This document shows, one piece after another, positions 1-64,000 of a stretch of 64,000 bases of DNA. The stretch is from Lutjanus erythropterus (Eukaryota; Chordata; Actinopteri; Lutjaniformes; Lutjanidae), in assembly GCA_020091685.1 (NCBI GenBank), contig CM034599.1, forward strand, positions 19,982,006 to 20,046,005, given 5' to 3'. Within the stretch, counting starts at the first letter, position 1. Each line of letters starts with the position of its first letter. The notes beneath the pieces are model-generated. The model made no database searches. It had not been told where the DNA came from and worked only from the letters and a program-made list of their open reading frames with translations. A program made the position numbers and the translations under genes.

Positions 1-1218
1 GTTGTATTTTTTGTTGAGCTTTCATATGTCCACCAGTTTTACTAAATAGAGCCAATACGGGCACATTTGCCTGCTAATGCAACAATTTTATGCACTATAT
101 GAATTTCAGATACCAACTGAGTATTCATCGCTAAAAAACATTGACAACATTGCTCAGGAAGCCAAGAATGGTAGTAAATGCAATTATTTTTAAATGCATT
201 ATTCGGCGATCACAAGTTTATTATTTTGTTATCTCAAGGAAATAAACCTTGTTTTCTTGTGATAACAGATTCATTTGTTACCTTGAGATAACAACATAAT
301 TAGCTCATGATCTCTACATAAAAGCATTAAACAATAACTACCAACTGAAAAACAGTTAGTTATTAGAAATAGCCTCAGGTCTTTAATAAAGAGCAGCTCA
401 TTATGATAAAATAAGAAACCCTTTATAAGTATCACTGGAGTGTTGAAAACACTCATATTTTGTGGTTAGTAAGTACAAAAACTAGCATCTCATTTTGTTT
501 ATGTATATCTCATTTTTAGTGTATTGCAGCTTTTCCTTATTTAAATTCTTCTTGTCCAAATAAGAGAGCTCAGAAGTTAAATCTGCTGCTTTGATCTTAA
601 CTCAAGTGAAAATCAAGCCACATGCAGTACAAACACTGTAATGTATCTAGAGTACATAAATATAGATGCATTAGATTACAGGGGGATTTTGTCAGTAACT
701 GTATGACATGACATGAGCAACACATAAATGAAGAAGGAACATAAGGAAGGAAGCACAAAGCTCTTTTAATAGCCACCTGTTTTGCACAGAGCCAAAACCA
801 CCAAAATACACAGAAACGCCAACACACTTATACAGAAATAACACGGACAAGAAAACACAGTGCGAAAGTCTGAGTGATGTACAGACTGAACTGGACAGTC
901 CTCCTCCAGCTGACATGCAAAGTTAACGCTGGACTCATGTTAAATGATGTAATGTGTAGGAGTCCTTAGATTTTAACATCAAGGATCCTTAAATGGACAA
1001 AACAGGACAGACCCAATATGTAAGATTTGGTCCCAGAAAACCCCAGCAATTTTAGATACAATTTTGTATTGAATCACAATCCTGTCCATTTTGTAAATTG
1101 GGAAATTAGTCCTCACATGGACCTTTGATGAATACCCTAATAGTAGTGTTTTTATTACCAAGAAAGATTTTCCTATAATGTTTTTAATATTTCACAGTAA
1201 GTCTGTAATAGAATTTGC
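1..1218. other. Intergenic, no gene recognised
   Basis: This AT-rich stretch lies beyond the predicted il12b poly(A) signal. Short reading frames on the minus strand show no recognisable domain or good splice context. The one structured item is a 19-bp imperfect inverted repeat, listed separately. Confidence 0.5.
221..299. repeat. Inverted repeat, possible small fold-back element
   Basis: The left arm at 221-239 (TTATTTTGTTATCTCAAGG) matches the reverse complement of 281-299 at 18 of 19 positions, with a 41-base spacer. It may be a tiny MITE or the core of an older one. I see no clear target-site duplication. Confidence 0.5.
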
Positions 1219-1224
1219 TTTATT
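1219..1224 (-). terminator. il12b: Candidate poly(A) signal of il12b
   Basis: AATAAA on the minus strand, about 290 bases downstream of the il12b stop codon and just past the AU-rich element. The next 30 transcribed bases were not tested for a cleavage site, so this is a position-based inference. Confidence 0.5.
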
Positions 1225-1258
1225 TTTTGTGTGTGCGTCGAAAAAAATAATAGCTTAC

Positions 1259-1322
1259 AATAAATAAATAAATAAATAAATAATATATGAAAAAATAAGT
1301 TGTTTGAGTTGAGTCATAAATA
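1259..1322 (-). promoter_or_regulatory. il12b: AU-rich element in il12b 3' UTR
   Basis: Read on the minus (il12b sense) strand, 1261-1281 contains five overlapping ATTTA pentamers in a row, and another ATTTA lies at about 1316-1322. The run sits between the stop codon (1512-1514) and the candidate AATAAA at 1219-1224, so it would be in the 3' UTR. Clustered AUUUA motifs are the classic class II instability element of cytokine mRNAs. On the plus strand the same run looks like a plain (TAAA)n microsatellite, which is the alternative reading. Confidence 0.6.
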
Positions 1323-1511
1323 AAAATGTATAATAACAGTGCGCTGTATTATCATCAACCAAAACTCTTGAGTCATTACTGAGCTTCTGGTAAGTCATGT
1401 GTTATCTCTTTGCCATCGGTGTGTGACAGTCAGAAACATATAGTGAAAAATAGTAGGTGAGAGGACATGAGAGGACACAGGAGGAGCAGACAGTGTTGGG
1501 TTAAAATAACA

Positions 1512-4500
1512 TCAGTAGGTTACATTTTTCCAGGGGGTCCACTGGCTCCAGGTGGAGAGCACCAGCGAGTCTCTGGAGCGAACCCTCAGCTTGCTGATCC
1601 TCTTCGGTATCAGGGGGGATGTAGAACGTCCAGTCTAAAGTCAGACAGGTCACACAGTAAGAACACCAAATGTAATGGATAGAATGACAGACATAAAGAC
1701 ATCACCAGACTTTGCTTCAGCGCGAGCTTCCGTGTACCTGGCCGTCATCTTTCAGGACATATTCAATTTCATGCTCCAGACTGAAAAAGCTGTGAGGAGT
1801 CGACCAGCTGGAAGGAGGATCAATGGTCACGTTCAGGTCCTGCTCCACTTCCTGACACCTGACAATCTGGGGACTATCAGGTTGAACTGGACAGAAGAAA
1901 AATGACAGTATAAATATAAAAACATGGGTCAAAGTTTATCAGTAAGGAACCACAACAGTGTAAAAAAAAAAAGAAAAAAGAAAAGCTGAGAAAAATTTAA
2001 AAAATGATTTGCAACCAGTTGCAAAGCCTTTTTGAGTTCAGCTGAGGGCTAATTTGTTGTGTCAACAACAGCAATTCAAAGTGCTATCTTAAGTTTGTCA
2101 AAATCAACATTACTATTCAGATCTAATCATGCATTCATTAAAGAAAATTTAAATTATTACATTTGATGAATGTGAAACTGTGTGTTTCTATAGATTGAAA
2201 ACACATCAAGAGCACTGCATTAAAAAAATCAATATTTGGGAATATTTGTCTTCTTACAATAAAAAACTTTGTAGGTTCAGTTTCCACCAGCTGTCACTTT
2301 CTATATGTTATTTTGGATATGTCAGTAACAATAGTATGTGCCATATGTTTATACCATATACTATATGGTTTAAGTCAAATAAGAACAGTTTCCATTTCGT
2401 CAAATTTAATAATGTGTTTTCCTAACTTATGTACATGAGTAGATCTTAGTAGTTTTGTTAAGTCTGACGACTGTAAGACACCACCTTGAGTGAACATCTT
2501 AATCTAAGTTTTTTTGTAAATAAATTAACAAATATCTGGTTTAAATAATTACATTTATTTACAAAAAAGATTTACTGATGAACAATGGCATTATTTCTAA
2601 TATTTCCAATACATTTTTTCTTTTATATATTTTTAATGTTGCATTTTCAAGTTCTCAAAGCTGCTTTTGTACTGTTAAAGGATCAGTTCATCTCCAAAAA
2701 GGAGAACTTTTCCTTTTACATGTAGCACTGTTTATCCATCTAGATTGTTTTGGTGTGAGTTTCTGAGTTTTGGAGATATCAGCTGCAGAGACGTATGACT
2801 TCTCTCAAATATAATGAAACTAGACAGCACTCTTGTGGTGCTCAAGGCACCAAAATGCATTTAAAAAACTCAAAAGAAACATCTTTTGATCCAGTTACTC
2901 AAGATGATCCACAGACCTTCTTGTGAGCAGTTTCATGTAGGAACAATTATTTGAAAATCATTTAATTTTGCACTGACTTTTATGTAGCTTGATATTGTGA
3001 AAAATATGCAATTTTACTTGATGAGAAAGTTACTGACTAATGGAACACTAATCACTGGTGTTAAAACGTTTCCACAGTAACTGAATTTCCTGATATTTAT
3101 TTTAATCAGCGATTTTTGCTAAAGACGCTGTTACTGTTTAATCTTGATAATCTTGTTTCGAAATCCTTTAATGTAGCTCAGTATCACTCAGCTTACCAAT
3201 GTCTCGGAGATAAAATCTCTCTGTTCTCCTCAGGATGGAGAGGTCTCTGATGGCCTCAACAGTGAGCTCGAGCATGGTGCTTTCCTCGGAGTAGGGTGAG
3301 AGGGAGTGGGACAGCTCAAAGTGGAATCCCCCATCTGGGAGGTGATCACTGCTTCTGCTGACCCAGTGACATGCCTTCCTACCTTCACTGCTACAGAGGC
3401 ATGCAGGAAAATGACACTTTAAACACCATTATACAATTATTTTGGCCTCTTTAATTTGTCTGCATTTTATTTTTCTTTACCAGTCATGGCCCAGTCCGAA
3501 GCGTACAGTTGTGTATTCACCGTGGGTCCACTCACAGCTGAAGGTGCAGTCATAAGACTTTGCCCGGCAACTGGGAAAGTCTGATAGATACATTAAGTTG
3601 GTGAATACAAGTTTAATGGAAAATGATTGAACTGTGTCACACCAAACAATGAAGAAGAAATATCACTAAACATGAGACATTTATGTCAAGGGTTCTAAAA
3701 GGGTCCCTTTTGAAGGGCAGAGGGTCTTCATAGAACCAGATGCCTCTGAGGAATGATTTTTTTTTTTTTTTTTTGAAGAAGAAATGGTTTGTTAAGGGCT
3801 CTTTGAAAGACTAAGGACCCTTTTCATCATCAATGGAATCCCCCAAGGATTTCTACCATCCTCAAAGAAGTCTTTCAACAAAGGTTCTTTGTACCATAAT
3901 GAAAAGGGTTCTCTGTAGACCCACCTGAATGTGTTCTAGATAAAACCCTTGCAATATAAAAATATTATCCATAGAAAGTCCCAAGTGTTTTCCTGATAAA
4001 AAAACCCCTGATAAAACCCTTGGAATATAAAAAAGGGTCTTGGTAGAACCCCCTGGGTGGGTTCTTGTTAGCACCCTTAGAAAGTAAAAAGGTTCTGGGT
4101 GGAACTATAGAAGGGTTCTCTGTAAAACCTCTCACAGGTGGTTCTGGGTAACCTTTCATAGATTGTTCTTTACAAGATGAAGAATTTTAACATTTATCTA
4201 TGAGAGAGATTTTTTTATCATTTACAGTAAAGTAAATGTGAATTTTCTCACCGAACTCCTCGTCCTCCTCAGCCTCTAGCAGCAGGTAGGTTGATGAAAG
4301 CCTCTCTCCTCCTCTCCAGCAGCTGTACTGTCCCAACATGGGTGTATCTACATCTGACACAGACAGATTTGGACCATTCTGCTGGAATTCATCCCCCAAC
4401 TCCACCTCCTCCATCTCTTCACCATGAAACATCCACTTGACAGCTCCATCGGTCTTTGTATCGCAGGTCAGTGTGACTGGATTTGCACTGTTCCTTTTTG

Positions 4501-4730
4501 CCACCACAACTGCGCAAAGTTACAAATGGTCCAAGACACACAACACAGAGACAAAAACGTGTACAAAAACACACAAATGAACCATTTGAAGTATGGAAAA
4601 ATTAGCATAAGAAAAATATGTAAAGATATGTACAGAAATATGACATACAGTTTTCTGGAAAGTAGTTGAGTCCATGTGCTGCTCTGAGGCTGATGGACAG
4701 AAACCCAAATATCCAGAACGACAAAGTCAT
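1512..4730 (-). CDS. il12b: Interleukin-12 subunit beta (IL-12/IL-23 p40), complete
   Basis: Secreted cytokine subunit that pairs with p35 (IL-12) or p19 (IL-23) and binds IL-12 receptor beta-1. Coding exons in transcript order: 4649-4730, 4252-4509, 3481-3580, 3197-3390, 1738-1886 and 1512-1634. They sum to 906 bases (301 aa plus stop); all phases agree and all introns are GT-AG. The ATG at 4728-4730 begins a clear signal peptide (MTLSFWIFGFLSISLRAAHG). Exon 2 is the Ig-like domain, with cysteines in VTLTC and GQYSC. Exons 3-4 form the first fibronectin III domain and end in FYLRDI, like FFIRDI in human p40. Exon 5 has the p40 signature WSTPHSFFSL. The last exon ends in WSQWTPWKNVTY, a WSXWS-type box with T for the last S. 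N-glycosylation sites include NVT and NLS. Teleosts have several p40 paralogues, and I cannot say which this is. Confidence 0.93.
2675..2965. repeat. Interspersed repeat in il12b intron 4
   Basis: Begins at a TTAA and reads 'aaggatcagttcatc', followed by 'gtgagtttctgagttttgg', and ends near 'agcagtttcatgtaggaac'. I recognise this as a high-copy interspersed repeat of spiny-rayed fishes. The TTAAAGG start suggests a piggyBac-type non-autonomous element, but the right end is not clear here. Confidence 0.6.
3683..4165. repeat. GGTTCT-rich repeat, copy 1 (il12b intron 2)
   Basis: Built of degenerate units with GGTTCT and its complement AGAACC, separated by 20-40 bases, e.g. 'gggttctctgtagaccc' and 'gttctagataaaaccctt'. 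A (T)16 run interrupts it near 3760. The copy at 5868-6445 has the same blocks in the same order and orientation. The class is unknown to me; it is probably part of a non-autonomous DNA transposon. Confidence 0.7.
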
Positions 4731-4740
4731 CTGAGAGATT

Positions 4741-4800
4741 GTGTGACAGAAAGAGGAAGAAAACTGAAAATGACTCACTACTAGCTTTAAAACCTAAATA
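4741..4800 (-). promoter_or_regulatory. il12b: Proximal il12b promoter with immune-factor motifs
   Basis: Within 70 bases of the ATG, the plus strand shows AGAGGAAG (4752-4759, PU.1/ETS type), GAAAACTGAAAA (4759-4770, IRF/ISRE-like) and TGACTCA (4771-4777, perfect AP-1). AT-rich TATA-like boxes follow: TTTTAAAG on minus near 4786-4793 and TATTTAG at 4794-4800. This fits a myeloid-inducible cytokine promoter. Motif matches alone do not prove binding, and the transcription start is not visible. Confidence 0.45.
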
Positions 4801-5867
4801 CGCCTTCCTTGGATTTGCTGGTGATTATTGTTCATTTCATCTTCAATTGAGAAACAAAGCAAAATTCAATCATGTGATATTTCAGTTGGCTGAATACCTT
4901 TAGTTGAAAAATGATCTAGAATGTGATCATTAAAAATACCAGAACAGAAGCAAAGCATAGCATTTACTCCCTATTTTGTCATCTATTCAACATCTGACTC
5001 CCAGTAGCTATTTCTTACCATTCTGTGGAAGTTGCACTGAAGTGACACAGAAGTTCAGTTGTAGTTGTTCTGATGATTGTATGCTCCAACTGTCCACTGA
5101 CCATCACTTTTATATCCTTGAACACAGCATACATCATCGTCACCATCATCAACACCACCACCTCCATCACAGCAACTCTAGAGGTGAGAAGAGAAACTGA
5201 GTGATATAGTAAACTGATAAGAGCCTGTTGACAGTGATAGTGTGAAGTGCATTTCCTCTACACTGTTTTGCAAATCAAATGTTGTAAACAGATAAACTAT
5301 GAGTTTCGAATAAGGGACTGAGAGAGAGATGGAGATAAAAAATGTTAAATGTGGGTGTGCAGTGAGGTGGGGGGTTGCCCTTAGACATTTTAGCTGAAAT
5401 ACTCTGGTGTTTGAGATGTGTGGTATCTGATTAAAAATCTGGAATTACACAGCCAGCATACATACGCACACACACCTACACACATGTGACCAGCAGTCTT
5501 TATGAGAACTAAACAAAATGACCTGTACACTGATACCACACCTTTGGCAACAGAACTTATAAAAATGGAATGGAAATTTTCTAGAGATCGTGGTTAGTCT
5601 ATCTCCAGTAATCTTTTTCTCATTTTTTTAACCTAAAATGCCAAAAGAAGTCATTCGTTGTTACTTTTCGAAAGTGAACATTTGCACTTTTGTCTGTAAT
5701 AAAAGTAAATTGGTGATTTGTTTCTGTTTGTATTGTTGGCCACACTAAAATCCATTTGAATATGTCAGCCTGGGCTTTTATAACTTTATAGACCCAACAA
5801 ATAATCACTTAGTTGAAAAATGCGTCATCAGAATCATCAATGATGATATATTAGGTCGCCTTACACT
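4801..5867. other. Intergenic, upstream of il12b
   Basis: No coding exon recognised. It contains a degenerate CAT/CAC-rich simple repeat at about 5130-5170 and a short CA-rich run near 5465-5480. Distal il12b control elements could lie here, but I cannot point to one. Confidence 0.4.
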
Positions 5868-6445
5868 CTTAGAAATATGGGTTCCAAAAAAGTCCTTCCT
5901 GAAGGGCTGAGGTTTTACCCAGAACGATTTGCTTCTGATGTACACTGTTTTGAAGAAAGAGTTTGTCAAGAGTTCTTTGTTCCATTAAGACCTCTTTTCA
6001 TTCAAAGAACCCTTTTTGGATGAAAGAGTTCTTCAAGAATGGTTATTCATCAAGGGTTCTTGTTCTCAGTAGAAACCCTTTGGTGAGTCCTAGATAAAAA
6101 CCCATGGAGTACAAAAAGATTCTCAGTAGAATGACCTTGGTGGGTTCTAGATAAAAACCCTTGGTTTTGGTCGTAGGACCCCCTGAGTGGTTTCTAGTTG
6201 GCACCCTTAGACACTGGGTTCCAGATAGAGCCCCAGAGAAGGTTCTGGGTGAAGCCATTATACCATTGAGGAGTTCTCTGTAGAACCTCTCATACGGGGT
6301 ACTGGGTGAAACCTTTCACACATGCTTTATGTTGGGTTCTAGGTATGACTCTCTAAAAGGGTTCTAAGTTGAACCTTTACCAAAAACCAAAAAGGGATCT
6401 CTTATGAGGACAAGCCAAAGAACCCTTTATGGTTCTGGTTAGCAT
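5868..6445. repeat. GGTTCT-rich repeat, copy 2 (upstream of il12b)
   Basis: Same family and orientation as 3683-4165. Shared blocks include 'gtccttcctgaagggc'-like, 'tgaagaaagagtttgtcaag' and 'ttctagataaaaaccctt'. Together the two direct copies bracket il12b exons 1 and 2. Confidence 0.7.
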
Positions 6446-6487
6446 GTTTATTTTGAAGACTGTACAAGAGAGATTGCATATGTACAC

Positions 6488-6512
6488 ATATATATATGTG
6501 TGTGTGTTATAC

Positions 6513-6546
<34 letters not shown>

Positions 6547-6547
6547 T
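6488..6547. repeat. AT/TG/TACA microsatellite
   Basis: A compound simple repeat: (TA)n, then (TG)n, then (CATA)n, then (TA)n. It is likely length-polymorphic. Confidence 0.9.
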
Positions 6548-6559
6548 TACAGTAAAAAA

Positions 6560-8590
6560 CACAAAAGTTTACAGAGGCAATCATGAGCAGAAACGATAAA
6601 AATCAACTGTATGCAATAAAGCAGATGCCTGAAAGTACAAAGAAAGACAGAGGAGAAAACCCTTTCAAACATTTCAAAACAGAGATTCAGTGAAAAGCTA
6701 TAGAAAACCAGGGGAAGAAAGGAGGGCCATTAAATGTTGGCTGCAGTTGGCGAGATGTCACCGTATCCTGCTTGGAGGGGTCAGTTTGGCCCCACTCCAA
6801 AGTAGGTCTATCTTGGGTGTGGCTTGGTGCAATAAAAGTGCTAATGAAAATGCAAATCAATGTGACATGGTTGACTTGGTGCAGCCAAAAGTGCCAGTGC
6901 AAAAGCTCCAATTGTGTTTGTGTGTCAGTACTGACAGTAGTCACCAGAGATGTCAATTCTGTTCTTTACATCATCTCTCTTTACTCTCACAAAACATACA
7001 CTCTGAGCTCCCCTCCTGCCAAAAAACGAGTCGGCATCAGAGTGACTCTGGTGTTTCTTCTTCCAGAAGCTCCAGTCTGCCACCAACCCTCTCATCCAGA
7101 GCTCCCTGGTTCTGAGCAGCTGTCTGTCGGCTCTGTGTCTCAGCTCTGATGCATCCTCTTGGCCGTCAGCAAAAGCCGCACGATATATGTGAATGAATGC
7201 AACTGAAAGTTAAGTTAAAAGTAACCAGGTGAGCTGACAAACTGCTGGGCTGAGAATGTTGCTCATTAGCTGGACTGTTTTTAACATTCTCTTTTTATTT
7301 CTTTCTCTTTCTGATAATTCCAATGTATAGCCATTTTCCTTGCAGGAGTGTCTGCCTTTGATTCAACCTTTCTACCAAAGGGACGTGCACACACAGCTGT
7401 AGAACAGCCGATAGAAATACCAAGTGTCTGAGAAGACCTGGGATTGGTTTAAATCCATCATCCAAAGCCAGATGTCCTAAGGCCTGAACACAGAGCCAAG
7501 AGGAGGTGCAGGAGTCTAGTTCTCTCACAGACAACTTGATTTACAATATGCTGAAAGGTTATAATGGAATTACTGCTCATTGATTCCAAAGAAATGTTGC
7601 CTACCACAGCTTTAATGACAATAAATCTCAAATTCCTAACCATTAATCGCAGACTTGAATCCAGCATATAACCCAGCATTATCTTGGCTAAAGAGACAAA
7701 CAACAACAAAAAAATTTACTCCTTTCAGAGGTTTTCCCCCATCATACCACCACTGTGGGGATGTCTGATGCTCCCAACAGTCACATGCAGACACACAACT
7801 GTACACAGGAAAAGAGAGAGGGACAGACACAGGACTTTCCCTGCCCATAATTTTAGTCACGTATGGGGCAATCCGATTTTCTTCTGCCAAATGTCAGCGA
7901 TGAAAGGACAAGACTTTAGACCGAAAAACACATTTTGCTCACGTATTGATCCTCACACACATAAATCATCTGATTCCGTCATATGTTAAACTGTGTTAGG
8001 TACTTCCATAGTAAACAAAGCCTTGCAAGTCATGGTTGCATTGGTATTTGATGTTCCTCTTACAGTGTGGTAGGTGTGTACATTAACATGCAGTATATTT
8101 AATAGAATCTACCATCTGCAGTATGACATGCATGACACAGCTGAACTAAAATACTGCGAAACCTGTTATTTGACAGAAATAGTTGGTTTCAGGTTTCAGT
8201 TCCTTAAACGCCTAAACAGTAATATTCATGCTTCTGTTGTAGTGAAGCATTTCATGCCTTCAATTAACCTCTCACTCCCTGTCTGTATTTATTTAACTAC
8301 AGTGACTGTAGTGCATGCTCACCTTAATGATCATCTATATCTACAAAAAAGCTGCACATCAAAAAATAAGTTATCACACAGTCCTACAAATGAATGCAGA
8401 GCAGGTAAATGATCAACTTACAGGTGACGACATGTCAGTGCTGGCTTCCATAAAGGTCTGGACAACTATATACTGGTGGCAAGCAGATTAAATATATTGT
8501 TCAACAACTGAACTTCAAATTTGATTGTGTTCAGTTAGTGTTATGAATTTAAAATAGTAATATATATTAAATACTATTTTTAACAACTAC
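6560..8590. other. Intergenic, no confident gene
   Basis: Several reading frames of 60-140 codons exist on both strands, but none shows a recognisable domain. A polypyrimidine tract plus CAG near 7050-7070 precedes a short open frame to about 7190, but no partner exon was found. I call no gene here. Confidence 0.4.
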
Positions 8591-8869
8591 TAATTCTAAC
8601 TCTAATTCCCCAAAAAGTTACAACGTTATGTAAAACGTAGAAATAAAAAAATAAATTAAAAAAAACACAATACAGTGATTTCCAAATACTTTTTGATTTT
8701 TGTCCCATTAAATATGGCACAAAGACAAGACATTTAATGTTGAAATTGACAAACTTTATTTTTGTAAATATACACTCATTTTGAATTGTAACATGTTCCA
8801 TAAAAGTTGGGACAGCAGCATTGCAAGATGGGAAAAGTGGAATGCTCGGAGAACAAGTTTATGGAACAT

Positions 8870-9765
8870 TCCAACGATAAACAGGCCATCTGGCAACAGA
8901 TGATAGCATCACATGACTGGGTATTAAAGGGGCATCACCTTAAGGTTCAGTCATTCGCAAGAAAAGATGAGCTGAGTTTCACCACTTCCTGAAAAACTGC
9001 ACATGCAAATAGTCCAACAGTTTAAGAACAAAGTTTCTCAACACACAATTTCTATTAATTTAGGGATTTCACCATCTACAATCCATAATATCATCAAAAG
9101 TTTCAGTTTCAAACCCACATAACTGTTATACAGTTATGTTATACAGTTATGTGGGTTTTTAATGCAGTCTAGTGGACTGCATGGGCTTTGAATTCTTTGG
9201 AAAACCGTCAGTAAACACAGTTTGTTACTGCATCTACAAATGCAAGTTATATTCAACTATGCAAAGTGAAAGCCAAATATCAGCATCCAGAAATGCTGTA
9301 GACTTCTCTGGGGCCCGAGCTCATCTGAGATGGACTGACGCAAAGTGGCCTGATGAGCTGACATTTTAGATTGCTTTCTGAAATCATGGATGTTGTGTCC
9401 TCCAGACTGAAGAAGAGAAGGAACATCCAGATTGTTGTCAGCGCAAAGTTCACAAGCCAGAATCTGTGATGGTATGGCGGAGTGTTAATGCCCGTGGCAT
9501 CATGGGTAAATGTCACATCTGTGAAGGCCCCATTAATGCTGAAAGGCGCATACAGGTTTTTGAGTAACATACTCTGCCATTGAGATATCATCTTTTTCAG
9601 AGACACCCCTGCTTATTTCAGCAAGACAATGCCAAGACATATTCTGCACGTGATACAACAGCATGGCGTCGTAGTAACAGAACTTGGTTACCTGACTGTC
9701 CTGCATGCAGTCCAGACTTGCCTCCCACTGAAAATGTGTGGTGCATAATGTATTTGGGAACATGT
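8870..9765 (+). pseudogene. Tc1-like transposase pseudogene
   Basis: Fragments of a Tc1/mariner transposase can be read on the plus strand in changing frames: a C-terminal block with GARAHLRWTDAKW (from about 9308), a 'sVMVWrsv'-like block near 9465, 'FQQDNAKTYSARDTTAW' (near 9620) and 'CPACSPDLPPTENVW' (near 9700), the last two covering the DDE catalytic region. Stops and frameshifts separate the blocks, and the middle is missing or replaced at 9111-9158. It cannot encode an active enzyme. Confidence 0.85.
9111..9158. repeat. Perfect 16-bp hairpin inside the transposon
   Basis: AAACCCACATAACTGT at 9111-9126 is the exact reverse complement of 9143-9158, with a 16-base loop. The loop and right arm also repeat 'TTATACAGTTATG' directly. 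It lies where the N-terminal third of the transposase should continue, so it probably arose by template switching or a small insertion during decay. Confidence 0.85.
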
Positions 9766-9895
9766 TGCAGGCATCAAATTTAGAATGAGTATATATTTAC
9801 AAAAACAACGTTTATAAATTTGAATGTAAAATATCTTATCTTCACTTTACGTTCAACTGAACATAGGTTGAAAAGTTTGACACATTTTACAGGTT

Positions 9896-11270
9896 TAACT
9901 TTTCTGGAATTTGTGTCATAGGTTTCAATTTAGCTGTATGTACATTATTTACCACATTATTTTCATGTTGCTGAAGTGAAACATTTTCAGTAGTTTCATT
10001 TTTAAGTTCAAAGGTTGTTTTGAGTCAGCCAACTAATTTCCCCCTCTAGATCACAGGAATTAGTCTGAACAAAACTACAAAATCCCAGATGATGTGTTAC
10101 TCACAAATGAAATAATTTGCATGTTTTCATTTACACAATATCTAGCACATGTCAAGCCATGCGGTCACTTCAGTTATAAGGAAACAAATCTCCAATGTTG
10201 CCCAAGAAAGTTTCAGTTTCAATGCTTCATAACCCCCCAACATGTGCGGTTTTCAGATCATTATTTACAAGGTATTAATCCTAGAAAGCAAACTGAACAT
10301 GATTAATGTGAGACTCTGAAAATGTGTTGGAAAAACACTGTAAAAAAAAAAGTGACGCAGTTGTGAAGAAGGAAAATCCAAATAGAAAATTGTTCACTGA
10401 GAATTGAGGTCTTTTAAGCTTATCAAAACTTAATTTCAATCTTGCAAAATATTTATTAGATTTCAAGTTTTCTAACACAGAGATTCGACTTTTCTAAGCT
10501 TGTTTTGGTTTTGAAATATTCATCCCATAGATATGAGCATCTCAGTGTATATGACCTCTTTAGCGTTCTTGATGAAGAAAACTTTTTTGGACCTTTTTAT
10601 GCATGAAACCCTCATGGCAAAGTTGATTTCTTTTCATAATGGATTGTCAACATATTGGCCAACAGTGACATATTGCCAGCTGATATTCAGGGGCATCAAT
10701 TGATGACCCTACCTCATGTGTAATGCCAGATACGACCACCTTAGTGTGGATGTACAGCTCTTTATGTGAACAGTATAACCTTTTGAAAACATATGTTGCT
10801 AATGTTTCCACCAGTGCGTCAGTGATCATCAGTTTACAGAAGAGCTATTAGGTCTTGAGCCAGAAAAAGTGAGTAGCACCTTAGAAACAACAGCAGAGCT
10901 CCAGCAATCAATCTAACACTAGAGATTTATGAGAAAGAGTTTTTCTTTTGTTTGTTTGTTTGTTTGTTTTTTGCTGGTGGATACAGGTGTAATGTTACAT
11001 CTTAAAATCTTGAAATAATTGTCTAAATTGCTTCTTTTGCCACATCTGTGATTGAGTAAAGAATAGAGTGTTAGGTACCAACTTTTATTCTGAATACAAA
11101 GGAACATTTAAGAGATGTATCAGAGAACATAATCAAAAACAATATGAAAAAAAGATGCACATCCCTGACCCAGTGAGCTGGGTACTGGATCACATCCCCG
11201 TTGCCAAATGCCAACTGAACTTTCTGAACTTTCTGAAGGCTCTGAACTTTCACCCACTTTGAAGACCGCA
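9896..11270. other. Intergenic, no gene recognised
   Basis: AT-rich, with no coding exon I can support. It contains a (GTTT)n run at about 10946-10970. Confidence 0.45.
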
Positions 11271-12560
11271 GAAAGAAGATTCACTTCCTGTCTCAACTAG
11301 GCAGCACTATTACTACGAGTCCTGACTGTCATGTGGATGTGTTCAGGTATGGACTCTTATCAAACATGTTTCGTTTGGTACAGACTGGATCATTTACACC
11401 AAGGTTAGAGCAATTTTGTGTGTCATGACAAGACATCAAAATTCAACATGGCCATGCCCTTCAAAGACAGCTAAATCTTTTAATAACTTTCAATCACAAA
11501 CTAGTCATGATGGCACACACCAAAGTCAATCTGATGAATTCTGTAGGACTTTGTTAAAATACGAAGTGTGAAAATTCCAAACATGACCACGAAATTCAAA
11601 ATGGCTGACTGGGTTTAGCCTATGGGCCTGGGAGACTCTTTTGGTGTGTCTGGGCATGATAAATATGTGTAATGTGATTTTTGGTGCATGTCAATGAAAT
11701 GTGCCACTGGGGCTGCTGTTTAAAGGGCGTGGCTAAGCCATTTGACCACACCCACTGTCAAAAGCCTTATCATATATTCAGGCCTGGACAGTTATCAAAC
11801 ATGTGAAGTTACAGACAGAATTGACTATGTGCACTGAAGTTAACGCAATTTCCTGTGTTTTGGTGAAAAATTGCACTTTGCCGTGCTGTCATGGTAACAT
11901 AGTTTGATGACGATGTCACAATCTTTGTAATACAGCATTACCAGGGTGTTTAGGCCTTTCTGACCAGATTTGAGTTGAATATGGTCAATCTGCTAGGAGT
12001 AGCATGTGCAAGTCTAAAACATGTCATTTCCTGTTCCCAGTAGGTGGTGTTGAGATTATCACAGAATATTGTCATGTAGCTGTAATCTGGCTGTGACTCT
12101 TATCAAACATGTGAAGTTTGGTGCAGATCGGACCATTGATACTAAAGGTATAGCAATTTTGTGTTTGATGGTGAGACATCAAAAGTCAATGCCATGCTAC
12201 AGCCATGGCCTTTAATGATAGTGAGATGTTTTGAGAATTTAGTCTAGATGGCACACACCAAATTTGAAGTCATTATGAAAAATTCTGCAGGAGGAGTTTG
12301 TTAAAATACAAGGCATGGAAAATAGCAAAATTGACCTTGAAATTCAAAATGGCCTGCGGCAAAGGGTCCGAGAGACTTTTTTATGCGTCTGGGTATGATA
12401 CAGGTGTACAGCTTTTCGTTCATATTGGTGAATTGTGCCACACTGTTGTTTAGACCGCCAAAAGCTATATAATTTAAGTGTTCACCAAGTTTCATGCGCC
12501 ACTGTGCACATTTAGCCCCTTAAAAATTTTTTGAGGAACTAAACCATTCAGTCATCAGGC
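11271..12560. repeat. Interspersed repeat of repeated, diverged modules
   Basis: Phrases recur at a few hundred bases: 'cttatcaaacatgt' (about 11357 and 12097), 'gttatcaaacatgtgaagtt' (about 11790), 'aaattcaaaatgg' (about 11591 and 12339), and 'gagactcttttggtgtgtctgggcatgata' (about 11631) against 'gagacttttttatgcgtctgggtatgata' (about 12371). I recognise the phrases from a common teleost repeat but cannot name the class. It is probably non-coding and non-autonomous. Confidence 0.7.
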
Positions 12561-12917
12561 CCTAATGAGTTCCTGTTGATCGAGAGGAACACAACTTGTA
12601 TAGAAATTACACAGACTTTAGTCTCTCAGATGCACTCTCACTGGTTTAGCAACTAGTTCACATCACAGTTCAGGAAGCTTGTGTCCTCCCTTCTGGGGAA
12701 ATTAGCATCCTGATCTTACTGCCATTCCCTGTAAAACTATATATAACATGACAAACAACCCCACTCCAGCAGTTACTACTACTGAACTTTTCCTGTTTGG
12801 ATTTGAAACACTGGCCTGTTTTTTTAAGTATATAGCTTTACAAATGGTTTCATTTCCACTGTTTCTCAGTCTTCCAGCATCACGGAAGAGATGCATCTCA
12901 ATTTCGCCAATGCTGAG

Positions 12918-13139
12918 CAGTGTTTCCCCTATCCTGGTCCTCAGAGCTCACTGCCCTGCATGTTTCAGGTGTTTCCCTGCTCACACCACCTGATTCAAAT
13001 GATCAGCTCGTTATCAGGCTTCAGACTTCAGGCAGAGGCTTCATGACAAGCTGATCATCTGAATCAGGTGTGTTGGAGCAGGGACACATCTACAACATGC
13101 AGAGCGGCAGGCCCAGAGGACCAGGATAAGGGAAACACT
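12918..13139. mobile_element. Fold-back MITE, hAT-like ends
   Basis: A roughly 222-bp near-palindrome. CAGTGTTTCCC at the left mirrors GGGAAACACTC at the right. The arms continue through 'tatcctggtcctcagag' / 'gaggaccaggata' and 'cacctgattcaaatgatcagct' / 'agctgatcatctgaatcaggtg'. Ends of the CAGTG type are hAT-like. I do not see a convincing 8-bp target duplication. Confidence 0.75.
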
Positions 13140-13467
13140 CCTGAGGACTACACAGGCCTCCCAGTAGCTTGAACTTCATATTTAATTGCAACCTGAAGGC
13201 TCTTATCTAGTTTTTCCCCACTTTTCCACTTAATAATATAAAGTTATATATTGGACTATTAAAAGACAGTGGTCCTGTGTAGGCCTACACTTTCAAACAT
13301 GTGATGCTTGTACTGCACAGCCGGGGATGACAAAGAATTATCTCTGGTTTATCCTTATTAGCAATGATGGCATTACCAAATTACCTGTGAAAATGTATTT
13401 AACGGGGACCATACATTTGAAACCAACAAAGTGGAGCAATAAAAAATTAAATTGAGAAATTGTAATC

Positions 13468-13473
13468 TTTATT
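13468..13473 (-). terminator. btf3: Candidate poly(A) signal of btf3
   Basis: AATAAA on the minus strand, about 320 bases downstream of the btf3 stop codon. This is a positional inference; no cleavage site was tested. Confidence 0.5.
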
Positions 13474-13791
13474 ACACAATTAATTCCACCAATACATTTT
13501 TGATGTGTGGCCATCGCAATGCAGGAGAGGCAGCGTGAGAAAGAGAAAGGTTTGCACATTCCACTGAGTTAAATAATTTCACTTGTACTGCAGAATGAGG
13601 CAAATCAGACAAAGGGGTAGGTAACAGTTACCATAAAAATAAATTTTACTTGATTTAGCCCAATTGCCAAGGTTACAATTAAAAAGCAACTTTTTGTTGC
13701 TACAGAGCAACAACAGATGAACAATTAGAAAATGCTGCAGTGCCAAAGTACGGTGAGTCAAGGGGAGTCTTGAAATGCTGGCTGGTGTTCA

Positions 13792-15334
<1,543 letters not shown>

Positions 15335-15561
15335 TCAGGCATTTGGAAAAAACTTGCAGCAGTGTACCAGTTTCATGGTACATTATGATATGAATATTGA
15401 CTATCATACCGCGTACATTTGCTAATTTACGGTAATGAATTCTATGATATAATGGTTATTCAAAAAATTTTGAACACTTGTAACTGATAATGTGTGTTAT
15501 ACTGTAAAACAATGATATTTTCTGAGATTATCATACTGTGAAAACCTCATACCATTGCAAT

Positions 15562-16012
15562 TAGGGATGTAACAATATATCAAACGTCACAATAGAAAAA
15601 AGGTCTCAATACCATACTGTAACATACTGTAGCAAAATCTTTTGCAATATTACATTTTCCTTAATAAAACAACTGCTACTGACTGCTAAATTGTTTTTAT
15701 TTTATAACTGTATAATCATAATTCAAGTATTAATTTCCAAAGACAGTTCCGGTACATTTTAAAGCATGCTTCAATCATGGCTTGATACTGGTATTCTATT
15801 TTATTAAAGAACGAAAGCAGAACTTTAAGTTAAAATGGAAAAAACAAAAAATGCTGTACACATTAGGCTTATTTTAAAAGGACATTTTTCAAGTCGTCAT
15901 CTTTCTTTGTTTTTTTCATCACGATAAATATGGTATTTTGGACTATTTTCTTGTGGTATTATCATACCTGTTACTTATCATACCTTGACTTTTTGATTTT
16001 GTGACATCCCTA
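15562..16012. mobile_element. hAT-like MITE in btf3 intron 1
   Basis: TAGGGATGTAACAA at the left end mirrors TTTGTGACATCCCTA at the right end. The flanks ATTGCAAT and GCTGCAAT agree at 6 of 8 positions, fitting a decayed 8-bp target duplication. The interior is AT-rich with no coding frame. A relative is at 52829-53160. Confidence 0.65.
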
Positions 16013-16768
16013 GCTGCAATCCTACGCATCAGGAAACTTAAAACATTTGTAAGCTTCAGTAGTCATTTCTTGAATGTCACTGCACACTAATACTTTGATC
16101 TTGAAATGAGAATCAGATATAAATTTTTTTTAAAAAGTCCATAAGCTTTAATTATTCTGAATAAAAAACTCATTTAGTTAATCTGTAAGCCCATAGTGTA
16201 TGATTTCGACATTTCACTGGAACCAGTATTTGTAATTTCTATTAGGTGCTAACCATAAAATCCCCTTCAATACCGTCCCCCACCCTGTCGGTTTCCCTTT
16301 GGCACAGCAAAACTAACAAGAATTCACAGCTGCCAAAAGCCAAAAATAGCTGCACACTTCTTAGTCTCGACTCAAGTTTTGCATGAATTAGACAGAGGTG
16401 CTCAGCTAAAGTTAGTGCCCCACTTCAAGAGAAATCAGTTAGCTTGTAATTTTATAGCTTATTTTTCTTGGTGTGACCTAAAAAGATGTTCTGTGGGCTC
16501 ATACTTAATCTTTCAGCCTCTGAAACTTGGAGGGTCATTTTTTTAAGACAGGTTCTGAGAATTTATGACATAGAAACAGCCGGCTAGTTAGCAAACCAAG
16601 CTAGACAGCTAGCTTAGGCCGCTTTAAACTGATGCTAACATTCCAATAACAATTTCCTTTTCCTCGCGCTTCAACGTGTAATGTGACACAGGGAGCCGTT
16701 CCGTCTTTACAAAGTAAAAATGGTACGAGGCCGAGACAGCTTAAAAGGCTACAGAGACGTGAACTAAC

Positions 16769-16880
16769 CTGGGAGAGTGTAAACACGCGGGCCACACAGT
16801 CGATGGAGGGTCGGAGAAAGGAGTGAGGATCGGAAGTGACGCATGAAAATCGATAACTTACCGGAAGTGCTTAATAAAAC
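16769..16880 (-). promoter_or_regulatory. btf3: btf3 non-coding first exon and promoter
   Basis: On the minus strand a G+C-rich stretch ends in CTCTCCCAG followed by a GTTAGT donor at 16768-16763, so 16769 is the likely exon 1 end. No ATG is present between the start region and that donor. A pyrimidine tract (CTCCTTTCTCC, near 16815-16825) could be a 5'-TOP start. Two ETS/GABP-type CGGAAGTG sites lie near 16831 and 16862. This is a typical housekeeping translation-factor promoter; the exact start is inferred. Confidence 0.5.
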
Positions 16881-16919
16881 AAATAACACCATCTGCTGGA
16901 CGACTGCAAGAAGCACAAG

Positions 16920-17180
16920 ATACAAATCTTTATTCAGCTAATATAATGGAAACTTATATTAAAGACATCTTTCCACTAATTAAATGTATAAGCATATTTT
17001 AAATATATTTTTATTTATTTATTAAGAATAACATGATTTAAGTCTGTACTCAATTAAACGTACTCAACTAATATCATGATAACTTAAATTTAAATCAACT
17101 TTACACTAATTGAATGTATAAAGATAAAATTCTGCATTCAGCTAAAGGGATGAAAACTTATGTTTAAAGAACTAGGTGAC
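16920..17180. repeat. Diverged tandem repeat between btf3 and utp15
   Basis: About two and a half AT-rich units of roughly 110-130 bases. Shared blocks are 'ttcagctaatataatggaaacttat', 'ctcaactaatatcatgataactta' and 'ttcagctaaagggatgaaaactta', and 'cactaattaaatgtataa' / 'cactaattgaatgtataa'. The repeat lies in the divergent intergenic region. Confidence 0.5.
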
Positions 17181-17744
17181 ATACATAACACAGTAATATC
17201 ACATGAAGTTGATCAAACAGCTTATTTTGAATGAGATACAGAATTACCTGCACTTATTTTAATTATTTAACACACACAAGATGAATAAGGTATACAGACA
17301 GTTCTAAAAACTCGTGACTGTTCAGCATTTGTTATCCTGTAATTACACAGTAATATCAAGGGTGCTGGCTATATTATACAATATCCACTGTTTTCCCATT
17401 TTACTCTACTATAATAACGAACCATGTTGGGTGGTATATAAAAGATTTTCCTTCTACTGTTTACATCAAACTGTTCTTTAATTGTTTTTATATGCTGTGA
17501 AAACAGCAATTTGTTCTTCAATGAAGAAATTGAACATGCCAGTTTTTTTTTTTTTTACAATAAATAACCGTGGAAAATTCATACACTGAATATGCCAGCG
17601 GGGCATATATGCATGTTTTATACATTTAATCAAATATTTTGTCATTGGTAAAGAAACTGAATCTAACATCATGAACTGATGAAAAACTTTTATTGTTTGA
17701 GGTTGAGGTGTAAATTGTTCATCGTTCCGGTGAACAATAAAGAT

Positions 17745-17931
17745 TTGCCATTCATAACGGAAGTAGTCACGTTTGTAATCATGGCGTCCTCCATTGCACC
17801 GAGAGGCAACGTGATAACTCCTTAAAATGAGAAACTTTTGCTTCACTGGGACAACCAATATTAGTATCATCTAATTTCAACACATCATACTTAAAAAATA
17901 AGTCTGCACTCCTGGACGTTTCCGTTCAAAG
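17745..17931 (+). promoter_or_regulatory. utp15: utp15 promoter and likely non-coding first exon
   Basis: A good 5' splice site follows 'cgtttccgttcaaag' at 17931, and the ATG is in the next exon at 19156. Just upstream are CGGAAGTAG (ETS-like, about 17758) and ATCATGGCG (YY1-like, about 17778). The latter ATG opens a 14-codon frame ending in TAA, so it would be a short upstream frame if transcribed. The transcription start itself is not defined by sequence. Confidence 0.45.
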
Positions 17932-18466
17932 GTGAGAATTACCTGAATGTAGTTTAGTAGTTAGTAAATGCTAGCCGGCTAAGCGCAGTGTGCTAACTAA
18001 CTTCAGCTGTAAGTACTGAACACGTTGTCTCAGGTATCTGATTAATAAGCGGCTTTTGTTTTGTAACACGCAACATCATGCGTAATTTTAGTTATCAAAA
18101 GGTTGACTTTAGACATATTTTAAACCTGAGGTTAGGTTTCTACGCTCAGACAAAAGACATCGACGGTCTCGAAATAGTGAACTCATTAGCTTAGCCTTCA
18201 CGAATTGAAGTTTGGTTGGTTGTGATGCTTCTTGGTTAAACATGTGAGTGTGAACTTGTCTCTATATCTTTAAGTTGTTGGACTTCATACATACCTTCTC
18301 TTCTTTGTCGTTTGTGTTCTTTTGGATCAAGAAAATATTGTCTAAGCTTGTTAACCCCTCACCATCCAGTTTAATCCACGTTCAATTTCCACCAAATTGC
18401 TTTAAGTTCGCAAACTCTTCATATTCTCCATTTCGAGCAGTATGGAGTCCTTGTGTAGTAAAGGAG

Positions 18467-18537
18467 CTGTTGAATGATGATTTCTTGAGTGATCCATCGA
18501 CTGAATTTCATGATGATCTCAAGGATTCTGACAACCT
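18467..18537 (+). ncRNA. Box C/D snoRNA, SNORD71-like, copy 1 (utp15 intron 1)
   Basis: All four boxes are present: C ATGATGA (18474-18480), D' CTGA (18501-18504), C' ATGATGA (18510-18516) and D CTGA (18528-18531). GTTG before C pairs with CAAC after D as the terminal stem. The guide before D' (TTGAGTGATCCATCGA) pairs with the 5' part of 5.8S rRNA (GCGGUGGAUCACUCGG) over 15 positions, counting G-U pairs. The fifth base before D' faces U14 in human numbering. Um14 of 5.8S is the known target of SNORD71, so this is the likely identity. It lies in the sense orientation of utp15, so intronic processing is expected. Confidence 0.85.
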
Positions 18538-18829
18538 GAAGCTATAACATGTTTACACTGCGTGTAACTACCAACACACTCTGAGACTTTGTGTTTTAAA
18601 GGCTGCACTAATCAAGCAAATCAAAGCAGTACAGATGAATTGTGCATGATTTTACACAAATTCCCCTTATATTTGGAAACTTTGTAAAGCTGTGGATCCC
18701 TACTAAAATGTAAAATACATTTCTGCGAGTTGAACATTTTTAGGGTGCACAACATCAGTTTGTACATACCAGCAAGTGAGTGGGGTTTAACTAGCCCAGG
18801 TGTCATGTATCTTGCTATATGTTAATTAG

Positions 18830-19085
18830 AGCAGCAATGATTAGTTGATTGACAGAAAATTAGTTATCAGCAATTATAATAGATTAATGGTTTTAGTAGT
18901 TTTTCTAAAATGTCAGACACTGGCTGGTTCCAACATCTTAAATGTGAAGATTATTTGCTTTTCCTTGTCATTTGTGACAGTAGATGAAGAGTCTTTGGGT
19001 TTTGGACTGTTGGTTTGACAACAGAAGCAGTTAGGAGACAATTTAAATTGATTTGAATTGATAATCAAAATAATTGTACAATGAA
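18830..19085. repeat. Interspersed repeat (ATTAGTTGATT family)
   Basis: Contains 'gcagcaatgattagttgatt', 'gacactggctggttccaac' and 'tttgggttttggactgttgg', phrases of a common percomorph MITE-like family. Other members in this window are at 23266-23440 and 53608-53893. Confidence 0.65.
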
Positions 19086-19155
19086 GTCCTGATGTTAGTG
19101 TCCATGTTTTTCTATTTTCTGCATCTTACCAGAGTATTTTGTGATCAGCACAGAA

Positions 19156-22100
19156 ATGGCTTCGTTTAAACCAACGAAAATCCAAGTTTATCCTAAACTT
19201 GGAGAGAAAGTTACTCAAGACACGCTTTATTGGAAAAACTACAAGGTGAGTCTCTTTTACTATTCTCTGTCTTGGTATTGCTGTGGGCAAGAAAAGTGCA
19301 TCCTGAATTTTGTTTCTTAATCTTAACAATGCATCTTTGCTTCTCTCCTCACAGGCTCCAGTCCAGATAAAAGAATTTGGAGCAATCACAAACATAGACT
19401 TCTCCCCAGTGGCTCCACATAACTTTGCCGTGACTGCATTCACAAGAGTATGTTGGTTCTCTTGTATAAATCTACCTTAGTTTTTTTTTTCTTCCTTTTT
19501 TCACAAATTAGTCATTAGTCAGCGTTCACGTCATTAAATAATCAGTGTGCCAGTGAGTCCTCTGAATAATTGGGTATTAAGTATGCAACGATTGTTGGAG
19601 ATTTCTTATCCTTCTAATCCTGATTTCTCTACAGGTCCACATTTATGGGCCATTCTCCCAGGAGCCTGTGAAGACATTTACACGGTTTAAGGACACTGCA
19701 TACAGCGGGAGGTTCAGGTCAGATGGTCAGCTGCTCGTGGCGGGATGCGAAGACTCTGTCGTCCGGCTGTTTGATGTCAGTGGGAAGGTGGCACTGAGGA
19801 TGTTCAAAGGGCACGCGAAGTAAGTATCCCATGTGTCACAGTATGATGTCCTTTGATTTTTATGGCTTAGACTATAGCATGCAAGTGGAGACGCTGTGTA
19901 TGTATGCTATATTTACATATAGCAATGAAGTGTGACATTTTTAGTAAGTATAGCCTGTAGTTTTAAACAGCCTAGCTCCTACAGCATAATACAGTTTTAG
20001 TTTCCATGTCTTCAATCAAATACTTAAACCAATCTCTGACAGTTTGAGAAGTCTACATACTGCATAGGTCTGTGTTGGCATACACAATATTGTTTTCATG
20101 ATGGGATATGTAGTAAAGTAATTGTTGAATGATGATATCTTGAGTGATCCATCGACTGAATTTCATGATGATCCCAAGAATTCTGACAACCTCTAAAGTG
20201 TTTTGTTGAATAATAGGTGTCTGGTTGTGAAAGTGAACTCATGTAAATTTTGCCTCTGATTTTATTTCTGCTCAGGGCGGTCCACGTAACAGACTTCACC
20301 TCAGACCGTTACCAGATCCTCACGGGGTCGGATGACTACACCTGTCGACTCTGGGACATCCCGAACGCTACAGAGCTTAACACCTACCAAGAACACACAG
20401 ATTACATTCGCTGTGGCGTCACGAGCAAACTCAACAGAGATCTCTTCATCACAGGTGAGATGGAAGCTACATTGTTTTTAAATGGTGTGAGAAAAAGTTG
20501 AAGGCAAAGCAGGAAATAAGTATTTTTGTCTTTTAGCATCTGTGTTTGGTGCCTCCATCCATTTCGTAGCCAGTAGACTTTTTGAATAGAACCACTGTAT
20601 GACACATTGTATGTCATCTGTTGCATTAAGCATTAAGCTGGCTTTTAGGTTAAACCAGCTTAATGAGAACGGCCAAATTCTACCAACATTGGTCTTTTGA
20701 CCAGTCTATTTCCCATCAGGTTTATAGTGTATTAGCATCATATTTTCTGCACTATATGCTGCAGTATTTCTACTTTTTCCTAAAGCAATTTATGCTAATA
20801 AAGAAATGTATACAAAAAGTAACATAAAAAGCAACACGTCTTATTTAAAACACAACATATCCCTTGAATAATTGAATTGAATTAGTATGCCAAGCCATCA
20901 CGCTCCCAAAGCTGCTCTTGCATTGTTACAATGCCAACACAAGAATTTTTGTGTGACAAACAACTGATGTTTTTCCTCCTAGGATCTTATGACCACACAC
21001 TGAAACTGTTTGATGCCAGAGTGGATAAGAGTGTGATGACCATGGACCACGGCCAGCCAGTCGAGAGTCTGCTTCTCTATCCCTCTGACGGACTCCTCGT
21101 CTCTGCAGGTAGACGTCACAATGATCATCATGTTCAATTAGCTCATCTAGAAAATGTGCAAAGTTGTCAGACACACACAAATTTCTGCTAACCATGTTTG
21201 ATGACTTCAGTTAATTGGAGTACCTTGTTCAGGTTGAAAATGGTTGTTGTGCAGGATGTAAATAAAAACTAGGAATTGTTCAAAATCAAGGAACAACATT
21301 TAAGTCCATCGTATGCTTGGTTGTGACTTCAGTCAGGACAAAACTAAACTAAAATTGTTTTCCTACACCACTAACCTTCCTGCAAATGACTGCGCTCACA
21401 CAGATACCACATTTGCTTATTTTTATCCAGGGGCTTAAAAAAAAATCTCTTTTTCTTTAGGTGGGCGCTATGTCAAAGTGTGGGATCTGCTAAAAGGAGG
21501 GCAGCCTCTGGTGTCACTGAAAAACCATCACAAAACTGTCACCTGTTTGTGTCTCAGCAGCAACGGACAGAGACTTCTGTCAGCCTCTCTGGACAGGTAA
21601 TGAGACGGGTGTATGCGCAGAATTCATGCCTGACAAAACTGACAAGGAGAAAACATCCTAAACCTTATCTAACACAGAGCCTCTGTTTGTCTTTCAGGCA
21701 TGTAAAGGTGTACAACACATCCAACTATAAAGTGGTCCACAACTTTGACTACGCTGCCTCCATCCTCAGTCTGGCTTTGGCTGTAAGAAAATATAATGAA
21801 CTCTTCATCATGTTTTATTGTTAGTTTTTTTTTTTTTGAAGGTGAATTAAGTGTAGAAAAGTGCTGACTATGGCCACGGGGGGAAAAAACTCAATACAAA
21901 GAGAAGAAAATGAACTTTCATCTGAGCTGCACCCTCAGAGGGAGCTGTGGTTTGGGAGACCAGCTCTGAGACTGCAAAGTGATAGATTCAGTCTCTGCAG
22001 CAGCCAACAGAAATATCTAGTATCGCCAAAGATTTCAATTGAAATGATGGGATATGAAAGGGTACATCCTCTCCTCTTAGTGTTGGCATGACGGTGTAGG

Positions 22101-23846
22101 GTTTCCAGAACACAGAGCGTGAACTGACTGGTGTTTTTTACTTTGTGGTGGTGATTGAAAAGCAAAAGTCAAAAGCTGTCTTTGATTTGCTAGAAGCATG
22201 CACACCTAAAAAGAAGTGATGACCCAGCTTTAGTTATGGTTTTTACAAGGGCTACCTAAACTTTTCAGCTTGAGACCCAGAAGAAAATTGTGGTGTCTCC
22301 CCAAGACCCAAACTTAGAAAAATACACTTCTCTTTATTCGCTCGCTATTAAAGTATTGTTACGCATTTTGTGACGTGACGAGATGTGTGACAAAAGAGAG
22401 CCTGAATTCTTGACACTAAAACTATGATTATGTCTTTCTCCTCAGCCGGATGATGAGTCTATTGTCGTTGGTATGACCAACTCTATTCTGAGTATCAAAC
22501 ACAGGAAAAGCCCTGAAGAGTCGAAGGAAATCTCTGGTCAGCAGAGGCGACGACCGTCATATCGTGTTTTTGTGAAGGGGAAGAATTACGTCCCTAAACA
22601 GGTATGTTTACATTTAATAACCTTCAGTAGCCGAGGTCAACAGAGTGATTATTCCATAAGAGATGCTTTTATTCAGTTCTGCAAAAGACAAGCTGTCTTG
22701 ACAATGACTGATGCCTTTATTTCTGCACACTGAGTTATTATTTAAAGCTTATGATCATTGTTAATTAATTTCTTGCTTCTCCATCTTTTTTTCCAGGATG
22801 ATTATCTTGTCAGTAAGCCAGTGAAACAGCATCTGGCCAAATACGACAAGCATCTCAAGAAATTTAATGTAACAAAGGCTTTGGATACAGCTCTTGAGGT
22901 ATTTATTACATTGGCCACAAGGTTTAAGAATCTTATCTTTTTCTTGATTTAAACTAAAATGTAAAATGTGTTACATATGCTGCTCTCCTGTTGCCACATC
23001 CCTCATGTACAAACAAACATTTCAAAACGGTGGAAAATTCACTTTTATTAATTTATATTACATTTTATTTATAGACATGGACAAGACACAGAAAGCCAGA
23101 GATCACAGTTGCTGTTATGAAGGAGCTGGATCGAAGAGGAACGTTGAAGAACGCTCTGGCAGGAAGAGATGAACGGGGACTGTCTCAGTTGCTCAACTTC
23201 CTCATCGGGTGAGACGCAGAAACTTCCCTTCTTAAGTGGTCTTTAGCGAGTGTAGACGTAATGTGTAGAGCTGCAATTAATCAGTTGTCAACTATTAAAG
23301 TATTGCCAACTATTTTATTAACAATTGGCTTGAGTAATTTTGGACTTTGGACAAAACAAGACATTAGAGGACAATGTCTTGGGTTTTGGGACAACTAATC
23401 GATTAATGGCCAATGAAAATAATCATTAGTTGCAGCTCTAATTGTGTATTAGCTTCTACATCAAATCGTCCATAAATATTTTGTGCATAACAATTTTGCC
23501 ACAATAATACTTGAACTTTTTCCGTTTTTTTTTTTTTCTCTCCAGGAACTTGGTTGACCCCAGGTTTGCTCCTGTCCTCGTCACGGCGGCTGACATGATC
23601 CTGGACGTCTATCGGTCAGTAATCGGCCAGTCAGCAGTCGTGGACCGACAGCTGCTGCGTCTGCAGGAGCTGCTGGAGAAAGAGATCGACTATCAGCAGG
23701 ACCTCCTGGAGGTGCTGGGCATGTTGGACACGATGTTTGCCTCCGCCCTGCCCAGGAAGGAGGTGCCATGCTGTGGCATAAGCGGGTCTAATGGACTGGC
23801 TCAGGGAGAAGCAAGTACCTCAAGAGCACAGCTGCAGGCCACCTGA
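19156..23846 (+). CDS. utp15: UTP15, small-subunit processome WD40 protein, complete
   Basis: UTP15 is part of the UtpA/t-UTP subcomplex of the nucleolar SSU processome, which couples rDNA transcription to 18S pre-rRNA processing with U3 snoRNA. Coding exons: 19156-19245, 19355-19447, 19635-19819, 20276-20454, 20983-21108, 21461-21596, 21698-21782, 22446-22601, 22797-22898, 23075-23208 and 23546-23846. The total is 1587 bases (528 aa plus stop), all in phase; human UTP15 is about 518 aa. The start is [20 protein letters not shown]. Residues about 40-330 carry WD40 repeats with visible strands such as [29 protein letters not shown] and SLDRHVKVYN. The C-terminal UTP15 domain includes [12 protein letters not shown] and LLNFLIGNLVDPRF. 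The tail after LDTMFASAL is less conserved and ends SRAQLQAT. Confidence 0.96.
20122..20192 (+). ncRNA. Box C/D snoRNA, SNORD71-like, copy 2 (utp15 intron after third coding exon)
   Basis: C ATGATGA (20129-20135), D' CTGA (20156-20159), C' ATGATGA (20165-20171) and D CTGA (20183-20186), with GTTG (20124-20127) pairing CAAC (20187-20190). From C box to closing stem it differs from the 18467-18537 copy at only three positions. The D' guide for 5.8S U14 is identical in both. Two of the three changes fall in the segment before box D, which suggests that segment is not the working guide. The upstream flank (TGTAGTAAAG) is also shared, so the pair arose by local duplication. Confidence 0.85.
23266..23440. 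mobile_element. MITE with TAGAGCTGCAA ends (utp15 intron 10)
   Basis: TAGAGCTGCAATTAAT at the left mirrors ATTAGTTGCAGCTCTA at the right, about 175 bp in all. It contains 'ggacaaaacaagacatt', a family-specific phrase. The ends suggest a hAT-type miniature element. Confidence 0.7.
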
Positions 23847-24240
23847 GGCTTGTATGGGGTAAAAACTGTGAGAGTGGGACTGGGTTAGAGTGCCTTTACA
23901 ACTCTACAACCTCTTTTTTTGAAACATCTGACAGAAACATCCTGACATGGCTACATGTTCACCAAGCCGAAACATTTTGATACAGGTTTTAAGAGACTGA
24001 CAAACTCATGGTCTCATTCTGGTGTTTTTTTCAGCGTGACTGAAAACACAACAGGCAACGAAGAGAACATGCATTTTCTGTATGAAGAACTTCTGTGTGT
24101 ATGGTGTCTGTGAGAATGTAGTTGAATTGGAGGTCTTATTAGACTTTCAGTTGTAAGTGTGTGTTTGAATGATTTCTCCGTAAATGTCTGCTTTGTGCTT
24201 TCATATTTGCCATTGACAAATGTTTTATAAGCAGATAAAG

Positions 24241-24246
24241 AATAAA
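24241..24246 (+). terminator. utp15: utp15 poly(A) signal
   Basis: AATAAA about 400 bases after the utp15 stop codon, followed by TTTGTAATATTG. It is the first canonical signal after the stop, which fits a short 3' UTR. Confidence 0.65.
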
Positions 24247-24269
24247 CCTTTGTAATATTGAAACTGACT

Positions 24270-25300
24270 AAATCATAATTTTGTTCAAATTGTTTGGAAA
24301 ATTGCCTCAGTTCACTGTCTTGTATTTCTAATGCAACGTTAAACGACATGGTGTCACCTGTTGAATTGATGCAGCAGTTAAACAAAATATTTTCACATTA
24401 TTATGACAAACTTATAACATTACAACTAGGAACTTGTGACATCAAACTTTTCATGTTATAACAAGGTAAGTTATTCCAGAGAGCACACGTAATGCGATGG
24501 ACCAAGACAGTTCTTCTAAGTTGCTCATTATTTTTTGGAAAAGATGAACTTAAGTATTTGTTGCAACATGTTATCTACTTAATTATAATTTTGAAAGTAA
24601 CTGAGTACTGAGTACTAGTTGAATTAATATTTGAAGCTGTCACCTGCATTTTAGTATTCAATAAGGTGATCTGATCACAAACCAGGATATATGGACAAAA
24701 CTAAAAAGTAATGTTAACACTGTAGCAGACAGGTTTGGAGGAAGGATGTTGATGATTAGTCAATTAATAGGCAAGAAGAATTTAGCCAATTAAAACTGTA
24801 TCCACAGATATTTAATCAGCGGTCTAGAAATGGCAGCAATTGCACCTCATTTGACTTAGTTTTGTCTGGTGGAGCCATTTGTTGAATAAGAAAACTATAA
24901 AGGAAAAGGAAAATGAGAAAAAAGCTTTAAAAAAAAAAGAATGTTTTGCATCTCATAAATTATTAATGTTTAATCGGTTAAGGAAAACCAAAAATTTGAG
25001 TGACCACTGAGCGGAACAGAGAGGAATCTGTGAGAAATTTAGACTGAAAATCTGTAGGAAACAGAAACCTCTTTGGTTGAATCTCTGCTATCACAGATGT
25101 ATTAAACATCACCGGTTAAAAAGTAACTAATACTCCGAGTAGTTTCTTAAATAAACACTTTGAACTTTTCCTTAAGTATTTCTCTAACATCAGTACTTTT
25201 ACTTGTAATTGAGAAATATTTCAGCAATGTAATAGTAATTGTAACTGATTATAATCCAGATTTGTTCTATCTCCTTCCATGAGAGGTCGCTGTAAGCTCG
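24270..25300. other. Intergenic between utp15 and arhgef28
   Basis: AT-rich with no exon. It holds a fragment of the ATTAGTCAATTAAT repeat family at about 24750-24790 and nothing else I recognise. Confidence 0.45.
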
Positions 25301-25319
25301 AAGAAACAGTTAACTTTCA

Positions 25320-25600
25320 CACATGAGGAGGTGTTTGCATTTGAGCAGACGGAAGACAGAAAGCATCAACAGTGACAGAGAGGAGGATGCTGTGTCAGTG
25401 GAGGCTGCAGCTCTCTCACTGGAAACAGCAGCTCAGCAGCCGACTGAACGCCATTTCTCAACTTGTAGCTTTAACACCGACACTTGATTTAGCGGTGGTT
25501 TAAAGGATGAATCCAAGTTAGGTGCTCTTTTTTTTTTAATTTCTGCTAAATTTAAGCGCATTGTCAGGTCTCTTCTGACGGAGTTTGAGCTCCTGAGAAG
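25320..25600 (+). promoter_or_regulatory. arhgef28: Putative arhgef28 promoter and 5' UTR exon
   Basis: The sequence is more G+C-rich than its surroundings and ends in 'tttgagctcctgagaag' followed by a strong GTAGGTG donor at 25601. The first coding exon at 27077 begins directly after a CAG acceptor, so an upstream non-coding exon is needed, and this is the best candidate. No TATA box is evident. Confidence 0.4.
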
Positions 25601-25866
25601 GTAGGTGCATCAATATTTTATGATAACCGTTTTCTGCAAGCTGTTGACTTCTGTTTCTTATGATATTATTGACAGTTTGCTGACATGTCAGCCCTGTAAG
25701 AGGGGGGAAATGTTGCCCTTTAAAAAGACTCAATTTATTCTGCAGCTAAATAGGTCAGCATTAAAGTGTGAGTTAAATTTATTTGAATCGTGTAGAAAAA
25801 GCACGTTTTGCTCCTAAAGCTAGACTGTCGTGTTTGTGATATTTAATTATAAATATCCAATATATT

Positions 25867-26045
25867 GACATTAATAAGTGATGTGCAGTTTTGACGTGTC
25901 TTAAAGCTAACACACTTACAAAACTGCACACAGTCCTCACTTGGTTTGGTCAGCTGTCTTTGCTCACTGTAACATTTAGTTTATTATAATGATTAATTAT
26001 AAATATACATGCAAAGGATAATGTGATTTCACAGATGTAATATCT
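25867..26045 (+). repeat. Local duplication, unit A
   Basis: Shares blocks in the same order with 26436-26610: 'gacattaata', 'aaagctaacacacttacaaaa(c)tgcacacagtcctc', 'gtaacatttagt', 'aatgattaa' and 'atttcacaga'. The units start about 569 bases apart. Confidence 0.6.
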
Positions 26046-26389
26046 TGATTTTTTTTAAGTATTGCCTCACTGATACAGGATTATAAAAAAAAGGAGTAAA
26101 AAAAATTGTAATGTCAATATATCAGCTGATATTGCAATGATCTCTCAGATGTGGTTATCAAACATTTATGACAAAGATATGTAAATGGACAACAACAATA
26201 AACCGTATTGCCAAAAACTGGCATCATATCACTGGAACAGCACACTTTCACTGTTCCTCTTTAATAATTAAAAATAAAAATAAATGAAATGGAAAATGAT
26301 GAAAAACAATCTGTTTTATGTTCTGTCACAAAAAAGGTGCATATCAGACAACACATATGCCAGTACCCATACAGATTGATATAAATGTG

Positions 26390-26435
26390 ATAGGCCAATA
26401 TTGGTCAGCTGATATATATCGGTCGGGCTCTAATT
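26390..26435. repeat. Right end of a CGATATATCGG-type element
   Basis: 'ggccaatattggtcagctgatatatatcggtcgggctcta' is the end phrase of an abundant teleost element. A matching phrase is at about 41604-41640. The left end is not clear; the element may separate units A and B of the local duplication. Confidence 0.45.
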
Positions 26436-26610
26436 GACATTAATATCCCAACTATGATGAGCAGTTTTTTCTGGTTCATAAAGCTAGCACACTTCAAAAA
26501 AAGCTGCACACAGTCCTCTCCAAGTGTAACATTTAGTCTATAAAAATGATTAAACATATAATTACAATGCGGATGCAAAAGGTGATCTAATTTCACAGAA
26601 GCAATTTGTT
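26436..26610 (+). repeat. Local duplication, unit B
   Basis: A diverged second copy of 25867-26045, starting with 'gacattaatatcccaac' immediately after the transposon-like end phrase. The shared blocks are listed under unit A. Confidence 0.6.
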
Positions 26611-27076
26611 GAACAATGGTTATTATTTTAAGACCTTGCTGTTGTGTCCAGTTTAGGAGGCGGTCACTGATAAAGACCAGATCTGAACCCTGCAGCACTG
26701 AAACTCGATCGATCTCCTGCTTTTGCACACACACACACATACACACACATGCACATGCAGGAGTAGACTCCATACTGCATACATGTCAGATTTGGGCATA
26801 TTCTGTGTTCTGGTACTGGCTCCTCACACCAACATAGACAAATATCATCATTAAAATCATTATTCCCATACTTGAGATCAAAAGATGATCCTGTCTCATC
26901 AGAGACACTCTGCTTGGCACTGATAAGGTTTGATAATCTCTTCGGGATCAGAGGAGCAGGCTGAATAACCAAAATAACCAAAGAAATAATGAGGAGTCAC
27001 ATGGCTACACTGGGTTTTCATTTTTGTCTCTCAAATGTCTGTTTGCTGTCCGTGTTTGCCCGCAGTTGCTGTGCAG

Positions 27077-30000
27077 ATGGAGCTGAGCAGGAGGAAAGTG
27101 CCTCTGTATGTGAGTATGTGCTCCGGTTCGCAGTCAAATTTGAGACCAGCTTCTCCAATTAATCTGTAAGAGTTAGTTATCCGTCTGGAAAATCTCTGCA
27201 GATTGAGTTTGGAATGCAGCGAGAGATCAGCAACCTCATTTATAAAAACTGAGGCAGATAGTTTGTGCTCATGATCAAAACATTATGTTGAATTAACGTT
27301 TCAAATGTCGTATCTGGAAGGATACAACTGTTTTCTGTTTTCATGCATCCATACATGTACAGTTCACTGAAGTTATCGTATGTCTTGTAAAAAGACTTAG
27401 ATTTGGCAGCAGGGTCAAAGAGGGTACCTTGATGACAGGAGAGCGATGATTTCAACTTTGATCAAACACTAACTTTATTGGTCTTTGAATTAAACATTTG
27501 TAAGTTTTTCCGTTGGATTATTTGAGCACTGAATCACAGTTTCGTACAGAGAAAATAATCGTATCCATCAGCACAGCAGTGACAAAAGCAGCCTGTCATT
27601 GGTGTGTATAACTAGCAAATCAGTAACTCTGTGATTCATTCATAGTGATTTTTTCTATTTGAATTTCACTCAGAGTTGGAAAGGAGCGTGTGTTTGCTAT
27701 CAGTTTGATTTGTGATGTCTGTGGTCGTGTTAAACCTTTGAAAGGATCTGTTGTCTGTGAGGTTAAGCTGTGGTCAAACAGGGTGGGACTGCAGTCAAAT
27801 ATTGTTTCACTGGTTTCAGTTTGGGATCTTAACAATGGACACATACAGTAATGAGAATAAATGCTTCTCTGCAGATCAAAGGGGAGGATACATCGCTTTC
27901 GATCCATTCAATCAATTGAATCCTTTCTAATTGACATGTTTTTAACGCTGTTTTTTTTCACTTAAAGGTATTTAAAGGTTACCAGTCCTTTAATGTGGCG
28001 CCTTGCCCTTTTCATGTAATGAAACATCTGCTCCTCAGATAGTGTACTGTGCTTGTTTTCTGTAAACAAGTGAATGATTACATTTATGGCTCTGTAAAAC
28101 TGTGAAGCTAAATACACAAATTCCACATGCCGACTGTAAGGTTGGCTATTGTTTGGATTTCTTCTTATACCGGCGCTAAAACGAAATAAAACATTTATTG
28201 CGTGTTCCAGTGTTGCAATCCTTTTGAGAGGAATACAGCTGCACTTTAGAACATTTAGCTTCAGGCATCTTAGCCGTGTTTAGCAAACGGTAGGCTACCT
28301 GCTGCCATAAGAGCAAGTGTAATGCTAATTAGCAAAGACACACGCGGTGATGCTTCTGTTGCCATCCATGTTGTGATTCAGTCCAGTAGATATTGGTTGC
28401 ATAGGAACCTATGCAGTATTGAGATACTCAAAATGATGATGCGAATATGTGGTTTTTTAGCAGGCAGTGCTCACCATGTGACTCATCTTAGCCTGTTTAG
28501 CATGCTAACATTTGCTAACTGGCACTAAATGGGCTGTCATTCATTTTACAGGCATTTGGTCAAAAACCAAAGTATAGACACATTAAAATACATTTTGACC
28601 TGCTGGTGCTGCTTGAAGAAAGGTTAAGGGATCACCAGTTATCATGATTAATTCATGGGGTGACATGAATGCCTGCTTTCATAGCAACCTGTTGCAGACT
28701 GATAGATATTTTTATTGTCATCTCAATATGAACATATGTGACAAACACATCCAAAAAGACTGCCTGAACTGAAGAAAAATCATATTATTTACGTTCACAT
28801 CAGATAGACCCCTGGATACATGGGCCATGTGCACACCACAAAACATTAAATTATAATTTCTTATAGTTATAAGTACTTATGTAAATTAATATTGGTAAAT
28901 TGGTTGCATATTCATGTGCAGTTTGTTAATTTAATCATGTTTATTCCATTCTTTATTCAGTGGGCATTGGCTATTCAGTGTTCTTCGTCATATCATATAG
29001 GTCTCTGTCCTGTACAGCACACATGAAAACCTGCAGCTGGTGCCAGAGGAACAATTGGGTTTGATTCGATTCATTAGGATACATTATCTGGGAACTGTGA
29101 ATGTCTGTACAAAATGTTGTGCCAATCTAGCAGAGTTTGAGATATTTTACTAGATAATTGGAAACTTTGACCTGCTATTGGTGCTAGACGAAAAAACAGA
29201 GGATCCCCAGACTCATTAGGATTTATCCTCTGTGCACCATGTATATCAGTGCCAAAATACATGGCAGCCCCCCTTATAGCTGTCAAGACATGTCATTAAA
29301 AAACAAAAATGTTAACCTCACTAGAAGGAAAGTCAGGAGATCATCAAAGTTAGTACAGTAGGTTTCGTACTCTGTATGCCTGTGCACACATCTACATCAG
29401 AAGTTGTAGGCATCTGCACCAAGGTGGCGTTCAAGGCGAACAGTAGCTTATTGCCAGAGTGAAACACATCATATCAACATCAGATGTTTTTAGTTTCAAA
29501 GTTTGATCCTGTCTATTCATCCTCTGCCTCTGGTAGACCCCATTGTTATGTCCAGTATCTCATCTGGTAGCTACAGCGTCATCAGTGGTCAACATCTGGT
29601 CAATCGCACAGAGGTGAGGAGTCTTAATGAGGACACAGGAGAAGCTGTGTAGACATTATAAAACTTGTGGTAAACCTGATGTTCTCTCAGTCAAAGAATA
29701 GACAACGAGGAATAAAGAAATGGATAAGCGAACCTGAAGGTGGGATTAGGGAAGACGGAGAGACATGGAGGCAGGATTACTCACAGTGTTTCTATCTGAG
29801 ACTGTGAGAGAAGTAAAGAGAAAAGCCTCTCAGTTTTATAGCGTGAGAAATCAGGTCAGCTCTTGAGGTGATGCAAGGCTAATAGATAGACTCTCCTGAG
29901 AAGAAGAGAGAGACTATTAAAAAAAACACCTCACTCTTACAGTCTTATGCCATCCAACACTAATCTGTGATGTTCATTGCATTTTAAGTTAAGCGTCATA

Positions 30001-33000
30001 ATTTTGTACCTTCTTTCTTTGAACCTGTCTCCTCCACTCCTGCCTCTGTCAGTTGTTTGATATGTTTCCCAGAATAACCCACACAGTGTGTCCTGTGGCT
30101 CCATTGCTGTCTGGTCTATTGAGTCCACTGTAGGTGGACAAATTGATGTCTTCTACAATAGATTTCTTCTTCGGTGTTGGTGGAAAGCAGCTTTAAAAAG
30201 CTGGCTAGTGGCGCTGAAAAATATTATTTATTTGAGGGATTGAAATGAAAAGTAGGTGATTAGTCTTGATATTTAAATTGTGAAAGATCTGCCATCTAAC
30301 TCAGTTACAGTTGCATTAGAGATCTACAGACTGCAGCCCTTTATCTACAGTAAATATATTTACAGGCAGTAAGTATATTTGCAATGGTTTAAATCATTTT
30401 GTGTTATGTGAAAGGCGTCACTCATAGTTACAAACTCTTTGTGTTGTACCAAACATTTGTCAGTCAAACTGCATTTTCTGTTCAATACGAATATTCAATG
30501 ATTTGTTCCCTTTTCTTTAAGCTTAGCACCACACTAAACTCCTATATCAGCCTACATCTGTGATGTGAAAACATTAGATTTCCACACAGTCAGAGAAACT
30601 AAAAGTGCCTGTCCTCTTGCTCATAATCCAGGTATAAAAGCAGCTCAGCGCTGTTGATGCTGCAGCATGTCACCTGCCCTGCACGCTCTGCAGTGCGCTG
30701 TGGTGCATCACCTCCACTACGCGTCCGTGTCGCCTGTCTGCGCTTCCATCACAGTTAGCATCTGCAGTGTTGTTGCATTGCCTTGTGTACAATGACACAG
30801 CAGAAAACCCAGACCTGAAACTTGTTTACCAACCACTTGTTTCATCTTCTCTCTCCAGCGCATGCTGTCATGAGACTTTGTTCAATAAGTGCACCAGCTA
30901 ACAAAATCCTCTTATTTATAATTCCTCATTAAAAAACAAGTGCTCGACTTGAGGAATCTCAGTCGATTGAAGGGTCAGCGAATCTTCAGCTTTCAAGGGA
31001 CAGCCCTACTCAGTTCTGCTCTGCACTACAATGCTTTTTAGCCTCTTTCGTTTAATAGTTGTGGTTTCACGGCCTGCAGTTTTACCATTTGGGTTGAGTC
31101 TCACAGTTCTCACCAGCCCAGTGTTTTCAAAGAAAAAAAAACTAACAATGACCCCATGGTACGCAATCTGCCCTCCACAGGAAATATCAAAATTATGTCA
31201 GTTGTTGTGTTCTTTTTCTAAAAAAAATCTCATCATTTTATTGCTGGTATAAAAACTCAGGTACTGTATTGGCTCCAGTGTTAAGCAATAACAAACGATA
31301 CCGAGACCGAGAGAAGTCAGTGACCTAGAATTTGAACAGCTCAACCATGGCTTCTTAAGTGAGGGTTTTTAAACTGAGACTGATACTTTTCTCACCTGCA
31401 TGTGTTTTAAAGGCTACCAATCAGTGTATATATTATCAGTGTAAGTGTTCTGACCTATTTCACCTTCTTCTGCCTCAGATCAGAAGTCTAAAGTGTTCTG
31501 GCCTGTTGGGATCAGGGCAGGTCTTTGCAGTAGACACTAAGACATTCCAGCTTTTATTGAGGGGGGATGTTTTATTGTACCCTCGAGAGGAATGCTGTCA
31601 AGGGATTTGGTGTACTTTACAGAAATGTAGAGCACTGCATCAGAATAGAGTCTTACCCTAAAATGAGCCCGTGTCTTTAGGAATAGAAATATTTGTTCCT
31701 CTTTATTTTCCCTCTCAACCTCTCTCACCTCTCTTTATCTTTATCTCAGGGCCAGGCGAAGGTATTTGCGTTGCTGGAGGGTTTAGACTCGGTGCCAGAG
31801 GATGCAGAGGTCTACGTTGTTTTGGAAGGATCCACGCTGGTCCATGTCACCAGGGCTCAGAGTGATGTCATGCTCTGCTTTATAGTGCCTGGTACGAGCG
31901 TGTATATGTCTGTCTGTGTACTGCATTACTGTGTTATTGTATGTATGATATCATGTCTTTTTGTGCTGTGTTTTACATCAGATTATTTAGAAAACCATGT
32001 TCTGACATAAAACTACTCGTCCTGACAATGCCAGGTTTTCCACTCCTGTCTGTGATATACTCAGGAACAGTATATCACTATTTGAATCTACACACACGCA
32101 CACACACACACTCAGGCATGTACATATACACACGCACAGTCTGTGGCTAGTGGTCTGGAAAGACACAGAATCTTATCAGCTTCCTCTCAGGAGGGAAACG
32201 GCTCCATAAACAATATGTCAGCATTACTGAGCCTCTGTGTAGGATGACACAGACAGCAGGCAGACAGTGCTTGTGTGCTCTCTACAATAGCTGGACTATT
32301 AAAACCAGATCTCCTTCTCCATCAGAAATAGAAAAAATGCTTTTATTAGCATATGAAAAGGAAATCTGAGAACACTGTCAGCCACACTCAGACATTTCCT
32401 CAGGTACTTTGGCTCTGGGCTGAAATGTAGGCCAATTCAGCTTTTTTAAGGACCATACTGATGGCTTTGTATTTTTAGGTTGTTACATATAAAAATGTGT
32501 ATAATTGTAACTATTTTCAGGTAATCAATCATTGTCAGCATTTTGTCTGTTGTATTTTTGTTGTATGAGAAGGCAGTTGAAGGCATCATAGAATCATCAA
32601 AGAATTAGGATCTAAATTAAACAAAATAAAGGATGCAGTCTAATTAATACTGTATATAATAGCATTTTTCATAAAGAGATATAATGTGTCTGGAGTAAAG
32701 TCTTTTGCTGCATTGTGTCACTCTTTAGGACATAACCTGGCTGAGATGGTCTCTGTTCAAGCCTACCTGTGCTCTGAAACCACACCCCTCACCTGGGTAG
32801 GCGGAGCTTCACTGGAGTATGTCCAAGATGATGCTCAGGTAGGGGAGACACACAAATATGATCCTATACATGACAGGGTTGTGCATCCCTGTGGTAAAAT
32901 GGACCTATTTGTATTTGTACTGTTTGTATTAAACACTGTTATGATGATATTTCTGTGAAACAGATTAACTTAAACAGCGACACACACTTAGGAGCTTTGC

Positions 33001-36000
33001 TTTGGTCTAGAGAAGCTGCAGTAGGGTTGGGCGATGTGTTAAAATTTTCCAATCAACCATCATCAGCCCATCTATAAGCGATTGGCAATATCTTTGTCAG
33101 CTGCCTCCCACCTCGTCCTTTCCTCTCAAGTTTCAGCTGGGAGATGTGCGCAAGCGGCGTATTCACCATGTTACATACACTGTGTACATCCACTACGTCC
33201 AGTAAACAAAATAAATTCACAAAGTGTCAAGAAATTAATATTCTCACATCTAGTTTCCTTTTTAAACAGGGAAATAAATCTGCACACCTTCTGAATTTAA
33301 GTTTCTCTCTTTTACCAAACCAAGACCAGCTTAAGTGGCTCATTAACTCCTCGTAAAAAACACTTCATTCATACTCAACAGAAAATCATGTAAAACTCAT
33401 CCAAATTCTCTCTGTTAGTCTGCCCACTGTCCAAATAATGACCAGCTCTGGTTTGGTCGAACTAAATCCTTAATTCACTGCATGAAAGGAGTGCAGCTTA
33501 CAGAGTCCTCTCACTCATCACCCAGCTCAGCACACTTACAGTCCAGGTGAGTGGGTGTGTACTGTGCCGCTGGATGAGAGTGCGATGCAGAGCAGCAGCT
33601 ATCACTCTGCAGACCATTACATTAGCAAAAAAAAAAGAGACAAATATCACCCCAAAAATATATCCATTCAGTCACCCAACCCTAAGCTGCAGCTCTTATT
33701 CACTGACAAACTGGCACCTAAACTCTACATTTACCGCCAGACGGACAACTTCACTGCTCACCTTTCACTCTGCTTAACCCCCATTTATGTTGTTGTCTGC
33801 CACTCGATCTGTGCCACTCGCTCTCTTGTGCTCCTAAGTTGCACGCAGCTGTGACCAACCGGTGGTCTGCAGTATTTGCTGGCTCACCTTTATCAGTTGG
33901 ACTAAATGCAAAATACTTGGCAGAGGACAATATCCCTCCAAACAGGGGCAGAGGCAGTTTTCTTTTGTACAAGTTAGTTCTGTAAGTTTATCCCCCAGAT
34001 GATGTTTCTCAGCTCAGCTGCCTTAACCAATAGTGTTGCAAATATCTCAATTCTCAAAGGATCAAATTGGCACCCAAGTACTGTGATAGCCTCGAATTGG
34101 AAGTTAAATGAAGAAAGAATCGCTCACCTCAAGTCATAAAATTCTCCAATTGTGTTGCATTGAATTGAAAAAAATCTCACCTCAGTTGTATAGCAGTGGC
34201 TTTCACATTACTGTTTTTTGCATTGCACACCAGTTATTACAGATTGTATCTCATTCATGGCTACTTTATTCTCAGGACCTGGCAGAGCACCTGGTAATCC
34301 ATGGACATTGTCTCACCTCCATGGATCACAAGGAGCTGAGCAGCCTCTTCAACCTGGGCCAGGAGAGCTCTCGCTGGGCTATGGATCGTCGCGTGGCCCT
34401 GGCCATGGCCAACCTGGACATCCCCCAAAACTGGAATGTTCTGGGGAGCCACAGCGGAGACGGTGAGAGCAGGATTATGTTATCATGCTGAACGGGCATT
34501 CCTGCACAGATAAAGTGATCAAAAGGATATCATATTTAGTTTTTAATATATTAACATTTTATGTGAACATTTTCAAAGTCTAAAATGTTTAAAACATAGA
34601 TATTAGATAGATAATAGATAAACTGACAGATGAGTAAGGTTAATGAATGTTTTAATTGGTGTAAAGACCAACACAGTTTTGTCCACAGAGGGATTTACTA
34701 TATTTTATCATTTACATGTCAGTTAGTGAGCAGAGATACAGTCGATTAGTCGATTACAGTCATAAGCTTGTCTCTCAGTATTGTGCTGGAAACTTGGAGT
34801 TGGTGCTTGGAGCCAAGGAAGGTGAACTGTTCAACTCTGCTTCCCTGCACTCCCCTGCTCCTCGGCCATCATTCCCATTTTCCATGCTCACTCGGCTCAA
34901 ATCGGAAGTGAACGTGGTCACATGTGAGCTTCTGTTGAATTCATCAAAGCCAATTAACCAGCATGTAATGTGGTTAATAGAGCCTTTCCATCTGGAAGTA
35001 GCCTGAGGCAGAACTCAATAAATATGGGGGCAAGTGTGTATGTGTATGTGTGTGCGCTGACTGCCATATTTACTAGATGCCACCATCTGTTTGTACGATC
35101 TGAGTGTTTGTGTAGGGCCACCTACATAAATAACAAACTAGATTTAGCGTTAATATAGTTATGGCAGTCTGTTTCATCGCAGCGTCTCCCTCTAAATGTC
35201 TGCAGTTAATTTGATAACACTGCTTATGACATCACTGTGTTGCTGATGCTGTATGCCGCTCGATTATCAATCCCTAACTTTCCTTTGGTGATTATCATTT
35301 CTTTGCAGTGCATTCAGCATCTTTAGAGGCACTGGAAAGACTTGGGAACATCCTGGAAATTTTATGATCTCTCTGGACTGAGTGCAGCTCTGACAAAATT
35401 GTGCATCGTAATTTTGACAGCTGGCAAAAGAGTTATATCAAAGCACCCTGGTCTGGCAGGTTTTTGGATGCAGAGTATTCTTGGAAAAATATATGCAGCC
35501 ATTTGCAGTAAAACAGCCTCCTGCAGCAAACATCAATTATGAAGAATTTTTGGGTTTTGATGATACTGTTAGAGGTGTTGATTGTATTCAGCTGACTCTC
35601 TCTAAATCCTGCCCCTTTTTATTTTGTTCTCCAATAACTGTTGAGCAAACTTGGAACTCATTTAGGAAGCATCAAATGTCATGTTTGAGGCTATTCACCT
35701 TATTTGTCAGATTTGTGTAAGTTGCTTCATGTTGCCTTGAACACTCAGTTGTTGACTGTTAGACCTTTATGAAAAACCGCGTGCTGCACACAAAGGGTGG
35801 CACACACCTTTAACAACAGGGTGGTGTAGCAGCAATCTAACAGTACCATAAATAACATTTATGTTGCAGAAACAGATGTGTTACAGTCATGAAAGAAAGT
35901 TGATTTTATAAATGGTATAGCAGTTCAAAATGCTCTTGTGACCAGGCGTAAAAGTTCTGTCTCTTATTTCCTTTGGATTAATTATATTTTAAGCCTAAAA

Positions 36001-39000
36001 AATGTTCAGAGGTTAAATTCTAAGATTATGGTGAATTTATGCAGCATTTTTAGAAATACAGCAGTACATGTCCAAGCCTACCGGTTGTTAGACTGTGGCT
36101 GATTTTTTGCAGGCCAGTTACCTGGATACAGATCACGTTGGACTGCACTGAGTGGCAGGCACAGAAATAAGAAACTGTCACCACTTTGTTGAAAAGCTTT
36201 TATTACCTTAAAGTGGGTCAGTGGAGCAGAGGGTTTCAGAGCTGTGCAAGAGAACAAATCAATCATTGACATTTAGGTTAATTATCATGGGGAGCTGGTT
36301 ATTGAAACAAGATTCTTGACATGCTAGTTTCCTCTTATTTTTCTCACATTCTGCCACTGGCTTAGTTTTTTCTCGTCTCACTGTTAATCTCACCTCCCTC
36401 TTCCATTCAGCAGCTGTCTCAGATCCCACTGCGTACTTTTATCTCTGCAGAGTTCGATCTTTTATCCTATTATATTTCTTCCCTTGTCTCCAGAGCACAG
36501 TCTCAGGGAGTCTCCCCTCCACCTGGCCGTGCGATGGGGTCTGTATCAGCTGGCAGAGCTGCTGCTCTGTCAGCCCGGCGGTTTGATGGCTGTCAGTCTG
36601 CCAAACGAAGAGGGAGTCACACCGCTGCAGCTGGCACAGAAAGCAGGCAACACTGAGCTCCTGGAGCTGCTCACACAGTAAGATTATCAGCTCCAGCAGG
36701 GTGCTTCAGGGAGAGACACTGACAAATGAATCACTGTTTTCCTGTAACATTATGCACTTGGTGCAGATCATTCCCACACACACAGCAAGGGAAAGCTTCT
36801 TTAAATGTAGAAACAACCCAGCTTTACCCCACACACCCACCCATTCATCCATCTATCCATTAGCTGTAACCAGCTATCCTTTTTAGAGAGTCACAGGGGG
36901 CTGAAGCCAATCCCGGCTGACATTGAGTGAGCGGCGGTATCCTCCCTAGACAGGTCACCTGTCAATCAGTAGGGCTGATACATAAAGATAGACAATCATT
37001 TATGCTCACATTAACACCTACAGGCAACTTTATCATCAATTAACTTCTATAAAAATAACTTTGTAATATATTTGCTGAAGCTGTCATTAATTCTTGATTA
37101 TGGACACCTTGAAGGGAATTATCCCACTTACACCATGGTCACCAGCCTAAGAAAAAAAATAAGACCATTAATTTAGATTTTCATGCACTGTGCGATCAAA
37201 ATCTAAAGTTTTTCACATGCCATAACTTTGTTTCCCTGATAGTACCTGAGGGTTTGACTAATAGTTGGAACAATCATTTCCATCTCATAAGGTTCTTATA
37301 CAATGTAAACACTGTTCACTACTCCAGTAACTAGGACGAACCTTAGATATGACTATGACTAGATGATATTTCTGGTCTTGAACACTTTGGCTCAGCTATG
37401 AACCAGAATGCCTTACATTAGCAAGATTCAAAGTCAATAATGTTGTGTACGATTGACAAACAGCAAATATAACTTACTAGCTATCGGTGCTCCCCTGTCA
37501 TCAGCAGCCAGAGCTAAAACAAAGTGTGGAGGCAGGTCTGGCTATGCAGGCATAGCTGCAGCCTGAAGCTGCAAGTTTAATGATGAATGGGACGTGGTGG
37601 ATAGACAAAGTCAGATGGGCAGTGTGGGAGAAGATATTTTATTTCCTTCTATTTGATTTTTATTTTGTATGGTTCTGTTCAGTGTGTCTGCTGAAAGTAA
37701 AACTTTTACATTTATTAGCATACTTCTGTAAATGAATCTTTTTTTGTCTTGTATTGTGAGGAGAGCCAAGTTGTCCCATGACATCACACCGTACCTAGGA
37801 GGAGAGGCAGAGGAGGAAAAGGAGAGAGAGAAAGCGTGACAGTAAATGACAGCAATACGCAGTAAAGATTCTCACACTGAACACAAATTAAAGGAGTGTA
37901 CATATATCAGGGAAATGACAAAAATAAATATATAAATATTGGGTTGTAAGATGCTCTGATTGGTTGTATTCATTCAGGAGCGGTGGATTCTTGCAAATGC
38001 CATTTTTAGCATGTGGTGGAGCCAGAGGAACCGGATTTTTTCACAAATAACCTTATATGTTGTGTATTATTGTCAGGATGTAGTGACAGTTTCAGCAAAT
38101 ATGACAAAACACTATTTCTTTTATAGAATTCACCAACTGTTGCTTTGAAGGAATAGTTCGTCCAAAATTGAAAATTCAGTCATTATCTACTAATACCTAC
38201 TAAACTACTACTAAACCCGAATTTCAGTCGGCATGAGGGTGAGTAGATAGAGAGTGAATTTTCATTTTTGGGTGAATGATCCCTTTAACCTGCATGTCAT
38301 AGGACTATGGGAGAAAACCCACACAGGCACAGGGGGAAACATGCAAGCTCCATACAGAAAGGCCCAGAACCTTGTTGCTGTGAGGCGACGGTGCTAACGA
38401 CTGCTATTACCCCAGATAATTTACATTCTTTCAATTTCTAAAATACTGTAAATGTACTGGTTGAAGTACATTTTATGAACAGATAAAATGCTAAACACCT
38501 GTTGTCAAACTCAGGAATGTTTTGTGCTCAATCTGGACCCATAAATCTTTACAACTTTATAGGCTTGTTTACTTGGCCTGAAAAACTAGAAGAGTGAGTG
38601 AGTGCTTTTAGATATTTGTTTACATAAGCTAAGGGCTTTGGAAGTATTTTTAGCCACATTTTTAATGATAAAAACAGTATTTTGTAAGACTATCAACCTT
38701 AATAATATTTTTATTTTTTTGTGATTAACCTGACACACCTGTTGTGCTGCAGCCCACCCAACCCTCTGGCCACGCCTCCAGCTGGTCTGTCCCAGGTCTG
38801 GGCAGACCGGTCCCGCTTGTTGAGGTTCTGTCATGACACGGGGAACCTGACTTTGACCGTCCGACAAAACCTGAGGTGGAGCTCAGAGGAGAGCCGGCAT
38901 GCTGACATCCTACTTCTCAGAGAGCGGCTCAGAGACGAGGACTTCCTCAGAGAGGTTAGTCTGGGTTATCAGTCCTGGCAAACCTGAGATGTCTGTCAGA

Positions 39001-42000
39001 CGTCCAGCTCATGTCTTTATTGAGTCGGTCGGTTTGAGACCCTATCCGTGTGTCTGCACGGCCTGCAAATCAGGTTCAATTTCTGACTACGACCCTTCTT
39101 GGACATTGACATGCAGTTCAATATTTGAATGTCTGGCTGTGAGATTTTTGGACGTCTGTTGACTTGCAAGACAGGTGCGGGAAATCAACACGAGATTAAT
39201 TGAATATTTTGCATTTGTGATTGAATAAATAAATATGCATGATTATTGACAACATATTTATTGTTATCGGACAGAGAGAGCATGGGGTGGGAATGTTTTA
39301 TGTACTGAATTAGGGCTAACACCCCTGTGGACATCAACGTTGGACGTTCAGGAGATGTCATAAAGACATAAAACCTTTGATTACAGCTGCTCAGGGGACG
39401 ACTTTTCAACATACAAGACAGTCAAAAGACATCTTTTGGTTGTAATGTATGCTCAGATGAGGGGTTGCCTGGTGCAGGTCTGTAAACCCAGGATTATGAT
39501 AGAAAAACACTGATCACATGTGCAAATAAACCTGAAATTTATATATTTAAAATGAATGCTTGGGTCTTTCTTGAGTGGAAATTCTTTACTTGAACATACA
39601 GATTAAGCTTGAGACAACGTCAGTCAACCCCTGGTCTATATATTTGAGTTTACTGCATCCTCTTACTTAATTGTTACCTCTCCTCCCACAGATCAAAGCA
39701 CTAAGGAGGGAGCGTGTGGAGACCATTTTAGAGAAGGAAGAACTGGTGGATGATCCTGCAGAGAACGGTATTATACTACTAATCTGTCTGCTTTGCGGAA
39801 CTTGAGAGGTTAAACTAAATCATCCAGTCTTAACTCTTCACTTTTATGTTGCAGTGGTCTGCCTTTCTTGTTCTAGTGTTTTAAGAGGCTAGATGCTGTA
39901 GCCAGAGTCAGATTGTAATTTTATTAGACATTGACTGCCCTCCTGTGGGGTTTTGAGGTATTGCAAGTCTGTGAAGAAGGAAAAAAAAAAGGTATGGAAA
40001 AGAGACTAGGAAACTAAGATCCCTGTGGAGGAATCAGCCTGTTGCAAAGATGATTTTAGTACCAACACTGCAGTAAAAGAAGGCCACATGGTCCTAAAAA
40101 CCAAAACATTTCAGTCAGTGTTTTAATTTGAATTGTATGAATCACTGCAGTGTGCAAGATAGCTTACCAACCAAGTTATATGCTTATAAGTAGTGCCGAA
40201 TATTTTATTGTATTCCACTTCTACATTATTCTGCCAAAAGATCCCTATGAATTTTATACACCCGAAAAGAAATCAAGAATTGTTGTTAAGATACACATAT
40301 ATGTTTTACCTGAACAGAAGAATTGTTGTGGCTTCATTTCCTAAGAATGAGCTGTTTATTTTTTAAGAAGGTGCAGGTTCTTTTCCATGGAAGCCAAACA
40401 CTGGCTCTAGATATTTTGCCTTTTATAAGGGGGAACTCTACAAACACTGCAACATTTTTAAATGAATGTATTATAACTGAGCGCCCCTGTCCAGTCACAT
40501 CAGCTCACACTACTGCATTTTGCCAAACAGATATTGATTTTTATTGTTGTTAACCATGTTTCTTTTGGGTGGTTGTGATCTATAGGCAGTGTTTCTCTCT
40601 GATGTCTCGGTGCATTTGGCAGGTGGTTAAAAAGTGCAGCTCTGTTTCCATCTCCTGCTGTGTGCATCACACATCGTCTTCCTTCTCTGGGGAGACAGGT
40701 CTGCCTGTGGCGGCCTCGCTCCACGGTTCTGCTCTGCTCGCTGTCGGCTCGGCTCACTGTCTCCCTCTCCCTCTGTCTCTGTCTCCCCCTCTGTCTCCGT
40801 CTCCCTCTTGCTGAAGAACAACATCAGAGCCAGCTGGCACCCCTGTATGAGACTTGAGTGAATGTGTTTTATGGTGTCATGCTGAGGCACAGAAAGACCT
40901 TTGTCAAAATAAGGTTGTTGTACTTTTACATCATCTCATTTCTCAGCTTTTGTTTTTTTGTTTCTCCTCCTCATGTATTTTTATCTGTGATTTTCTCTCC
41001 TTTATGGGTAGCTACCACTTCCCTCTCCCACATTTCCTGCCTTTATATAGTTACACATGACCCCGGGCCTCTTATCAAAACCACCCAAACACTAATTTCT
41101 GCGTGTTGCTGTTTTGTTTCTGGTAAGCCATCATACACACTATGTCCTTTGATCTGACTGGGATGCACATGGTAGTTAAATGAAAAGAAAGGAGATCAAG
41201 GCTACACGGTAGAGAATCTCCCCAGGTTATGAAAAGAAAAGAAAAACATACATGGTACATATATCGTTAAAAACTGATGAACATCTGTGCCTACTTGAGC
41301 CTCTTTTGAAGTTTAATAGCTGCGTCTGAGTATGTTTTCTCTTCTTTCAGCGCTGTATTCTGATATCAACGGAGGGACCGCTGCTGTAGAAGAAAATGTG
41401 AGTATTTAATTCATGTAGATTAATGGATTTTCCCATAATTATTCACATGCACAGAGAGCTATGGACTAAAATATGACAAGAATATATTTTACTTATACTG
41501 TAAATCTCCATGCAATTAGGGCCAGGCATAAGAAGAGAAAAAGAGAGGATGATTTTTTTTTTTAATTTTGCATTTTGAGAATAAAGTTGAAATTATAGCC
41601 AGACTGATATATCGGTTGGCTGATATTATCAGCTTGTCACAGCAATATTGGTCTATAATGGTATCGGCATATATGTTGTTTGATGTGTGCAATGTGCAGA
41701 TTGTTTTTTTGTTTTTTTTATAGGCAGCATTTTATATGTTAAATGTTTTTCTTAAGTGTAATATGTAGATATTTTTGTTACACTTGTTTCAGTGAATTGT
41801 AATTTATAATTATTAAAAATTCCACTGAAAGTTTACTTACTTTTCAGTGCCATGATGTCATTTTGTGACAGTAAAGTTGCAAAATATCCCGCCTCCATTA
41901 AATATCTTTGTCAATAACCACGTTTGACCAATCATTGCAGTGTTGGGCCCCAGAAATCCAGTATCCGTTGGGCCCTAGTTGAAATGGTGAGAATAAAGTT

Positions 42001-45000
42001 TAAATGTTGAGAATTTCAACTATTATTCTTGATATTTCATCTTTATTTTCAACATTTTGACTTTACTCTCAGCATTTTGAGTTTATTCTCAACATTTAAG
42101 CTTATTTTCTCAAAATACAAAACAACCCTAACACTCCTAGACATCAGATTTATCTGATGAATATGAACATACATTTTCTTTCCTCACAAAATGTTCCAGA
42201 CTAATGTTCTTGTTTTTCAACAACAGGTGTTTCTTTAAGAAATCCTGGATATCTCATTTCACATTTTAAAACTCTCAGAGCTCATTCAATCTCCATGAAC
42301 ATCTGCATCGGCCAATGGCAAACTGCGGTCACAGCTAGAACAAGCCACATCAATGCCCCACATTGTTTCACTCTTATTGTCAAGGTGTTGGAGTTGGCAC
42401 CTTGCACGCGCCACTGAATAGCTGACTTTGTGAGTGTGTATTTCATGTTTCAAGAGGTGTGGCGTTGGCGTGTACGCATGATTCTGGTCATCCGATAGGA
42501 CTTGTTTTATGTGCTACAGATGGTTACTTAATTGATCTCTGTCTGTCACACACCTAGGCACTCACCGAACACTTGTGTTTTTGTACTTAGTTATGCTCGT
42601 TTTTCAGTTTCTGTGGTTTGCTCGCAGCCTGCAGAGAAAGTCTCGCTGCTGTTTGGTGAAAGGTTCCCTGTTTCTTCACTCAGGATTATGAGGAGCCGCT
42701 GATGTTTTGCCTGAATGAGGAGGACGAAGAGGACGATCCGCCGCAGCCTGACTCCGGTAAGGACTGTTATTGATTTTATTTTTAAAGTTCCTCCCTTTCT
42801 CAGAAGCCTGTTTTTAGATACATGTATGGTTTTGATTTTGGAGCTTGCGGTGTCTCAGCTGCAGACCGTGTTTTGTGCAGACTGAAATCGATCGCTGTTG
42901 TTTTAGGTGGTGTTATATTCATAGGAAGTCATCCAAGTAGCTTCTAATCATTAAGCGAGTCCAACTGCAGGAAACATTTCCTTTCCTGAACAGAACTTGG
43001 AACTCGACTCTAATCCTCGGCCATGGCTGTCTACCATCCCCGCGGACTACAGGATCACATTTCACCCTACTGGCTTGTCTTGCCCCCCCACCCCACCCCC
43101 CTCTCTGGAGTTTCTAGAGTCTTGTCACTCTGTGTTTGCAGTGATTGTGGCACCGAGAAGGAATCTTTTTAATACGACACACAGAGAGCTCTCCCGTAGC
43201 AAATCCTGAGTCATCCTGTTCCTGCCAGCGGTGACAGGGGGAACAGGAATGAATCCTAACTAGGTGGCTGAAGGTGGCTTCACTCTGATCTGCTTCTGGA
43301 CAGGAAGCAGGGGAGGATTTGAGAGTGGGAACATCCTGTGGGTTAATAATTGGCGTGTATTGCTGCAGAGCAGACTGATGCCTCGGTGTAAGAATGCTGT
43401 GGTTACAAGCTGAGGCTTCAGGCTTTATAACACTTGGCACTGGACATCTGCAATCTTCACTTCCTGCGGCTGGTGTTGTTTTCCATATGAGCTGGTTTAG
43501 CCATTTTCTACTCTGTGTGCATGTGAGTGTGTGTGTTTGTTAGCTGGTTGAGGACTTTCATGTTTTCTGTGCAGTCTTTGAAGACTCACTGTGACCTCAG
43601 TAGATGCCCTCAAACACTTTCTGTGGTTCAGTTGAATAACACTGGTCACTCGGATCAAGTTTCCCCTAAATGCCATGTTTATATAAAAAAAAACAGCTCA
43701 GACTGAACATGACTCAGGTTTTATATGTGTAATTCTTCCGGGACTACAATGCTTATTTGACCCTTGAGGAATTTCAGTAACTCATTAGACATTCCTGAGT
43801 TGTCAGGCATTACGGCTGACCGTCAGGATTTTACATTTTTTTATAACAAAGAAGTGAAGCACATGGAGGGATTCTAGTCCTGTTTGTATCACATTTGATA
43901 TGGCCGTTCGACTTCAGGTAATGCGTCATCGAATAGACAGACAGAACTTCTGTGCCCTGAGCTTAAGCAGGGGATGAGGAATGTCGAGTGTAGTTGTCAT
44001 GTTCCACTGTCTTCTTGATGTCAGCTGTTTCTCTCAATTCAAATGACTTAAACTTTATTGGCATGAAATACAGTATTGCTACAGCAGGTTATATTATTTT
44101 TTTTGTGAACACTGTGTATTAGTTTTCTTGTATCAACACAAATGACAAGGACAAACAATGTTCCCCCACCTCCACTTCATTTTCAGGGATCCTTTCCAAT
44201 AACATAACACAAAAACAAAACACTAATGTATAGCTAACGAAAGATGAAGGTATGACATAACCCCACAAAACAAAAAACCCCCAGCAAAATAAATATACAA
44301 ATAAAACAAAAAAAGTCTCAATGCTATATGTCTAATGCTTGCATTTTTGAGGAATGCAAAACACAGGGTTCCCACCCAGTGTTGAAAAGTATGGAATTTG
44401 ATTTTAGTCATTTTTAGGTCTAGATAACTATGGAAAAAAGACAAGAGAGTATGATATGGTGTGGTATGAATATGGAGAGTATTGCTGCTGTTGTGTTTTC
44501 TAAAATATAAAATTCAGAATTTAAAAAAAAAAATGTCTCATGGCATTTATGACATTTATGTGTGAAAGAGCGCAGGCCAGATCGAGCTTGATGTTGTCGA
44601 CTGCAAGACAAGAAGTATGGCGTGCGACTGAACACACACTCCTTTGCAGAGCTGCATCTGTATGTCACAGGCTGCATACAGCTCTGCTCCAAGTGCCTTA
44701 TAACTGCACCAAATCCAGACATCTGCAACCAAATCAGTTTGAAAGAAAGTGCAGCAGTATATTTGAATTGCATATATTAAGCATTACAAATAACCAGTTA
44801 TGAAGCTTGTCTGAACATGTAAGAGTTATGCAGTGATGTAGTTATCAGAAAGTAAACAGACAATCTTTTCAGTGTAACAAACCCATACCATTATGGCTGG
44901 ATTCAGCATTGTTTCCATGGACACTGTGAACAAACAAGGCTGCACAGAGGTGATGATCATTTAATTATTAAACGTTTCAACTCCTTTTGGTTCTTATTTA

Positions 45001-45635
45001 TAAAAGAGACTACAAAAATATGGAGGGAACAATAATATGATAATATTTATTCAATATGTTGAGGGAAAATAATAAATGTTTAACAGCGGAACGTCATCCA
45101 ACTTTCCACACAGCAGTAATCAATTTGTCTGATGCAGCACAAAATAAAATCTTCTGGCAGTTAGTTTGCAACAATACCATACATGTTGGATTTTATAACA
45201 TTTATTTACCTAATAAAGATCTAGCTATTTGTAATCAGATGTCGAATAGGGTCTGAAAATCTACAGAGAAGTCTGGAAATTTTGATCTGGAAAAATATTC
45301 AATTTTAAAATAGAAAATCTGTAGAAACGCTCATTTCCAGATTTCCTCAAACTTATTTTGTTTTGTTTTCTAAGTGTGTAAGTTATCCTCTCTAGTACCA
45401 TTCATAATGAATTTCAATACTTTCTTCCAATAAAATGCAATAGGCTCTTTGACTTGCAAAATTTACGTGTCCATAAGTAAAAAGTATAATAGTTCAAATT
45501 TAAAAAAAAAAAATAACAACAAGCTTTTCTCTCATCTTCAGACTTTCTACCTCCTCCTCTTTCCCCCACCTCTGCCCTCCTAATGCCCTGAAAATTCAAA
45601 CACCCCACCCAAAACACACACTTGCCCCCAAATAC

Positions 45636-45671
<36 letters not shown>

Positions 45672-48600
45672 ACAGACTCATGCACCCCCCCCCCCCAGGT
45701 CAGCATTTTAATGTGAGTTTAGTGAACAAACAGCAAAGGCCACTTCATCCTGAGGTGCTCTACTCTCCACAGCTGAAGAAAGGAAGGAGGTTTGTGTGTG
45801 TGTATGTGTGTGTCATCAGTGTGCACTTGTGTGTTTGAGAGGGAGAATGCAGTGGGGAAGAGCGCTCTGAAGGGGGCAAGGGGTATGGGGAAGTGAAAAA
45901 AAGGGGTGTTTGTGGCTGAATGGGGGTTGCCAGGGCTTTTCTGAATGCAGTTTTCCAGCAGCTTGTTGAAATCCCCGGGGAGAGGAGAGTGGAGCAGTGT
46001 GAGATCAGTGTGTGTGTATGTGTGTGTGTGTGTGTTTGAGTGTGTGAGAGAGTAAGAGAAAGGGATTTATGATATGGATAGTTTGGCAGGGTGACAACCG
46101 ATGATGAGAGCAACGCCAGGAACGCTAACAAGAGTCTCCGACCCCGGCTGAGGGATCTAATTGGAGAACGGAAAAAAGGATTAAACCTCACACAGACCCC
46201 ACAAAGGCAGCGTTAATGTTCACTCGTACAGTGCCAACACCCTCATGCATACACACACCCTCACAAACACACACAAAACGTCTTTCTATAGTCTCAGTGG
46301 ACCTCCTCTGTGTATATTCTGCCTACAAAACCCTTCTCATCCCACGTTTTTTCTCTCTTTTTTATCACATTCCTTCATTTATGTGCATTTATAAACCCAT
46401 GCTTGGCCTCTTTCCATAATGCCATTGTCTGATTTGTCTCTTAAAACCCCTTCACCGTCCCATTCTCTCACTTTTACCACCTCTAGCAAGCTGCAAATGG
46501 AGCACTGTACTCCTGCAAGTTGGCAAGAGAAGGAAAAGGGGAAGAAAAAAAAAAAAACAGCGAGGAAGAAGAAAACAGCAGCGGCTCTCACTGCTGTCTC
46601 CATGGTGAAGCTGCTGACCTGGCAGTCTACCACCCCCCTGTTTCCCCCTCAGCGTGGCTTTGACATGCTAAAATATAGAGAAAGAGACAGAGAAAGTGGA
46701 GTGATTGAGAAGGACTCTCTTCAGACGTGGCATCAGGCATATTTTGGGTGAATGCCTTGCACTTTGTGGAGTGTGCAGCTCTGCAGCCTGGCACATCTCT
46801 GAGACAATCATGAACTCATGGGGTTAATGATTTCTCCTGTGGCTGAGACTCACCTCCACTAAGCTGTCTGCCCCTCATGTTTGTCTTCGCTGTAGGTTCT
46901 GAAGTCACTCCTATGTTTGACTTTGTCTCTGTCTGTTTCTCTCCCTCCTTCAGTCACTCTTTCCGGCCGTCAATACACTCCTCCCCCTGCTCCTGTCAGC
47001 ATGTGTTGATCTCTCCTCCTCTCCCTCCGTACTGTGTGTGGTAGATGAGTGACTGAGGGGGACAGAGAAAGACTTGGACACCCAAAGGTTGGCAAAGATT
47101 TGATAAAGGAGAAAAGAAAGTGGCAGATAGGGAGGAAACTCAAAAGGACAGGGTTCGGTCCCGGCTCTGTCGGACAGTTGGTGCAGAGTTGTGAAGGGGG
47201 GAGGGGGTGGATCTTAGGGGGAGGGGTGGCAGGGGGAGACAGAGGGGAACATGCTGGCTCACTCCTGAAGTGTCAAGAGTGTCTACAGCGGGGCTCTGGA
47301 AAAAGGAGATTGAACGCTGCAGCTAGTCCGCAGTCTGTTCTGCCGTCATTGGGAAATGGATATAAACTGAGGCACTGCTTCTTAACTTATCAAGCACCTC
47401 GAGTTGTTTGGATGAAGAAGAGTTTCTAGAAGACGGCAAATCATGGATTCTGACTCAGACTCTCCTTTCAACTACTCCTGGCCCTCGTTTCCCAAAATGA
47501 GGATGCGCAGGAAAGCGGGCAAAAAAGGTAACACTGAGTGGTGCTCTGACTGGTGTAAGTGGAAATCTTAATTTATTAGTTTATTGAAGAACTGTCTTTG
47601 AATCCAGTCACACTGACAGTTATTTCTTGGTTGTATAAATAGCCATTAAAGTTGACAAGGTCACTTTTATTTTCACAGATCAAACAGTCAGATCCTCTTA
47701 GAAACTCAGTGTTTGACATTAGATTTATGTGGATGGATGTCAGAAAGAACGTGGCTAATTTGTACTCATTTTGCATGAGTTTATTTGTTTATTGATAGGG
47801 ACAGCACACATTAAACGTTCCTAAAAACTTAGATAAACTCAATCTCTCTTAATAATCACTTATGATCCATTAGAAGTGTGTGGTGCTGGCTGTGTCTGAA
47901 GAGACCCTGCCCTCTGTCTGTATTTTCTTATTTTCTCATCATTTTGCTGTATTTGGGATGCTTCATCAACCCAAAACATTGGTAATTGACATCCTGAGAA
48001 TGAGACTCAACAATCAACTATCTTTCTGGTACATTTACAAACAATTCAAGCAAATCCTGCTGATTCTAACTTTAATGAACATCAGTAGGAAAATACAAGA
48101 TGCAAACATGCTGGTTTTTAGCAGAACGCTCACTTACATCTGTAGTTCACAGGCAGGGAACAGATTGCTTTTTCTGCTGATTGCTTCTTCATTTTGTTGC
48201 ATCTCTTTTCTTACAGCTTACATCATGTCAGAGATGGCAAACTGCCCTCCTGGCAGACACGTCTCACTGCTCACTGTGGAACAATACAGTTAAAATTAGA
48301 CTGTTCCCATTACACATGCTTATTCACAGGCCTCCACTGCTGCTGCAGGAGTGAGTCAATCAGAGTGAGATAAGTGCATGTTTGCCAGTGATGTAACCTG
48401 ATATCTGACAGTATGTTGGGGAATGTCAGATGTCTGCTCAAAGCTGATTGGGACTTTTGACATCCTCGGGCGACACCGTTGTGTGCATGAATGAACCCCG
48501 CAGAGGAGCTGCGTATGGCCTCATGTGACGGCTGGGGTTCATGAAGTGCAAAACTGAGGCCCAGTGCTTAATATGATCCTTTATATACAAGAGTTCAGGT

Positions 48601-51600
48601 ACCTGCAGCTGATAGTCATGATCACTTTTTGTTTTTGTGTCACTCAAGTGTGAACTGAAGTTTAGCGTTTGCCATAGTTTATTGTCTTTTAGGGCTGCAA
48701 AGTTAGTCAAACAGCATTACAGTGAAGTATTTTAGTGCTGCAGGGATGCCCTGACCTACAAATCATGTTCTCCAGATGTAAGAAAACATGTTTGTTTGGT
48801 ATAGACCCCAACAAATGTCACGTCATCATGATTTCAATAGTTTTCTTTTTTTCTGTGAGTGTCTTGTAATTGATGCAAAAATGATCATTCCCACTAATCA
48901 TCACAGTTCATACGAGTGCTGGAAATGCCTGAAAACACTTGAATTTTAATTTAGTTTGAAAAGTGCTTGGATGTAGGTCAAACCACTGATTTAGATAAAA
49001 TGCTTGAAACTGCCTGAAATTGCATTACTTGCATAATTTGCTGACTGAATATTTTGCTTTTTAGATAAATAAGTAAACATTTGAAAGAGCGTGACACATT
49101 TTGAAACATACAGCTTTGTTGTTTTTGTCCTTTTAATGTTTCAACCTTCCGTAGAATATTATCACGAAACATAATTTTGATTGTTTATAGCACAGTAACA
49201 TCTGGTTTATGGGATTAAGAAGTTAAAATGATCATTTTAAGTGTAGACTGTAAATATGTGACTTAACACAGCTTTAAGGTCCTAGAAAAGCTTGCAAATA
49301 CATCATGGAAATACTTGGAAAGTGCCTGAATTTGACTTTGGAAATGGGGTAGAAGCCCTTGATCATATCTGTCTAATATGTTTTTTTCCATATTTTGCGG
49401 CTTTATTGTCATTTCATGAGAAACCAAACCAAAGTCAAGTTAAACCTTGTGCTTAAACTTGACATAGAAGTTTGTTTCCTGATCATTAGTCATGGGAGAG
49501 CTGAGCAGAATGCTTAAAATAGTGCAAAATTCAACCAGAATGGTTAAACAGTTCATTGCTTGTATGCAAGTGGCTGTGTGTGTTTCTTTGGGAAGAGAGG
49601 GAGCCAGAGAGAGAGAGAGACACAGAGGAAGATCAGGTTACTGCCATGTCTGTGTCATGGCTCAACTCCAGTCCCCTTTTCCTCATCTTTCTCCATAAAC
49701 CTCTGCAAGATTATCCATGTTATTGCTTCTTAATTGTGATTGACATCAGAAATGTTTTATACACACTGCCTGTCTGTGCAGTTCAGCTGCAGAGCAGAAA
49801 CAGCAGCACTATATAAACTTTTTTTAAAACTGACCATATATTCTCCAAGTGGATGAAGACATTTTCAGAAGTCAGAATCTAAAGTAAAGCAGCTCTGGTG
49901 TAACAATGCACCTGCAAAGTGAAATGTGATTTCAGGTGTGCAGAGCCACAAGTTTATTTCTACACTCCGAGGATTGATCGGTGCTCACTCTGAGTTTACC
50001 TCCTCCTGGATCTCTCGGGCCGGGTGACGCACTGAAATGTAAACACGGTGGGAACGCACAATGTGATGCTTGGACCAGGAGGTTTGACCGCAGGTGTCAT
50101 AACTCAGAGTGGGTTTGTGGATTTTGGTGGTCAATTGTTTTAATGATTTAAACGGCCCTCCACGAGCACTGAAGTCAAATAATAATTACCTCTCTCCTTT
50201 TGTGAGTTAATGACACCCTCTGTTGAGATTCTTTTAGACTCTGCTTGTTGTTTCACTTGGCTCCTAATTTCTCCCAGCTTTCTCCAAAGTGACAGTTGTT
50301 TAGCGCAGTGCTTAAAAAGCCGCTTACGTCATAAAAGAGGGACAGCATGGACAAATAATTAATTAATACTCATAATAAACAAGCCTAGGTATTTACACAA
50401 TTAACAATTATGGTGCCCCGCAGGATTGGGTCATTGAAATAGGGCTGAATATGCACATTCTCTCTAAAATAACATACTATAAACAAATGTAACAACTGTT
50501 ATTGTTTGCCCATTTCACTTTAATTAGACCTCGAATTAATGCAGAAGTTTCGCCGAATGAGTAGTTGTCTGTTTATAAGTCTTGAGAAATCCTCAGTAAA
50601 CTTTTAGAAGGAGTAGATGTTTATAACAGTTAAATTGAACAATATATTAATGGAGTCTGGCGGCCAGTAAGACAGGCAGTGACTGAACTACAACTCCAGA
50701 TTGTGTATTTTCAGAGCAGTGGGCTTTAATTTTTGGGATAACAGGCTTAACCTCACATCGACAGACACCGGACAATTATAAACAGCTGATCAACATAGAG
50801 TGTAGGACTTGTCTTGTTATTGTCAATTTAAATGTTTTGCTAGCAGTCCTGCAGTGTCCCTGCAGCCTGCCTGAGCTTCCTTGGGTCTAGCGAGGAGGGA
50901 CTAGGGAGAAACAACTTGCTTCAAACACAGACTGTATATTAAGTAGGATTTCAACCTATTTAATATCTTTATCTCAAACCTTTTAGCCATTTTCAGAACA
51001 CCAGCAGTTTCCAAAGAGAGAAAACCTTGAGAAAGAGCCCTTGTGACAGCCCTGCCTCCCCCCCCTCTCCATCCTGCCTTCCTCGATCCCTCTCTCCCAG
51101 GGGTGTGCATGGGTTGAAGGGTCACTTTCTGTGTTTAACTGCCCTGGTCTGGAAACCTGGCAGTGACTGTGCTCTTTGTCTGGGACTCTGTAAAGCGCCA
51201 GCTCTCTTTTTCTCTCTGCTGCTGCTGTTGCTCTAGGCGCTGCTACTGTATAGGGTTGGCTCTCACTCGGGGACATGCTCTGAATATCACATCACATCCA
51301 AATATACCTTCTGTGAGCAAAATCCTGTACAAATAACCCCACGCACTGCTCTGTGGTCCTTAAAACCTTCTTTGAAATGGCAACCTGCGGACAGTGTTCT
51401 CTGCCTCAGCGATGAAGACAGCTTCACCGGCAGAAAGATTGATTTTGTGCAGCTCTAACTTGTTAGTAATATGAACTCCCTGCTTCTCTGTTATTCCCCC
51501 AGTTAACTAATGTTAAACACAGATCGCAGCGCCTGACAGTAATGTTCACCGAGGCGGTGTTTATGGGTCAGAGGTGTGTGAATGATCGGGCCCATGGCAG

Positions 51601-54600
51601 CCAGCTGTGGCTTTGGACTTGGCCCAGAACCTTAACTATTAGCGCTGTCCGTCAAGCTCCTTAAGTGGGCTTTTATGAAACAGTATCTGCTTTCAAACAG
51701 TGGTTTGACCCGCATCCAAGATCTGACCCCCTCTCTGGATTTGATGTAGGACTAAAACTAATCCTACGATATATAGGATAGGGTCTAACATGACGTTGTG
51801 CGGGTATCATGGATCTGGATTCAAATTCTTTTACAGTGTAATGTTTTCATGTGGAACTAAGAGGATCCAGAAGGTTTTTTTTTTTGGGAACAGAAGAACA
51901 GGTTGTAATGTTTATTTCAGGCTGTAGTAACTTACAGTACATTTAAATTCTGGAAGATATGATGCAGTTTTAGCTCTGTGCATCCTGCAGTGGTTCAGCT
52001 TGAGTCTTTGCATTTGGAAGGAACAGGGATCATCTGGTGTCCTCATCTATGTCCCCCTGCTGCCTCTTAAGATTTATTGGACTCACCGCCTACAGGAAGC
52101 ACAGCCAATTATTGGTCTGATTTATTCTCTGCTACAAATGCTGCTCTTCTCTTCTCTGACTCTGCGGTGCTGGCAGCTTGGCAGCTTCGTATAAACTATG
52201 GATAAGGGGTTTTTTTTATTATTAAGTCTCAGTTTAATATCTGCCTGAGCAGTTTAGGTGGAAACAGCCATGCCAAAGATGTGTTTTTGCACCACTGGCA
52301 TTGTTACAGGTACGGCCTGGCCAGCATTAGGTGAGACTGTCATTAGGAACATAGTAATATAACTGAGCTAATGAGGCTGCCTCTTCTGGTTACTGTGATG
52401 AGTACTGCGCTGTTACTACCTGTTGCTAATATGATTAGTTTTGTTTCCAGAATTTCAAATGCATAATGCTGTCATGGCTGTGGGAACTGAACCACAGTCT
52501 GTTTCTTTGTGCTTACTTATAAGCTCCAGTGGAAGCACTGAGGGAGCATTTATTTTTGAGCATTTATGAGTAGTTGAAGGGTAGGTTTGGTGATGTTGAC
52601 TGGTCACGGTTGAAGTTTGAGAGCCTAAAGATTTTAGATGTTTCAAACGTCAATGGTAAACTTTAAACGTTGGTGCCAGGTCCAACTAGATGTAACGAGT
52701 ATTATGAAACATTCACAAGTTGGAACCTTGAACTGTACACCCCCTGAAGCCATCAAAGACACTTCATCCCAGCCAGGAAAAGCACGTTCATAGATCAGCC
52801 CCAAAGTTGATGCGTGGTTCGTTGGATGTAGGAATGTCACAATACCAGAATTTTAAACTTCAATACAGTACTAGTAAAAAGAGATCATACCCCTTTCAAT
52901 ACCACAAAAAGTAAAAAAAGTCCTAAGCACACAATTTTTTTAACTACCTGCACAGCGCTGGTTCAGAAAAACTCAATGAACAGTGTCTGGTTTTGCCGTG
53001 AGCCAAATTTCAGGCAGGACAGTTAAGACTGAATTGAACTCTTGAATGAGCACACTAGTATTTTTTAAAATAGTTTTGGAACTTTTGCTGCTATCCGATG
53101 TTAATATTGTACTGATTTTAAGGATGTGGTATTGAAAAATATTGATACTTCTGATACTTCAATCAGATCCACAAGATGCACACTATTATCTATCCTTCCC
53201 ACGAGACTCCTGACATCTCAGAGAAGGATTTACTGGACATTTTTAAGAGGGGCCAGGTACGAAACCCTAGAGAGAGAACGAAAAAGTGCCTCTTTCTAGA
53301 CTGAATTGTATCTTTCTAGATCATTTTGAGCTGATGTTCAGCAATCATGCAGCAGGAAAGTTGTCTTTGAAGAGACAGGGACACATTTCTCCACCGATTA
53401 TTGATTAGAAGTAAAAAAAAAAGTCAGTAGATCAGAATCCTGGTTCATGTTTGATTTAGTTCATTTTGACAGCGTTCAAAATCAGTCAAACAATAAATAA
53501 CAACATGTTAAAGATGTAACACACAGGCCAGAGCAGAGTGAGGAATTGAGATCAGACAAAGTTAGACAGATGGAGCTGCCGTACAAGGGACAACAGTGGT
53601 TTCGATGTAGAGCTGCAGTTTTCATTATTGATTAATGTTCCAATTATTTCCACAATTAATCACTTAATTGTTTAGACAGTACACAAAAAAATGTGATAAA
53701 TATTCAAGACAGTTTCTCAGAGGCCAAAGTGATGTCTCATTCATTTACTGTCATAAATACCAAAGACAGCATAAAATCCTGACACTTAATCAGTAACTGT
53801 TTGACATTTTTGTTTGAAAAATGACTGAGACTGTTACCAGAAATAGTTGGTAAATGATTTTCTTTCGATTAAGGAACTAATCATTGCAGCTTTAGTTCAG
53901 TGTTTTGTCCAAGGACACTTTAATATGTGTACAAGAAGAACGGGGATCAAATCGCCAACACAGAGATTAGTGGACGACGTGCTCCGCCTTCTGAGCCTCA
54001 GCTGCCTGAACACAAACCTTTGAGTTTCAGTGTTTGTTCCTGACCTTGAAAATAGCCTTTTACAAAAAAAAAAATCCATTTAGTAGCTGTTACAGGGCTT
54101 TTAATCATACGACATGATCTTCATCAGCAGATGGAGCTTGTAATGGAAATATAGTTAAATATACTGTTGAGTTCATTTTTGTCCTTGACAACAGCAGCTG
54201 ATGTATTTAGTTGCTGTTCTGGAGCTTTTGATTATATCACATGATACCAGACCTCCAGTTTAAGTAGTTTTCCCCACCAGTTCAATAACACTATGTATTT
54301 TGTTCAGGACTGTGCATGAGCATTCAGTTTTACAGATTATGTGTTTGTATATACCTGTAATGTATCAGAGGGGGCTGCAAACAGTTTCAGAAGAGGCTCA
54401 GTGAATGGAAGTGAAAAAAATAATGCAGTTATCAAAGGGAGATCGCATAAAATAGCCTAAATGTGTATGATTTGATTAAAGAGATAGTTCAGGGATGCAG
54501 TTTTGGGGAATGTTACTGTTTTTCCCACTTTCCCAGAGTCAGAAACTCATAAATGGATTTGGTGTACTCTGAAGTTAAACAGCAATATTGGCTTATCTTG

Positions 54601-57600
54601 GCTACATTGTTGAATATCTATGTGATCAGATATCATAATCATGATCCCATAAACATCCAGGAATTGAGCGAAACTAAATTGTTTCTCTGTTTACCTTGTT
54701 ATATTTCATCACACTGTGCAAATAAGCTTGAACAATTTAATAAATATATCATCAAAGGTTTGTTGTAGTCAGTGCTGTTTAACCTTCGGCCTCATATCTT
54801 TGGGTTGTTTTCTCACCTGAAATACTTTCCAAGAAATTGTGTTGTGGAGAGTCTGTGTTCTGTGCCGAGCAACATCCCAGTGGGAGCTGTGTGTGTGTTT
54901 TGAGAGCAGGAGTGTTTTTGCCCGTTTAACAGCAAAGCCAGGCTGCTGCTCACAGTGACTCTACTGTGTTGACAGGGTTCCTCTCAATGCTACTGTGTGC
55001 TCACCGGCAGTTATTTCCACTCACCCGCCGCATCGAAGGCAGGGTGGGGAAGAAGAAACATGCCTACAGATGCCCAGTCACAACTCCATGCACGCCCGTT
55101 CACGTGTGTGTGCAAAGAGCCAGACAGACACACACACACACACTCATACAGAGACTCTTGGTGCTGAACAATGACATGCAACTGCCCAGGATGTCTATGT
55201 CACTTCCCGTGTTTGTGAGAAGTTATTTGGTGTTGCTGTGGTAACCAAATGTAATATTGAAAAATCCCCTCTCTGTGTGGCTCCTCCGCCTCTCTGCAGA
55301 GAAAAATCAGTCCATACGGGAGAGCCAGGCCTCGTCCCCGACTCTGGCTGCTGCTGCCAGACTGTCAGCGATGATACACGGCAAAGACCGAGTGTACGCC
55401 AACACCATGCTGGTGGACCAGGTGAGTCCAGCTAAATTTACTGTTTCTTTTGGTCGCACTTTATTTTACAGCGCACTAATAAGAGATAACAAGCTGTATT
55501 TTGTATCAAATTAGAGAAAACTAGAAATAATATGATTATTAGTGAATATTAGTCCATTACTTGACTTTATCAGAGACATTATTACCTACTGTTGGACCCT
55601 TATTCCACCTTTATTCCTATATAATTTTGACCTTTTCCTGGTAGATCTGGTTCACAGATTATTTTTAAATAGGGAAGTAGATTACATTTCTGTCGTAATG
55701 TGTCCCAAATGACTTTATAATAAAGTCAAATAAGGGTCTAACAGTGGGAAATAATACTTTTTACGTACAGGTCTCTTGTAATGTGTCCCTAATAACCCTC
55801 TAAGAAAGTCTTTTAAATGATCTAATACGGACTAATAAAGCATACATTTTTTTTAGTTTTTAATCAAATTACAGGTTGTTACGTCTTATTAGTGTACTGT
55901 AAAATAAAGTGGAACATTTCTTTCTAGTAGCTTAAGTAAAAATATGTTATGTACTTCAGTTTGTAGTTTAAAATATGAATCTGAAAATGGTCTTTGCTCA
56001 TATGATGTAAAATGTTCTGTTACAGGAGCTACAAATCAGCCCGTGGAACGGTTCCTTCAGTTCTCACTTCTCTCTTCCAGGTGGATGACGCTGACATTAA
56101 ATACCGCTCTCCAGGGGAGGAGGAGGTGAGCCCTGCAGCCCATGTTGGCAGCCCACGCTGGGACTCCTCCATGACTCCTCCCGACTCAAGAAACTGCTCC
56201 CAGAACCGGCACCCATCCTCACCGCTAACCGGGGAGAGAGGGATCCAAGGCCACAGCCTGGAGAATCACAGGGAGCCGTCCCCTCTTGTCTCTCCCCCCT
56301 CTCCCTTTGCTTCCTCCCCGTCTTTTCCTTCCTCCCCGCTGGCTTCCCCCTTCCGCTTGTTTGAGGGAGCACAGAGGCGTCAGGCGCAGCCGAGCCTGCC
56401 AGTTTCTCCGGCTTTGAATCGCAGAGGATGCAGCTTGACGGAGACGAGCAGGGGCCTAAGGTAGGACACTATTTCTGTTAATTATTGAATAAAAAATTCG
56501 GAAGAACTTAAAGTGTGAACTGTTATACTTAATTGTGAAGCCTCTAGTGTGACTTCCTGATAGCTAGTTGAGTTTTTATGTTAAAATGAGAGAATAATCA
56601 TTCATAATCAGTGCACTAATTTAGAAACTTGTTCTCAAAAACAGTCTCATGACTAACCCAGACTGAGACAACCGAGCATCATCTGTTTGGAATTTCAGCA
56701 ACAGCATTTCTTGACGTTTTGCGCAGTGATTGTAGTCAGCGAAGGTGCGGAAAGTGACAGGAAGCCTGGACACAATTGAGTTGTTTGTGTGTTGAAGTTG
56801 CGGAACATTCTTTCCAGTTTCCTCAGTGCTGCAGGATCTCCTCTGTGAGCACCGGAGTCGGCAAAATGATGCACAGTATAAAGCCTGATTATAGTCTTGA
56901 TTTGGCTATGATGCGTTTCCATTAGGGATGGGTATTATTAGGATTTTATTGATATTGATATTGATAGTGCTTATTGACACAGCTACATATTAAATTGTCT
57001 ACAGAGTTGCTGTATTTAGCTGCATTTTCATCAGTTTTTGTAAAGTGAGCTCACACTTGATAGCAGTATCACTTATCCAGGAGCTTATTGATATTTCGGC
57101 ACTGACCAGTTAGGAATTGATACTGGTTCTCAGTATCCATCCCTGCCTGCCTGTGGTGATTTTAAGATCAAGATCATCTGCACTCATCTGTGCTTGCATG
57201 CGCGTATTTATGTGTAAATAGTCCCAGTCTGGAGTGTGACAGTGGAGAAGAGGACATCCTGGGATATTCGTACCCTTGCTCATCCTTAAAGCAGCAGTCC
57301 ATCCTACGATCCAGCTCTGGAGAGGAGAGGGACTCTTTTGACACGTCACCAGACTTTAACCGCACGCTCTCTGACAGCACGCACCAGTCCACCAAGGTAC
57401 ACCAACATTAAACATGTTGTATTAACTATCCAGCTACAGTGTTTTTATCCATGCATGTGAAATCTCTCACGTCTTTATGCCAAACAGTCAATTCAAACAC
57501 TGTCTTTATGACTATATTGACTATAAGTTTTTGATTCTTCCTGTTGCATACATCTATAAACAGACACAGTTTGACTCTAAAGTCTGTGTAAAACAATAAA

Positions 57601-60600
57601 AAATGTGTGTTCTGAATTTGTCACACCACAGAAAAATATGTTAACCACCCAGCCAAATGTGAATGATTACAAAAAATTGCCAAATATATAAAATTAGGTT
57701 TCAAAATCATGAAGAAATATGCAGTTGTCTCTGCTCTGAAACAGTGGGAGTGTGTCTGCTGTCTCAAGTGCCAAATACCACACGACTTGAAAAATGGCTG
57801 CTCTGTCTGGCAGCTTTACTGCACTTGTATTGATATACATGTTTGAGCCACCAGAGTCAGAATCCAAATAGGTCATTTATGATTTGCTTTGCTTGTAACA
57901 GGTGAAGGAAATGAACCAGGTTACTTAAAAGAACTGGTCTTCTCATCACTTGCGCTGCTATTGCTAATGTGCTCTAGTTTATATCGTGTCAGGATACGTA
58001 TGGCTCCGCTGCATCAGTGAACCTGCCCAAAAAACGGTGAACACAGAAACTCCACAGTTCAGAACTACATAGTTCACATGTTTTCAGCTATTATTTTCAA
58101 ACACAAAACAAGCGGTTCAGAGAATAATCTCTGAATTTCTTGTACACAGACCTTAAATCTTCAGATAAGCAGGTCTTCTGTGTCTTAGAGTCTGTTCCCA
58201 CTGCGACGGACCTGATGTATCATGTCTTCATTCAGTTATCATTTAAATGGTGGGTCCATAATTTTTTTTTTTGAGGTATTTATATCATCCTGTAACTTCC
58301 CAGTAGTTTTCCTTATATATTCAAATTTTGGTTGGGGTACATATAACATATAATGCTATTTTCCCAATGTTTTTCCATGTGACATGATGTAGGTTTCTCC
58401 ATGACACTGCTACACATAAATGTAGTAATGTGCGTCTTCATAATTAAGCTAAGCTTTCTTTGAGAACCTATGTCACTGCTTTTTACTAATGGCTGAGTGT
58501 GTGTTTCCATTGTGTGTGTGTTTCCATTTGAAATACCTGGAAAAGAGTGCAGATGGAGTTGCCCTTTAAAGCCTTTTTGGCAGCAGGTTTTATACTAAAA
58601 GTGCATGACAGGCACAGTAAAATGCTACAAACTAATGTTCCACAGTAAATGCAAAGTAAAGCACTACAACATTCACAGCCTTCCTTACAGACAATCGCCA
58701 CTTGATAAGTCCAGACAGTCAACTTCCTGATCTGCCTGATCCGTCCTTTCTGATCTGCTTCCTCACCCAGAACCCAGAGGAGGCTGAGGTTCGTCTGCGC
58801 TCCTACTCCTACTCCTCCCCCAAGGCGAAGCCGTCACGGCCGCTGCTAAACCGAGACGCAGCCATCAGTGATCTGGCAGAAGGTGAGCGACCTTTGACCC
58901 CTTTGGCTTATGACCTTTCTGTTCCCAGCAGCCAGCTGAATGGACACATGTGCCACATGTCTGACAGGGAGAAGACCAGACAGGTGTCATAAATCAACTG
59001 AACTTCTAGAGAAGTATTTGTGTGTTTAGTGTCAGCTCTGCTTTGATACGGCTCCGACTGCTGCTCATGTGTGTTTATGAGTACATGCGAGTGCACAGCA
59101 TTAAGGCCGTGCTTTGTCCTGTGTAGATGGAGCATTCAGCAGCGGCAGTCGTTCTCTGCTTCAAGCTTTATCTCTCTCTAAATCCCTCTCCCGTCTCAAC
59201 CAAGTTAGTAAGTACAAGCACAACATTAAAACAGCAGCTTATACTCTGCTGGCTGCTGGGTGAATAAATTTCAGTGTGTCTTTTCATTCTATCTGATGAA
59301 CCGTGGGATGAACTACTGATTAAAGGCATATCTTGTCAATTTAAATGACCCAGTCTAATTTAAAAGTCTACCTGTACATGATGGAAAAAGTGCAGTAAAA
59401 TGATTAAAAACGTCTTGCTGCAGGGAGAAACCAAATCATTTTGCCGTAAAATGATTTCCCCAGATATTTTGATCACACAGTTTTGCAAAACAATGATTCT
59501 GTTTCTCATTGTGGCCCAAATTGTGCAGCTCTATATCTGTGGTGAGATTTTGTTTTTGGTGGTGAGTGCAGAACTGACTGAGCAATGCACAAACCACTGT
59601 CTCAAAGAAGAACATTATTATTTTGAATTGCTGGGAGATTAAGAGCAGACTTTCTCCAAAGCTTGATGTCAAGACTTCTTAGTAATAAAACATCCACACA
59701 CTCATTTATATAATGACTGACAAGTAGGGGTCTAAATCTTTAAGACTGTGTATTTTTTAATATCCTGAGGCTTTGGAAAAATACTCTGTACGTAACTCAT
59801 AGATCATCTGATGGAGGACTTGTTTCTACTGTGAGGTTTCTGTTTTCCTTCGATTTGGGTACATATTTTGTTTCCCTCTTGGTTTTGATTTTCCATCTTT
59901 GGTGTCATCTGGTTTTTCAAGGCGATGCTCTTGTGCTTTGTTTGTTCTTTCTCTGTAGGGGTCTGCTGGATACCAGATTGTTTCAGGGCTTTCTTGTATT
60001 TGCTTCTAACTCAATTCTGATCTGGGATGACGGTTTTTAACTCCCTCGGCTGATTCACTTATAATCTGTAAATAATGTCTTCACTTTTATTGACATATAT
60101 TTCTGGTCCTTGTTACTCTACCTTACAGAGCAGAGAGCATTCAGCCTGACTGAGACTCCCAGAGAAAAGAGGTAAAACCACTGCTTCATTTCATGAGCTC
60201 AGCAGCAACTCACTCAACTGTGCTCACATGTTCCTCCCTTTTTAGGCATCAGTGTTGACCAGTGGTTACAGACTGGCTTAGAAGGGCCTGCATGTGTGTA
60301 TGTGTGGGTTTGCATGTGTATCTCCAGTATAAAACCTGTGGTTGGGGTCTTGAGTGTGCAGGATGTGACATACTTCCTGTTGCAAGGCCAGGGCCAGCAT
60401 ATGCTCTGATTGCAACCTCAAAATAACCCTGAGTAAACAGCAAAACTCAGGACTTTCCTGGACTCCAGACCTCAGAAACATCAAGCTAATTTCTAGACCA
60501 CATCAACAGACCTTTTTCACAGCAGCCATATTGATGTGAAGTAGCAGGACAAACACAGGTGTTACTAATGAGACTAGTTAAGATCCCATTCCATTTAGTG

Positions 60601-63600
60601 TATCAGAGCCTTTCCAGTGAGCCAACATGCGCACCCTGACTCTACTTGACCTGAAAGAAATGGAACCTTAAACAGTATCATCAGTAACACCTGTGTTTAC
60701 CCTAATATTTCATATCAAAATGGCTGCTGTGAAAAGTCTATGATAATTAATTTGCTGTATGTACATATTGTAATGTATCCTCTATAACGGATGTACTGAA
60801 TTTGCTTTACAGCACTACCATGTGACACATCATGCCTATTTTTGTCTTCATTTCATAAAGACCACAATCCATATCCATTTTACAGCTGATTTCATCTCAC
60901 TGCCTCGTAAATGTATCATGCGCTAATACATCTTGTTTGTCAATAACCATGCATTGCTAACGGAGGAAACATTTTAAAAGATCATATTAGGCAATTAGAT
61001 TATCATATTAGATCATCAGATAATTGTATTAGAGAACATCATATTAATATTACAGTATTCACAACAACACCCTGATCAGAGTCGCTGGCCATTTTTCTCC
61101 TTCACAATATCAGTGTCCACCCAATGTTAACATTATGTGGATGTTGCCTCTGCCTTAGAGGGAGAGTTTGGGGTTTTTTTGAAGTGGGGTCGTATGAGGT
61201 AGTTATCCATAGTCGGTGTATTAACTACAGTACATGACAGTTGGCATGCCCCCTATTTGGAGAAGCAGCAGGAGTGCTGGTGTAGGAAGCGAAGCAGCAA
61301 AATGTATTTTAGCTACATTGAGAAAGGCTCACCTAAAACAAAATCAATGTCAGTTTAAGCGTATGCTGCTATACCTTACTGTCAGACAGTCTTCTCCGAC
61401 GAGAAGCCACCATTGTTAAGACAAATACTGCTCTTTCCAAACCAACCAAACTCCTTTGGCAAAAACAGTCATTTTACCTTGCAGAAGTGTTGCACAGCTA
61501 CTGCTGCCTCAATCTGTTAGTTTGTTTGTGTTATTGTGTGACTTTGCTAAACCCAAGCTAATCCTTAAACACACAAAGTCAGACAAAACCACAAACAAAC
61601 TAACTGATTGAGGATGCGGTAGACCAGCAACTCCCATGTTCTGCAAGGTGAAACTGCTGATTTTGCTAAAGGAGTCTGGTGGCTGTGAAGAAAATAGAAA
61701 AACCAGGTAAAGCAGTGAAAATATTCTTAATATAGTGTACACCTAAACTGATAATGATTTTTTTAGGTGGAAATGTGTTTTGTGGCTTTTCCAAACTGAG
61801 GGCATGCCAACCGTCATCTACTGTTGGTACCTCATACAAACCCATTTCAAAAAACCTGAGCCATACCTTTAAGCAATGGCTTATACATTATATGGTATAC
61901 TAAAACAGTCTGTAACATAAACATCCATGTGACTATCCACATGTAAAACCTGCAGTCATCTTTTTTTTCCATACACACTTTACTGGGGACCAGAAACGGT
62001 TTGTAGACTCTAACCTTAGCTGATCTTTGATCATATTATTAACGTTTTGAGTCTCCTGATGAGCCGAAACACATCAACAATCCAGTCTGAGGTGTGTTAT
62101 ATCCATGCAGGGTTTTGGGTTTCCGTAAGCGGGCCCAGTCAGCAGAGGAGGAGAGCAGCGCATCACTCCAACATCTCACCCTCACAGAGTTCCTCAAAGA
62201 GTATGTTTTCATCAAAACGGCCTCAAAGCCATGCATGAGTGGCTTAACTCATTCTAACCCCCCCCGCCATAAATCCATTCCCTAACACATCCATTAACAA
62301 CATGGATTCTTTGCAGCTGTATTTGGTCATGTATGATCCCCCAGAAATACACTCAACAAAAATGTAAACACAGCACTTTTGTTTTTGCTTCAGTTTTTCA
62401 TCAGTTGAAGTAAACGTTCTAAATCTTCTGCTGTGCACACAAAAGTTTTTCTCTCAAATTATATTCACAGATCTCTTAAAATCCTTGTTAGTGAGCCAAA
62501 ATAATCCATTCACTTTGGTATCTGTAGCTCTATGTGAAATAGCCATAGTTCAGTGTCTAATTAATGTCTTTTTTTCCAAGATAAAACTGCACATTTTAGA
62601 GTGTCCTTTCATTGGGACCAGTCCAAAGCACACCTGTACAGTAATCATGCTGTTTGATCAGTATCTTTATATGCCACACCTGTCAGGTTGATGACTCAAA
62701 CAAAACTTTTGATCGCACAGAAGAAGTCTGAGATTTTTTACTTTTGCTCGTGAAAAATTGGATCAAAAACAAAAGTATGTGTATATTTTTATTGGGTGTA
62801 GATTATATTAACACTTTGTGTCAGGTTACAATATAGGTTTTGCATGACTCTCTTGTTTACGTTTTGTCATCGTTGCCTTTCACCTAGAATGTGTAACGTT
62901 AACTAGCATAAGTTTCTGTCAATAGCTGACACATTATTAATTGCATCTTGCCAAGGTCATGCTATAAATAGAATCCACTAGAGTCCATAGTGACTTCCAA
63001 GCATGCCAAGCATGTTGTTAAGAGTAATAGTCTGTAGACCAGGGGTCCTGGAAGACTGTCTGGACATTCTTTCATTCCAGCATGACACCAATGTACCTGA
63101 TTATTATTACCACTCTTCTTAGTATATTAAAGGTCCAGTGTGTAAGATTTACAGGAATTTATTGGCAGAATATACCAGAAATGGAATTTAAAAGTGGAGA
63201 CCTCTTAAAGTGATTATGTCTGCCTGGGTCAAATTAATCACTATGAGCAGATGAATATTACAACAGATTTCAGATTTTTTCTTCATTTCTCAAGCAGATG
63301 ATCATCTAATTGACATTTGTATAATTATTGCATGAATATAAAGTCATGAAACAGACAGCTTCACTGTTAACTGAATGATACTGTTTCAGAATACAATACA
63401 GCTGTTTGAAATGCTTTTCACAAATTAAAAGCAAATTTATTTTCACAAAATAAATTACAGTACTGTGTATAATTCAAATACACTATAATACAATACAGTA
63501 CTGTATATAAATTATATCTCACTGTAGTTTTGCAAACACATCTCTTGTTGTTTTTGGCATTTGTCATAATTGTTTTTTTCCCATCATGATTTCAGTATAC

Positions 63601-64000
63601 ATGCAGTAGGAGCATCAGGTAACCAGTCTGAAGCAGATGGAGCAAAGTAAAAACTTTACTATACTTTACTTAAGGTTTTTGATCACTGTAACCGGTTTAC
63701 AATGTATTCACAAGTATGTTTTCACCTGAAAATAAGAATCATCGGTTTTTGCTACCTTAGAATGAACCGTTTATGTTTACAGGGGGCACAAACCGGCTAG
63801 ATGCCACTCAATCTTACACACTGGTCCTTTAAAAGTACTCAAATAATGATAGGTTTTATATTGAGTGTGCATGGACCACAGGCCAAAATAATGTGAGATG
63901 TTGCTGACTGAATGTTCACACTAAAACAGGATCGAGGATGAGGAGTGGGACAAGTACATAATCCCATCTAAGGTCGAGTCAGAAAAGTACAAAGTCAGCC
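27077..64000 (+). CDS. arhgef28: Rho guanine nucleotide exchange factor 28 (Rgnef/p190RhoGEF), 5' part; runs off the right edge
   Basis: Dbl-family RhoA activator linked to focal adhesions (FAK) and neurofilament mRNA binding. Coding exons: 27077-27109, 31750-31891, 32729-32838, 34276-34462, 36494-36677, 38753-38954, 39692-39767, 41351-41397, 42684-42756, 55300-55421, 56081-56460, 57222-57396, 58771-58882, 59127-59207, 60129-60171, 62111-62200 and 63930-64000 (cut). All phases match, giving about 709 residues. The start [11 protein letters not shown] resembles human MELSCSEAPLY. Exon 5 encodes two ankyrin-like helical repeats ([38 protein letters not shown]). Later exons are Ser/Pro-rich and match family landmarks such as [26 protein letters not shown] and [20 protein letters not shown]. 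The C1, DH and PH domains would follow beyond the window. Identity rests on these landmarks and the utp15 neighbour. Confidence 0.93.
28240..29400. repeat. Interspersed repeat with diverged internal units (arhgef28 intron 1)
   Basis: Shows 'agcatgctaacatttgctaactggcactaaa' and then repeated modules: 'gacctgctggtgctgcttgaagaaaggttaagggatcacc' near 28597 against 'gacctgctattggtgctagacgaaaaaacagaggatcccc' near 29170, and 'gtgaatgtctgtacaaaatg' near 29097. This wording belongs to a very common teleost repeat, whose class I cannot assign. Confidence 0.7.
29400..31749. other. Rest of arhgef28 intron 1
   Basis: No coding exon recognised. It includes a TATAAAAG box at 30633-30640 followed by a G+C-richer stretch to about 30780, a possible internal promoter. 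CT-rich sequence precedes the next acceptor at 31749. Confidence 0.4.
32092..32112. repeat. CA microsatellite
   Basis: A short (AC)n run in the intron after the second arhgef28 coding exon. Confidence 0.8.
33022..33684. mobile_element. hAT-type non-autonomous transposon with perfect 8-bp target duplication
   Basis: The ends are TAGGGTTGGGCGAT at the left and GTCACCCAACCCTA at the right, in inverted orientation. The element is flanked on both sides by AGCTGCAG (33014-33021 and 33685-33692), an exact 8-bp duplication as made by hAT transposases. The 663-bp interior has no transposase frame. It lies in arhgef28 intron 3. The intact duplication suggests a fairly recent insertion compared with other elements here. 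Confidence 0.85.
34463..36493. other. arhgef28 intron 4
   Basis: About 2 kb without a recognisable exon or named repeat. A CT-rich tract (about 36370-36490) leads into the acceptor at 36493. Confidence 0.4.
36830..37044. repeat. Interspersed repeat, left half
   Basis: 'cattcatccatctatccatta', 'gggggctgaagccaatcccggctgacatt', 'gacaggtcacctgtcaatcag' and 'cacctacaggcaactt' are the front half of a very common teleost repeat. It breaks off after 'caattaac'. The missing back half resumes at 38285. Confidence 0.75.
38144..38288. mobile_element. Small palindromic MITE, piggyBac-like end
   Basis: 'gaaggaatagttcgtccaaaattgaaaattca' at the left mirrors 'tgaattttcatttttgggtgaatgatcccttt' at the right, and the right end abuts TTAA. 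The TTAAAGGRATAGTTC-type end is common in teleost piggyBac-related miniature elements. Confidence 0.65.
38285..38404. repeat. Interspersed repeat, right half
   Basis: 'ttaacctgcatgtcataggactatgggag', 'aaaacccacacaggcacagggggaaacatgcaagctcc' and 'tgctgtgaggcgac' continue the family left off at 37044. The 1.24 kb between is therefore foreign to the repeat. Confidence 0.75.
39768..41350. other. arhgef28 intron after seventh coding exon
   Basis: No exon recognised. It contains a CT-rich low-complexity tract at about 40757-40812 (repeats of CTCCCTCT and GTCTC). Confidence 0.45.
41565..42117. repeat. Interspersed repeat with GAGAATAAAGT modules
   Basis: 'ttttgagaataaagttgaaat' at the left mirrors 'ttattttctcaaaat' at the right. 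Internal copies occur at about 41985, 42070 and 42090. Within it lies 'actgatatatcggttggctgatat', the CGATATATCGG family phrase. This is probably nested or composite. Confidence 0.5.
45642..45697. repeat. CA microsatellite plus poly-C run
   Basis: About 12 CA units, a short spacer, then roughly ten C in a row. Confidence 0.85.
46009..46044. repeat. TG microsatellite
   Basis: (GT)n with single-base interruptions in arhgef28 intron 9. Confidence 0.85.
47443..47527 (+). CDS. arhgef28: Alternative first coding exon of arhgef28 (short isoform)
   Basis: The ATG at 47443 opens 28 codons plus one base, then a GTAACA donor. The peptide starts [20 protein letters not shown] and continues to a basic end (RKAGKK). 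The one-base overhang fits the exon at 55300 exactly, which also takes phase 1 after 42756. A transcript starting here would join GKK to EKNQSIRES and skip the N-terminal part with the ankyrin-like repeats. An in-frame TGA at 47413-47415 supports a true start. The purine-rich, G+C-richer sequence just upstream (47040-47440) is a candidate promoter. Identity as an isoform is inferred from phase and sense orientation only. Confidence 0.6.
52829..53160. repeat. Diverged hAT-like repeat (GATGTCACAATACC family)
   Basis: 'aggaatgtcacaatacc' at the left and 'ggatgtggtattgaaaaatattgatac' toward the right resemble the element at 15562-16012. The right terminal repeat is degraded. Confidence 0.45.
53608..53893. 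mobile_element. MITE with TAGAGCTGCA ends
   Basis: TAGAGCTGCAGTTTTCATTA at the left mirrors 'taatcattgcagcttta' at the right, about 286 bp. The interior has 'ctcagaggccaaagtgatgtc'. It is the same terminal family as 23266-23440, though longer. Confidence 0.65.
53905..54010 (-). repeat. Possible tRNA-like SINE fragment
   Basis: 'cggggatcaaatcgcc' resembles a reversed B box, and 'gattagtggacgacgtgctccgccttctgagcc' resembles a reversed anticodon-arm and A-box region. The fold looks degraded, and I do not see a SINE tail. It is not a functional tRNA as far as I can tell. Confidence 0.3.
56934..57144. mobile_element. MITE with TAGGGATGGGTAT ends
   Basis: TAGGGATGGGTATT at the left mirrors 'agtatccatccctg' at the right, about 210 bp. 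It sits close upstream of the arhgef28 exon at 57222. hAT-like ends of this type are frequent in teleosts. Confidence 0.6.
57397..58770. other. arhgef28 intron, no gene recognised
   Basis: About 1.4 kb with no exon or named repeat, and a short (GT)n run near 58497-58530. Confidence 0.4.
60508..60740. mobile_element. MITE with about 60-bp inverted ends
   Basis: 'agacctttttcacagcagccat' at the left mirrors 'atggctgctgtgaaaagtct' at the right. The arms extend through 'aaacacaggtgttactaatga' / 'tcagtaacacctgtgttt'. No coding frame. Confidence 0.75.
61150..61876. mobile_element. Non-autonomous element with long inverted ends
   Basis: Left end 'gtttttttgaagtggggtcgtatgaggtagttatcc', then 'gatgacagttggcatgcccc'-like. 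The right end carries the reverse: 'gggcatgccaaccgtcatctactgttggtacctcatacaaacccatttcaaaaaacc'. The interior has no transposase. Internal blocks at 61500-61620 are also inverted copies ('caatctgttagtttgtttgtg' / 'cacaaacaaactaactgattg'). Confidence 0.7.
63127..63832. mobile_element. piggyBac-like MITE flanked by TTAA
   Basis: TTAAAGGTCCAGTGTGTAAGATT at the left mirrors 'aatcttacacactggtcctttaa' at the right. TTAA occurs at both ends (63127-63130 and 63829-63832), the target duplication of piggyBac transposases. It is 706 bp with no transposase frame and ends about 97 bases before the arhgef28 exon at 63930. Confidence 0.8.

Follow-up and report, generated by a model that had tools for sequence, protein, structure and literature searches.

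SNORD71 (HBII-239; Rfam RF00576) has been tabulated as the guide for U14 of 5.8S rRNA, and its human host gene is AP1G1 (PMC6466398). The target nucleotide is a U that follows G13 and is 2'-O-methylated in mammals (PMC8467515). Three 2'-O-methylated sites have been reported for zebrafish 5.8S rRNA (reviewed in PMC8393311). In chicken, the 5.8S-U14 guide is listed as GGgCD1, with a 13-nt antisense element at D' (5') and a location in AP1G1 intron 11 (PMC2653536, Table 1). AP1G1 had been given as the human SNORD71 host in the initial annotation of the locus studied here, and the entries for human (PMC6466398) and chicken (PMC2653536) agree with this. Rfam labels SNORD71 as an HACA-box RNA, although both its consensus and the target listed for it fit a C/D guide.

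Both host gene changes and multi-copy snoRNA genes have been described in vertebrates, and SNORD87, for which Xenopus and zebrafish have four genes apiece, is an example of the latter (PMC3349704). In chicken, nearly all paralogues are attributed to duplication within one host gene (PMC2653536), and snoRNA mobility has been presented as ongoing in eukaryotes, among broadly expressed hosts, with selection keeping expression and not location (PMC3511168). We analyzed a 64,000-nt window (the whole stretch of Lutjanus erythropterus DNA under study) with two box C/D elements in the gene utp15. Like chicken GGgCD1, they have 5.8S U14 as predicted target and an antisense element at D', but GGgCD1 is known as one isoform in AP1G1 intron 11 (PMC2653536). 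They resemble the multi-copy intronic C/D genes of non-placental vertebrates in that several copies of one guide occur per genome (PMC3349704), and differ from examples such as SNORD87 in both the snoRNA and the host.

The two elements span 18467-18537 (copy 1) and 20122-20192 (copy 2), both on the plus strand. Box C of copy 1 lies at 18474-18480, D' at 18501-18504, C' at 18510-18516, and D at 18528-18531; the same boxes of copy 2 lie at 20129-20135, 20156-20159, 20165-20171, and 20183-20186, with identical box-to-box spacing. On inspection, C and C' were exactly ATGATGA and D' and D exactly CTGA in both copies, and each thus has a C box (RUGAUGA) and a D box (CUGA) near its two ends, as in C/D guide snoRNAs. 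A 4-bp closing stem (GTTG/CAAC) brings C and D together in both, as the terminal stem of such RNAs does. All of the coordinates, boxes, and closing stems of the initial annotation were reproduced, and the box C/D identity it gave to both elements stands on the exact boxes, the stem, and the guide geometry. At the level of sequence, we consider the two confirmed as real box C/D snoRNA-like elements, ordinary in kind.

The D' guides occupy 18485-18499 in copy 1 and 20140-20154 in copy 2, on the plus strand. Paired with an assumed 5.8S rRNA sequence, each forms the same unbroken duplex of 15 contiguous pairs (12 Watson-Crick and three G-U), in which bases 2 to 16 upstream of D' face 5.8S positions 11-25 and base 5 (18496 in copy 1, 20151 in copy 2) lies opposite U14. 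With this assumed sequence, both copies have the arrangement of guide snoRNAs, an antisense element at D' whose fifth base faces the target, and the earlier claim of two identical guides whose fifth base before D' faces U14 was borne out. The Rfam SNORD71 consensus, which is independent of the assumed 5.8S, has the same 13-letter core, GAGUGAUCCAUCg, immediately 5' of D'. This core carries U opposite G13 of the assumed 5.8S, where a perfect guide would carry C. A fetched eukaryotic 5.8S rRNA has matching target letters, but because the search pattern contained them, this is no conservation test and shows only that the target letters lie near the 5.8S start. The 5.8S pattern had no matches in viral contigs. 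One 5.8S rRNA was found on the minus strand (1367-1520) of a bacterial MAG contig (locus L001; Phycisphaerales, JAKVBU010000049.1), an evident eukaryotic contamination.

A second guide before box D was also sought. Against 5.8S rRNA up to its last 16 bases, neither D box was among the 12 sites that scored at least 9, and against the partial rDNA of L001 the best score was 8. Within the 5.8S and partial rDNA sequences compared, a likely target thus emerged for the D' guide only.

A scan of both strands for full-box elements returned two candidates in the window, which were these copies only, versus a total of one in 200 dinucleotide shuffles; the criteria (exact C, D', C', and D with a stem of at least four pairs) were fixed after the elements had been seen. 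The guide score alone, when every CTGA and almost every 5.8S site was admitted, was equalled in 3/100 shuffled windows, and it is on this figure that a chance resemblance in intronic DNA would have to build. We nevertheless count the pairing as evidence because it lies at D' of two full-box elements and concerns one known methylation site. Boxes, stem, and guide occur together, and do so twice, in a unit that is 78/84 identical between two introns with otherwise short and weak matches, and chance is accordingly a very unlikely explanation. Single-strand folding was no better than that of shuffled sequence in any of the four stretches folded; C/D snoRNAs often behave in this way, but the result lends the reading no support. 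The element was also sought by pattern scans, with no match in prokaryote genome contigs or in viral contigs, which is uninformative for fish.

Rfam returned no matches at gathering thresholds across the whole window. Loose thresholds gave 28 matches for the stretch with copy 1 and 26 for the one with copy 2, all below their own cut-offs; CD-box labels accounted for 25/28 and 23/26, respectively, plus SNORD71 itself. The SNORD71 model, which the initial annotation had proposed for identifying the pair, scored 17.1 bits on copy 1 (E 0.36, ninth of 28 by bits) and 21.8 bits on copy 2 (E 0.018, fourth of 26 by bits), both under its gathering cut-off of 34 bits. Because that score was not reached, we have not filed the copies under RF00576. 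SNORD66 had the best E-value on copy 1 (E 0.0013, 23.9 of 32 bits), and on copy 2 the highest bit score was that of snoZ17 (23.4 of 44). We set aside SNORD66, snoZ17, SNORD96, SNORD100, and others because what their alignments with the copies have in common is mostly boxes and spacing.

The copies resemble SNORD71 in the predicted target nucleotide, the position of the guide at D', and the 13-letter core including the U opposite G13. Judged by their letters, both carry the 5.8S-U14 guide at D' that is characteristic of SNORD71. They differ in length (71 nt, whereas the SNORD71 model has 86 positions), in their exact D' and C' boxes, which by eye are degenerate in the Rfam consensus, and in being two copies within utp15 rather than in AP1G1 as in chicken and human. 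An AP1G1 intron is not a strict requirement for SNORD71, and given the snoRNA moves already described, the difference in host would not be much of a surprise. Because the SNORD71 model scores are below the cut-off, we call the copies putative functional counterparts of SNORD71 and regard descent from it as likely but unproven.

A fish origin independent of SNORD71, with a different C/D snoRNA having gained the U14 guide instead of SNORD71 having changed host, would agree with the sub-threshold SNORD71 scores and with the several other C/D families that score higher on both copies. Since the guide core is largely set by the target, its shared letters say little on descent. The common U opposite G13, in contrast, is not dictated by the target, the guide is at D' in both, and the spacing from box C to the guide is, by eye, nearly equal to that of the SNORD71 consensus. 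Outside the conserved elements, moreover, vertebrates are described as having little sequence conservation (PMC3349704), which also speaks against a separate origin. We consider such an origin unlikely, and descent from SNORD71 the better reading of the two.

The host gene is utp15, whose multi-exon coding region spans 19156-23846 on the plus strand; the first five coding exons were placed by script and the later exon ends are approximate. The protein joined from these exons matched the UTP15 homolog chain 7mq8_LJ (E 1.2e-232), which we take to be a human processome entry, and carries the UTP15_C domain (PF09384). A public protein search gave 509 matches at E 0.001 among 7996 candidates scored. 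Among the best 120 of these 509, the top match was at 95%. Of those listed with a species name, the best (91%) came from the wrasse Halichoeres trimaculatus, followed by UTP15 proteins from other fish, which we take to be percomorphs. Together, the 7mq8_LJ match, PF09384, and the fish UTP15 proteins uphold the earlier identification of utp15 as host.

Several other features surround utp15 in the window. BTF3-like exons with a NAC domain lie head-to-head with it at 14150-15260 on the minus strand, and their N-terminal motifs are presumably those of BTF3. One fish protein under the name BTF3 (P0098, Aldrovandia affinis) combines a NAC domain with UTP15 domains. It may be a fused gene model, which would agree with the same BTF3-utp15 adjacency in another fish. 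Downstream, the reading frames at 31359-32955 (plus strand) appear to resemble ARHGEF28, the neighbor of UTP15 in human; one fragment scanned from this region, with a partly mistyped query, had no Pfam match. A reading frame at 36388-36678 (plus strand) matched an ankyrin repeat (PF00023, 35.2 bits). Another at 9568-9780 (plus strand), which appears to resemble the end of a Tc1/mariner transposase, had no Pfam match at 0.001.

Both copies lie on the sense strand of the host. Copy 2 is firmly placed in a utp15 intron by the exon reading (intron 4, 19820-20275, plus strand), and its end is 83 nt upstream of the last intron base, close to where intronic C/D snoRNAs typically sit. Copy 1 falls in a probable intron 1 (17932-19132, plus strand), bounded by a donor-like GTGAGA at 17932 and, ahead of the ATG exon, an acceptor at 19132. 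The stretch preceding GTGAGA has a CpG ratio of ~0.7 to 1.0 and ACGGAAG and ATGGCG motifs (promoter-like motifs at 17757 and 17781). Copy 1 would be intronic, within the 5'UTR, provided that a non-coding first exon has its end near 17931. The end of copy 1 is 595 nt upstream of the first coding-exon acceptor.

These placements bear on whether both copies work. Copy 2 lies 83 nt from a firm intron end; for copy 1, the first firm acceptor is 595 nt away and the 5'UTR intron is itself only probable. There could therefore be a single working snoRNA gene, more likely copy 2, the other being a nearly or wholly silent duplicate. Copy 1, however, has lost none of its boxes and keeps both guide and stem. 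At 18601, 64 nt 3' of copy 1, a weak AG acceptor might belong to an alternative exon. When the 102-nt stretch with copy 1 is folded, some flanking bases are predicted to pair into an extended outer stem that might compensate, though this fold is no better than those of shuffles. We find a single working copy improbable on balance, and the best reading of the pair is that of two redundant guides for 2'-O-methylation of 5.8S U14.

The two copies differ at four of 71 positions (1, 16, 53, and 58), and not at three as had been reported initially. All four differences are outside the boxes, the D' guide, and the 4-bp stem, and two of them fall in the stretch before box D. The 13 nt upstream of copy 1 (18454-18466, plus strand) are identical at 11/13 positions to the corresponding flank of copy 2 (20109-20121), making a common unit of 84 bp that consists of the snoRNA and this flank. 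Beyond it, only short weak matches remain between the two introns. No further copies were found in the window by 13-mers with up to two mismatches or by blastn (next best E 0.53), and by eye there was no poly-A tail 3' of either copy as a sign of retroposition. The pair could have arisen either by copying of a short unit between introns or by a larger duplication that has decayed except at the constrained unit. We favor the former because 13 nt outside the snoRNA are shared, 11 of them identical.

We are thus quite confident in the overall explanation that both elements are intronic C/D guides from utp15 that direct 2'-O-methylation of 5.8S U14, and that the pair came about by an ~84-bp duplication. 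A short unit of about this size would have been copied from one utp15 intron into another. Both snoRNAs would be spliced out within utp15 introns, trimmed from the debranched introns, and bound by the usual C/D proteins (15.5K, NOP56, NOP58, and fibrillarin). Their identical D' guides would then direct methylation of U14, the task of SNORD71 in chicken and mammals. A ribosome-assembly gene as host fits a guide role, but does not by itself show any special coupling of host and guide output.

We found no description of a utp15-hosted snoRNA in the open-licence literature searched, and in the text available from PMC3176792 both mentions of a snoRNA refer to U3. These genes or their orthologues may already be listed in a catalogue from 2011 that covers 1352 C/D genes of vertebrates (PMC3349704). 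That Rfam cut-offs missed this C/D pair fits the argument made there that annotation misses many non-mammalian snoRNA genes (PMC3349704). Human cell pools without SNORD71 reportedly lack 5.8S Um14 and have altered ribosome function (PMC12288042, citing other work).

The pair leaves the accepted view of how such RNAs work unchanged. It is a clean candidate for a host gene change of a conserved guide, with AP1G1 as the host in chicken and human and utp15 in this fish. A more far-reaching possibility, which we consider unlikely, is that in percomorph (perhaps all teleost) fish the sole 5.8S Um14 guides reside in utp15 introns and the Um14 level tracks utp15 transcription and splicing. If true, utp15, a small-subunit processome gene whose product is an early pre-rRNA factor, would directly supply the methylation of a large-subunit rRNA.
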